Part shown: piece by piece, positions 1-45,024 of the stretch
Numbering within the stretch: position 1 is the first letter of the stretch
How the letters are laid out: each line of letters starts with the position of its first letter
NCBI GenBank assembly: GCA_012522575.1
Contig: JAAYKE010000063.1
Coordinates: forward strand, 1-45,024
Origin: Armatimonadota bacterium
Lineage (GTDB): Bacteria; Armatimonadota; UBA5829
Reading direction: 5' to 3'
DNA length: 45,024 nucleotides
The notes under the pieces: model-generated
What the model was told of the DNA's origin: nothing
Seen by the model: the letters and a program-made list of their open reading frames with translations, nothing else
Databases searched by the model: none
Position numbers and translations under genes: made by a program

Positions 1-246
1 ATGTGGCTGTGACTGAGACCAGCCGCTACGCAAATATTGTAGCGTCCGATCTCCGCCTCGGACAGCAGGTGTTCATTGCTCAACAGGACTGCCCGCCAAC
101 GGCGACGCCTGCTTTTTGCGGCAGGAGGATCGGCACTTTCGGCAATCCGCGGACAATTTCTAATCGCAATCTCCAAACAGTATTGGTAGTGGCAGGCAAG
201 GTGTGGTATTCTGGAATCAGGATGAGTTACTTGGGGGTTTTGATAG
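1..246. other. Left-edge region without a supported gene
   Basis: No gene can be supported here. A minus-strand frame stays open from about position 84 to the left edge and could be the first codons of a gene lying outside the window (possible TTG start near 84), but there is no convincing ribosome site and only about 27 codons are visible. The sequence just before 247 has a G-rich stretch (about 233-237) that may serve as a weak ribosome-binding site for the sulfotransferase. Confidence 0.3.
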
Positions 247-960
247 ATGATGGTGACGGTGATCGGCAGGGGACACGGAGGGACGCGGGCTATGTCGCAT
301 ACTCTCTCCGAAACCGGGTTTTATATGGGCGCGAAGATAAACGGCTCCGGGGACCTGGTTCCTGCGGAGGATATGTATGAAGCGTGCAGGGTTATGTCCC
401 GCTATATCACCCATCTGGGCGGACTGAGATGGGATTTTTCTAAACTGCATACTATGCCGATAGACCCGGAGTTCACGCGGCTGGTGGAGTCTTACCTTTG
501 CTCGGTTATCGACAGCGATGCGGAGAATAAAGGCTGGAAGCTGCCGGAAACTACGCTGGTGTACCCATGGATTGTGCGTATGTTTCCTGATATATACTAC
601 ATTGACTGGACGCGGGATCCGAGAGATTCGATCATGGGCGGGCATTTGACCGACAATCTGGCGGACTTTGGAATCGCTTACGAACCCACCGATGACCTGC
701 GGCTGCGCAGGGCAATAAGCTGGAAATACCAGCGCGAAATTGTTAAGGCGACACCCAAGCCCAAGCATAGAATTGAGGTGCGGTTCGAGGATTTTGTGCT
801 CAATCAGGATGAGAGCCTCAAAACAATTGAAAAGTTCCTTGGGCTGAAGCTTGCGAAAATCGAGGTTAACACAGAGGCTGTCGGACGGTGGAAGACCGAC
901 GATGGGCAGCACGATTTCGATTTTTTGCAGGAAGATATGCGCCAGCTTGGATATGTTTAG
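247..960 (+). CDS. Sulfotransferase family protein
   Basis: This 237-residue protein looks like a PAPS-dependent sulfotransferase, which moves a sulfuryl group from PAPS to a hydroxyl or amine of a sugar, lipid or small molecule. The N-terminal strand and loop VIGRGHGGTR (residues 5-14) fit the 5'-phosphosulfate-binding loop. WTRDPRDSI (121-129) fits the 3'-phosphate-binding segment (family pattern R-[DN]-P-R-D). RFEDFV followed by a helix and FLGL (179-200) is the usual C-terminal pattern of bacterial sulfotransferases. Starts at ATG 247 or ATG 250 are both possible. It converges on cysNC with a 4-base overlap, and the adjacent cysD/cysNC genes make its donor, PAPS. The acceptor is unknown. 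The family call is solid; the substrate is not. Confidence 0.8.
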   Translation: MMVTVIGRGHGGTRAMSHTLSETGFYMGAKINGSGDLVPAEDMYEACRVMSRYITHLGGLRWDFSKLHTMPIDPEFTRLVESYLCSVIDSDAENKGWKLPETTLVYPWIVRMFPDIYYIDWTRDPRDSIMGGHLTDNLADFGIAYEPTDDLRLRRAISWKYQREIVKATPKPKHRIEVRFEDFVLNQDESLKTIEKFLGLKLAKIEVNTEAVGRWKTDDGQHDFDFLQEDMRQLGYV

Positions 961-2876
961 CTGAGAACCCGCATCTGCCTGAGGTGCGCCAATATGGATT
1001 TTACGCCCTGAGCTACCGTTGATTTTCCCGAATCTATCCTGACCGCAGGGGATTCGGGAGGATCATAGGGCGCGGATATGCCGGTAAAGTCCGGGATTTC
1101 GCCTTTGCGCGCCCTGGCATACAGTCCCTTGGGATCGCGCTGTTCGCATAGCTCGACGGATGCATCCACGAACACCTCGACAAATCTGCCCTGCCCTATT
1201 ATCTCGCGAGCGTTTGCCCTGTCGGTTTTCAGAGGGGAGATAAAGGACGCAATGACGATCAAGCCGGATTCGTTCATCAGCTTTGCAATCTCGGCCACGC
1301 GCCGGATGTTTTCGAATCGATCTTCGGCAGAAAAACCAAGGTCCCGGTTCAGCCCGTGGCGCACATTGTCTCCATCCAGCACAAAACACGCATGTCCCTT
1401 CTCCGTCAGCTTTTTTTCGACCGCGTAAGCAAGGGTAGACTTGCCTGAGCCGCTCAGTCCCGTCAGCCAAACTGTGACCGGGCTATGGCCGAACAGCCTT
1501 TCGCGCTCCTCGATGGAGACGTGGCCTGTGTGTCTGGTCAAATTAGAGGCGGCAGATTTTTGAGAGGAGAGATATTGCGGGGTGGCCCGCTCGTATTTGT
1601 GGGAGCGATCGATCACCATCCCCGCTCCTGCCGTAAAATTGGTCTGCGGGTCTATTATAATAAAGCTGCCGGTCTGACGATTGTTTGCGTATTCATCGCA
1701 TAGAATCGGCCTCATAAGCTGGGCGTTGATTCTGCCGATCTCGTTGAGTTGAAGTGAGTCTGCGTCCTGTCGATGCAGCGTGTTCGGGTCGATTTTGTAT
1801 TTGATCTCCGATATGCGGCCCCGCACAGTTCGGGTGGTGTGTTTTATTATATATTGGCGATTGATCTGCAAAGGACGGGTATCCATCCAGATTATCAAAG
1901 CCTCTATATCCCCCGCCAGCCAGGGCACATTGGCAGGGTGAGTGATCATATCTCCGCGGCTGATGTCGATTTCGTCGTCAAGGCATAGAGTCACCGATTG
2001 CGGAGGGAAAGCGTGCTCCACATCCTCTCCCGCCGCTATAATCCGCTGCACTCGGCTGATCCTGCCGGATGGCAGAGCGACTACTTCGTTGCCCACGCGC
2101 ACAACACCTGAAGCGACTGTGCCTGCAAATCCCCTGAAATCCTGATTCGGGCGCAGGACATATTGCACGGGTAATCTGAAGTCGATCAGGTTCTGGTCGC
2201 TGGCGATATGCACACTTTCCAAATGGGAAAGCAAGGGCGGCCCGTCATACCAGGGCATCTTATCGCTGCGCATAACAACGTTGTCGCCATAAAAAGCGCT
2301 CATCGGAATGAATATCACGTCGCGGGTTGGCAGTTTGGCCGAAAACTCGCGATATTCGTCGCTGATCGACTTGAACACATCCTCGGAGTAGTCGACGAGG
2401 TCCATTTTGTTGATAGCAACCACGAGGTGCGGGATGCCGAGCAGAGATGCGATGAAGCCGTGGCGTCTGGATTGCGTGAGAACTCCGTTGCGCGCATCGA
2501 TGAGAATGATCGCGAGGTTTGCGGTGGATGCGCCCGAGACCATATTGCGAGTATACTGCTCGTGGCCCGGGGTGTCGGCTATGATGAATCTACGCTTTGG
2601 CGTGGAAAAGTGTCGGTAGGCAACGTCTATTGTGATCCCCTGCTCGCGCTCGGATTTCAACCCGTCGGTGAGCATCGCAAAGTCGATCTTGTCGCGGCCT
2701 GCGTTGCGCGAATCGGTGGCAAGGGACGCGAGGTGATCCTCATATATATTTTTGGAGTCGTGCAGCAGGCGTCCGATCAGGGTGGACTTGCCATCGTCCA
2801 CGCTGCCCGCGGTTGTAAAGCGCAGCAGATCCTGGGTGAGTGAGTTTTTAATTATCGATTCGAGATTATTATTAAC
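957..2876 (-). CDS. cysNC: Bifunctional sulfate adenylyltransferase subunit 1 / APS kinase (CysNC)
   Basis: This is a fusion of the CysN GTPase, which drives ATP sulfurylase, with CysC APS kinase, which phosphorylates APS to PAPS. CysN shows G1 GSVDDGKST, G3 DTPGHEQYT and G4 NKMD. CysC occupies about the last 187 residues, with P-loop GLSGSGKS and the motif DGDNVRHGLNRDLGFS. The start is odd. The first ordinary start codon (GTG at 2801) falls inside the G1 loop and would remove its first glycine. The same frame stays open upstream to a TAG at 2885 and encodes the family N-terminus NNNLESIIKNSLTQDLLRFT, but no ATG, GTG or TTG precedes it. The limit given here is the GTT codon before that segment. 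The gene lies 80 bases downstream of cysD in the same direction. Function is certain and the start is unresolved. Confidence 0.93.
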   Translation of the reverse strand, partial: VNNNLESIIKNSLTQDLLRFTTAGSVDDGKSTLIGRLLHDSKNIYEDHLASLATDSRNAGRDKIDFAMLTDGLKSEREQGITIDVAYRHFSTPKRRFIIADTPGHEQYTRNMVSGASTANLAIILIDARNGVLTQSRRHGFIASLLGIPHLVVAINKMDLVDYSEDVFKSISDEYREFSAKLPTRDVIFIPMSAFYGDNVVMRSDKMPWYDGPPLLSHLESVHIASDQNLIDFRLPVQYVLRPNQDFRGFAGTVASGVVRVGNEVVALPSGRISRVQRIIAAGEDVEHAFPPQSVTLCLDDEIDISRGDMITHPANVPWLAGDIEALIIWMDTRPLQINRQYIIKHTTRTVRGRISEIKYKIDPNTLHRQDADSLQLNEIGRINAQLMRPILCDEYANNRQTGSFIIIDPQTNFTAGAGMVIDRSHKYERATPQYLSSQKSAASNLTRHTGHVSIEERERLFGHSPVTVWLTGLSGSGKSTLAYAVEKKLTEKGHACFVLDGDNVRHGLNRDLGFSAEDRFENIRRVAEIAKLMNESGLIVIASFISPLKTDRANAREIIGQGRFVEVFVDASVELCEQRDPKGLYARARKGEIPDFTGISAPYDPPESPAVRIDSGKSTVAQGVKSILAHLRQMRVLS

Positions 2877-2956
2877 AAGCGACTAAGCAGAAATCAGCCT
2901 AACATAATTTTATTTTGTGAACGCAAAAAGAACCAGGCCCGCAAGCCTCATCATTA

Positions 2957-3862
2957 TCAAAAATATCCTTCGCGCTTCTTTTGCTCCATCGAACTGTCCT
3001 GGTCGTGATCTATTAAGCGGGTGATGCGCTCGGAGTTTCGGGCTACCATCATTTCTTCCACTATTTCCGCGACGTTGGCCGCCGTGGATTCTACCGCGCC
3101 TGTGCAGGGATAGCAACCAAGAGTTCGGAATCGACACATCAGCTTCTCCGGCTTTTCGCATTCCTGCAATTGCGTGTTCTCGTAGACCGGAACCAGTCTT
3201 CCCTCGCGCTGCACCATTTCCCGCTCTTTTGCAAAATACATCGGCACTACGGGGATGTTTTCTGAGTAGATATACATCCACACGTCGAGTTCGGTCCAGT
3301 TGGACAGCGGAAAGACGCGGATGCTCTCCCCTTTTCTGATACGCCCGTTATACAGACTCCAAAGTTCAGGCCGCTGATTCTTGGGGTCCCACTGGCCGAA
3401 TTCATCACTGAATGAATATACCCGTTCTTTTGCTCGGGATTTTTCTTCATCTCGCCGCGCACCGCCGAATGCGGCGTCATATTGACCCTCTTGAAGCGCA
3501 TTGAGCAGCGCCTGGGTTTTGAGCTGCGCACAACATTTGACCGTGCCCAAATCCCACGGGTTGACCCCGGCAGCAATCGCCTCCTCAAATCGATACACCC
3601 GAAGATCCGCGCCGCTTTCCCGGCAGAACTGATCGCGGAACTCATACATCTCCGGGAACTTCATGCTTGTATCAACGTGCAGCAGCGGGAAAGGAATCTT
3701 GCCCGGCGCGAATGCCTTCTGCGCCAGCCGCACCATTACAGAGGAATCCTTGCCTACGGAGTAGAGCATTACAGGTCGCTCGAACTCGGCGACCACCTCG
3801 CGGATAATATGTATGCTTTCGGCTTCCAGCGTTTTCAGATTTGACAGTTGAAGGGTTTCCAC
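2957..3862 (-). CDS. cysD: Sulfate adenylyltransferase subunit 2 (CysD)
   Basis: This 301-residue protein is the catalytic subunit of ATP sulfurylase, which makes APS from ATP and sulfate in the cytoplasm together with CysN. The N-type ATP pyrophosphatase PP-loop SVGKDSS is at residues 35-41, the conserved [15 protein letters not shown] segment is near 132-146, and the protein ends with the family-typical KKREGYF. The length is normal. Translation probably starts at GTG 3862, with AAGGAG 11 bases upstream. It is first in a cysD-cysNC unit and divergent from the heparinase-like gene. With CysNC it supplies PAPS, which the neighbouring sulfotransferase would use. A purely assimilatory role is also possible, but no PAPS reductase or sulfite reductase is present in the window. 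Confidence 0.96.
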
Positions 3863-3981
3863 AATTAGATTATCTCCTTAAGCTCAGCAAGAGTCAAGGC
3901 TGATGGTTCGTTCGCAGAAAAGCAAGACAGGAACAAATTGGCTGCCCATTGAAGTAAACAAAAGGAATCAGGAGGCTTGCA

Positions 3982-6900
3982 GTGAGATTGCTGGTTATTT
4001 GTGCGGCTTTGATACTATGCATTTCGACAAAGCATGTCCACTCTAAAACCGGACAGGTTTTGCTCAGCGCGGAACAGATTGCGCAGGCTCGTGAGAATGT
4101 AAAAAATATCGACGCGAGACGAGAGGCGCTGGAAAAAGAAAAGGAATCCGTGCAGTGGATTATGGATATGTCCGACGAGGAAATTTGGGAGTTTATTCCC
4201 TCGGCGGAACAGGTGCGGGCTCTCAATGTGCGGTTTGGGGTCGGTTGTCCGATTCACGGTGCGGAGATATTCAAAAAGGGCGGGCATTACCCTTGGATTA
4301 TGGACAGGGAGCACCCTTATAAAGTCAAATGCCCCATCGGCGGGGAGGTGTATCCCTCCAACGATTTCGATGCGTGGAATAAAAGCGGCAGAAAAGAGAA
4401 GCTCGACACCAGCCAGCCCTATGTCGATGATGGCTACGGTTGGATTGATGCTGAGGGAAACCGGTATTTCTTCGTCGCGCATTATAATTTCTGGCAGAGA
4501 TGGAGGACGGATATACTGCCTGTTGTTCCTCGTCTGTCGCAAATTTACACCCTCACAGGGGACACCCGTTATTCTCATAAAGCTGCGGTGATGCTGGCAC
4601 GGATTGCTTCGGAATATCCCAAAATGGATTATACAAAGCAAGGCTACCACCTGACCTGGCCCTCTATTTATGTCGGCAAAATCCTGGACAGGTGCTGGGA
4701 GGGAGACGGGACAGCGATGCCGCTTACTAGAGCTTACGATGAAGTATACCCAAGCCTGGATTCGGACGCTGAATTGAAAGAATTTCTGGCAAAAAAGAAC
4801 ATCGGCGATGTCAAAGACCTCATCGAAACCGATTTTCTGCAGCAGGCGGCCAGGGCGATATTCGATGGCGTGATTCAAGGCAATATGAACCAGCAGAACC
4901 AACTGGCGATTATAGCCGCTGTATTGGACAATAACGATCCCTCCAAAGGGCTTACCACCCAACAGATGACCGACTGGATTATGAACGGCGACGGTGATAT
5001 GAGCACCCTGCTTTATAATGGCATCTGCCGGGATGGGTCGGCTGCGGAGGAATCGATCGATTATATGGGAATCTGGGCCGGCGCATTTTTGAGCCTTGCC
5101 GAGAGCCTCAAACCCCTGGGCTATAACCTGCACGAAAACCCGCGCCTCAAAAAGATGATAGATTTTTATATTCAGACGGCTGTGGCAGGCAGGTTTTGTC
5201 CGTGCATTGGCGACGACAGAGGGAGTATGATCGGCGGCAAATCCCCCGACTGGAGCAGATATCTGTTCAAGAAGGCATACGATATCTGGGGATCTGCAGA
5301 GCACGCAAAAGTGTTGAACCATGTCGGCTGGCCAAGTCCGAGTATATATGAAAAGCCGGATGCTGTTGACAGACAAAAGGAGTCCGTAAAGGAACTTGGC
5401 TCCGATTTGGGCTTGAAATCAAGGAATCTGGGAGGCTACGGGCTGGCGATATTTGAGGCCGGCAAGGGGGATGACAAGCGCGCTATGGTGATGCATTACG
5501 GCACATCAGGAGCGTGGCACGGGCATTATGACCGTCTGAATCTGGAGATGTGGGCGCACGGCGCGTGCGTTATGCCGGATATGGGATACCCTGCGCATTG
5601 GGGAGATAAGGCGTATACCTGGACCCAAAGCACGCCATCGCACTACTGCGTGCAAATCGACGAAAATCGACAGTATAAAATGACGGGCAATCTTCATCTT
5701 TTCGCCGTATCCCCTGACGTGCAGCTAATGGATGCCTCCGCTGAAGTGGCCTATTCGGATCAGGCGGAGCTATATCGACGCACCGTTGCTATGGTCGATA
5801 TATCCGAAACGGACTCGTATCTGCTGGATATTTTCAGAGTCAAAGGCGGGAAAGTGCATGATTACATCTTCCACGGGCTGCCATTCGGGGAGTTCAGCGT
5901 GGCAGGAGTGACGCTCGGCAAGCCTCAAGCCAAAGGGACTCTGGCCGGGGAGGATATCGAATTCGGTCAGGAAGCTCCCGGTAAAAGCGGAGGATATCAA
6001 TGGCTGAAAAGCCCTCGCAGCGGCAAGACCGCCTCAAACTGGAGCGCGAACTGGTTTGTTAAGGAAAAGGACCTTGGACTGAAGATGACTATGCTTGGAG
6101 GGTGTGCGTCGGAGGTCATTGTGGCGGATGGGGAGCCTGAAGCTTTTCCGGGATATCCAGACAAGATGGAATATGTGCTGGCAAGAAACAGGACTGATTC
6201 GAGCGCCTATGTTTCGATTATCGAGCCGTATAAGAGTAAGTCCGGCATTGGCCGAATACTGCCGCTTACGCCCGATAAAGACGCCTCCGAAAGCCTGGTT
6301 GCGGTGAAAGTCGGACTGGCTGGCAGGACCGATTATCTGTTTAGTGATATTGACAGGACTCACAGCGCGTCTTTTGGGTCGGGTATGATAGATTTCGAAG
6401 GGACTTTTGGGTCGATTTCTGAGGATAACAGCGGGCTGCGGTCTATTTATCTGGTCAATGGCTCCCTGCTGCGCAAGGCCAAATGTTCCATTCGAATGGC
6501 GGAGAACCCTCCCGCAAAAATAACGGCTGTGGATTACAGGGCAAATACAATCACTGTGGATAGGGTAGTATTGGCGTCTGATGCGCTGGTCGGGCAGGTT
6601 ATTGTGATCTCCAACCCTAAGCACAGCGCGAGCTTTACGGTCAAATCGGCCCGCGTGGCAAGCGGACAGACCGTCCTCGAACTGGATGCGTCGATGATCG
6701 AAGGCATCGGGGCGCTGAAGTCAATCGATGAAAAGAACAAGGTTGTCGAATCCAGCAATCGGCTCGACGGCTACGGCATTAAGTGGATGGGACAGCGAAT
6801 CCCCGGTCGCGCACTGGTCAATGAATCGATGACCGGTTCGTGGCTGATCGACAAATATGACGATAGCAAATGGCACATAATCGCCTCGCAGGATATTGAG

Positions 6901-7110
6901 CCTGAAATCGCCTCTGCCGATGGAAAACCGAGCAGGTATTTTTATATTGGCGAAGCAAGCGTAGGGGATGATGTGATGATACCTGCGATTGCCAGCGTGG
7001 TGCGGAATGGAAAAGGCTATACGTTCGGCGGCTCCGTGCCATTCGAGTTTACCGATCCCACGGGAAAAATTATAAAAGTGACGGCAAAAACGCTCGGCAA
7101 ACAAGGATAA
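3982..7110 (+). CDS. Secreted heparinase II/III-like polysaccharide lyase
   Basis: This is a 1042-residue exported protein with an N-terminal signal peptide (about residues 1-21). Residues about 160-470 look like the alpha/alpha-toroid of alginate-lyase/heparinase families, with the segment YTLTGDTRYSHKAAVML near 190-206. The heparinase II/III-type central part contains HYGTSGAWHGHYDRLNLEMW around 504-523; Tyr and the His residues of WHGHYD (512-517) are catalytic candidates by family analogy. A beta-sandwich-rich C-terminal part follows. Such lyases cleave uronic-acid-containing, often sulfated, polysaccharides by beta-elimination. The start is GTG 3982, with a perfect AGGAGG at 3970-3975, 6 bases away. 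It is divergent from cysD and followed by an oxidoreductase gene. The exact polysaccharide is not determined, and a non-catalytic binding role cannot be excluded. Confidence 0.8.
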   Translation: MRLLVICAALILCISTKHVHSKTGQVLLSAEQIAQARENVKNIDARREALEKEKESVQWIMDMSDEEIWEFIPSAEQVRALNVRFGVGCPIHGAEIFKKGGHYPWIMDREHPYKVKCPIGGEVYPSNDFDAWNKSGRKEKLDTSQPYVDDGYGWIDAEGNRYFFVAHYNFWQRWRTDILPVVPRLSQIYTLTGDTRYSHKAAVMLARIASEYPKMDYTKQGYHLTWPSIYVGKILDRCWEGDGTAMPLTRAYDEVYPSLDSDAELKEFLAKKNIGDVKDLIETDFLQQAARAIFDGVIQGNMNQQNQLAIIAAVLDNNDPSKGLTTQQMTDWIMNGDGDMSTLLYNGICRDGSAAEESIDYMGIWAGAFLSLAESLKPLGYNLHENPRLKKMIDFYIQTAVAGRFCPCIGDDRGSMIGGKSPDWSRYLFKKAYDIWGSAEHAKVLNHVGWPSPSIYEKPDAVDRQKESVKELGSDLGLKSRNLGGYGLAIFEAGKGDDKRAMVMHYGTSGAWHGHYDRLNLEMWAHGACVMPDMGYPAHWGDKAYTWTQSTPSHYCVQIDENRQYKMTGNLHLFAVSPDVQLMDASAEVAYSDQAELYRRTVAMVDISETDSYLLDIFRVKGGKVHDYIFHGLPFGEFSVAGVTLGKPQAKGTLAGEDIEFGQEAPGKSGGYQWLKSPRSGKTASNWSANWFVKEKDLGLKMTMLGGCASEVIVADGEPEAFPGYPDKMEYVLARNRTDSSAYVSIIEPYKSKSGIGRILPLTPDKDASESLVAVKVGLAGRTDYLFSDIDRTHSASFGSGMIDFEGTFGSISEDNSGLRSIYLVNGSLLRKAKCSIRMAENPPAKITAVDYRANTITVDRVVLASDALVGQVIVISNPKHSASFTVKSARVASGQTVLELDASMIEGIGALKSIDEKNKVVESSNRLDGYGIKWMGQRIPGRALVNESMTGSWLIDKYDDSKWHIIASQDIEPEIASADGKPSRYFYIGEASVGDDVMIPAIASVVRNGKGYTFGGSVPFEFTDPTGKIIKVTAKTLGKQG

Positions 7111-7179
7111 TGCAAAGGCGATAGATAAACTAGACTCAGCGGGCAACTAGATCAGCCTGATAGACGTTGGAGGACGAAG

Positions 7180-8501
7180 ATGTCGAGACAGATTACAAGG
7201 AGAGATTTTCTAAAAGGCGCGGCGGCCACCGGGGCCGGCTTGCTGATACTGCGCGACAGTCGAATGGCCTTCGGTTATCCGGCTAATGAGACGCTTAACG
7301 TGGCGGTCATAGGAGCTAGCGGCAAGGGCGATGTCAATTCAATATGCGTTCCGTTGCCAAAGAGAAACAGAACATAGTCGCGATATGCGACACGAGAGAT
7401 GAAGTGCTTGCCAAGCTGACGAATGATTTCCCGGATGCCAAGCAGTATGCGGACTATCGCAGAATGCTGACTAAGATGCGCAAGCAAATCGATGCGGTAG
7501 TGATAAGCACCCCTGACCATACTCACGCAATCCCTGCCGTGATGGCGATGCAAATGGGTATGCACGTTTATTGCGAAAAACCGTTGACTCATTCGATCTA
7601 CGAGGCCAGAGTGCTGCGAGATGCGGCGCGAAAGTATAAAGTGGCGACTCAGATGGGCAATCAAGGCTCTGCGCTATCGGGGTTGCGGGAGACGGTCGAG
7701 GTTATCAAATCCGGAGCGATCGGTCAGGTTAGGGAGCTCCATGTGTGGTCTAACAGGCCGGTGTGGCCGCAGGGAGTGCATCGACCGAAAGATACTCCGC
7801 CGATCCCGGATAATCTGCACTGGGATCTGTTCTTAGGCCCGGCTCCCAAGCGGCCGTATCACCCGGATTATCAGCCGTTCAACTGGCGCGGATGGTTTGA
7901 TTTTGGCACCGGAGCTATCGGCGATATGGACTGCCATACCCTCAATACGGCATTTCGTGCGCTTGATCTGGTCAATCCCATCGTGGTGAAGGCTAAATCA
8001 AATGACAAAACCGATGAGAGTTATCCGAAAAGCTCCGTCATCACATACACCTTCCCGCAAAGGGGCAATCTTTCACCGCTGAAGATGACTTGGTATGACG
8101 GCGGGCTGAAGCCCCCGGCTGATCTGCTTGATGGGCGGGACCTGCCGGGTAGCGGCGTCGTGTATATCGGGGAGAAGGGTAAAATCTATTCGCCGGACGA
8201 CTACGGAGCGCAATATATTTTGATGCCCGAGGCGGATTTTGAAGGTTATAAGCCTCCCAGCCCTACTTTGCCACGATCGCCGGGACATTATGCGGAATGG
8301 ATTCGCGCTTGCAAAGGCGGAGAACCGGCGTTTGCCGAGTTTGATTTCGCTGCTGCCATAACCGAGACTTTGCTGCTGGGGAACCTGGCGGTCATCACCG
8401 GAGAACCGATCTATTGGGACCCGGATAATATGAAAGCTATCAACTGCCCGAAGGCGGATTACTGGATCAACAGGCCATACCGGGAGGGATGGAGCCTGTA
8501 A
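7180..8501 (+). pseudogene. Gfo/Idh/MocA-family oxidoreductase with Tat signal, frameshifted
   Basis: Two adjacent frames together encode one NAD(P)-dependent sugar oxidoreductase. Frame one (7180 to about 7342) has a twin-arginine signal RRDFLKGAAATGAGLLI and the first Rossmann strand NVAVIGASGKGDVN. It runs to a stop at 7375-7377. The rest (about 7344-8501) is in the +1 frame, beginning VAKEKQNIVAICDTRDEVL and continuing through the family motif HVYCEKPLTHSIYEAR and a full C-terminal domain. A single-base insertion, or loss of two bases, around 7336-7344 explains the break. An internal ATG at 7344 could start the second part, but that product would lack the nucleotide-binding glycine loop. 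The family oxidises or isomerises sugars. The Tat signal and heparinase neighbour suggest a role in glycan breakdown. It may be a real pseudogene or a sequence error. Confidence 0.85.
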
Positions 8502-8521
8502 CATTCATTTGTCAGGACTTG

Positions 8522-8554
8522 AAAGGCGCGGGAGAATTGCTCCGCGCCTTTTTT
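8522..8554 (+). terminator. Rho-independent terminator after the oxidoreductase gene
   Basis: A 10-bp perfect stem AAAGGCGCGG (8522-8531) / CCGCGCCTTT (8542-8551) with a 10-base loop is followed by a run of T ending at 8554. It ends the plus-strand transcript. It sits at the convergent junction and overlaps the stop codon of the minus-strand acetyltransferase gene. Confidence 0.85.
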
Positions 8555-9119
8555 AATCCGCATACTGAGTAAGCGCGGTATGGCCGAGGTCTTTTGCAAG
8601 CTGTCTCCACGCTTCCGGGCAGGTTGATTGAAAACAATTTGGCTTGAAGCCGAAGTTGAGATATAGATTTATCGCTGCGTGGCGAAATGCCTGCGTAGCA
8701 AGGATCGCTTTATCGTGAGACTCGGCCATTCTGTTGAGCACGGCAGTTATCAGCGGCTTTGCCAACCCCCTGCCCTGGTATTCAGGCACAATAGCCACGA
8801 AATGGACCCTGCCGCAAAGCTCGCCATCAAAGTCCGCACCATACCACGCCATCGCAGTGCCGACTGCCCTGTCGCTCGCATCGTCAACTATAAAAAAGCA
8901 GCGGCTCTCCATTTCGTCGACCGACTCGGCAAACTCTTTGTTAAACCTGCTGACGGCCTCGTCAATTGAAGCAAAGACGTCGGCATCAGCGTTTACTTTC
9001 GCCCAAATCTCCCCTTCTCCGCGCACAAAATTGCGTATGGAAAACCCCACAGGCAGCGTATGCTGCGGGATATTGTCCAGGTTCTCACGGATCATCATTA
9101 GACTAATAATCTCTGACAT
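8553..9119 (-). CDS. GNAT-family N-acetyltransferase
   Basis: This 188-residue protein has the GCN5-related acetyltransferase fold, which transfers an acetyl group from acetyl-CoA to an amine. The acetyl-CoA-binding motif A is VHFVAIVPEYQGRGLAKPL (about 127-145), with the pyrophosphate loop QGRGLA. The C-terminal half shows the usual strand and helix with LYLNFGF. The protein is probably cytoplasmic, as no signal peptide is seen. It stands alone between a convergent oxidoreductase gene and the porin-like gene upstream. The substrate cannot be inferred from the context. Confidence 0.85.
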   Translation of the reverse strand: MSEIISLMMIRENLDNIPQHTLPVGFSIRNFVRGEGEIWAKVNADADVFASIDEAVSRFNKEFAESVDEMESRCFFIVDDASDRAVGTAMAWYGADFDGELCGRVHFVAIVPEYQGRGLAKPLITAVLNRMAESHDKAILATQAFRHAAINLYLNFGFKPNCFQSTCPEAWRQLAKDLGHTALTQYAD

Positions 9120-9186
9120 GCGGGTATTATATCACATCAAAAAGACGATGTCGGGGTGGCGGATACGCAAATCAATTAAAACAATA

Positions 9187-9211
9187 TGGGCTGACCGCCA
9201 GGGCCAGCCCA
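9187..9211 (-). terminator. Terminator after the porin-like gene
   Basis: The inverted repeat TGGGCTG (9187-9193) / CAGCCCA (9205-9211) has an 11-base loop. Read on the minus strand it is followed by the T-rich tract TATTGTTTTAATT. It lies just after the stop of the minus-strand porin-like gene (stop at 9240). Confidence 0.65.
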
Positions 9212-9239
9212 CGTCAAGTATTGCCGTTATCGAGAAGGC

Positions 9240-10361
9240 TTAGAAGCCTGTAAACAGCTCGATGAAGAACATGTCGTTATCAGACTTAGGCGCGCCACCC
9301 GTGCTCTCCATATTCTTTTCGTAGTTGGCTTCCACCCATATTCCCTTGCGAATGGGCTGCACCACGCCGAATGTCAATTGCCTTGTCGGCCAGGTCAACT
9401 GGTTAGTGCTAATGATGGGTTTGTTGTTTTCAACGGCAGACCATCTCACATAGGCACGGGTCTTGCCTTTTGGCTCATAGCCTACGAGAAATTGATAGCC
9501 GGTGATCCGCAGGAAGCTGAAATTGCCCTGGTAATATTCACCCTGCATACAGAACGGGCCGGACTTGTAGGACGCATCAATGCCATATTTATTATGCTTT
9601 TTCGATGTGCTGGCGATTCCGAATGCGTTGGAGAGCACATCCCTGTCCTCCGAAACCATCTTACCGGTCGCACCGGACAGGTGAACCTGATAGTCCGGTT
9701 TTGTTATTCCGAACCGCAGCGAAGTCGCAAGGTGGCCGGTGTTGTTTGCAGAGTCATCTTTATCGACAATATGGGCTACGGTCTTCGTTGGCGGCAAAAG
9801 CCCGTCGACCGGCGCACCGGCAAAGTCACCGACCTTGCGGGACTGAACGCGATGGTCGGTATACAATGACATACCCAAATCCATCTCGCCGAGCTTGAAA
9901 TCGTACTGAGCGCCGATGATTCTGTCCTGCGTGAAAGTCTCTGACACGATGCCGTATTGACTGGTCTTCCTGTTCGGATATGTCGGCACCAGGCCAAAGT
10001 TCAGTTGCCTGCCTTTGCCGATTCGCAGACGCCCCTGCGCCACCGGCAAATCGACGTAAGCGCTCTCAAGATATATGCGCGATTGCTCGGCAGTAAACTG
10101 CGAGCCGTCCGAAGGACCTAAGACTCGATCCGTGAGCCAGGGATGATAATACACCTCCACATATCCGGTCGTATCGTTGGAAAACTGACCGATTGCGGAT
10201 AGAGATACCCTCTCTGATACAAACCGCGCCGAGCTGTTTGGGTTGGCATAGAAACGGTTCTGCATAAAGCCATGCAGTTCCACATCCTGCGACATCGCAG
10301 GAATGACAGTCATGCTCATCAATAGAGCCACAAATAAGATAAGTGCAAGATGTCTTTTCAA
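9240..10361 (-). CDS. Outer-membrane porin-like beta-barrel protein
   Basis: This 373-residue exported protein has a clear signal peptide (MKRHLALILFVALLMSM to about residue 24, cleaved after AMS) and then HGFMQNRFYANPN, typical of the first strand of porin-like barrels. The rest alternates polar and aromatic residues in strand-like stretches, and the protein ends FIELFTGF with a terminal Phe, as in proteins inserted by the BAM complex. It would form a channel or scaffold in the outer membrane, and its existence argues for a diderm host. Translation starts at TTG 10361 with GGAGGG just upstream. It lies downstream of the paaK1 end of the Liv operon, so it may share read-through transcription. 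The solute is unknown. Confidence 0.72.
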   Translation of the reverse strand: MKRHLALILFVALLMSMTVIPAMSQDVELHGFMQNRFYANPNSSARFVSERVSLSAIGQFSNDTTGYVEVYYHPWLTDRVLGPSDGSQFTAEQSRIYLESAYVDLPVAQGRLRIGKGRQLNFGLVPTYPNRKTSQYGIVSETFTQDRIIGAQYDFKLGEMDLGMSLYTDHRVQSRKVGDFAGAPVDGLLPPTKTVAHIVDKDDSANNTGHLATSLRFGITKPDYQVHLSGATGKMVSEDRDVLSNAFGIASTSKKHNKYGIDASYKSGPFCMQGEYYQGNFSFLRITGYQFLVGYEPKGKTRAYVRWSAVENNKPIISTNQLTWPTRQLTFGVVQPIRKGIWVEANYEKNMESTGGAPKSDNDMFFIELFTGF

Positions 10362-10374
10362 CCTTTCCCTCCGT

Positions 10375-10396
10375 ACGAAAACATATCAGTTTTCGT
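10375..10396 (-). promoter_or_regulatory. Inverted repeat in the porin-like gene leader
   Basis: A perfect dyad, ACGAAAAC (10375-10382) / GTTTTCGT (10389-10396), with a 6-base centre sits about 14 bases upstream of the TTG start of the porin-like gene and next to its ribosome-binding site. No T-run follows it, so it is more likely an operator or a small leader hairpin than a terminator. No matching regulator is encoded in the window. Confidence 0.4.
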
Positions 10397-10464
10397 TATT
10401 TCAATATGTCTCCTGGCAGCAGAGTCCATATTGCGAACTGACATAAAGGCAAAAAACTGCGCCA

Positions 10465-11763
10465 TCAGGCTTCTCTGTTGTCCACCACCATCTGCGCGCC
10501 GTCCTTGCTTTGCAGCGTATTGGCCTCCACGAGCCTGATGCGCGGGGTCAGACCAATGACAGAGTGTATGCGGCGTTTGATCGTGTCTTCAAGCTCGACG
10601 AGCCTGTGCATCTGATCGGTGACAAGCTCAAGCGACAATTCCACCTTAAGGGTCATCTGATCGATGCCGTGCTCGCGATCAATTACTATCTGGTAGTGCG
10701 GCTGCACATTGTCTATCTCGTGGAGTATGTCTTCTATTTCCTGCGGATAGATGTTGACGCCGCGCACTATGATCATATCGTCCGTGCGCTTGCGAATGGG
10801 CGCGATTCTGGCCATTGTTCTGCCGCACTTGCATTTGCCGCGTATGATTCTGGTGACATCGCGCGTGCGATATCTGAGCATGGGCAGGCCTTCTTTGGTG
10901 AGGGTTGTGATAACCAGCTCCCCTTCCTCGCCATCGCCCAAAACCTCAAGGGTCTCCGGGTCGATAATTTCGACCAGGAAATGGTCTTCGTTGACGTGCA
11001 GGCCGTCTCTCAGTTCGCATTCACCCGCAATGCCCGGTCCCATAACCGCGCTTATGCCGTAGTTATCCGTGGCAAGTATGCCGAGCTTGGTCTCGATTTC
11101 CGATCTCATTTTATCGGACATCGGCTCGCCGCCGAACAACCCCACCCGCAGCCACAGCCCTGCCGCAGATACTCCCATGTTCGCCATAATCTCCGCAAGG
11201 TAAAGCGCGAAGCTAGGGGTTCCCACCAGCGCAGTGCTTCGGAAGTCCTGCATAATCTGGACCTGTCGTTCGGTGTTGCCGGATGACACGGGGATAACCG
11301 ATGCGCCGAGCCTCTCCGCGCCATAGTGTATTCCGAACCCTCCGGTATATAAGCCGTAGTCGAACGCGATTTGAACCACATCATCTTTTGTAACTCCGGC
11401 AGCGCTCATAACCCGCGCGGTCTGTTCCGCCCAGTGCTTGAGGTCGTTGCGGGTATAGCCTACCACGACCGGTTTGGCCGCCGCACCGGATGATGAGTGT
11501 ATTCTAACGATCTCCCGCAACGGAACCGCGAACATCTCATAGGGATACCCATCGCGAAGGTCGTCCTTGGTGGTAAAGGGCAGTTTTCGTATATCCTCAA
11601 TGGACAGCACGTCCTCCGGCGCGACGTTCAGCCGCTCGAACTTTCTATGGTAGAACGGCACATTTCTATAAGCCCTGTTGACCGTCGTCTGCAGCGACTC
11701 CAATTGCAGTTGCTGCAGCTCGGCGTGTTCCATTGTCTCTAGTTTTCGATTCCAAATCGGCAT
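10465..11763 (-). CDS. Phenylacetate-CoA ligase-like protein with degenerate ATP site
   Basis: This 432-residue member of the PaaK family (adenylate-forming ligases that make aryl-CoA from an aryl acid, ATP and CoA) matches its upstream paralogue (18524-19834) with almost no gaps. Two normally critical sites differ. The phosphate loop reads SSSGAAAKPV (residues 90-99) where the paralogue has SSGTTGKS. The A5 motif reads YGISA (235-239) where the paralogue has YGLSE, so the Mg-binding Glu is Ala. The rest of the fold, including GGFGIHYGAERLGASVIP and the C-terminal domain IIVRGVNIYPQ, is preserved, which argues against a decaying pseudogene. It may be inactive, altered in chemistry, or a partner of the intact enzyme. 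It is the last gene of the Liv operon, 9 bases after livF. Confidence 0.85.
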   Translation of the reverse strand: MPIWNRKLETMEHAELQQLQLESLQTTVNRAYRNVPFYHRKFERLNVAPEDVLSIEDIRKLPFTTKDDLRDGYPYEMFAVPLREIVRIHSSSGAAAKPVVVGYTRNDLKHWAEQTARVMSAAGVTKDDVVQIAFDYGLYTGGFGIHYGAERLGASVIPVSSGNTERQVQIMQDFRSTALVGTPSFALYLAEIMANMGVSAAGLWLRVGLFGGEPMSDKMRSEIETKLGILATDNYGISAVMGPGIAGECELRDGLHVNEDHFLVEIIDPETLEVLGDGEEGELVITTLTKEGLPMLRYRTRDVTRIIRGKCKCGRTMARIAPIRKRTDDMIIVRGVNIYPQEIEDILHEIDNVQPHYQIVIDREHGIDQMTLKVELSLELVTDQMHRLVELEDTIKRRIHSVIGLTPRIRLVEANTLQSKDGAQMVVDNREA

Positions 11764-11772
11764 CTGTATCCC

Positions 11773-12510
11773 CTACTCCACCATGTGCTTGTAGCCCTTG
11801 CCCAGATACGCCCGCTGAATCTCCGGGTTTTTGGAAAGCTCAGAGGACGCGCCTTCCATCACAACACGGCCTGTTTCAAGGACATAGGCCCGCTTGGCGA
11901 CCGTCAGGGCCGCTTTCACGTTTTGCTCAACCACAAGCACAGTGGTTTTTCTCTCTTTTCGCAGGTCTGCTATTACCTTGAAAATCTCCTTAACCACCAA
12001 TGGCGCAAGTCCCATTGACGGCTCGTCGAGAAGCAGCATCCTGGGTCTCGCCATAAGCGCGCGACCAATAGCCAGCATCTGCTGTTCGCCGCCGGACAAA
12101 GTGCCCGCTGATTGTTTTTGTCTTTCCTTCAGAATGGGAAATATCTGATAAATCCTGTCCAGATCATCGCGCAGCCGGGTTTTCTTGTCGGCGCTGCTTC
12201 GTCTGTAAGCTCCCAGCATGAGGTTCTCATAAACGGACATCCCCGCGAACAGTTGGCGTCCTTCAGGAACCTGCACCAGACCCATATCCACCAGGCTGTC
12301 GGTTGGTTTTCCGGCTACGTCTTTGCCGTCAAATACTATTCTCCCGGATTTAGGCGCAAGCACTCCGGATATGGTATTCAACGCGGTTGTCTTTCCCGCG
12401 CCATTTGGCCCGACGATGGCGACTATCTCACCGGGATCCACGTGTAGCGAGATCCCCCTGAGCGCCATAATCCTGCCGTAGTATGTCATTACGCTTTGCA
12501 GTTTGAGCAT
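11773..12510 (-). CDS. livF: Branched-chain amino acid-type ABC transporter ATPase LivF
   Basis: This 245-residue ATPase is one of two that power a Liv-type importer at the inner membrane. Walker A GPNGAGKTT is at residues 34-42, the signature LSGGEQQMLAIGRAL and Walker B LLLDEPSMGLAP follow, and the H-loop region is normal. The length is standard for LivF. Its ATG overlaps the end of livG by one base at 12510, which indicates translational coupling. The transported solute is set by the two binding proteins upstream. Neighbouring ligases suggest an aromatic or branched carboxylic or amino acid. Confidence 0.93.
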   Translation of the reverse strand: MLKLQSVMTYYGRIMALRGISLHVDPGEIVAIVGPNGAGKTTALNTISGVLAPKSGRIVFDGKDVAGKPTDSLVDMGLVQVPEGRQLFAGMSVYENLMLGAYRRSSADKKTRLRDDLDRIYQIFPILKERQKQSAGTLSGGEQQMLAIGRALMARPRMLLLDEPSMGLAPLVVKEIFKVIADLRKERKTTVLVVEQNVKAALTVAKRAYVLETGRVVMEGASSELSKNPEIQRAYLGKGYKHMVE

Positions 12511-13277
12511 TATCCGGCCTCGATTCCCAGATATGCTGCGATGACCCGAGGGTCGTTTTGAATATCATTCGGCGTCCCCTCAGCGATTTTCACTCCCTGA
12601 TCCAGAACAACCACCTCGTCGGATATGTCCATCACAAACTGCATATCATGATCCACCAGCAGCACCGTCATGCCGTCAGCCACAATCGCTCTTAAAAGAT
12701 CGGCAAGTTCAGCGGTCTCACGAGTCGACAGACCAGACGCAGGCTCGTCGAGAAGCAACAGGTTCGGCCTGCTCGCCAGCGCTCGGGCGATCTCAAGCAT
12801 CCTTTGCTTGCCAAACGGCAAACCGGACGCATCCGCATCGGCCTCCTGCATCAACCCTACCTGCTCCAAACGCTCGACGGCCTCGGCATAAATATCCCGT
12901 TCTTCTCGCCAATGCCCCAACAGTCGCAGCGCACCGGAAAAAAGCCCCGTTTTGGTCCAACTGTGGCACCCGACCATCACATTTTCTATCACGCTCATAT
13001 TCTGAAAGAGCTGCACGTTTTGAAACGTTCGAGCGACGCCAAGTTCGGCGACTTCGTAACACGAACGCCCGACTATGGAACATCCATTGATGCGGATATC
13101 CCCGCTGCTCATCGGCATCATACCGGTCAACAAATTCAGAAGAGTGCTCTTTCCCGCTCCGTTAGGGCCGATCAGGGCCTTGGTCTGCCCCCTGCTGACT
13201 ATCATATCAACCCGGCTAACCGCCGTAAGCCCGCCAAAGCTCTTTGTTACACCAATGGATTCTATCAGCGTCGCCAC
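12510..13277 (-). CDS. livG: Branched-chain amino acid-type ABC transporter ATPase LivG
   Basis: This 255-residue ATPase is the partner of LivF. Walker A GPNGAGKST is near residues 37-45 and Walker B LLLLDEPASGLS is followed by the Liv-specific H-loop VDHDMQFVM. The signature reads LPFGKQRMLEIARAL, where most LivG proteins have LSYGQQR; the change is mild and common enough in the family not to suggest loss of function. The gene sits between livM (4-base gap) and livF (1-base overlap) in the minus-strand operon. Confidence 0.93.
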   Translation of the reverse strand: MATLIESIGVTKSFGGLTAVSRVDMIVSRGQTKALIGPNGAGKSTLLNLLTGMMPMSSGDIRINGCSIVGRSCYEVAELGVARTFQNVQLFQNMSVIENVMVGCHSWTKTGLFSGALRLLGHWREERDIYAEAVERLEQVGLMQEADADASGLPFGKQRMLEIARALASRPNLLLLDEPASGLSTRETAELADLLRAIVADGMTVLLVDHDMQFVMDISDEVVVLDQGVKIAEGTPNDIQNDPRVIAAYLGIEAG

Positions 13278-13281
13278 AGTT

Positions 13282-14724
13282 CTAGCTCGCCTCCTGCTGA
13301 TATGCCGAACTGCGAGACCGCCTTATGACGGAAGCCAGCGCATCAGTAAGCCCTCTGGTCAAGCCCTGAGGCATCAACATCATAACAACCACCAGAATCC
13401 CGCCGAACACAATCGGGTCTAGTCCCTTGATTGCCAACCCATAGATTTGGATGTCGGCCTTGTCAAGCATAAGTATCCAGTTTTTTATGAGCTGAATAGC
13501 AGTCGCGCCTAGCAATGCTCCCCATACGCTGGCCAAACCGCCGATTACGACGATGACTACCAACTGCACGCTCACCAGGAAGTTGAACTCCCCCGGGCTA
13601 ATGTAACCCACCCCGGCATTGTGCGCATGCAGGCTGCCCGCAATGGAGGCCAGCGCCGCGCTCAGCACAAACACCTGAACTTTATATCTGCCCGTATCGA
13701 CTCCCAGAGACTCTGCCGCCTGCTCACTGCCGTGCACCGCCCTGAACGCTCGTCCGACTCTGGACCTGACGATGTTTACTGCAAAAATCAGCGCAACGAA
13801 TACGAACAGCCAGACAAGATAGAAATACTGCCGCTGCGGATCAACCGCGCCGCCATGACATAACTCGAAAAATCTTCGTATCGGCCCGGGCAGGCCATCG
13901 ATAAATGAAATGGTAGGTATGCCGTATATCCCATCGCTCGACCCGCCCGTCACGGCCACCCACTTGGAAAACATTATCTCTACAATGACGCCGAACGCCA
14001 GCGTGCCCATTGCCAGATAGTTGCCCTTCAGACGCAAAACCTGCGCGCCGATCAGGTAAGCTATCAAACCGGTGAGCAACACTCCCGCCAGCATTCCGAT
14101 CCAGGGAGATGTGCCGACGCCGTCATAGCTTCTGGCCAGCGCGCCGTTGAGGAAGCGTCCGCAGATTATAAGCGAGGCGGAATTGATCAATCCGGCAAGC
14201 ATTGACCTCCACCATCCCACTTTGAGCGCCAGTCCGAAAAGCGCCATCCCCGCCGCGCAAATAATAATCGTCCCCGGCAAACCTACATAAGCCGCCCGGC
14301 TGATCCACGGAAATACGAACAGCAGAGCCACGCCTACGGCGAGTTTCCAGCCGGATGCGCGAGTAAGGGACATCAGTGCGGCGACTCCGGCCATCACTCC
14401 AATGCCCACGCTGAAACTGGGGATAATTTCCGCCTCAATAGGTCGAAGGGTGACTATTGCCGAGGTGTATGCTCCCAGCCCGAAGAACGCCGCATGGCCC
14501 AAAGATATTTGCCCGGCATAGCCCATCAGCAGGTTCAAGCCCAGCGCGAGCAGCACATTGATGCCGATATAAATCAGGGAGTTCAGCGCCTTGTCCTGAA
14601 CAAACCTCGGCACAAACAGGTAGCAGATAAAGAATACGACAAACGGCAATATTGCAAATATATCGAACCTTGACCGCAACTTTGGTCGCTGAGCCGGTTT
14701 TGCGTGCAGTTTTTGGTCAGTCAC
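13282..14724 (-). CDS. livM: Liv-type ABC transporter permease LivM, with extra membrane insertion
   Basis: This 480-residue inner-membrane permease carries the hallmark LivM segments GYAGQISLGHAAFFGLGAY (68-86) and LRLKGNYLAMGTLAFG (from about 234). It is clearly longer than the usual 300-420 residues. Between those two landmarks there are about 134 residues instead of the usual 35-60, with roughly three additional hydrophobic stretches (for example near 115-125, 140-150 and 155-170). The C-terminal part is ordinary, with ALASIAGSLHAH and GGLASVWGALLGA. It pairs with LivH to form the channel of the importer. The stop is 4 bases before livG, and livH ends immediately before this start. Confidence 0.92.
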   Translation of the reverse strand: MTDQKLHAKPAQRPKLRSRFDIFAILPFVVFFICYLFVPRFVQDKALNSLIYIGINVLLALGLNLLMGYAGQISLGHAAFFGLGAYTSAIVTLRPIEAEIIPSFSVGIGVMAGVAALMSLTRASGWKLAVGVALLFVFPWISRAAYVGLPGTIIICAAGMALFGLALKVGWWRSMLAGLINSASLIICGRFLNGALARSYDGVGTSPWIGMLAGVLLTGLIAYLIGAQVLRLKGNYLAMGTLAFGVIVEIMFSKWVAVTGGSSDGIYGIPTISFIDGLPGPIRRFFELCHGGAVDPQRQYFYLVWLFVFVALIFAVNIVRSRVGRAFRAVHGSEQAAESLGVDTGRYKVQVFVLSAALASIAGSLHAHNAGVGYISPGEFNFLVSVQLVVIVVIGGLASVWGALLGATAIQLIKNWILMLDKADIQIYGLAIKGLDPIVFGGILVVVMMLMPQGLTRGLTDALASVIRRSRSSAYQQEAS

Positions 14725-15612
14725 CTACGCCACCGCCTTTTTGCGCGACAGTATGCCTTCGGGCTTAAGTAACAACACCAGCAGCAGTATCACAAATGCG
14801 ACCGCGTCTCGATAGTCGCTCATCGACGGGATGACAAGAACGATAAGCGCCTCAACAACACCTAATAATATGCCCGCAACTATCCCGCCGCCATAGCTGC
14901 CAAGCCCGCCCAGCACCGCCGCGCAAAAGCCCTTCAAGCCAAGGGCTGCGCCCATAGTGCATCGGGCATAGATTCCCGCCGCCACCGTAACGCCCGCGAT
15001 GGAACCTAACCCGGCTGCCATAACAAAGGACAGGATGATCATTTTGTGGACGTTGATGCCCACAAGCCTGGCTCCGGTCGGATTTAATGCGCACGCCCGC
15101 ATAGCTCGCCCGGTGAGGGTATATTTGAAGAAACAGTGCGTGGCAATCACCAGCAGTATTGTGATACCGACCACCCATATCTGCTGTGCGCCAACAATCG
15201 CGCCTGCGATATGAAAAGTGTGATCTTCATTTACTGAGACACCCGTGAAATAGGGGACGTTTTTGCCTTCCTCGCCCCAAAACAACTGTGCCAATCCCCT
15301 GATCAGAATCGATGCGCCTACAGTCATGATGACCAGAGAGACCACCGCCGCACGCTTCAACGGCACCAGAACGCACAGACCCAATATCGCGCCGACCAGG
15401 CATCCTGCCAGAATAGCCACCGGGAATGCAACTAACAGGCTGACCTTTGCCAGAAGCGCTGCGGCAACCATCGCACCGATCATTACAAACTCGCCCTGGG
15501 CGAAGTTGATGACCTGTGTGCCGGCATATATTATGGAAAACCCAATGGCGACTATCGCATATATGCAGCCGTTGGATATCCCCGTTACAAGAAGCTGGTT
15601 AAACTGTTCCAT
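14725..15612 (-). CDS. livH: Liv-type ABC transporter permease LivH
   Basis: This 295-residue inner-membrane permease has about eight hydrophobic segments. Family landmarks are GISNGCIYAIVAIGFSIIY near the N-terminus, INFAQGEFVMIGA, and the coupling region GFCAAVLGGLGSYGGGIVAG. Its length is standard. The livM start follows its stop with no gap. A hairpin terminator lies in front of it, between it and the binding-protein gene, so its expression is probably lower than that of the binding proteins. Confidence 0.94.
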   Translation of the reverse strand: MEQFNQLLVTGISNGCIYAIVAIGFSIIYAGTQVINFAQGEFVMIGAMVAAALLAKVSLLVAFPVAILAGCLVGAILGLCVLVPLKRAAVVSLVIMTVGASILIRGLAQLFWGEEGKNVPYFTGVSVNEDHTFHIAGAIVGAQQIWVVGITILLVIATHCFFKYTLTGRAMRACALNPTGARLVGINVHKMIILSFVMAAGLGSIAGVTVAAGIYARCTMGAALGLKGFCAAVLGGLGSYGGGIVAGILLGVVEALIVLVIPSMSDYRDAVAFVILLLVLLLKPEGILSRKKAVA

Positions 15613-15619
15613 TCTTTAT

Positions 15620-15659
15620 CTAAACAAACAGGCCGGAGTCAACGTTTTCGGCTCCGGCC
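15620..15659 (-). terminator. Intra-operon hairpin terminator between livK and livH
   Basis: The 8-bp perfect stem GGCCGGAG (15631-15638) / CTCCGGCC (15652-15659) is followed on the minus strand by TGTTTGTTTAG (15620-15630). It lies in the 64-base gap between the second binding-protein gene and livH. A partial terminator here would let abundant binding protein be made relative to permease and ATPases, a common arrangement for ABC importers. Confidence 0.7.
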
Positions 15660-15676
15660 ATTTCGTCCTCACAACC

Positions 15677-16843
15677 TTATTTTACGAGCATCCACTTGCC
15701 GTTTTTGATCGTAATGAGCGCAAAGGCGTCTTTGTTAAGCCCATTGTGATCTTTTGCGGAGAAGTTGAAAACGCCATCAATGCCGATAAAGTTCTTTCGG
15801 CTTTCGATGTTAGTTCGAATCTTGGCTCGATCCGGCCCGACCTTCCTGAGCGCATCTACCACCAGTTCAAAAGCGTCCCAGGCATGGCCGCCAAAGTGAA
15901 TGGCCGGCTTGCCGTAGGCTTTCTTGTATTGCGTCGCATACGCCATCAATACTTTTCTCTGAGGGTCTGATGCGGGAATCTGGTCGGCAACGATGATCTT
16001 GCCTGAAGGGAATATAATCCCCTCCGCCGCATTGCCTGCAAGCTGGATAAACTCCTGGTTGGAAATGCCATGACTCATCAACACGAGCTGTTTCATTCCC
16101 AGCCTTCGGATGTTTTTGGCCACGATAGCCGGTCCCGGATTTGTGCCCCAGCAGATCACAGCCTGCGGTTTTTTTGCTCTGATTTTGGTAAGCTGGGCAG
16201 TCATATCGGTGTCGGAGCTGTTGAATGACTCCATCGCCACGGTCTGAATGCCTGCCGGTTTGGACATTTTCAGCCATTCTTCGCGGCCGCTGGCTCCAAA
16301 AGCATTGGCATCGTTGATGAAGCCAACGGTCTTGATTTTCTTTTGCTTTATGTATTCGACGAGTTTTTGCACTGCCAGATAGTCCGATTGAGCGGTCTTG
16401 AAGACGTAAGGCTTGACCGGCTGGACGATCTTTATGCTGGCCGCACATGAGAGCAGCGGCATCTTCGCGCTGTTGCACATAGACGCAATGGCCAGGCTGG
16501 GACCTGTGAGGGTCGGGCCGATTATTGCGACTACATCCTTATTTGCCAGCAGATCCTGACAAGCCTGCACAGCCTGCTCCGGCTTGCCTGCGTCATCATA
16601 AGCAAGCAGCTTGACCGGACGCCCGTTGATACCGCCCTTTGCATTCAGTTGTTTGGCCAGCATTTCAGCGGTGTTGCGCTCCGGCACTCCCAACGGAGCG
16701 TTGTCACCTGTGCTGGAAAAGATCGCGCCTATCACATAGGGCTTTTTTGCGGCGCTCTTCTGAGCATAGCTCCCCGGCGCGCCAAGCACAACGAAGAGCG
16801 CCACGATAAAGGAGAACATAAACAAACCACGCTTTCTAAACAC
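15677..16843 (-). CDS. Periplasmic LivK-type substrate-binding protein (copy 2)
   Basis: This 388-residue type I periplasmic-binding protein has a signal peptide (GLFMFSFIVALFVVLGAPG then SYAQ). It shows the family pattern IGAIFSSTGDNAPLGVPERN, LAYDDAGKPEQAVQACQDLL and IIGPTLTGPSLAIA, so it binds an amino acid or similar acid and hands it to LivHMGF. The start is GTG 16843, with GGAGG at 16851-16855, 7 bases away. A longer frame reaches 16882 but has no ribosome site and would bury the signal peptide. It is very similar along its length to the protein encoded just upstream (16883-18028), so the pair arose by tandem duplication. The ligand is unknown. Confidence 0.9.
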   Translation of the reverse strand: MFRKRGLFMFSFIVALFVVLGAPGSYAQKSAAKKPYVIGAIFSSTGDNAPLGVPERNTAEMLAKQLNAKGGINGRPVKLLAYDDAGKPEQAVQACQDLLANKDVVAIIGPTLTGPSLAIASMCNSAKMPLLSCAASIKIVQPVKPYVFKTAQSDYLAVQKLVEYIKQKKIKTVGFINDANAFGASGREEWLKMSKPAGIQTVAMESFNSSDTDMTAQLTKIRAKKPQAVICWGTNPGPAIVAKNIRRLGMKQLVLMSHGISNQEFIQLAGNAAEGIIFPSGKIIVADQIPASDPQRKVLMAYATQYKKAYGKPAIHFGGHAWDAFELVVDALRKVGPDRAKIRTNIESRKNFIGIDGVFNFSAKDHNGLNKDAFALITIKNGKWMLVK

Positions 16844-16882
16844 GATATTTCCTCCATTTCTTTCAAACGACGTCATCGACAT

Positions 16883-18028
16883 TTATTTGATCAGCGCCCA
16901 TTTTCCATTTTTTATGGTAACAAGGGCAAATGCTTCCTTGGATAGCCCGTTATGATCCTTTTGGCTCATATTGAAGACTCCGCTGACGCCTGCGAAGCCT
17001 TTGGTGCTTTCGATGCGACTCCTGATCTTAACCCGATTCGGCCCGACCGCTTTAATCGCATTGACAGCAAGCATAAGCGAATCCTGAGCATAGCCGCCGA
17101 ATGAGTTGGCGGGTTTGCCGTAAGCTTTCTGGAAGTCAGCCGAGTATTTCAGCAGTTTTGCTCTCTGCGGGTCGTTTTTTGGCATAAAGGAAGCAACCGT
17201 GAGCTTGCCCGCCGGCAGAATCACTCCATCGGCGGCTTTGCCCGCAAGCCTGATAAACTCCATATTAGCGATGCCATGACTCATCAGTAACGGCTGCTTC
17301 ATGCCCAGAGTGCGCATGTTTTTTGCCACGATAGCCGGCCCCGGATTTGTGCCCCAGCAAATCACAGCCTGTGGATTGGTGGCGCGGATTTTGGTCAACT
17401 GCGCAGTCATATCGGGATCGGCGGTGTTGAACGACTCCATAGAGACGGTTTGGATTTTCGCCGGTTTGGAGAGCTTAAGCCACTCCTCCCGTCCGCTCGA
17501 CCCATACGCATTGGCATCGTTGATGAAAGCGACAGTCTTGATATTTGACTTCTTCACATAGTCGACCAGCTTCTGCACCGCCATATAATCCGACTGGGCG
17601 GTTTTGAAGACATACGGTTTGACCGGGTCTACTATTTTGATGCTCGCAGCACACGACAAAAGCGGCATTTTCGCTTTTTCGCACATATTGGCGATAGCCA
17701 GGCTCGGCCCGGTCAGGGTAGGCCCGATTATGGCCAGCACCGATTTGTTTGAAAGCAGGTCCTGACATGCCCTTACGGCCTGCTCGGGCTTGCCCGCGTC
17801 GTCATAGGCGATTATCTTCAACGGATGGCCGTTGATTCCGCCGGATGCGTTGATCTGCTTTGCGAGCATATCGACCGTCTCGCGCTCCGGCACGCCCAAA
17901 GGCGCATTATCTCCGGTGGTGGTGAAAATCGCGCCAATGCAGTAAGGCGTCTTCGCCGCCTGGGCGCAGCATGCGACCAGTCCAAATACAGTCGCGGCCA
18001 ACACTAACAATAGTATTCTTCTTAGCAA
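16883..18028 (-). CDS. Periplasmic LivK-type substrate-binding protein (copy 1)
   Basis: This 381-residue binding protein is the tandem paralogue of the next gene. The signal peptide MLRRILLLVLAATVFGLVACC is compatible with export, and the Cys pair near its end could also be a lipobox (VACC). The ligand-binding pattern is the same as in copy 2, with IGAIFTTTGDNAPLGVPERE and IIGPTLTGPSLAIA. The start is TTG 18028 with GGAGGG 6 bases upstream. It is third in the operon after paaK2 and the ACT gene. Two binding proteins for one permease set would widen the range of ligands, or one copy may be a sensor. Ligand specificity cannot be read from the sequence. Confidence 0.9.
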   Translation of the reverse strand: MLRRILLLVLAATVFGLVACCAQAAKTPYCIGAIFTTTGDNAPLGVPERETVDMLAKQINASGGINGHPLKIIAYDDAGKPEQAVRACQDLLSNKSVLAIIGPTLTGPSLAIANMCEKAKMPLLSCAASIKIVDPVKPYVFKTAQSDYMAVQKLVDYVKKSNIKTVAFINDANAYGSSGREEWLKLSKPAKIQTVSMESFNTADPDMTAQLTKIRATNPQAVICWGTNPGPAIVAKNMRTLGMKQPLLMSHGIANMEFIRLAGKAADGVILPAGKLTVASFMPKNDPQRAKLLKYSADFQKAYGKPANSFGGYAQDSLMLAVNAIKAVGPNRVKIRSRIESTKGFAGVSGVFNMSQKDHNGLSKEAFALVTIKNGKWALIK

Positions 18029-18095
18029 ATCTTACCCTCCTCATTTGATTCAGCCCGAACGCAGAATCGAACCCGTCGTCCGAAGCCGAAAAGAG

Positions 18096-18527
18096 TTATA
18101 GGGAGTGCAGTTCGTTACCGGTAAGGATGCGAACGCCTTTTGATTGCAGCACAGAGATAGCCTCGTCTACTTTCTCTATGCGGAAAATGACAATCGCATT
18201 CTCTCCGGAAGTGCCAACAAATGCATACATATATTCGATATTGACACCGCCTTTAGCAATGATGTCTATTATCCCGGCCAGCCCGCCGGGTTTATCGGGA
18301 ACCTCGATAGCCAGCACCTCTGTAAGCGCGACGGTGAAGCCCGCCTCGGTAAGGGCGGACTTGGCTTTGACCGGGTCGTTTACGATGAGGCGCAGCAGCC
18401 CGTAGTCGATGGTATCCGCAATCGAAAGCGCGCGAATATTGATAGAATTATCCGCCAGAGTGCGGGTGACATCGGCCAGTCGGCCAGATTTGTTCTCTAT
18501 AAATACGGATAGTTGACTTACCTTCAC
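18096..18527 (-). CDS. Tandem ACT-domain protein
   Basis: This 143-residue cytoplasmic protein consists of two ACT domains. The first begins [20 protein letters not shown] (about 3-22) and the second [20 protein letters not shown] (about 70-89). ACT domains bind amino acids and regulate enzymes or transport. Stand-alone tandem-ACT proteins of this size often sit next to phenylacetate-CoA ligases. Its GTG start overlaps the stop of paaK2 (GTGA at 18524-18527), so the two are translationally coupled. It probably senses the amino or aryl acid handled by the operon. That role is inference. Confidence 0.9.
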
Positions 18528-19834
18528 TGGTTTAGATCCCTCCTGTCTATGACCCTCTTGGCTTTGCCCTCGCTGCGAGCGATCGTCTTTGGTTCGACCA
18601 GTTTGACTTTGATCGAGATGCCGAGGACGGAATGAAGCTCATGTGAGATGCGTCGCTCGAGCGATTCCAGCGTCCTGACGGCATCCGAGACAAGCTCCGG
18701 GGATACCTCCACCCAGACTTCCATCTCGTCCATTTTGCCAGGCTCCCGATCGACGACTATGAGATAATGCGGTTCCGTGCCCTCGATTTCTATGAGAACG
18801 CTCTCTATTTGCGACGGGAAGACGTTGACTCCGCGGATGATGAGCATATCGTCTGATCGTCCCATAACCCGCTTCATTCGAACAAAGGAGCGTCCGCAGC
18901 CGCATTTTGAATCGTCGATGCAGGTGATGTCCCGTGTGCGATATCTCAGCAGCGGCAGAGCTTGTTTGGTAAGGCTGGTAAATACAAGTTCTCCGGTCGA
19001 GCCTGCCGGGAGAACTTCCCCGGTATCCGGGTCGATTATCTCCGCGATAAAATGATCTTCGTTTACGTGCAGCCCGCCCTTTTCGAGGCACTCATAGGAT
19101 ACTCCCGGCCCCATCACTTCGCTCAAGCCGTATATATCCAAAGCATCAATGTGCAGCGCGGACTCTATCTCGCCTCTCATGTTTTCTGTCCAAGGCTCCG
19201 CTCCCAGAAAAGCGACGCGCAACGATGCTTTGCTCATATCAACATGAGCTTCCCTGGCCGATTCGCCCAGCATCAGCGCGTAGCTGGGCGTGCAGCAGAG
19301 CACCGTGCTGTGGAAATCCTCCATTATTTGCAGTTGACGCTTGGTATTGCCTCCGGAGATCGGTATGACGGAGGCTCCGATTCTCTCCGCTCCATAATGC
19401 GCGCCCAGCCCTCCGGTAAAAAGCCCGTATCCATAGGCGTTCTGGACGATGTCTCCTTTAGTGGTTCCTCCCGCTCCGAGCGTTCTTGCCATCATCTCCG
19501 CCCACATCTCAACGTCGCCGCGCGTATATCCGACTACGGTGCTTTTGCCGGTTGTGCCTGAGCTTGCGTGGATGCGCACGATCTGATCCATCGGCACTGC
19601 GAACATGCCAAATGGATAATTATCTCTAAAGTCGGTTTTGACGGTAAAAGGAATCCTTGTCAGGTCGTCTATGCCCTGAATGTCATCGGGTTTAAGGCCG
19701 ATTTCATCGAACTTGCGTTTGTAGGCAGGCACGTGCTCGTATGAGTGCCTGACCGTTTGCAGAAGTCTTTCGGATTGAATGGAGCGGAGCCTTTCGCGGT
19801 CAACGCACTCTGCTTCCTTATTCCAGTAATACAT
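18524..19834 (-). CDS. paaK: Phenylacetate-CoA ligase
   Basis: This 436-residue adenylate-forming enzyme converts phenylacetate or a related aryl acid to its CoA thioester with ATP and CoA. All expected sites are present: phosphate loop SSGTTGKST (91-99), A5 motif YGLSE (235-239) followed by [10 protein letters not shown], and the C-terminal hinge and domain with [15 protein letters not shown]. It is first in the minus-strand operon leading through ACT, two binding proteins, LivHMGF and the degenerate paralogue. Related ligases in other bacteria activate phenylacetate or indoleacetate formed from aromatic amino acids. No indolepyruvate oxidoreductase is visible here, so the true substrate remains open. 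Confidence 0.93.
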
Positions 19835-20083
19835 ATTTTCCCCCGGCAGCGTATGGGATACGCAAAGCTATTATTTCTTAAGCTTGCATATTATCCCACT
19901 AACACGCAGTTGCGCGCAACATTCATTGCACGCTTGAAACTCATCTATTTACGGTTATACGCCGATAACGAGTATTCCTTTGAGATTTAAGATTAAATTG
20001 ATTATTTTTTCCAGATTTATTAAGACAGAGAATTTTGTACGATTCGATTCATCACTATGCGCCGTCCCAATTGTGCGGCAAGT

Positions 20084-20112
20084 TTGACTTTTGGCCCTCT
20101 CGCGCCTATACT
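20084..20112 (+). promoter_or_regulatory. Sigma-70-type promoter for the ABC exporter operon
   Basis: TTGACT (20084-20089) and TATACT (20107-20112) are separated by 17 bases. Transcription would begin near 20119, only about 6 bases before the ATG at 20125, so the mRNA would be leaderless or nearly so. The promoter lies inside the longer open frame that reaches back to 20035 and so argues for the downstream start. The rest of the 290-base gap from 19835 is AT-rich and shows no gene. Confidence 0.65.
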
Positions 20113-20124
20113 TTGGGTGTCATA

Positions 20125-20991
20125 ATGAAGCCGACAGAATCCGGAATAGTCAATGAGTTTAAAGAACTTGTAAGGTATCGATACCTGCTCTCGCAGTTGG
20201 TTGTGCGGGATATAAAGGTTCGGTATAAGAATTCGGTTCTGGGTTTCGTGTGGTCACTGGCCAATCCTCTTTTGCAGGTCGCGACCATGACTATTGTTAT
20301 CAAATATGTCATGAGGCTCGACATCCCAAATTATTCCGCTTATCTGCTCGTCGCATACCTGCCGTGGATGTTTTTTCAGATGGCTCTTTTGGACTCCAGC
20401 CAGGTCGTTCTGGCGCACAGGGATTTGCTGAGGAAGGTATATTTTCCGCGTGAAGTGCTGCCGGCCTCGGTGGTGCTGGCCAATTTGATCCATTATGTGC
20501 TGGCTCTGGTAGTGTTTTTCGCGTATCTTCTGTTTTATAAGTTCTTTCTGCATGGTGCGTCTATTCGGCTGACAGTTTTGTGGCTGCCGGTTCTTATGGC
20601 GATTCAGACGGCGTTGATTATAGGATTGTCGTTTTTTATATCCTGTCTGAACGTGTTTTATGAGGACGTGAAATATCTTCTGACCGTGTTGCTCAACGTG
20701 TTTTTCTACCTGACTCCGGTTATGTATCCTGCCGAGCTGGTGGCGGCAAAGCTGAACTCTCCTTTGCTTTACAAACTCTATTTGCTGCTTCCGATGAACG
20801 CGCTAGTGGACGCCTATCGCAAAACCCTGCTGCCGCCGATCACAGGTTTGACCATAAGAGACACTCCGATACAGGGATTGCCGCTGGATTATACCGTGCT
20901 TGCTGCTGCGGCGGCTATCTGCGTGATCATTGCAATAGCAGGTTACGCATTCTTCAACGCCCGCAAATGGGTGTTCGCGGAGCGCGTATGA
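20125..20991 (+). CDS. ABC-2 type polysaccharide/O-antigen export permease (Wzm/TagG-like)
   Basis: This 288-residue inner-membrane permease has six predicted membrane spans. The N-terminal cytoplasmic helix ELVRYRYLLSQLVVRDIKVRY and the pattern SVLGFVWSLANPLLQ are diagnostic for the exporter family of O-antigen, teichoic acid and capsule (Wzm, TagG, KpsM). It exports a lipid-linked or pre-assembled glycan together with the ATPase encoded immediately downstream. ATG 20125 is chosen over the frame-opening codon at 20035 because a good promoter lies between them and because the family N-terminus starts here. Its stop overlaps the next start (ATGA). No glycosyltransferase lies nearby, so the cargo is unknown. 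Confidence 0.88.
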   Translation: MKPTESGIVNEFKELVRYRYLLSQLVVRDIKVRYKNSVLGFVWSLANPLLQVATMTIVIKYVMRLDIPNYSAYLLVAYLPWMFFQMALLDSSQVVLAHRDLLRKVYFPREVLPASVVLANLIHYVLALVVFFAYLLFYKFFLHGASIRLTVLWLPVLMAIQTALIIGLSFFISCLNVFYEDVKYLLTVLLNVFFYLTPVMYPAELVAAKLNSPLLYKLYLLLPMNALVDAYRKTLLPPITGLTIRDTPIQGLPLDYTVLAAAAAICVIIAIAGYAFFNARKWVFAERV

Positions 20992-21743
20992 TGGGTTGCG
21001 CCATAGAGCTTAGAGGTGTCAGCAAATCGTTTGAGTTGCTTCGCGAGAAGCACATGTCCCTCAAATCAGCTATGCTTTCGTTCAGGAGACGCCGCCCGGA
21101 GCAGATACTTGGTTTGTCTGAGATAAACCTGACCATCGAGCGCGGAGAAACGGTGGCGGTGGTCGGTAAAAATGGCTCCGGCAAAAGCACCTTGCTGAGA
21201 ATCATAGCCCGCGTCTATCGCCCGTCCTCCGGCAGCGTGGTTACCGATGGCAGGATGTCGACAATGCTTGCGCTGGCAGCGGGATTTCACCCGGAGTTGA
21301 CCGGAAGAGAGAACATATACTTCAATGGCGCAATTGCAGGGCTGAGGGCGGCCGATATTGCCGATAAGCTCGATTCGATAATCGATTTTTCGGAACTGGA
21401 CGGGTTTATTGATTCGCCGGTTAAAACCTACTCTGACGGCATGCTGATGAGGCTTGGGTTCTCGATTGCGGTGGAATCCGACCCGGATATACTGCTCATT
21501 GACGAGGTGCTGGCAGTCGGCGATGCGGGTTTTCAGGAAAAATGCTATGCCCGAATTGAGACCTTTCAGAGAACGGGACGCACGATAGTGTTTGTCACGC
21601 ACGACTTGGAAGCCGCCGCCAAAGTTGCATCGAGAGCGATCTGGATCGACTCCGGCAAAGTGGCTGCAGACGGCGAAACTGCACAAGTTATTGTGCAATA
21701 CCTGAACAGCATTGCACACCAGGAACATAATAAAGATGGATAA
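20988..21743 (+). CDS. ABC transporter ATPase for polysaccharide export (Wzt/TagH-like)
   Basis: This 251-residue ATPase partners the preceding permease. Walker A VGKNGSGKST, the exporter-type signature YSDGMLMRLGFSIAV (the usual form in this family is YSSGMxxRL) and Walker B ILLIDEVLAVGD are all present. It ends shortly after the nucleotide-binding domain, so it lacks the C-terminal glycan-binding domain that gives Wzt its chain-end recognition and resembles KpsT or short TagH forms instead. The start is ATG 20988 in an ATGA overlap with the permease stop; ATG 20991 is an alternative. Confidence 0.9.
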   Translation: MMGCAIELRGVSKSFELLREKHMSLKSAMLSFRRRRPEQILGLSEINLTIERGETVAVVGKNGSGKSTLLRIIARVYRPSSGSVVTDGRMSTMLALAAGFHPELTGRENIYFNGAIAGLRAADIADKLDSIIDFSELDGFIDSPVKTYSDGMLMRLGFSIAVESDPDILLIDEVLAVGDAGFQEKCYARIETFQRTGRTIVFVTHDLEAAAKVASRAIWIDSGKVAADGETAQVIVQYLNSIAHQEHNKDG

Positions 21744-21756
21744 GGGAGGTAGTGTG

Positions 21757-21963
21757 ATGAGTAAGCAGCCCATATCGAAGATGCTGTTGGATATTTTGGC
21801 TTGTCCGGCATGTGAATCCCGACCAAAGGTTGCGCTGATCGACGACAAACTGCACTGTCCTCTATGCGCCAGAGTCTATAGCATAGAAGATGGCGTTCCG
21901 ATTATGCTGGTAGAAAAGGCGTCGAAAGATGGCGAGAATCAATCCGGGGAGGAGACGCGATGA
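21757..21963 (+). CDS. Trm112/UPF0434-family zinc-ribbon protein
   Basis: This 68-residue protein resembles the Trm112-like family. The N-terminal helix [13 protein letters not shown], the second cysteine pair LHCPLC, then [13 protein letters not shown] match the family. The four cysteines probably bind zinc. In eukaryotes and archaea Trm112 is an activating subunit of methyltransferases; the bacterial role is unclear. The start is ATG 21757 with GGGAGG at 21744-21749, 7 bases away. The stop overlaps the aroQ start (ATGA). It links the exporter genes to aroQ and the peptidase in one likely operon. Confidence 0.85.
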
Positions 21964-22397
21964 AACTGCATATAATACACGGGCCCAACCTCAATCTGCT
22001 GGGTACAAGGGAGACTGCGGTTTATGGCGCTGAAACCTTAAAGGAAATTGATGGCAAATGCGCTGCGCTGGCCTCAGAATTGGGCGTGGAAATCGAAATA
22101 AGCCAGTCTAACTCCGAAGGGGAGATTATTGACATTATTCACGCGGCCAAACATAATGCAGACGGCATATTGATAAATCCCGGCGCATATACGCACTACA
22201 GCTACGCAATTCGCGACGCGCTTGCCGCGGTGAAACTGCCCGCCGTTGAGGTTCATTTGTCCAACATCCAGGCGCGCGAAGATTTTCGGCACGAATCGGT
22301 GATAGCTCCGGTGGCCGCGGGTCAGATTGCGGGCTTCGGCGCGAACAGCTATCTTCTCGGATTGCGTGCGCTGGCTGAGTTGGTTCGCAATGGTTGA
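21960..22397 (+). CDS. aroQ: Type II 3-dehydroquinate dehydratase
   Basis: This 145-residue enzyme dehydrates 3-dehydroquinate to 3-dehydroshikimate in the shikimate pathway. The signature [11 protein letters not shown] is at residues 4-14, the flexible-loop region carries the conserved Tyr (VYGAETL), and the active-site segments [17 protein letters not shown] and [18 protein letters not shown] are intact. The length is normal for the dodecameric type II enzyme. It overlaps both neighbours by short ATGA-like junctions. aroQ next to an Xaa-Pro peptidase gene is a familiar arrangement in several bacterial phyla. Confidence 0.95.
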
Positions 22398-23472
22398 AAA
22401 AACCAGAATCGAACGGCTCAGAGGATTGATGGCGGACAATTCGCTGGATGCGCTGCTGGTGACGGATATATCCAACGTATTTTACCTGACCGGATTCACC
22501 GGCTCGGCGGCGGTAGTGGCGGTAACTAAATCGAATGTATATTTGCTGACAGATCCGAGATACACAACCCAGGCTCTGGAGCAGTGTCCGTCCTCCAATA
22601 TCGTCGAGTATGCCGCCAAGCCCACCACGGTTGCCGTAAGCGAGTTGCTCAATGACCTGCCCGTGAACCGCGTCGGTTATGAAGCGGACCAGGTGAGCGT
22701 CTCGTATTATCGCACGGTTCGCAGGCACACGAAACCCTCTATTTCGATGCGGGCCACAAGAGGCTTGGTCGAAAGCCTCAGGCGCGTAAAAGATGCCGAT
22801 GAGATAGAGATTATTCAGAAGGCATGCGAGATCGCCGACGCGACTTTTGCATCGCTAATTCAAAATATATCCATCGGAATGACCGAAAAAGAGGTCGCCC
22901 TGCAGGTTGATACCACGCTTCGCAGGCTCGGCGCAGACAAAGAGGCGTTTGACACAATTGCCGCCTCCGGCCCGCGCGCCGCAAGCCCGCACGCCAGCCC
23001 TACCGAGGCGGTATTAGGGCCGAATATGTTGCTCAAGCTCGATTTTGGAGCCAGATACGGCAATTATAACTCCGATATCACGCGCACCGTCTGCCTTGGC
23101 GCTCCTGACGAGAAACAGCGTGAAATATATAATATCGTGCTGGAAGCGCAGATCAGGGCTATCGAAGCAATCGGACCGGGAAAGCCGGGTTGGGAGATCG
23201 ATGCGGTGGCTCGGGATTATATCGCATCGAAGGGATATGGGGACAATTTCCGACACGGCCTGGGACACTCGATCGGGATTCTTGTTCACGACGGGCAGGC
23301 GCTTTCGCAAACCAGCAATATAATCCTTGAGCCGGGCATGGTGGTGACGGTAGAGCCGGGGATATATGTGGAGGGCTGGGGCGGAGTGAGGATCGAAGAT
23401 GATGTCCTGGTGACCGATTCGGGGCGCTCGATTTTGACGCGAGCGGACAAACAATTGATCGATATAAGCTAG
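22390..23472 (+). CDS. Xaa-Pro aminopeptidase / M24 metallopeptidase
   Basis: This 360-residue dinuclear metal peptidase removes an N-terminal residue preceding proline. The N-terminal creatinase-like domain ([20 protein letters not shown]) precedes the pita-bread catalytic domain. Metal ligands appear complete: Asp218 and Asp229 ([17 protein letters not shown]), His293 (HGLGH), Glu322 ([12 protein letters not shown]) and Glu336 (RIEDD). ATG 22390 is chosen because it overlaps the end of aroQ and starts the family-typical N-terminus; the open frame extends further back into aroQ. The gene converges on rodA with a 4-base overlap. Confidence 0.93.
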
Positions 23473-24572
23473 AACGCTATTCGGTGACGCCGCATGCCGA
23501 TGCCCTCAAGCAATCCGACCGCCATCAGATTCGACACCATGCTGCTGCCTCCAAAGCTGAACATAGGGAGAGGAACTCCCGTGACCGGCATAATTCCCAG
23601 CGTCATGCCTATGTTAATTGTGATGTGAAAGACAAACAGACCCACCACTCCTGCGGCAATCGCACGGGCGACCGGGTCCTCGGTGGAGGACATAATATGC
23701 AACCCTCGCCAGATGAGAATAAAATACAAAAACAGCAGACCCACCGAGCCGAGAAAGCCGAGTTCCTCCCCGACCACGGTAAATATAAAGTCGGTATGCT
23801 GCTCCGGGATGAAGCGCAGCTTGCTTTGAGTGCCCTTAAACAAACCTTTGCCGACAAACTGACCGGAGCCGACGGCAATGCGAGACTGCCGAACGTGATA
23901 TCCGCTGCCTTTCGGGTCAGCGGTAGGGTCCACAAAACTGACTAAGCGGTTTTTTTGATATTCTTTGAGAACTCCGTGGACATGAAATACCGCGAAACCG
24001 AGAACGCAGCACGCGGCAAGGAAGATCAGAATGTTTTTCAGGTCGGTTCCCATGACAAAGAGCATAAACAGCCACGTCGCCATCAGCGCAAGGCAGGTTC
24101 CAAGATCCGGCTGTTTGAAGATGAGCAGCATCGGAACCATCATATATAAAAACGACTGCGCGAATGTCTGCACGGTTCGAATTTTCTCTATTCGCTGAAC
24201 CAGAAATACCGCCAGAGCCACGATGAGGATGATTTTGGCGAACTCCGACGGTTGTACTCGAAATGCTCCGTAGCCGAACCATCGATGCACGCCCTTGTGT
24301 GCGACGCCAAAAAGCAATAGTAATGTCAGCATAGCTAGACAGAACCAGTAAAGCTTATTGGATATTCGCTGCAGCATTCCCGTGTCAATCGACGCAACTA
24401 CCACTCCCAAAACCATACCGATTATAACCGCTATAAGCTGACGCTGCACACGGTCTAAGCCGAGCTTGCCGCCCTTGCTGGCGCTGTAGATTGTCAGGCA
24501 GCCGAAGGCTATGATGGCAATAGCTGCCAATAAAAGCGCATAATCGAAGTTTCTTAGCAGGCGTCTGTCCAA
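23469..24572 (-). CDS. rodA: Rod-shape-determining glycosyltransferase RodA (SEDS family)
   Basis: This 367-residue multi-pass membrane protein belongs to the SEDS family, whose members polymerise peptidoglycan glycan strands during elongation with a class B PBP partner. Family landmarks include RVQPSEFAKIILI near the middle and the long conserved loop ending KLRFIPEQHTDFIFTVVGEE, with the family-typical Asp and Glu. The C-terminal MPVTGVPLPMFSFGGSSM is also typical. About ten membrane spans are predicted. Translation starts at TTG 24572. No PBP2 or MreBCD gene is present within the window on either side. The call could be FtsW rather than RodA, but length and loop favour RodA. Confidence 0.9.
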   Translation of the reverse strand: MDRRLLRNFDYALLLAAIAIIAFGCLTIYSASKGGKLGLDRVQRQLIAVIIGMVLGVVVASIDTGMLQRISNKLYWFCLAMLTLLLLFGVAHKGVHRWFGYGAFRVQPSEFAKIILIVALAVFLVQRIEKIRTVQTFAQSFLYMMVPMLLIFKQPDLGTCLALMATWLFMLFVMGTDLKNILIFLAACCVLGFAVFHVHGVLKEYQKNRLVSFVDPTADPKGSGYHVRQSRIAVGSGQFVGKGLFKGTQSKLRFIPEQHTDFIFTVVGEELGFLGSVGLLFLYFILIWRGLHIMSSTEDPVARAIAAGVVGLFVFHITINIGMTLGIMPVTGVPLPMFSFGGSSMVSNLMAVGLLEGIGMRRHRIAF

Positions 24573-24603
24573 TGCCGATTCCAGTCTCGCTGTGTTTGTG
24601 CGG

Positions 24604-24632
24604 TTGTTGCCAATTGCAGATACTATTATAAT
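24604..24632 (+). promoter_or_regulatory. Promoter for the M16 peptidase pair
   Basis: TTGTTG (24604-24609) and a perfect TATAAT (24627-24632) are 17 bases apart. The start of transcription would lie near 24639, giving an untranslated leader of about 110 bases before the TTG start at 24751. The AT-rich core is nearly symmetrical, so it may also serve the divergent rodA gene. Confidence 0.5.
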
Positions 24633-24750
24633 ATAATCAGCGGGTAGTTGTGGAGTAGTTGCGTGATTCAGACGCTACGAAGCGACCATAATCACTGATT
24701 TGTTACATTGACATGTGCGGATTGTCGCGACCCGCTGTGGAGCAAGACCT

Positions 24751-26061
24751 TTGCGTAAGATAACAACGCCGTTACTGATATTTCTCCTCGCTTCCGCTGC
24801 ATTTGCCCAGGTGAAGCCCACCTCTATCACCCAACTGGACAGCGGTTTGACGGTGATTTTGCAGGAGGACCATACCACCGAACTTGTCGGAATCGAAATT
24901 TGGATTAAGGCAGGCATCCGCACGGAAAACGCGACCAATAATGGCATTTCTCATTTTATTGAGCATCTGGTCTTTGCCGGCACAAGCAAGCGTCAGGCCG
25001 GGCAGATGGATTGTGAAATGGAGAGCGTCGGAGCGACACTCGATGCGTTTACCGGGGCGGATTATACTCACTTTGGAGCCACCGTTGATTCTCAATTTCT
25101 CTCTAAAGCCCTCGAAATATTTGCGGACGCGATCAATGATTCTCAATTTCGAGAAGAGGATATCGAGCGTGAACGAAGGGTGATTCTGGATGAAATCGCG
25201 CGCAAGCAATCGAACCCAAGGCTGCTGTCACGTGCGCTGCTGGCCGAAAGGATTTATGGGAAGCATCCATATTCTATGCCTCTTGAGGGAACTCCGGAGA
25301 TTGTAAAGAAACTGACCCGCGCCGATCTGCTTGAATATTACCGCCAGCATTATATCCCCTCGAAGATGGCCGTTGTGCTGGTGGGTGACTTCGAGAGCAA
25401 GAACGCGCTGGCTGAGATAGATAAGCTGTTTCAAAAGTCTGCTAATCCCAAGCCTCCAAACAGTCAAGCGGTCGATATTGAGCCGTTGTCCGGCCAGATA
25501 AATGAGACGATCAAAGCGCGGTTTTCCGGGGATTATCTTGCTATCGGATTCCCTGGCCCTCGCAATTCGGATGCCCGAGATGTGTGCGCAGCGGATGTGC
25601 TGGCAGACTACTTTGGGTCGGGACATCGCAGTTGGATTTCCGAGGAATTGAGGGCAAAGACGGCGTTGGCCGGGGATGCGAATGTGGATTTTGTTACGCA
25701 GAGAGATCAGGGGTTGATCAGCTTTGTTGTTTCGGGTACGCCGGACGATCTGCCTAAAATCAAAGATGCAATTATGAATAAGCTTGCTGAGATAGGCAGC
25801 AGAGGTCTGAGCAGCGCGGAATTGGAGCTTGCCAAAAGGACGACATTAGGCCAGTCTGCTTATGAACTGGAGACAGTCTCCGGCAGGGCAAACGCATACG
25901 GTTTTTATTTTGCTCTCTCCGATGCCGCGCTCGCCGATACATATCAGGCTAACGTGAAGTCATTGACCAACGCGGATATCATCCGAACAGCAGGCAAATA
26001 TTTGAACCCGGATAGAGCGGTGATATTAACGCTTGGGCCAAACGCAGAGGCGTCGAAATGA
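24751..26061 (+). CDS. M16-family zinc metallopeptidase (catalytic subunit)
   Basis: This 436-residue exported peptidase resembles mitochondrial processing peptidase beta and pitrilysin. The signal peptide begins just after the start (ITTPLLIFLLASAAFAQ). The inverted zinc motif HFIEH is at 68-72, and the third ligand, Glu148, lies 76 residues after His72 in RRVILDEIARKQ, exactly as the family requires. TTG 24751 is chosen because GGAG lies 8 bases upstream and because it gives a clean signal peptide; a GTG at 24715 in the same frame has no ribosome site. It overlaps the next gene by ATGA. It probably works outside the inner membrane with that non-catalytic partner, degrading or processing peptides. 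Confidence 0.9.
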   Translation: MRKITTPLLIFLLASAAFAQVKPTSITQLDSGLTVILQEDHTTELVGIEIWIKAGIRTENATNNGISHFIEHLVFAGTSKRQAGQMDCEMESVGATLDAFTGADYTHFGATVDSQFLSKALEIFADAINDSQFREEDIERERRVILDEIARKQSNPRLLSRALLAERIYGKHPYSMPLEGTPEIVKKLTRADLLEYYRQHYIPSKMAVVLVGDFESKNALAEIDKLFQKSANPKPPNSQAVDIEPLSGQINETIKARFSGDYLAIGFPGPRNSDARDVCAADVLADYFGSGHRSWISEELRAKTALAGDANVDFVTQRDQGLISFVVSGTPDDLPKIKDAIMNKLAEIGSRGLSSAELELAKRTTLGQSAYELETVSGRANAYGFYFALSDAALADTYQANVKSLTNADIIRTAGKYLNPDRAVILTLGPNAEASK

Positions 26062-27407
26062 GGCGCATTAATATTGCCGGGATTATTGCGCTGCTAATCG
26101 TGATGGCCGCGCCGTGTTGGTGTCAAAACGGCTCTGATGGTAAATCGGTATCGAAGAAGACGCTGGATAATGGTTTGATCGTCATCGTGAAGCCGGAACA
26201 GGGCAGCGGCCTGGTGGCAATTGCGGCGATGGTGAAAGTGGGCGTAGGCCAGGAGAGCATTCAGACCGCGGGACTCGGCAACTTTGTTTCGCGATTGCTC
26301 CTGGCAAGCACACGCGCTAAATCCGCTGAAAAGGTTGCGTCCGCAGCCGATGCGGCAGGGGGCAATATAGGATCTGAGTGGGAACGGGACCTGACAAGCA
26401 TTCGCACCGTCACATCCTCCTCCGGGTTCGACCGCACAATGAACCTGATAGGCGAGTGCCTGGCGGAAGCCAATTTTGAGCCTAAGTGGGTTGAACACGG
26501 TCGCAAAGACCTGCTTGCTTATATCAGATCGCAGAGCGCTGATCCTTTCGACCGGGCGTATTCGGATATGCGGCAGCTTCTGTATGAAGACAACGGATAT
26601 CGTCGACCCAAGAGCGTATCGGAACGCGCGATTAGTCTGGCGACTCCGCAGGACCTCAAGCAGTTTTTTGCGATGTATTATCCGCCGAATAACATCGTGC
26701 TCTCTATTGTCGGCGATGTGACCGCAGAGCATGCTTTCGAGCGCACAAGGAGAGCGTTTGCAGGAGTAGTTGCCCGCAAGCTGCCGATTGACCGCGGAGT
26801 TCCGGATGAGTCTCTTGACAAACCCAAGTCGCAGATAAGCGAGGTAAACTCAAACACGGCCTATCTGCTGACGGGCTGGCTGGCTCCGGCGGCAGGGTCT
26901 GCGGACTATGCCGCTATGGCGGTTGCTGCTAATGCGCTCGGCGGAGGCAAAGGCTCGCTGATGTTTCGTGAGATGCGCCAAAGACAGGGGATTGGCTATG
27001 AGATAGGCGTCATATATCCCAAGCTCAGATATCAAAGCCATATTGTGGCTTACGTAATCACAGATCCATTTAAGGACGCCAAGCCAAAAGTTAGCGCTCA
27101 GGACACACTGCAGGCCGCTCAAAACGCGCTGATGAAACTCGTCGATAAGCTCAAATCGGAGCAATTATCCGCAGAGGAACTGCAGAGGGCTAAGGGCTAC
27201 GCCATCGGAGCCTACTCCCTCGAACACCAGCGGATACTCAACAGAGCGGTGCTGTTGGGATGGGCGGAGACCATCGGACTCGGTTACGCATTCAACCAGC
27301 AATACTCCGATATCATCGGGGCTGTCACCGCAGCCGATGTTCAGCACGCAGCAAAAAAATATTTTACGAACTGCGCTACGGTGATGCTGTCTCCCAAACA
27401 AAACTAG
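26058..27407 (+). CDS. M16-family peptidase-like protein, non-catalytic subunit
   Basis: This 449-residue exported homologue of the preceding gene has an N-terminal signal (IIALLIVMAAPCWCQ). The HxxEH motif is absent: the equivalent segment reads GLGNFVSRLLLAS. The C-terminal half instead retains the Arg/Tyr motif region REMRQRQGIGYEIGVIY, which the partner subunit contributes in heterodimeric M16B peptidases. Together the two genes encode a split active site, catalytic plus substrate-positioning. Translational coupling (ATGA, 26058-26061) supports 1:1 assembly. It ends 9 bases before the stop of the convergent endonuclease III gene. Confidence 0.88.
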   Translation: MRRINIAGIIALLIVMAAPCWCQNGSDGKSVSKKTLDNGLIVIVKPEQGSGLVAIAAMVKVGVGQESIQTAGLGNFVSRLLLASTRAKSAEKVASAADAAGGNIGSEWERDLTSIRTVTSSSGFDRTMNLIGECLAEANFEPKWVEHGRKDLLAYIRSQSADPFDRAYSDMRQLLYEDNGYRRPKSVSERAISLATPQDLKQFFAMYYPPNNIVLSIVGDVTAEHAFERTRRAFAGVVARKLPIDRGVPDESLDKPKSQISEVNSNTAYLLTGWLAPAAGSADYAAMAVAANALGGGKGSLMFREMRQRQGIGYEIGVIYPKLRYQSHIVAYVITDPFKDAKPKVSAQDTLQAAQNALMKLVDKLKSEQLSAEELQRAKGYAIGAYSLEHQRILNRAVLLGWAETIGLGYAFNQQYSDIIGAVTAADVQHAAKKYFTNCATVMLSPKQN

Positions 27408-27415
27408 CTCGAACG

Positions 27416-28084
27416 CTATTTTGCTTTCGCCGCCATTCTCTCCTGGCCATGCGGACAAAGTGGAACCAACGGACATATTTCACAGCGCGGAGTTGGGGCT
27501 TTGCATATCTGTCTACCATGAAACACTATGATGTGATTAAACTCCGTCATATTTTCCTCTGGAAGCAACTCACGCAAGTCCATTTCGATTTTCGTTGGGT
27601 CTTTGTGAGTCGTAAGCCCAAGGCGGCGTGAGATTCTGGTAACGTGGGTATCTACTATCACCGCAGGCCGGCCGTAGCATACGCCCACTATGAGGTTAGC
27701 GGTTTTCCGCCCTACTCCGCTCAGTTTGACCAGTTCATCAATCTCATCGGGAACCTGGCCGTGGTAGTCCTGCACCAGTTGGCGCGCAGATTCGATGATA
27801 GCCTTGGACTTGTTTCGAAAGAAGCCGGTGGGTCTGACGATCGCTTCGAGTTCGTCATAAATCGCCTCTGCGAAGGCTGCGACGTCGGGATACTTTGCAA
27901 ATAGCTCCGGCGTGACTCGATTGACTCGCTCGTCTGTGCATTGCGCTGCCAGTATGGCCGCAACCATAAGCTGATGGCAGGATTTGAAATCCAGCGAGCA
28001 GGTCGCGCCGGGATAAAGATCAGTTAATATCGCAATAATATCTTTGATTCGATCTTGTGGCAGTTCGAGGGATCTGTTTTTCAT
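27416..28084 (-). CDS. nth: Endonuclease III
   Basis: This 222-residue base-excision-repair enzyme removes oxidised pyrimidines and cuts the abasic strand. The helix-hairpin-helix LSGVGRKTAN carries the catalytic Lys127, Asp145 is in VDTHV, and the [4Fe-4S] cluster cysteines 194, 201, 204 and 210 have the exact C-x6-C-x2-C-x5-C spacing. ATG 28084 is chosen because it overlaps the stop of the upstream Cys-rich gene (ATGA), which indicates translational coupling, and because an AGG lies 5 bases before it. A GTG four codons earlier is possible. It is transcribed with the Cys-rich gene from a good promoter. Confidence 0.96.
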   Translation of the reverse strand: MKNRSLELPQDRIKDIIAILTDLYPGATCSLDFKSCHQLMVAAILAAQCTDERVNRVTPELFAKYPDVAAFAEAIYDELEAIVRPTGFFRNKSKAIIESARQLVQDYHGQVPDEIDELVKLSGVGRKTANLIVGVCYGRPAVIVDTHVTRISRRLGLTTHKDPTKIEMDLRELLPEENMTEFNHIIVFHGRQICKAPTPRCEICPLVPLCPHGQERMAAKAK

Positions 28085-28278
28085 TTCGACCTGCACTCAA
28101 TAAACGCGGCGAAGGAACGATCATAAGTCCTTTCGACATCGTCCGGGAAACAACACGCGGGCAATTCATTGCTGGCCAGATGATAATGCAAACACTCGCA
28201 GCACTTGCCGTGTCGCGAGCAGCCGGAATAGGTGCAGTTACACTTTTTGGAGTTCTCAGCAAGCCTTTCACAAGCCAT
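28081..28278 (-). CDS. Small cysteine-rich protein (DUF6485-like)
   Basis: This 65-residue protein contains ten cysteines, at positions 3, 13, 15, 20, 26, 27, 29, 42, 43 and 62. The core CNCTYSGCSRHGKCCECL followed by LPACCFPDDVERTYDRS fits the DUF6485 family of small cytosolic proteins, whose function is unknown. The cysteine pattern suggests metal or iron-sulfur binding. The start is secure: ATG 28278 with a perfect AGGAGG (minus strand, 28285-28290) 6 bases away. The stop overlaps the nth start (ATGA), so it is made together with endonuclease III. A role in metal supply or redox sensing for that [4Fe-4S] enzyme is speculative. Confidence 0.82.
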   Translation of the reverse strand: MACERLAENSKKCNCTYSGCSRHGKCCECLHYHLASNELPACCFPDDVERTYDRSFAAFIECRSK

Positions 28279-28315
28279 AAATATCCTCCTGTAGGATCGG
28301 AATGCAGCAAGAAAG

Positions 28316-28344
28316 ATTCTATCCGCATACGAGATGCGCGTCAA
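28316..28344 (-). promoter_or_regulatory. Promoter of the Cys-rich protein - nth operon
   Basis: On the minus strand TTGACG (28344-28339) and TAGAAT (28321-28316) are separated by 17 bases, close to sigma-70 consensus. Transcription would start near 28309 and give a leader of about 30 bases carrying the AGGAGG of the Cys-rich gene. Confidence 0.75.
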
Positions 28345-28364
28345 ATTTTTGGGGATAATTTGAC
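28340..28364. promoter_or_regulatory. Inverted repeat overlapping the nth-operon -35 box
   Basis: A perfect dyad, GTCAAATT (28340-28347) / AATTTGAC (28357-28364), with a 9-base centre covers most of the -35 box of the Cys-rich/nth promoter and ends 22 bases before the -35 box of the divergent promoter. Its position suits an operator for a dimeric regulator. No regulator gene lies nearby. Confidence 0.5.
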
Positions 28365-28386
28365 ACCGTGCCGACCGCGCATTGCC

Positions 28387-28415
28387 TTGACAGTGACTGC
28401 TGGCCGCCATATAAT
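28387..28415 (+). promoter_or_regulatory. Consensus sigma-70 promoter, plus strand
   Basis: TTGACA (28387-28392) and TATAAT (28410-28415) match the bacterial consensus perfectly, with the ideal 17-base spacing. It reads toward the small basic frame at 28449-28562 and into the 3' end of the convergent rad50 gene, so a short mRNA or a small RNA is expected from about 28422. Confidence 0.8.
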
Positions 28416-28448
28416 GTGGGTAGCCTTTTCGATTGGGGGTGGACGGAA

Positions 28449-28562
28449 CTGAGAGTAAGAGCCAAAGAACTGCGACGGACGCGCAAGCGAGCAGCAGAGA
28501 GATATAAAGAGCGAATGAAAGCCGAGCAGGAAGCAACAACCAACGTTAAGAAGAAAAAATAG
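28449..28562 (+). CDS. Possible small basic protein
   Basis: Directly downstream of a consensus promoter is a frame encoding a 37-residue, strongly basic peptide: RAKELRRTRKRAAERYKERM, then an Ala/Glu stretch and a final KKKK. The composition looks like a real Arg/Lys-rich helix and not like random sequence. The start is uncertain. A GGTGG sequence lies 6 bases before a CTG at 28449, and no ATG, GTG or TTG is well placed after the predicted transcription start. It might bind nucleic acid or ribosomes, but no family is assigned. A non-coding transcript is the alternative. Confidence 0.35.
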   Translation: MRVRAKELRRTRKRAAERYKERMKAEQEATTNVKKKK

Positions 28563-28572
28563 CCTGCCCGGA

Positions 28573-31026
28573 TTATTCAGACGGCGGTAGTAAGCCGGCT
28601 CCGATCGTGTCGATGGACATCGAGCGGTCAATGAGCTGGCTTGTTTTCTTCTGCTCGTCAAACTCCACCCACAGGCAGCTATCTACCATATCGTGAATCG
28701 ACTCGATGTGAGTGATAACGATTATCTGATCGAACCGATTCTTGAGGTTTTGCAGCAGACCAACCACGTTGTCGCGCCGCGTTTCATCCAGAGAGCCAAA
28801 CACCTCATCCAATACCAGCAGGGAATATGACTGCCCTGCCCGATCCGCTATCATCTGCGAAACCGCCAACCGCAGCGCCAGATTCACTATATCGTCTTCG
28901 CCGCCTGATATCACCGGCTTTAGCTCGCCGTCGTCCCGAATCATCGCGGAATAGCTCTCGCTTATCTCAAGGGTGTTATAACGGCCATCGGTCAGTTCGG
29001 CAAGCAGTTCGCTGGCGATCGACTCCAGTTCCGGGCGAATGCGATGATTGAGGTCCGCGCGCAATTTATCGAAAGATTTGGTGAGGGTCTCCAAATGAAG
29101 CCTTTCGGAGCGTTTGGTTTTCAGCATTGAATGCTTCGAACGATACTCCGATTCCTCGCGATCAACTTCCGCCAGGATAGCTCCCGCTGTCTTTACCTCT
29201 CCGCGCTGCTTTTCGACGTTCATCTTAGAGGTATTCAGTTGGTTGGATGCGGCTTCGAAATCCGCGCACAGCTTTTCGTGATCCTCTTTGGAAAATTTGA
29301 GCTCCGACTGAGCAGCCTCGGACTTCTCAATCTCCGATTTTCTGATCTTATATTGCTCGTTGAGGCCGGCAAGCTCGGTTTCTACAGCGCTTTGACGTTC
29401 CAGTTCCCCTTTCAATGCGTAATATTTGTCGCGGTCGGGCTGCAGGGATTGTTTCAAATCCTGCAACTGCTGATACAACTTTTCATCAAACCCGACCGGC
29501 AGCCCGGAGAGTTTTTCCTGCAGCGGAGTCAGCTTGGCGCTCTTATCGGAGTGATCCGCAAGCAGACGATTGTATTCCTTGACATCTGAATCCGCGTTTG
29601 ATTTTTCGGCGCGCAGCGTCTCTATTTGTGTCGCCAGCGCATCCCTTGCAGCAATAAGCTCCGTCAGTTCTTCGCCATCTCCTTTCGCCGCCAGGCTCTG
29701 TTGATCGGTCTCTTTAATACGGGCTGCAATTTCTGCCAACTGGGCATCGAAGTTGGCTATTACTGTCTGAAGCTCATCGGCGAGAGGTCGCTCGCAAGTC
29801 GGGCATTTGCCTTGCGGCCCTTCTTGCAGAATGCGGTTCTTTTTGCTTTCAAGCTCGCTTGATTGCTCATTTAGATGCTTGATTTTTGTCTGCAGCGAGT
29901 TTTGCAGCGCGATGCGGTCTCCTCGGCAGGCTTGTATCTTCGTCTCTGTCTGAGCGAGAGTGGTTTCGGCGGCTTGCAATGCGGCTTGAGCGCGAGTTTG
30001 TGCCTGGCCTGCATTGGAGAGCGTCTTTGCCTGCTTTGCCAGTTCGTCTATATCGTTTTTCAAGACGTCAATCTGCGCGGTCAGCCGCTGCCTGTCGCTC
30101 TCAAACCTGGCAAGCTCCTCCTGCTTTTTTAGCTCTTCGGCCTCCTTGCGGAACCCGGCAAGCCTGGTTTTGATCTTGTCATACTCATCTCGCTTTAGCC
30201 CTAGCGCCTTCAGTTCTTCCTTATATTTGGCAATTTGAGCCAGCAACCGGGTGGCATCGGTGTTGTCTATTTCGAGCCTGTGTGAGATTTCTTCAGCGCG
30301 TTTTGCTTTTTGATCCGACGCTTCTTTTAATGGTTTGAGCTTTTCGAGGGTCTGCTGCGATTTTTTCTGGTCGGCTTCGGCAGCCGCTAACAGTTCATTC
30401 GCCTTTTCCAGCGCGGCCTGCGCGTTCTTTTTGCGTTCTTTAAGCTCCTCCGGGTTGGGGAGGCCTTTTTCCAGCCCTGCAATCTCGCGATCCAGGCCGA
30501 GGCGATCCGCATTAGATTGTTCTCTGGCTTTGGTCAGGCGATCGTAGCCCAACATTCGACTGATTGCCGCTGCCCGCCCGCGTGGGTCCATCGATGCCAT
30601 AAACTCCAACTCTTTTTGAGCGGTGAAAAAGCTGGTGAAAAATGCCTGGTGATCCATTCCGAGGAGCTTAATAACAGCTTCGTCTACCTCTTTTGTCCCG
30701 GAACGAAGTGCGCGGCCATCGACATTGAGCACGGCATTACTGATGCTGGAGGCTGTAATGCTTCTCTCGACCTGATAATGCGTCCCCGCCAGTTCAAAAT
30801 CGAGCTTGACCATAGCTTTGGAGCCGCCGACAGCAGCGTGCGCCCTGACTGTATCGCTCCTGCCACGCAGAGCTTTGCTGCCATAAAGCGACCATCCGAT
30901 AGCCTCCAGAATGGTGGTTTTCCCGGCTCCGTTAGGGCCAACAATGCCGGTTACTCCCTCGGTAAAGTCAAGGGATGATGAAGTATACTGCCGAAAGTTA
31001 TGCATTTCCAGGTGTATGAGTTTCAC
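28573..31026 (-). CDS. rad50: Rad50/SbcC-type SMC ATPase
   Basis: This 817-residue ATPase of DNA double-strand-break repair holds DNA ends and controls the Mre11 nuclease. Walker A GIVGPNGAGKTT is at about 27-38, followed by Q-loop-type sequence and a long coiled coil. The zinc hook GKCPTCERPL is near 405-414, then the second coiled coil, the ABC signature VISGGEDDIVNLALRLAVS near 703, and Walker B LLVLDEVFGSLDE near 735. The start is GTG 31026, with GGAG 8 bases upstream and a GTGA overlap with the mre11 stop; the open frame continues further back only as a shadow within mre11. At 817 residues it is nearer to archaeal Rad50 than to E. coli SbcC (about 1050). It is the last gene of the nurA-herA-mre11-rad50 operon. 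Confidence 0.92.
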   Translation of the reverse strand: MKLIHLEMHNFRQYTSSSLDFTEGVTGIVGPNGAGKTTILEAIGWSLYGSKALRGRSDTVRAHAAVGGSKAMVKLDFELAGTHYQVERSITASSISNAVLNVDGRALRSGTKEVDEAVIKLLGMDHQAFFTSFFTAQKELEFMASMDPRGRAAAISRMLGYDRLTKAREQSNADRLGLDREIAGLEKGLPNPEELKERKKNAQAALEKANELLAAAEADQKKSQQTLEKLKPLKEASDQKAKRAEEISHRLEIDNTDATRLLAQIAKYKEELKALGLKRDEYDKIKTRLAGFRKEAEELKKQEELARFESDRQRLTAQIDVLKNDIDELAKQAKTLSNAGQAQTRAQAALQAAETTLAQTETKIQACRGDRIALQNSLQTKIKHLNEQSSELESKKNRILQEGPQGKCPTCERPLADELQTVIANFDAQLAEIAARIKETDQQSLAAKGDGEELTELIAARDALATQIETLRAEKSNADSDVKEYNRLLADHSDKSAKLTPLQEKLSGLPVGFDEKLYQQLQDLKQSLQPDRDKYYALKGELERQSAVETELAGLNEQYKIRKSEIEKSEAAQSELKFSKEDHEKLCADFEAASNQLNTSKMNVEKQRGEVKTAGAILAEVDREESEYRSKHSMLKTKRSERLHLETLTKSFDKLRADLNHRIRPELESIASELLAELTDGRYNTLEISESYSAMIRDDGELKPVISGGEDDIVNLALRLAVSQMIADRAGQSYSLLVLDEVFGSLDETRRDNVVGLLQNLKNRFDQIIVITHIESIHDMVDSCLWVEFDEQKKTSQLIDRSMSIDTIGAGLLPPSE

Positions 31027-32159
31027 GATGCACTCTCCTGTCGAGCGATGTAATCGCGTCCCAAATCCGTAAGCCGATCTCTGTCTACTCCGCCCGGAAC
31101 CTCGCAATCTCTGGCGAAATCGGCCCATTCATCCTCAAGTGATCTGGCTGTTCCAGCCTCTCGGCTGTCCGAGGATACGCCGGTTCTGGATGGGAGCCTG
31201 GTTTGCAGCTCGAAATGCAGCGCCTGAGTGCGAATTGAGCGAATAAATGCAAAGTCGAGGTCGGCCTGCACTCCGCGAGGCAGATTCTCTATTATCAGCC
31301 GAACAATCTTGTCAGCATGGCCGCCGTCGATGCCCTCAATTCGGTTCACAATCATCCGGTTCACCTCGTCCGCTGCCAGACCATCCGCATCTATCGGCCT
31401 GAGATCGACAACTTCTCGCGTGCTGACGTTGTGGAAAGAGATAAGCTTTCGATCGGCGATGTCGTATTCTATGAAGCCCTTTTTTGCTTTCGTTTCGCTC
31501 CACAGACTGGTCGATGTATATTCCAGTGAGCCTGCATAATAGGCGTTTGGAGCAAGCTCTGTGAATGAATGGTAATGGCCGAACGCGATATAATCCCAGT
31601 CATCTCGAATCACCTGTGATCGGCTCAATTGGTATAGGTCGCCGGCGTATTTCAGGACGCCCTCAACTGTGCCGTGCGCAAGCAGTATATTATGTTTGCT
31701 GGATGGGTCAGGTTCTATTTTAAGCGATGATATATGCGGCAGGGCGCGATGGCAAAGGCAGAACACTGAAGCGTCCAACTGATCGAGCTTGATCTGGAGA
31801 TATTCGCTGTGAGCAACGTGGATGCCGGGCAGGTTCTTCAGTAAATCGAGAATACAGCCTGTGTCTGCCGATCTCGGCGAGTCGTGATTGCCGCCGATTA
31901 TCACGGTGGGCGCAGTTATTTTTTGCGTGAGCGCGGCAAGTTCCCGGAATGAATATTGAATGGTCAGGTTGCTGGGACGCACAACATGAAACATATCCCC
32001 TGCTATCAAAACCAGATCGGGTTTCAGTTCGGCGGTTTTGTGTATCGCTTCACGAAACGCGAGGAATACGTCCGCTTCACGCATATTAAGGCCCTGTTTA
32101 TTGACGCGATTGTAGGCTCTGTAGCCCAAATGCGGGTCCGCTATGTGAATAACTCGCAT
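31023..32159 (-). CDS. mre11: Mre11/SbcD-type exonuclease
   Basis: This 378-residue dinuclear metallophosphoesterase nuclease processes DNA ends with Rad50. Phosphoesterase motifs are complete: DPHLG (8-12), GDMFH near 54-58, GGNHDSPRS near 94-102, LAHGT near 160, and GHYHSF near 196. The C-terminal capping and Rad50-binding region is present. It starts at ATG 32159, 3 bases after the herA stop, and overlaps the rad50 start, so all three are probably co-translated. It is named Mre11 here, and not SbcD, because of the HerA/NurA context; the enzyme family is the same. Confidence 0.93.
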   Translation of the reverse strand: MRVIHIADPHLGYRAYNRVNKQGLNMREADVFLAFREAIHKTAELKPDLVLIAGDMFHVVRPSNLTIQYSFRELAALTQKITAPTVIIGGNHDSPRSADTGCILDLLKNLPGIHVAHSEYLQIKLDQLDASVFCLCHRALPHISSLKIEPDPSSKHNILLAHGTVEGVLKYAGDLYQLSRSQVIRDDWDYIAFGHYHSFTELAPNAYYAGSLEYTSTSLWSETKAKKGFIEYDIADRKLISFHNVSTREVVDLRPIDADGLAADEVNRMIVNRIEGIDGGHADKIVRLIIENLPRGVQADLDFAFIRSIRTQALHFELQTRLPSRTGVSSDSREAGTARSLEDEWADFARDCEVPGGVDRDRLTDLGRDYIARQESAS

Positions 32160-32162
32160 CTT

Positions 32163-34133
32163 TTATATCCTCTCAAATGGGTCTACGTCATGGTCGACGC
32201 TCTGGATAACAACAGGAGCGGCGTCCGGAGTCGCGGCGATGTTGGCCTTTTTCTTTATAGAGTTGCGGAAGTATGCCACCGGGTCATCCGGGCGGCGCTG
32301 CAATGTCACGTGCATTGCGCGTTTGGTTTCCTCGTCATCGTCGGCGCTTGCTACTATGTCCTTTATCTCGTTTCTGCTCAAGTCCGGGTTCAGGGTGCAC
32401 AGATTTCGGTAGACAGCTTCATCCAGCGGCAGGTCATCAGCAGGAGGGAACATCTTGATCCCATCCGGCCCGCGCAACACGTTTGGCCGCGGGAATTTGA
32501 CAAATATCGGTTGGTTGAAATGCGGGTGGCGTATCATTAACTGCCCTTTGCTCAGAGTCGCCAGCTTCTCTTTTGTCGCCGAGGTCAGCACCTGATACCC
32601 GGGCGTAGCCAACTCGTCCATATCCATTCGCCCATACAGACACGTCGCCGAGTTGCCGACTACCCTCTTGTGCACCTGGCTTCGGAACTGCTGCGCCGAG
32701 AATAACACCAAGCCCAGATAGCGGCCACGCTCGGAAATATCTAGCAGGGTTTGTTTAAGATACGACTCCTGGCCATCGGAGGGCGCATATTTGTTGAGTT
32801 CGTCCACCACGACTATTACGTGCTTTACGCCCAGATTGCCCGCTTCGAGGTGTTCGCGCAGCTTGCTGACGACCCTTGTGAATACGAGGTCCTGAGCCTG
32901 CGCATCAAGCTTGGCGACGTCGATCACATAGACTCCTCTATCCTCAAAGGTTCCCCACGGCAGGTCCGAGGAATACTCATCCGGGCTTATCAACCCTTCA
33001 TACCGAGTGGACAAATTGGTCAGTCTGTTAAAGACCTTTCGGATAGTGGCGTAGTGGTGGGTTTTCCATTCGGTGCGGTTGCTCTCTTCCATTTCCCTCA
33101 GCACAGCATCGAACCAGGCGTTCAAGTGCTGGAAGTTGCGCACCTCGCATTCCTGTTCGCCGACCTTGCTGATCTGGCCTACTACCCGCTGCCTAATATA
33201 TTGAATAAGCGCATCGGCTTTGGCATCGACGTCGTCGCGGTTTAAGACAACCTCGGTATACTCCAATATATCCTGAAGTCCCCATGACAACGGCTTAACC
33301 GAGCCAATCAAATCAGGATGAGTGCGCAGCGTGTTAAGGTTTAGGCGGTCGAACTTATACGGAGCGTAGTAGTAAACCTTTTCAAACGGCTGACACGGCG
33401 TATTGAGCTTATCGTATTTTTCGATGTCTTCGACCGGTATTTCCTGTATATTATTGTCTATGTATAACTGCTTATACTTATACTCTTCGGGAGGGCTTGC
33501 GGGAAAATCCAGGAAGAGCATGTCGCAGCCCTTGACGTTGAAACACACAACAGCCACATCCTCTCGAAAATGAGAAAAGATGCTCTGAAGGACAAACTCT
33601 ATCGAGGAAGTCTTGGTAGCAAGGCCGGATACGCCGGTAATATTCAAGTGAGCGGCTTCAGGGCCTAATAGAAATTCAGAATCGAGATATACCGGGGAGA
33701 GCAGGTCGCCGTTCTGGTAAAGACCAACCGGAATCTCTGATTTGCCGACATAGGCATCCATCCGCAGAGCGCGCGCAACGGCAACATCATCAGCCAGATA
33801 AACCGGGCCAACAGGGACAGGCTGCAGCGGTTCCTCCGGCTCGACGCGCAAGACCGCCGCTGAATAGAGCTTGATTTCCGGCCTGAGCGTGGGCGGCTCG
33901 GTGTTAGGATCCCCCTCGGAGCCTATATAATCGTGCAGAGGTGAGCCGAGGTCGGTGAAGCCAAAACCTTCGACGACCACGCCAAACACCTCGACATTCT
34001 CCGTCCTTACAACCACCAGTGTCCCGATCCCGACCTTGGAATCGTCCGCGGTCCAGAAGCTGAAACTGTAGGCGGTGCTCGGCTTTGCCTCCGTTGCAAC
34101 TACTCGTCCAATCGGCAGTGTATCGTTTTGCAT
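32163..34133 (-). CDS. herA: HerA-like DNA translocase ATPase
   Basis: This 656-residue ATPase belongs to the HerA/FtsK superfamily. An N-terminal HAS-barrel-like region (about 1-60) is followed by the RecA-like domain. The phosphate loop is unusual: ITGVSGLATKTSS (165-177) replaces GxxGxGK[ST], with one extra residue and Thr instead of Gly before the Lys. Walker B VIVVVDELNKYAP is near 440, and SERGRYLGLVLFSAQQFRS near 470-490 fits the sensor and arginine region. HerA forms hexamers that pump DNA and drive the NurA nuclease in end resection. It lies 17 bases after nurA and 3 bases before mre11. Family identity is strong. Confidence 0.88.
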   Translation of the reverse strand: MQNDTLPIGRVVATEAKPSTAYSFSFWTADDSKVGIGTLVVVRTENVEVFGVVVEGFGFTDLGSPLHDYIGSEGDPNTEPPTLRPEIKLYSAAVLRVEPEEPLQPVPVGPVYLADDVAVARALRMDAYVGKSEIPVGLYQNGDLLSPVYLDSEFLLGPEAAHLNITGVSGLATKTSSIEFVLQSIFSHFREDVAVVCFNVKGCDMLFLDFPASPPEEYKYKQLYIDNNIQEIPVEDIEKYDKLNTPCQPFEKVYYYAPYKFDRLNLNTLRTHPDLIGSVKPLSWGLQDILEYTEVVLNRDDVDAKADALIQYIRQRVVGQISKVGEQECEVRNFQHLNAWFDAVLREMEESNRTEWKTHHYATIRKVFNRLTNLSTRYEGLISPDEYSSDLPWGTFEDRGVYVIDVAKLDAQAQDLVFTRVVSKLREHLEAGNLGVKHVIVVVDELNKYAPSDGQESYLKQTLLDISERGRYLGLVLFSAQQFRSQVHKRVVGNSATCLYGRMDMDELATPGYQVLTSATKEKLATLSKGQLMIRHPHFNQPIFVKFPRPNVLRGPDGIKMFPPADDLPLDEAVYRNLCTLNPDLSRNEIKDIVASADDDEETKRAMHVTLQRRPDDPVAYFRNSIKKKANIAATPDAAPVVIQSVDHDVDPFERI

Positions 34134-34150
34134 GGTTTATCTCCAGTTAA

Positions 34151-35167
34151 TCACTCGCTGGCGGCTATTGCGCTCAATCTCATCAGTTGCGCATCCAGGC
34201 TGGTATGCGATGGCGCCAGGCTCTTCATATACAGTTCGCAATCGCGAATAGGGTAGATCATTTTATCCCAACGCGAGTCTGGCAGGCTCAGCGGCGCACG
34301 CTCAGCAAGCAGCCATCGGGATATTTCGTCGACCATATCCAATGCGCGGGAACTGCGGGGAATCTCGACTCTTATGAGGCCAAAATATGGGTCCTTGCCT
34401 TCGCTGGGGTGCATTCTCAGATACCAGCTACAAACTGGGCGACGGCCGCCCTTGACAATAGGCACGAATGCGCTGCTCCGCTCACCGGGCTTGAGAGCCA
34501 GAGCCACCTGCTGTTCCTCCCAGGTCAGATATTGCGTCGAGTGGCTTTTGGTCACGCCTGCGATGTCGGCCTCGCCATAATCCGCTTGAAGCGAACCATC
34601 CACCAACAGCCAGCCGTCACAAGGCGGCCGCGATACCCACTCCGATGCAATTTTGCTTTCCAGTCGTCCTCGAACCGTGCTTATCTTATCGTGTGCCGCC
34701 TGCGCCAGAGCAAGCGGGTGCTCGATGGCGTCAACGTCGCCCGTATCCACAACCGTCACGCCGGATATCTCAATTCCGTGCTGCTGAGCTATCTTTTTTG
34801 GCAGATACAGCGCCTCGTCGACTACGTGAAAGCCAGGCAGGGTGCGCATTTTTTTATCAGACCCTCTTGTGCGAATCACGGCGGCGATATACCCATAGAG
34901 AATCGGTACCGGGGAATTGATATAGATCGGGCCGCGGGGACGCTGCATGCCGTCCATAAAACAAGTGAAACCGCCGGCAGTTGGAACCCCGACCTGGTGA
35001 GCGCAGACTTTCTCATCTTCGAAGAGATCGCGGTCGGCCTGAGTTGCCTCGGCATCTGCGCGCATTGGAGGATCACCGGCAAGAGACGCCTGAGCAAGCG
35101 CAACGCGCACGTCGACTTTCGGCAGAGTGCGTATGTAGGCTTCCAGATTGCCAAGCAGATCGCCCAA
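34151..35167 (-). CDS. nurA: NurA-domain nuclease
   Basis: This protein of about 338 residues resembles the NurA 5'-3' nuclease that works with HerA. RNase H-like acidic sites are visible in TCFMDGMQR, GWLLVDGSLQ and DPYFGLIRVEIP, and the C-terminal NurA helices are present. The open frame reaches ATG 35233, but a good promoter (35198-35227) lies within that extension and would place the RNA start near 35190. TTG 35167, with AGGGG 7 bases upstream, is therefore the likelier start. It is first in the operon nurA-herA-mre11-rad50. The family is divergent and assignment rests on these motifs plus the adjacent herA. Confidence 0.8.
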   Translation of the reverse strand: MGDLLGNLEAYIRTLPKVDVRVALAQASLAGDPPMRADAEATQADRDLFEDEKVCAHQVGVPTAGGFTCFMDGMQRPRGPIYINSPVPILYGYIAAVIRTRGSDKKMRTLPGFHVVDEALYLPKKIAQQHGIEISGVTVVDTGDVDAIEHPLALAQAAHDKISTVRGRLESKIASEWVSRPPCDGWLLVDGSLQADYGEADIAGVTKSHSTQYLTWEEQQVALALKPGERSSAFVPIVKGGRRPVCSWYLRMHPSEGKDPYFGLIRVEIPRSSRALDMVDEISRWLLAERAPLSLPDSRWDKMIYPIRDCELYMKSLAPSHTSLDAQLMRLSAIAASE

Positions 35168-35197
35168 GTGAGGTCCCCTTCGCCCAGTAGCAGCTAG

Positions 35198-35227
35198 AAT
35201 ATAACACCTCCTGCTCGGCAATGTCAA
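35198..35227 (-). promoter_or_regulatory. Promoter of the nurA-herA-mre11-rad50 operon
   Basis: On the minus strand TTGACA (35227-35222) is followed after 18 bases by TATATT (35203-35198), or after 17 bases by TTATAT. The AGGAGG inside the spacer looks like a ribosome site but would lie upstream of the transcript. The promoter decides the nurA start in favour of TTG 35167. Confidence 0.65.
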
Positions 35228-35284
35228 CGACATAAGTTGCAGCGCAGAATATAGAAAAAAATGGAAAGATCCTCTTGAGAGCTA

Positions 35285-35314
35285 TTGAGTACCGGGAGAT
35301 TGCGGCGATATAAT
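35285..35314 (+). promoter_or_regulatory. Promoter of the sirtuin gene
   Basis: TTGAGT (35285-35290) and a perfect TATAAT (35309-35314) are 18 bases apart. The expected transcription start (about 35321) is only a base or two before ATG 35323, so the mRNA would be leaderless. The gap between this promoter and the divergent nurA promoter is about 58 bases, allowing shared control. Confidence 0.6.
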
Positions 35315-35322
35315 TGAAGTTG

Positions 35323-36102
35323 ATGACGCACAAAATAGACGAATTAGTTGACGCTTTCGCCAACGCCAGAAGCGTATTTGTCTTTACCGGCGCAGGGGCG
35401 AGCAAGGAATCGGGTCTGCCTACTTTTCGCGAGATCGACGGCGAGTGGAATCAATACGACCCTATGACCTATGCCACCCTCGATGGATTTCTGAGCGAGC
35501 CGGTGCGGGTTTGGAATATGTACCGCCTCAGGCAGCGACAGATCGGCGATGCGCAGCCCAATGCCGCTCATATTGTCATCGCTCAGATGGAGAGCCGCTA
35601 CCCGCATTTTCTGCTGACCACACAAAACGTAGACGACCTCCACGAGCGTGCGGGTTCGCGAAAAATGGTGAAAATCCACGGGGATTGCTGGGGGATGCGA
35701 TGCATGCATTGCAGCGAGGTTTTCGACACGCGTGAGTTTTCGCTTCCCGATGAATTCACCTCCGAAACGCTGCCAAGATGTCCGCATTGTGAGGTATTGT
35801 GCCGGCCAAACATCGTATGGTTTGGGGAATTTGTGCCTGATGAAGCTATGTTCGCCTCTATCGAAAGAGCTTCGAGCTGCGATGTGATGCTGGTGGTGGG
35901 AACATCCGGCGAAGTATCGGGGGGATATGGTTTTGTTGAGCGGGCAAGTATGCACGGCGCGACTATCGTCGAAATCAACCCTACCGAAGGCATCCTTACC
36001 CAGCACGCCCACCTGTGGATACCGGAACCTGCCGGAGTCGCATTGCCTAAGTTATGGCAATCTCTTACGGGACTAGGCAGGAATTCACTTCCGCCTGCTT
36101 AA
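35323..36102 (+). CDS. NAD-dependent protein deacylase (Sir2/CobB type)
   Basis: This 259-residue sirtuin removes acyl groups from lysine with consumption of NAD. It has the NAD-binding FTGAGASKESGLPTFR (21-36), TQNVDDLHERAG near 100, catalytic His in KIHGD, two zinc cysteine pairs (CMHC and CPHC), and VWFGE. A complete zinc module and normal length mark it as an enzyme of the CobB class and not the NADase Sir2 of anti-phage systems. ATG 35323 is chosen because the predicted transcript starts there; TTG 35314 overlaps the -10 box and cannot be used. It is divergent from the resection operon. Confidence 0.93.
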   Translation: MTHKIDELVDAFANARSVFVFTGAGASKESGLPTFREIDGEWNQYDPMTYATLDGFLSEPVRVWNMYRLRQRQIGDAQPNAAHIVIAQMESRYPHFLLTTQNVDDLHERAGSRKMVKIHGDCWGMRCMHCSEVFDTREFSLPDEFTSETLPRCPHCEVLCRPNIVWFGEFVPDEAMFASIERASSCDVMLVVGTSGEVSGGYGFVERASMHGATIVEINPTEGILTQHAHLWIPEPAGVALPKLWQSLTGLGRNSLPPA

Positions 36103-36111
36103 TTCAATGGT

Positions 36112-37032
36112 ATGAGAAGCAGAAATATTACCCTACTTTTTGCCTTGCTGGTCGCTTTCGTCTTGATAGTGGCGGCGCAGGCAGACACAAAATCGAGTGG
36201 AGAACAAAAAATGGACACCGTCCGAGACCACCTGTGGCTATGGTGCCACGAAACGGGGGCCAACAATGGCCAGTACAGTTTGCCGAGAACCTCGCGAATG
36301 TCCCCTGCGGAAGCAGCATACTATCTGGATATTCCGAACGTGCTGATGATCGTTTACGGGGACAAGCCCGAGCCGCCGTTCGATCAACTCTCAATCGCAT
36401 TTCGACCCCTGAAAAACGTGGTTTGGTCAATTATTGGGGATAGTTCGTCGAAGCGCAACGATAAGGCGACGGATATCAGCGAAGTGACCCGCCTGGCCAA
36501 TAAATTCCCGAATATCACAGGCGGGATGATGGACGATTTCTTCCATCCTGCAAATGAAAAAGGGGAAATTGCGCGATATAGCGCCAGTGAAATAGCGGCA
36601 TTTCGCGATCAACTGCACAAGGCTGCGCATGGCCTGGATTTGTGGGTCGTGCTCTATTCTCATAATCTGGACCTGCCTGTGCAGGAACACATCAAAAACT
36701 GCGATGTGGTGACGTTTTGGACGTGGAATGCGGCGGATCTTGCGGACCTCGACAAGAATTTCGAGCGTCTGGAAAAGGCGGTTGGCTCCAAGCGCAAGAT
36801 ACTTGGTTGTTATATGTGGGACTTTGGAGCGGGCAAACCGATACCACTTGATACAATGAAGAAGCAGTGCGAAAGTGGTTTGAAATGGTTGAAGGAGGGT
36901 CGAATCGACGGTATGATCTTCCTGAGCAGCGTTATTTGTGATATGGAACTCGAGGCCGTCGAATGGACTCGAAAGTGGATTGCTGAGGTTGGAGACCAGC
37001 CGCTGGCAAGAAAAACGTCAGGCGGCAAATAG
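36112..37032 (+). CDS. Secreted protein of unknown function, TIM-barrel-like
   Basis: This 306-residue exported protein has a signal peptide (NITLLFALLVAFVLIVAAQA). The remainder alternates beta-strand and helix patterns such as VVWSIIGDSS, ITGGMMDDFF, LDLWVVLYSHN, DVVTFWTWNA and ILGCYMWDFGAG, as in TIM-barrel glycosidase-like proteins. Acidic residues at strand ends (MMDDFF, MWDF) are candidate catalytic residues. I do not recognise a named family. It starts 9 bases after the sirtuin stop, so it may be co-transcribed, and is followed by a DUF1080 gene, which hints at a role in sugar or glycan breakdown. Confidence 0.7.
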   Translation: MRSRNITLLFALLVAFVLIVAAQADTKSSGEQKMDTVRDHLWLWCHETGANNGQYSLPRTSRMSPAEAAYYLDIPNVLMIVYGDKPEPPFDQLSIAFRPLKNVVWSIIGDSSSKRNDKATDISEVTRLANKFPNITGGMMDDFFHPANEKGEIARYSASEIAAFRDQLHKAAHGLDLWVVLYSHNLDLPVQEHIKNCDVVTFWTWNAADLADLDKNFERLEKAVGSKRKILGCYMWDFGAGKPIPLDTMKKQCESGLKWLKEGRIDGMIFLSSVICDMELEAVEWTRKWIAEVGDQPLARKTSGGK

Positions 37033-37097
37033 CTGATGACGACGGTTTTGGCTACTCAATTATATAGTATGGTTATATAGAAATCAGGAGGCGTTTT

Positions 37098-37718
37098 GTG
37101 ACTGCAAAATCTTTATTCACCGGCAACGAATCCGTGCCTGCGGACGCTATCGTGCTTTTCGATGGCAAGGATCTTTCGCAATGGAAGCACGGCAATGGCG
37201 ATCCCGCCAGTTGGAAAATCGAGGACGGTTATACCGTAACTCAGAATGCCGACATTGTGACAAAGCAGGTATTTGGCGATTGTCAGCTTCACGTGGAGTT
37301 CTGGCTGCCTTTGATGGCGGACTCTTTTGGGCAGGCGCGATCTAACAGCGGCGTCTTTTTTATGGGTTTTACCTATGAAATACAGGTCTTGGACTCCTAC
37401 GGTCTGGATAGCAAAAACGATGACTGCGGTGCGCTGTATTCGGTAATACCGCCGCTGGTTAACGCGTGTCGACCGCCGGAGACGTGGCAGAGTTATGATG
37501 CAGTGTTCCGCGCGCCGCGCTTTGATGAGGCCGGAAACAAGATCGCCAATGCGCGAGTTACCGTATTTCATAACGGCGTGCTGATCCACGACGATGTGGA
37601 GATTCCGCATCCTACTCCGGATCATAACGCGCCCGATCCCAAAGAACCGGGCCCCATTCAACTGCAATATCACGGCAATGACGTCCGATTCCGCAACGTG
37701 TGGGTGCGCCCTTTGTAA
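37098..37718 (+). CDS. 3-keto-disaccharide hydrolase domain protein (DUF1080)
   Basis: This 206-residue protein has a concanavalin-like DUF1080 domain. IVLFDGKDLSQWKHGNGDPA (residues 15-34), SNSGVFFMGFTYEIQVLDSY and PGPIQLQYHGNDVRFRNVWV are strong matches to the family. Members hydrolyse 3-keto-glycosides or bind glycans. No signal peptide is present, unlike many relatives, so it may be cytoplasmic. The start is GTG 37098 with AGGAGG 7 bases upstream. Gfo/Idh/MocA oxidoreductases, one of which lies at 7180-8501, make such keto-sugars. A direct link between the two is not shown. Confidence 0.88.
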   Translation: MTAKSLFTGNESVPADAIVLFDGKDLSQWKHGNGDPASWKIEDGYTVTQNADIVTKQVFGDCQLHVEFWLPLMADSFGQARSNSGVFFMGFTYEIQVLDSYGLDSKNDDCGALYSVIPPLVNACRPPETWQSYDAVFRAPRFDEAGNKIANARVTVFHNGVLIHDDVEIPHPTPDHNAPDPKEPGPIQLQYHGNDVRFRNVWVRPL

Positions 37719-38030
37719 ATTGATATCCGTCTGGTTCGGGTCGGCGCATTCGATCCGGACCAGATTTGCAATGCATTTTTTCACCTCAGCGGTAACGCAT
37801 TGCATTTTCGCGCGTCAATACTTGAAGTGTGAATCAATCTGGCAGGGTTGTACATAATACATCGTCGCGTGTATCCCGCCCGCATATTGCGGCACTTTGG
37901 CTATATCTGAAAAGCCATTTTCAAGCAAAGGATAACCGCGATTAGATGAAGAAGTATAATCGTGGCCGGATTGTTTTTTGCATTTAGCCGTCCACAATTA
38001 TTGCTACCAGCATGAAAATGGTGAATACTG
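37719..38030. other. Intergenic region between DUF1080 and barrel-like genes
   Basis: This stretch of 312 bases holds the hairpin at 37730-37764 and nothing else that I can support. A minus-strand frame (37815-37997) encodes a peptide containing RGYPLLENGFSDIAKVPQYA, which might be a relic of a gene, but it has no clear start signal and no recognisable family. Confidence 0.4.
37730..37764 (+). terminator. Hairpin terminator after the DUF1080 gene
   Basis: A 13-bp stem (37730-37742 with 37752-37764, two G-U pairs) encloses a 9-base loop and is followed within 10 bases by a run of six T. It lies 12 bases after the stop codon. Confidence 0.6.
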
Positions 38031-38945
38031 TTGAAAGTTCTTCTTGTGATATTTCTGTTTGCCTGCCTGATGCTGCCGTGCTTTGGCGATGCTCAGCCGG
38101 AAAGCGCTCCCGCACCGGCAGCAACCGAATCCGAATCCGTAACAAAGACTACTCCTGAGGCAACTGAGGCAACTGAGGCAAAAAAAGACGCTCCTGCAAA
38201 AGCGCCCGCGGCCAAGGCCGACGCGCCCGCAAAGAATGCGACCACAAACAAAACCGCAACGAGCGCGGCTCAGCGCAAGCCGGCTAAATCTTTGCGCACC
38301 GAGGCTGAATTGACCGGGTTTACATCGGAGACGTCCGATCGACTAGGTGGAAGAATCAGCCTCGTCAACACCACTAAAGAACGGCAGTGGTGGATAAAAA
38401 CCGGATATAACAAAACGTTGTCGCGAACCTATGGTCAAACCAGCACCTACGAAACGAATATCGGCAGGTTCAACCTCGACTGCGAATATCGTAAGAAGAA
38501 CGAAAACTCCTATCATTTCGTGTCTGCAATAGTGAACCACAGGACGCGCAAGCCGCATTCACCCAGCTATTATGACAGCTCCGGCTACCAGATGATGTCG
38601 GCGGGTTATGGGCGCAGGGTTCTTCGCGGAACCGATCTGGAGCTTGCGGTCGCACACATCCAGCAACAGCGAAATGAAACCGAAAGCAGGCTCGCGCCGG
38701 TCCTTACGCTGCGAATAGCCACGCCTGTTTCATCGGCGATAAGTTTCGACTGCGATGCGCACCTTGTGCAGCCCGGCAGCAGTGATTATCTGCTGGATTC
38801 GAGATTGAATCTGACTTACAAATTGACACCTGCGCTGCGCTTGCGGATGACTTATCTGCTAAATAACATCCTAGGCACAGCCATGACAACAAGAACCCCT
38901 GAGTGGGACAAATCGCTGAGGCTTTCTCTGGTATTTGCTAACTGA
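38031..38945 (+). CDS. Exported barrel-like protein with Ala/Pro/Lys-rich linker (DUF481-like)
   Basis: This 304-residue exported protein has a signal peptide (MKVLLVIFLFACLMLPCFG) and then a low-complexity linker rich in Ala, Pro, Lys, Thr and Glu (about residues 22-85). The remainder has amphipathic beta-strands (GGRISLVNTTKERQWWIKTG, RFNLDCEYRKK, YQMMSAGYGRRVL, LRLRMTYLLNN, LRLSLVF) typical of the small DUF481/YdiY-type outer-membrane barrels. It probably anchors in the outer membrane, with the linker in the periplasm. It starts with TTG and has a weak ribosome site. No partner is evident; the family call is tentative. Confidence 0.65.
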   Translation: MKVLLVIFLFACLMLPCFGDAQPESAPAPAATESESVTKTTPEATEATEAKKDAPAKAPAAKADAPAKNATTNKTATSAAQRKPAKSLRTEAELTGFTSETSDRLGGRISLVNTTKERQWWIKTGYNKTLSRTYGQTSTYETNIGRFNLDCEYRKKNENSYHFVSAIVNHRTRKPHSPSYYDSSGYQMMSAGYGRRVLRGTDLELAVAHIQQQRNETESRLAPVLTLRIATPVSSAISFDCDAHLVQPGSSDYLLDSRLNLTYKLTPALRLRMTYLLNNILGTAMTTRTPEWDKSLRLSLVFAN

Positions 38946-38970
38946 CAGGTAACAGCGAATGATGAGGTCT

Positions 38971-39008
38971 AGAGGTTAGAGGTTAGAGGTTAGAGGTTAG
39001 AGGTTAGA
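38971..39008. repeat. Tandem 7-bp repeat AGAGGTT
   Basis: Five perfect head-to-tail copies of AGAGGTT (38971-39005) plus a partial sixth. A degenerate copy (GAGGTCT) precedes them. The array sits 25 bases downstream of the barrel-like gene stop and 37 bases upstream of the MITE-like element. Such short repeats expand and contract by replication slippage. Confidence 0.9.
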
Positions 39009-39045
39009 TGAGTTATTGAGAGGGTTATGCGTAGCCTCCAATTTT

Positions 39046-39164
39046 TGTCATTCCGAGGCGAATGCCGAGGAATCTGCTTTTTCCCTTCCCATTTCTGGGT
39101 TTCGCTTCTTTCGAGCTTTCGCGATTTACTGAAAATCAGATTTCTCACTTCGTTCGAAATGACA
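39046..39164. mobile_element. Small MITE-like element with terminal inverted repeats
   Basis: The ends are related inverted repeats. The left end (39046-39076) begins TGTCATTCCGAGGCGAATGC and the right end (39137-39164) ends CACTTCGTTCGAAATGACA. The outermost bases are TGTCATT and AATGACA. The element is about 119 bases and encodes no transposase. It matches a widespread group of short repeats seen in many bacterial genomes, which commonly give false peptide translations containing RHSPRNDK-like strings on one strand. The rest of the gap between 38946 and 39304 holds only the tandem repeat and the terminator. Confidence 0.75.
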
Positions 39165-39240
39165 TAGTTTGTGTGGCTGGGACAGAAGCCAGTCACCACA
39201 ATCACTCGCTCTGAAGTTGTCGCCGTTATTATATAAAGCA

Positions 39241-39274
39241 AAGCCGGGAGACGCAGTTTCGCACATCCCGGCTT
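39241..39274 (-). terminator. Terminator after the sugar isomerase/epimerase gene
   Basis: The 9-bp perfect stem AAGCCGGGA (39241-39249) / TCCCGGCTT (39266-39274) with a 16-base loop is followed on the minus strand by TTGCTTTATAT. It lies 31 bases after the stop of the minus-strand gene ending at 39305. Confidence 0.7.
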
Positions 39275-39304
39275 GTCTTCATTTCAATATTTGCAGCCAG
39301 TCGA

Positions 39305-40228
39305 TTAAATCATCGCCCAGGCTTTGTTTAGCGCTCGCTTCGCATTCGCTATCACCAGTTCGGACTTTTCTCCATAGGCGGCAATCGGCTTTACTTCGAA
39401 GCTGAGCGGTTTTGGCGTTACGCCGTCAAAGTATTCGATTCTGAAGAGCGCCTCCAAAAACTCGGCAAGCTCGATCACGCCATTTTCTCCGCCTTCGACG
39501 CCAAATCTTGGATGTTCATCTCCATAGGCAGGGTGGTCAGGGTCATTTATGACGCAGTTGCCAATGTGGACATGGGCGAGGACGTCGCGCGCCTGATACA
39601 GCATTTTCCAGGGAGTTTCATTCAGCATCGGCATGTGGCTGAGATCCAGCATCAGCCCGAAATTGGGATAGTACGATCGAATTGCTTCGGCGAAATCGAC
39701 CGCGTATTCTGTGGGGCCAAGGATCGTATTTTTGCCGCAATCTAGTTGATCGAACGTTTCCAGGGCAATAGGCATGTCGCCTTTTTCGGCCGCATAGTCG
39801 CATATCTCCAGCACGGACTCAAACAGCAACTGCATACCCTCTTCGCGCCCGGCAGTTCCGGGGTCTTTTCCGCTCAGAAAAGCCAGTCCCGAGGCGCCAA
39901 TTTCATAAGCTTCATCGACGCCGCTCTTGATCTGGTCAACTGCCTTTTTGCGACCGTCTTCGTCCGGGTCGTTGAGGTTGAGTTTCTGGGTGAGCAGGGT
40001 TGGCTGCGCGCCAAAGGCCGACTTCATACCCGATTGTCTGATCATCTGGGCGGCCTGTTTTCGGATTTCCGGGTCTTTTATCCAGGTCACCTCGACAAGA
40101 GTAAAGTAGTCATCTTCGCAGATTTTCTGAAGCGTCTCCAGCACCGGCCCCTCTCCTCTGGTGACCTCAGGATAGGCCATAAAGTGGATAAGACCTACGT
40201 CAGCATACTTGTAGATAGATTCTTGCAT
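39305..40228 (-). CDS. Sugar phosphate isomerase/epimerase family protein (TIM barrel)
   Basis: This 307-residue protein resembles xylose-isomerase-like TIM barrels, which bind a divalent metal and isomerise or epimerise sugars. Candidate metal-binding residues lie at the usual strand ends: Glu in PIALETFDQ, Asp and His in GLMLDLSHMPML, His in LAHVHIGNC, and Glu in LSFEVKPIAA. It is cytoplasmic, with no signal peptide. The start is ATG 40228, with GGAGA just upstream. It sits 96 bases downstream of the GH78-like gene in the same direction, which suggests the two act on the same sugar-containing compound. The substrate is unknown. Confidence 0.85.
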   Translation of the reverse strand: MQESIYKYADVGLIHFMAYPEVTRGEGPVLETLQKICEDDYFTLVEVTWIKDPEIRKQAAQMIRQSGMKSAFGAQPTLLTQKLNLNDPDEDGRKKAVDQIKSGVDEAYEIGASGLAFLSGKDPGTAGREEGMQLLFESVLEICDYAAEKGDMPIALETFDQLDCGKNTILGPTEYAVDFAEAIRSYYPNFGLMLDLSHMPMLNETPWKMLYQARDVLAHVHIGNCVINDPDHPAYGDEHPRFGVEGGENGVIELAEFLEALFRIEYFDGVTPKPLSFEVKPIAAYGEKSELVIANAKRALNKAWAMI

Positions 40229-40324
40229 TTGGCATCTCCGAGTATTAAGCGTGCGTTTGTTGTTCTGCCAATAGCATAGACCCGACGCGGATTGTTGTCA
40301 ACTCGACTGGCCAGATGACGGTAT

Positions 40325-42508
40325 TCAGCCTTCGCGGATCTCGTAGCGTACGTGGTTGGAGATCGGATTTCTGACCCATATATATGAGCTGCGCTGATCA
40401 CACCGGGTTTGTTGCTGATAGTCCGCAGGCGGGCGGGATTCCTGAGTTTGCAGCCAGTCGAGATATGGGTCGCGCTCGGTGTTATCTCGCCAGATCGTCG
40501 TTCCCCACCCATAGGTTTTGCGGGCGCGACGCGCGGGAGTCTCAGGGGTGAGGTCTATTTCATCTATCAAAGGCTTTTCGAAGCGATGTATTGGCAAGGC
40601 CACCGAGAAATCGCCGAGATACTCAACCTCGATGCTGAACACACCGTCTTCCATGCGCCATACGACGTCGACCTTGCCGACAATGGTTTCTACGCTGCCC
40701 TTAGCCCATTGCAGGCTTCCCGGTCGCGGCTGTATAATAACCTCCCCTTTGCCGGGCAACGCGGGTTTGACGCCGAGTATTTCCGCAGAGAGAAAGTAGA
40801 CCGGCAGGCAGTCCGCGCCGATGCCGGGATCATCTTCCGACAAAGACGTGCTCCACCACGAATGAGCGCCCGTCTGTTGGGTGTTTTTCCAGTGTGTTCG
40901 AAGCAGTTCCAAAGCCTCATCCACTTTGTCCTGTTCGACAAGCTCCTGCAGCGCATACAACCCATAATCGGTTTGCGAAGGCTTCGGGCAGTTTTTGGCC
41001 AGATTGTGCCATTCCATAGCATCATCTACTCTTGACAGGGCCTTTGCCAGCCGGGACGCATCCCCCAAAGCACGGCTCAGGTTGTGATGCGGCTTTTGGC
41101 TTTGAATCTGCCTGATATAAGACTGTATCGCGCCATAATACTGCCCGACAAAGCCCAGATCGGACGTATACAGCAGATAGTCGTGCATCATAGACAGCCA
41201 AATCGGGTCACTCGGCGAGTCATCAATGATGTTGGCCAGCGTACCGGCTGCCAGAGCAAAATCAAAGAAGCAGTAATAATTTGCCAAAGCCTGAATACGG
41301 GCCGATGCGGGATGGCAAATGCGACCGGCAAAGAGGTCCGGCTCATAGGTCTCCTGCATATACAAGCTGAGAATATGCACGCCGTCTTGCCACAGATCGT
41401 TGACGGTTTTGTCTGAGCACTCAAATGACGATTTCTGCTCAACAGGGTAGCCGATGCTGCACGCAAAAGCGAACTCTATAGAGATTGGTTCGTTAAGGTT
41501 TCGGATGGATAGTTGAACATACCTGAACACGCGGCGACCGTAAGTCTGCCGGCTTTGTCGTCCTCCGTGAAGCTGCAGCCTGTCGGCCTGGTTGATTCCT
41601 CCTCGTGTTGGATCGACTTTTCCGGCAGCATCCAGCGTCTCATCGTATCCTATATCTATAACAGCCGTGCCTGCGCTGCGTATTTTCAGGCCAAAGTGAC
41701 CTACTGTCAGGCTGCCGAAGTCCAGAATAATAAAACAGTCATCTCCTTGTGCGGCGATGGCGGCGTCCCCGGATTGCGTCAGCATTTCCCCGACATATTT
41801 GATGCGGCCTGAGTCCCGGCGCAGCGGTTCGGCGGCTATTTTGTATGCAATGTCTTCAAATTGATTGTCCGTTGCGGTGATTGTCCCATAGCCTGATATG
41901 ACCTGCGGAAATATTTTATGTTCTTTGAGGGGCGGAATCTCCCGCGGTTTTATGCTTTGAAGCGAGTTGCTGCCTTGTTCGGAGATTATGGCGGGTGGTT
42001 CCCATTCGCTGTCGTCAAAGCCGACCACGTTCCAACCGACCGGCCTTTTGCGCGAATCATAGACCTCCTGATAGCCAATATCGCCGCCCAGGCGCGCCGA
42101 ATTAAAGTCCCAATCGCAGCCGGCTCGCAAACGCCACGATTTGTCGGTGACGATGGTGTGTTCCCTGCCATCGACATCCTGCGTTAGTTTAAGAATAAAT
42201 CCGTTAGAGTTGTTGTTTTGAGCTTGATTTGTATTGGCGTGGCAGATGGCGGCGATCACATTTTTGCCGGGCCTTATGATGTGGCTGACATCGTGGGTGT
42301 TGTAATATTGTCCGTCAGTCCCGCAGGATCTGTCGGAGCCTCGACCGACACAACGGCCATTGACATACAGCGCATATTCTGAGGTGCAGCAAACGCTCAC
42401 TTCGGCATCCGCAACGCCCATAGACCGGAACTCCCGCCTGGCGTAGATATAGCAATTGGGCGTATCGAGTAGAGATTCGACCCAAATCCATTTAGCTAGC
42501 CTGAACAT
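40325..42508 (-). CDS. GH78-like alpha-L-rhamnosidase family protein, catalytic motif not conserved
   Basis: This 727-residue protein has the layout of bacterial alpha-L-rhamnosidases. N-terminal beta-sandwich domains carry EYALYVNGRCVGRGS and YYNTHDVSHIIRPGKNVIAA (about 45-90). A middle beta domain precedes an alpha/alpha-barrel with the segment VNDLWQDGVHILSLYMQETY near 365, and a C-terminal beta domain contains GEVIIQPRPGSLQWAKGSVE. The catalytic signature of GH78 (D-C-P-x-R-[DE] followed by GWTGD) is missing: the equivalent segment reads DLFAGRICHPASARIQALAN. There is no signal peptide. It may be inactive, act on another linkage, or use different residues. It is transcribed with the sugar isomerase gene downstream. 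Confidence 0.78.
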   Translation of the reverse strand: MFRLAKWIWVESLLDTPNCYIYARREFRSMGVADAEVSVCCTSEYALYVNGRCVGRGSDRSCGTDGQYYNTHDVSHIIRPGKNVIAAICHANTNQAQNNNSNGFILKLTQDVDGREHTIVTDKSWRLRAGCDWDFNSARLGGDIGYQEVYDSRKRPVGWNVVGFDDSEWEPPAIISEQGSNSLQSIKPREIPPLKEHKIFPQVISGYGTITATDNQFEDIAYKIAAEPLRRDSGRIKYVGEMLTQSGDAAIAAQGDDCFIILDFGSLTVGHFGLKIRSAGTAVIDIGYDETLDAAGKVDPTRGGINQADRLQLHGGRQSRQTYGRRVFRYVQLSIRNLNEPISIEFAFACSIGYPVEQKSSFECSDKTVNDLWQDGVHILSLYMQETYEPDLFAGRICHPASARIQALANYYCFFDFALAAGTLANIIDDSPSDPIWLSMMHDYLLYTSDLGFVGQYYGAIQSYIRQIQSQKPHHNLSRALGDASRLAKALSRVDDAMEWHNLAKNCPKPSQTDYGLYALQELVEQDKVDEALELLRTHWKNTQQTGAHSWWSTSLSEDDPGIGADCLPVYFLSAEILGVKPALPGKGEVIIQPRPGSLQWAKGSVETIVGKVDVVWRMEDGVFSIEVEYLGDFSVALPIHRFEKPLIDEIDLTPETPARRARKTYGWGTTIWRDNTERDPYLDWLQTQESRPPADYQQQTRCDQRSSYIWVRNPISNHVRYEIREG

Positions 42509-42538
42509 TTAAGATCACCGATGCCCTGTGTTTAGGGT

Positions 42539-43042
42539 TTATTTGGATAGAAACCTGTTCAAATGCACCTTATCCTGAGGCAGGACAGGCTCGTGCGGGC
42601 CGGGATAGCGTGCTCCATAGCCAATAGCGGTAGCCGCTACGGGCGCAATGTGGTCGGGCAACTCAAGGGCACAGTGCACAGGGCCGTTGGGGTCTTCCTC
42701 GCGCATCATCACCCAGCACGTGCCCAGCCCCATATCAGTTGCCTGAATCAGCATATTTTGCATAAAAGCCGCGCCATCCTCTATCCAGAGGTCCTGCTGC
42801 GTGCGATCCACACAGACTACGAGCACAACCGGCACACGCGCCAGCAGCTTTGACCATTTATGCACGACGGCCAGCTTATCTTTGACGCACTGATCACGGA
42901 CGACTACCACATGCCAGGGATACGCGGCGTGACCTGAAGGCGCGCAAAAGCCGGCTTTTAGAACTTCCTCGATCTGCTCATCGGTGACCGGCTGATCCCG
43001 ATAGAACCTCACGCTTCTTCTGTTTTTAATCGCTTCGAGCAT
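42539..43042 (-). CDS. Nitroreductase family protein
   Basis: This 167-residue FMN-dependent oxidoreductase has the typical start LEAIKNRRSVRFYRDQPV with the FMN-phosphate-binding RRSVR, then FCAPSGHAAYPWHVVVV, and MGLGTCWVMM and AIGYG near the C-terminus. Such enzymes reduce nitroaromatics, quinones or flavins using NAD(P)H. ATG 43042 is preferred because GGAGG lies 9 bases upstream; TTG 43048 is too close to it. It lies 30 bases upstream of the GH78-like gene in the same direction and is divergent from the DUF6807 gene. Confidence 0.92.
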   Translation of the reverse strand: MLEAIKNRRSVRFYRDQPVTDEQIEEVLKAGFCAPSGHAAYPWHVVVVRDQCVKDKLAVVHKWSKLLARVPVVLVVCVDRTQQDLWIEDGAAFMQNMLIQATDMGLGTCWVMMREEDPNGPVHCALELPDHIAPVAATAIGYGARYPGPHEPVLPQDKVHLNRFLSK

Positions 43043-43297
43043 CGTCAATCACCTCCGGCAAACGTTTAATGTGTGTCCCGCCCATCCCGGCCAAGGCGTA
43101 GCTCTGGCTCGCACATAACCCGAACATATCATATACTTGTATGCGGAGATGCGCTTTTCCTGCGGCAGGCGCAACCTGATACAGCGCGGCAGGGGCGGAC
43201 GGAGAAGGAAAACGACAACCCATCGACCAATATGGAACGCAGTGCGTCTCTATCGTCGTCTAGTATAAATAGCACCGTTTTAATTGTGGAGGTAACT

Positions 43298-44335
43298 ATG
43301 AACTCGGTGATTCGCCTTGTTTTTGTCGTCAGTGTGTTTGCGACTCTGATGAGCGCAACCTGTGTCCACGCTCTTCCACCCGGATTTGCGCAGGATTTTA
43401 CCTATAAGCAAACCGATGGCGCAGTAGATATTTTGAAGGGCAGTACCGTCGTCGCCCGGTATGTCTACAAGGACACCTCCAGACCATATATTTACCCGCT
43501 GCTTTCACCGGCAGGGCTTGCGGTGACCCGCGATTTTCCGATGAAGACGGTGGAGGGCGACCAGACCGATCATCCTCATCAGAAGTCGATGTGGACTGCC
43601 TTTGGGGATGTGAACGGCATTGATTTCTGGGCGGAGTCCGACAAATGCGGCAAAATCGTGCAGAAAAGCATCGACTTCGACCCTATTTCAGTCGGGCAAT
43701 ACTGGAGCATCCATACCAGCAATGACTGGCTGTTGCCGGATGGCAGCAAACTGATGCAGGATGTGAGAAAAATCGCTTTTCAGTCGTGCGATTATGGGAC
43801 TTTGATCGTGACTCGACTGGTGCTGAACGCCTCGGAATGCAACATCAAATTCGGTGACTCCAAAGAAGGCTTTTTCGGTATTCGAGTTGCGCCGAGCATG
43901 ACGGTGACAAAAGGCAAAGGTCATATCCTGAACTCGGAAGGCGATAAGGACAACGACGCCTGGGGCAAACGGGCCAAGTGGGTGGATTATACCGGAGAGG
44001 TGAACGGTAAAAAGGTAGGAATAACCATGTTTGATTCGCCATATAACTACGGCTATCCCACCTATTGGCACGCTCGTGACTATGGGCTGGTAGCGGCAAA
44101 CCCGTTTGGCGGCAAGGAGTTTTCCGGGGATGCGAAGAATGATTCGTCGATGACCATTGAATATACAAACTCGATCAGGTTTGTGTATGTGACGCTGATC
44201 CACGACGGGGAGATCGATGCGAAAACCCTGGATGAACTGGCCGAACAGGTAGTAGGCAGCCCGAAAGAAAAACCCGCTGAATCGAAAGATAAACCGCAGG
44301 AAAACTCAGAGGACAACAGCCCGGAAAAGAAATAA
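43298..44335 (+). CDS. Secreted DUF6807 (PmoA-like) protein
   Basis: This 345-residue exported protein has a signal peptide (SVIRLVFVVSVFATLMSATC then VHA). It contains the DUF6807 domain, annotated in many genomes as PmoA-like because of remote resemblance only. Landmarks are RPYIYPLLSPAGLAVTRDFP, DHPHQKSMWTAFGDVNGIDF with its conserved histidines, and ITMFDSPYNYGYPTYWHARD. The function is unknown; relatives accompany glycan-use genes. A charged Glu/Lys/Asp/Pro-rich tail ends the protein. ATG 43298 has GGAGG 5 bases upstream; the open frame continues to 43073 without one. The 255-base gap on its left shows no other gene. Confidence 0.85.
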   Translation: MNSVIRLVFVVSVFATLMSATCVHALPPGFAQDFTYKQTDGAVDILKGSTVVARYVYKDTSRPYIYPLLSPAGLAVTRDFPMKTVEGDQTDHPHQKSMWTAFGDVNGIDFWAESDKCGKIVQKSIDFDPISVGQYWSIHTSNDWLLPDGSKLMQDVRKIAFQSCDYGTLIVTRLVLNASECNIKFGDSKEGFFGIRVAPSMTVTKGKGHILNSEGDKDNDAWGKRAKWVDYTGEVNGKKVGITMFDSPYNYGYPTYWHARDYGLVAANPFGGKEFSGDAKNDSSMTIEYTNSIRFVYVTLIHDGEIDAKTLDELAEQVVGSPKEKPAESKDKPQENSEDNSPEKK

Positions 44336-44372
44336 TCGATGGGCAAAATAAGATGCATAAGGAGCAGTAGAA

Positions 44373-45024
44373 TTGACCGGCAATAGCGCAAGCACACTCA
44401 ACCAACTGGAAAATACTCTAAATGATTTTGATGGGAATAAACGATGCGAGGCTCTGCGTGAGCTTGCCCGGCTCGTGCAGTCCGGTCAAATTGAGGTATC
44501 GCAGCCAAAGCCGGAGGTCAATCTGCACCTGCACACTTTTTTCTCATATAACGCCTATGGCTGGTCCCCTTCGCGTATCGCATGGGAATCCAAAAAGTAT
44601 GGCCTCGCGGTGGCGGGGATTGTAGATTTCGATGTTGTCGATGGAATGGAAGAGTTTCTGCAGGCAGGGCAAATCATCGACGTCAGGACGACCGTTGCGC
44701 TGGAGACGCGGGTATTGATCCCGGAATACGGCGACAAGGTGATAAGCTCCCCAAATGAGCCGGGAGTCGGATATTTTATGGCAGGAGGCTGTTTCGGTCA
44801 GCCGACAGATGACAAATCGGCAAAGGCCCTCGATGACCTGCGCGAAACGGCAAAACGAAGAAACCTGCAGGTGCTTGAGCGGGTAAACGATTACCTCGGT
44901 TCCGTCACACTGGATTATAACGCCGATGTGCTGCCGCTTACGCCGTCGGGCAATGCGACGGAACGGCATTTGCTGGCCGCATACGACGCCAGGGCCAGGG
45001 CGGTATGCGGTGACAAAACGGACG
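44373..45024 (+). CDS. PHP-domain protein, partial (right edge)
   Basis: A long frame, open to the end of the window, encodes at least 217 residues. The start is TTG 44373, with AAGGAG (44359-44364) 8 bases upstream. Residues about 51-85 contain the PHP metal-binding motif VNLHLHTFFSYNAYGWSPSR followed by GLAVAGIVDFDVVDGMEEFL, in which His53 and His55 and the later Asp are expected metal ligands. The usual HxD form is changed to VDFD. PHP proteins are metal-dependent phosphoesterases, such as histidinol phosphatase. The C-terminus lies outside the window. It follows the DUF6807 gene by 37 bases and may be in its operon. Confidence 0.75.
   Translation, partial: MTGNSASTLNQLENTLNDFDGNKRCEALRELARLVQSGQIEVSQPKPEVNLHLHTFFSYNAYGWSPSRIAWESKKYGLAVAGIVDFDVVDGMEEFLQAGQIIDVRTTVALETRVLIPEYGDKVISSPNEPGVGYFMAGGCFGQPTDDKSAKALDDLRETAKRRNLQVLERVNDYLGSVTLDYNADVLPLTPSGNATERHLLAAYDARARAVCGDKTD

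Follow-up and report, generated by a model that had tools for sequence, protein, structure and literature searches.

The NurA-HerA complex of Deinococcus radiodurans has been characterised by structures and assays, and its loss gives a mild phenotype or even better damage tolerance (PMC9960219). As a result of these mild or opposite mutant phenotypes, the role of NurA-HerA in bacteria is disputed, and a tie between SbcCD and HerA-NurA in bacteria has been left open (PMC4663267). In the archaeon Sulfolobus islandicus all four genes of the herA-mre11-rad50-nurA operon are essential (PMC4351679). The HerA-NurA of Thermococcus kodakarensis cuts both strands, and antiviral defence has been suggested for it (PMC12977600).

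Here we analyse a bacterial locus that carries nurA, herA, mre11 and rad50 together. The component families and the archaeal four-gene operon are already known. In the openly searchable literature no report was found of a bacterial four-gene operon, of its inheritance as a set or of a connection with the lack of AddAB/RecBCD, which is a weak negative since subscription journals lie mostly outside such a search. In our reading, the four genes probably specify a chromosomal double-strand-break resection machine that fills the role of RecBCD/AddAB in this lineage.

The window (the whole stretch of DNA analysed, 45,024 nucleotides) is a single contig (C20) of a 3.06 Mb draft genome in 189 contigs, estimated as 100% complete. 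Its closest relatives are Armatimonadota, the nearest (locus L051) having a HerA that is 82% identical. The four genes lie on the minus strand in the order nurA-herA-mre11-rad50, all intact and in a tight operon layout with successive gaps of 17, 3 and -4 bases. A good candidate promoter, identified by consensus match only (35198-35227, minus strand), consists of TTGACA at 35227-35222, an 18-base spacer and TG-n-TATATT ending at 35198, with 11 of 12 matches and the TG of an extended -10. We infer that the four genes are co-transcribed. This arrangement was described in the original prediction and is borne out, and its coordinates are also right save for the start of nurA.

Two longer nurA readings, from ATG 35233 and TTG 35227, were dropped, as the first of these codons precedes the promoter and the second lies on it. 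The promoter covers some of the opening codons of the longer reading, so that translation must begin downstream. A ribosome-binding site AAGGGGA (35174-35180, minus strand) stands about 7 bases before TTG 35167, the NurA start codon in L051 corresponds to this TTG, and the AF2 (AlphaFold) model has low confidence for residues 1-22 of the longer form. On these grounds nurA is taken as 34151-35167 (338 aa, TTG start). This codon is residue 23 of the protein as first translated (P0001), and NurA residue numbers below follow the P0001 numbering. The remaining genes, also on the minus strand, are herA (32163-34133, 656 aa), mre11 or sbcD (31023-32159, 378 aa) and rad50 (28573-31026, 817 aa), whose GTG start overlaps the mre11 stop by 4 bases. 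Beyond the 3' end of rad50 there is a cysteine-rich ORF of 65 aa, which has a promoter-like site of its own, and then nth, so that the operon probably ends with rad50. On the other flank, a CobB-type sirtuin gene (35314-36102, plus strand; PF02146, 7e-46) is divergent from nurA in the window. It is also a neighbour in L004, L008, L009, L053, L066 and L067, and in several relatives it immediately precedes nurA and shares its strand. The sirtuin gene is a conserved neighbour, with at most a possible part in the four-gene system.

Profile searches, proposed with the original prediction as a check on NurA and HerA, leave both below the Pfam cut-offs, and it is a family profile or a sequence match, together with the folds, that identifies them. 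The window NurA has no match in Pfam or NCBIfam, the cut-off for PF09376 not being reached; this model is weakly matched by four of 21 NurA relatives (best 0.0024). The Pfam NurA model misses the DrNurA-type branch, which restricts the use of the Pfam name but leaves the homology untouched. The family profile of the 21 relatives finds the NurA proteins of Thermotoga maritima (1zup, 1.1e-5) and D. radiodurans (7f6d, 1.2e-3). The AF2 model (pLDDT 85) matches 7f6d_G (1.2e-12), 1zup (8e-11) and Sulfolobus solfataricus NurA (2ygk, 2.2e-6), and the fold search gave no other fold family at E < 0.001. Invariant in the family are F-x-DG (D94), D212-G and K229. In the profile alignment, D94 and D212 align with FVDG and KDG of 1zup, and K229 with DrNurA K201, which is required for nuclease activity (PMC9960219). 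Sequence and model thus point to a bacterial-type NurA nuclease, nearest to those of Deinococcus and Thermotoga and not archaeal, in which the predicted catalytic acidic residues and active-site lysine are present.

The HerA Pfam score is 18.1 bits against a cut-off of 23.2, and the sequence match to D. radiodurans HerA (7f6d_B) is 8.1e-46; archaeal HerA proteins in the PDB gave no sequence match at E up to 10. With the model, Foldseek returns DrHerA first (7wrw, 1.5e-34), then the T. kodakarensis and S. solfataricus proteins. The HAS barrel, the RecA-like domain, the Walker A Lys-Thr and the Walker B Asp-Glu are all present. K174/T175 and D444/E445 are invariant in the family and align with the DrHerA Walker residues K175/T176/D487/E488 (PMC9960219), and the two proteins have in common an unusual P-loop, GxSGxATKTS (GVSGLATKTS in the window HerA, GISGVATKTS in DrHerA). 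These features place the window HerA among the bacterial, Deinococcus-type proteins, predicted to be hexameric DNA translocases. A single pairwise alignment pairs two arginines of the DrHerA pore, R495 and R552, with S452 and T510; their part may fall to other basic residues, and the window HerA may grip DNA in a different way. The use of these arginines for translocation is a DrHerA detail and no family-wide hallmark. For annotation in general, the Pfam cut-offs conceal this branch of both NurA and HerA.

Mre11 and Rad50 are more readily assigned, through Pfam and NCBIfam. The former, a predicted metallophosphoesterase nuclease (PF00149, 7e-13), has Methanocaldococcus jannaschii Mre11 as its nearest solved structure (5e-15); the motifs D-x-H, GD, GNH, H and GHxH are all present, and D8, H10, D55, N91, H92, H162 and H197 are invariant in the family. 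The latter, a predicted ABC-type ATPase, matches PRK03918 Rad50 (1.5e-61) and M. jannaschii Rad50 (1e-29). Its invariant residues include the Walker A K36, the signature S707-GGE and the Walker B D740-E741, as well as C408 and C411 of the CxxC zinc hook (CPTC) carried by the coiled coil. Its 817 aa agree with the near-archaeal length remarked on at the outset. A search of the window genome for a second SbcD gave none over the cut-off; in the search for a second SbcCD there was a weak 452-aa match on contig C88. By alignment, the catalytic residues are kept in all four proteins. Families, folds and conserved active sites together uphold the prediction of a complete, probably working resection set in a bacterium.

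When one genome per species was scanned with HerA, 55 loci came up; by their recorded organism names they belong to Armatimonadota, Gemmatimonadota, Gastranaerophilales/Melainabacteria and some cyanobacteria. All four full-length genes are present at 23 of these (19 distinct), and in 23 of 23 the order is nurA-herA-mre11-rad50 on one strand, which excludes a chance arrangement. These four-gene loci span Armatimonadota, Gemmatimonadota and Gastranaerophilales, some with extra genes inserted next to herA, on its nurA side or its mre11 side. At cyanobacterial loci such as L032, L033 and L035, herA is present without the other three genes adjoining. The original description of a set 'in a bacterium' was therefore correct as to its presence but too narrow, since at least three bacterial lineages have it. 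The HerA and Rad50 trees have all 16 internal splits in common, those of NurA and HerA 12 of 16, and distance correlations among the four proteins are 0.91-0.98. These trees are built from bacterial sequences; the archaeal matches, all from haloarchaeal plasmids, were too few to root them. The four gene trees agree, and the pattern of four unrelated lineages, raised initially as evidence to the contrary, is not seen.

Of 121 genomes of the phylum, 23 have a strong HerA match, 23 have NurA, 24 have operon-type Mre11 and 25 have Rad50; at least one component is present in 26 genomes, and 20 of these have all four. Both HerA and operon-type Mre11 are present in 21 genomes, HerA only in two (both drafts, 80 and 85% complete), Mre11 only in three and neither in 95 (Fisher p 3e-18, or 4e-6 by family, p-values that ignore phylogeny). 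The link persists in genomes of families f7, f5 and f15, in which NurA-HerA and Mre11-Rad50 are distant from each other or on separate contigs. Joint occurrence even when unlinked is the strongest sign that the four proteins work together. As far as the sequences tell, the four genes are co-inherited within bacteria, across at least three lineages.

These distributions also bear on an alternative in which the NurA-HerA half serves as a nuclease against phages or plasmids and lies by chance beside a housekeeping Mre11-Rad50 (SbcDC). HerA has partners in the Sir2-HerA and DUF4297-HerA defence systems, and the T. kodakarensis HerA-NurA degrades both strands (PMC12977600). The sirtuin gene is a conserved neighbour, and the window genome has two further, defence-like NurA-HerA pairs, one beside a DNA methyltransferase. 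However, the sirtuin next to nurA belongs to the ordinary Zn-type deacetylases (PF02146) and is not matched by PADLOC, so that a sirtuin-HerA defence system at the locus was dropped, and the PADLOC scores of the window HerA are weak. Unlike patchy defence islands, the locus is chromosomal, occurs in six of the eight members of the window genome's family and has congruent trees for its four genes, while HerA accompanies operon-type Mre11-Rad50 even when the two are unlinked. We consider a defence function for the NurA-HerA half unlikely.

The original prediction was made with the main reservation that a normal AddAB or RecBCD might be present elsewhere in the genome. AddA, RecB and AdnAB were searched for in the window genome and none was found, although in a draft of 189 contigs such an absence is not absolute. 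This result follows from a single UvrD_C protein of 724 aa (the size of UvrD/PcrA) and from PDDEXK_1 domains only in short frames of 298, 312 and 191 aa. RecO is present. In the same family, the six genomes with the four-gene set have only weak AddA matches. The two genomes of the sister genus g3 are without operon-type NurA, HerA, Mre11 and Rad50 and carry RecB-like helicase-nucleases of 1214 and 1350 aa, one adjoining a RecC-like protein. This looks like one system replacing the other, in a single event. Phylum-wide exclusion of AddAB by the set was not found: 11 of the 23 genomes with strong HerA matches also encode an AddA-like protein, including a whole genus (f7) and one genome with a linked operon (G095). 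Exclusion is limited to the window genome's own family. AddA is missing in seven of eight genomes with linked operons and in three of 13 with unlinked genes (p 0.008, ignoring phylogeny). One genome that is AddA-negative by profile (G111) encodes, beside mre11, a protein of about 1071 aa that matches PDDEXK_1, and the AddA profile is thus incomplete as a test outside the window genome.

HerA is a relative of FtsK. This kinship would suit a role for the set as a backup, or in replication forks or chromosome segregation, and not as the main route of break resection. The mild Deinococcus and Thermus phenotypes (PMC9960219) point the same way, as do the several genomes of the phylum that hold both the set and AddAB. 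On the other hand, RecB/AddA was not found in the window genome, and a shared role would predict an exchange such as that of the set for RecB/RecC-like proteins in genus g3, though only one such event is seen. A subsidiary role of this kind therefore seems rather improbable.

Recent transfer of an archaeal operon into the window bacterium would accord with the single operon of the four genes in Sulfolobus (PMC4351679) and with the best solved-structure scores of Rad50 and Mre11 (M. jannaschii), but is very improbable, as HerA and NurA belong to the Deinococcus/Thermotoga type, the relatives found are bacterial and grouped by bacterial phylum, and the best full-length Rad50 relatives in a plasmid search are bacterial (Arcobacter, 241 bits), not haloarchaeal (about 80-94 bits). 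Transfer and ancient retention had both been offered at first; with recent archaeal transfer unsupported, the origin may be ancient retention or transfer between phyla.

For the favoured function, double-strand-break resection, a mechanism can be drawn from structures and assays of the Deinococcus proteins (PMC9960219) and Sulfolobus genetics (PMC4351679). A Mre11-Rad50 dimer would bind the broken end and clean or nick it. Six HerA subunits would encircle the duplex as a ring and use ATP hydrolysis to draw it into a NurA dimer; the dimer would cut the 5' strand, leaving the 3' strand for RecA loaded by RecFOR. The complex, the polarity of resection and the role in recombination are all inferred by analogy with these systems. 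A stronger proposal, with slightly less than an even chance in our estimate, is that some Armatimonadota have no other dedicated machine for end resection than a bacterial module, ancient and vertically inherited, which takes the place of AddAB/RecBCD and in which bacterial NurA-HerA works with Mre11-Rad50 (SbcCD). If true, this would link bacterial NurA-HerA to SbcCD, a point left open by the Deinococcus work. The lineage provides a natural system for asking whether NurA-HerA-Mre11-Rad50 resection can serve a bacterium alone, and bears on whether archaeal-style resection led by Mre11-Rad50 is older or wider than thought.

Compared with known systems, both NurA and HerA have their closest fold in the D. 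radiodurans complex (7f6d, 7wrw, 7wrx; PMC9960219), which also contains the closest solved HerA sequence. The unusual HerA P-loop, the catalytic lysine of NurA and the Walker residues of HerA are alike, although the window and D. radiodurans NurA are only 16% identical by structure alignment and the pore arginines R495/R552 are not conserved in the window HerA (in the single pairwise alignment). Unlike the D. radiodurans pair, the window NurA-HerA is in one operon with Mre11 and Rad50. In this it resembles herA-mre11-rad50-nurA of S. islandicus, with four activities in a single operon (PMC4351679). The archaeal HerA and NurA have diverged far from those of the window (HerA 14% identical by structure alignment), and downstream of resection the window lineage has the bacterial RecA/RecFOR where archaea have RadA. 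In the archaeal operon nurA comes last, while in the window it is first. The Mre11 active site, Rad50 head and zinc hook are like those of bacterial SbcCD and Thermotoga Mre11-Rad50. The window Rad50, at 817 aa, is shorter than Escherichia coli SbcC (1048 aa) and has the short archaeal/Thermotoga length; unlike bacterial SbcCD, the window Mre11-Rad50 is tied to NurA-HerA in its inheritance. With AddAB/RecBCD the set has no homology; the two presumably share the task of processive end resection for recombination, and in the sister genus it is AddAB/RecBCD that has apparently replaced the set.

A CobB-type sirtuin gene (window 35314-36102) lies beside nurA and is divergent from it. In most family relatives (loci L004, L008, L009, L053, L066 and L067 of the HerA scan) the sirtuin gene is on the same strand as nurA and directly upstream. 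The segment that carries it seems to have been inverted in the genus of the window. At L066 (3533-8963) the nurA-herA-mre11-rad50 operon is interrupted twice: a DUF4365 gene separates nurA from herA, and a KAP NTPase/LRR gene separates herA from mre11. The operon may be an insertion target.

On the other side, between rad50 and nth, is an ORF for a cysteine-rich protein of 65 aa (28081-28278, minus strand) with the motifs CNC, CSRHGKCCEC and CC and the ribosome site AGGAGG. The promoter-like site at 28344-28316 belongs to this ORF itself. A perfect consensus promoter (TTGACA-17-TATAAT; window 28387-28415, plus strand) is antisense and directed at the rad50 3' end. No Rfam matches were obtained across the window.

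The same genome includes two additional NurA genes of the Pfam-recognised type, on contigs C65 (L058:10229-11910) and C140 (L059:128-4887). Because the latter is preceded by a HerA with a canonical Walker A and followed immediately by a DNA methyltransferase gene, this set suggests a restriction- or defence-like system.

In the Armatimonadota genome G111 (L094:5895-12682), which scores as AddA-negative, mre11-rad50 is unlinked to nurA-herA. Divergent from mre11-rad50 is a gene whose 1071-aa product matches PDDEXK_1 and has a UvrD-like N-terminal sequence; this protein is possibly an AdnA-like partner.
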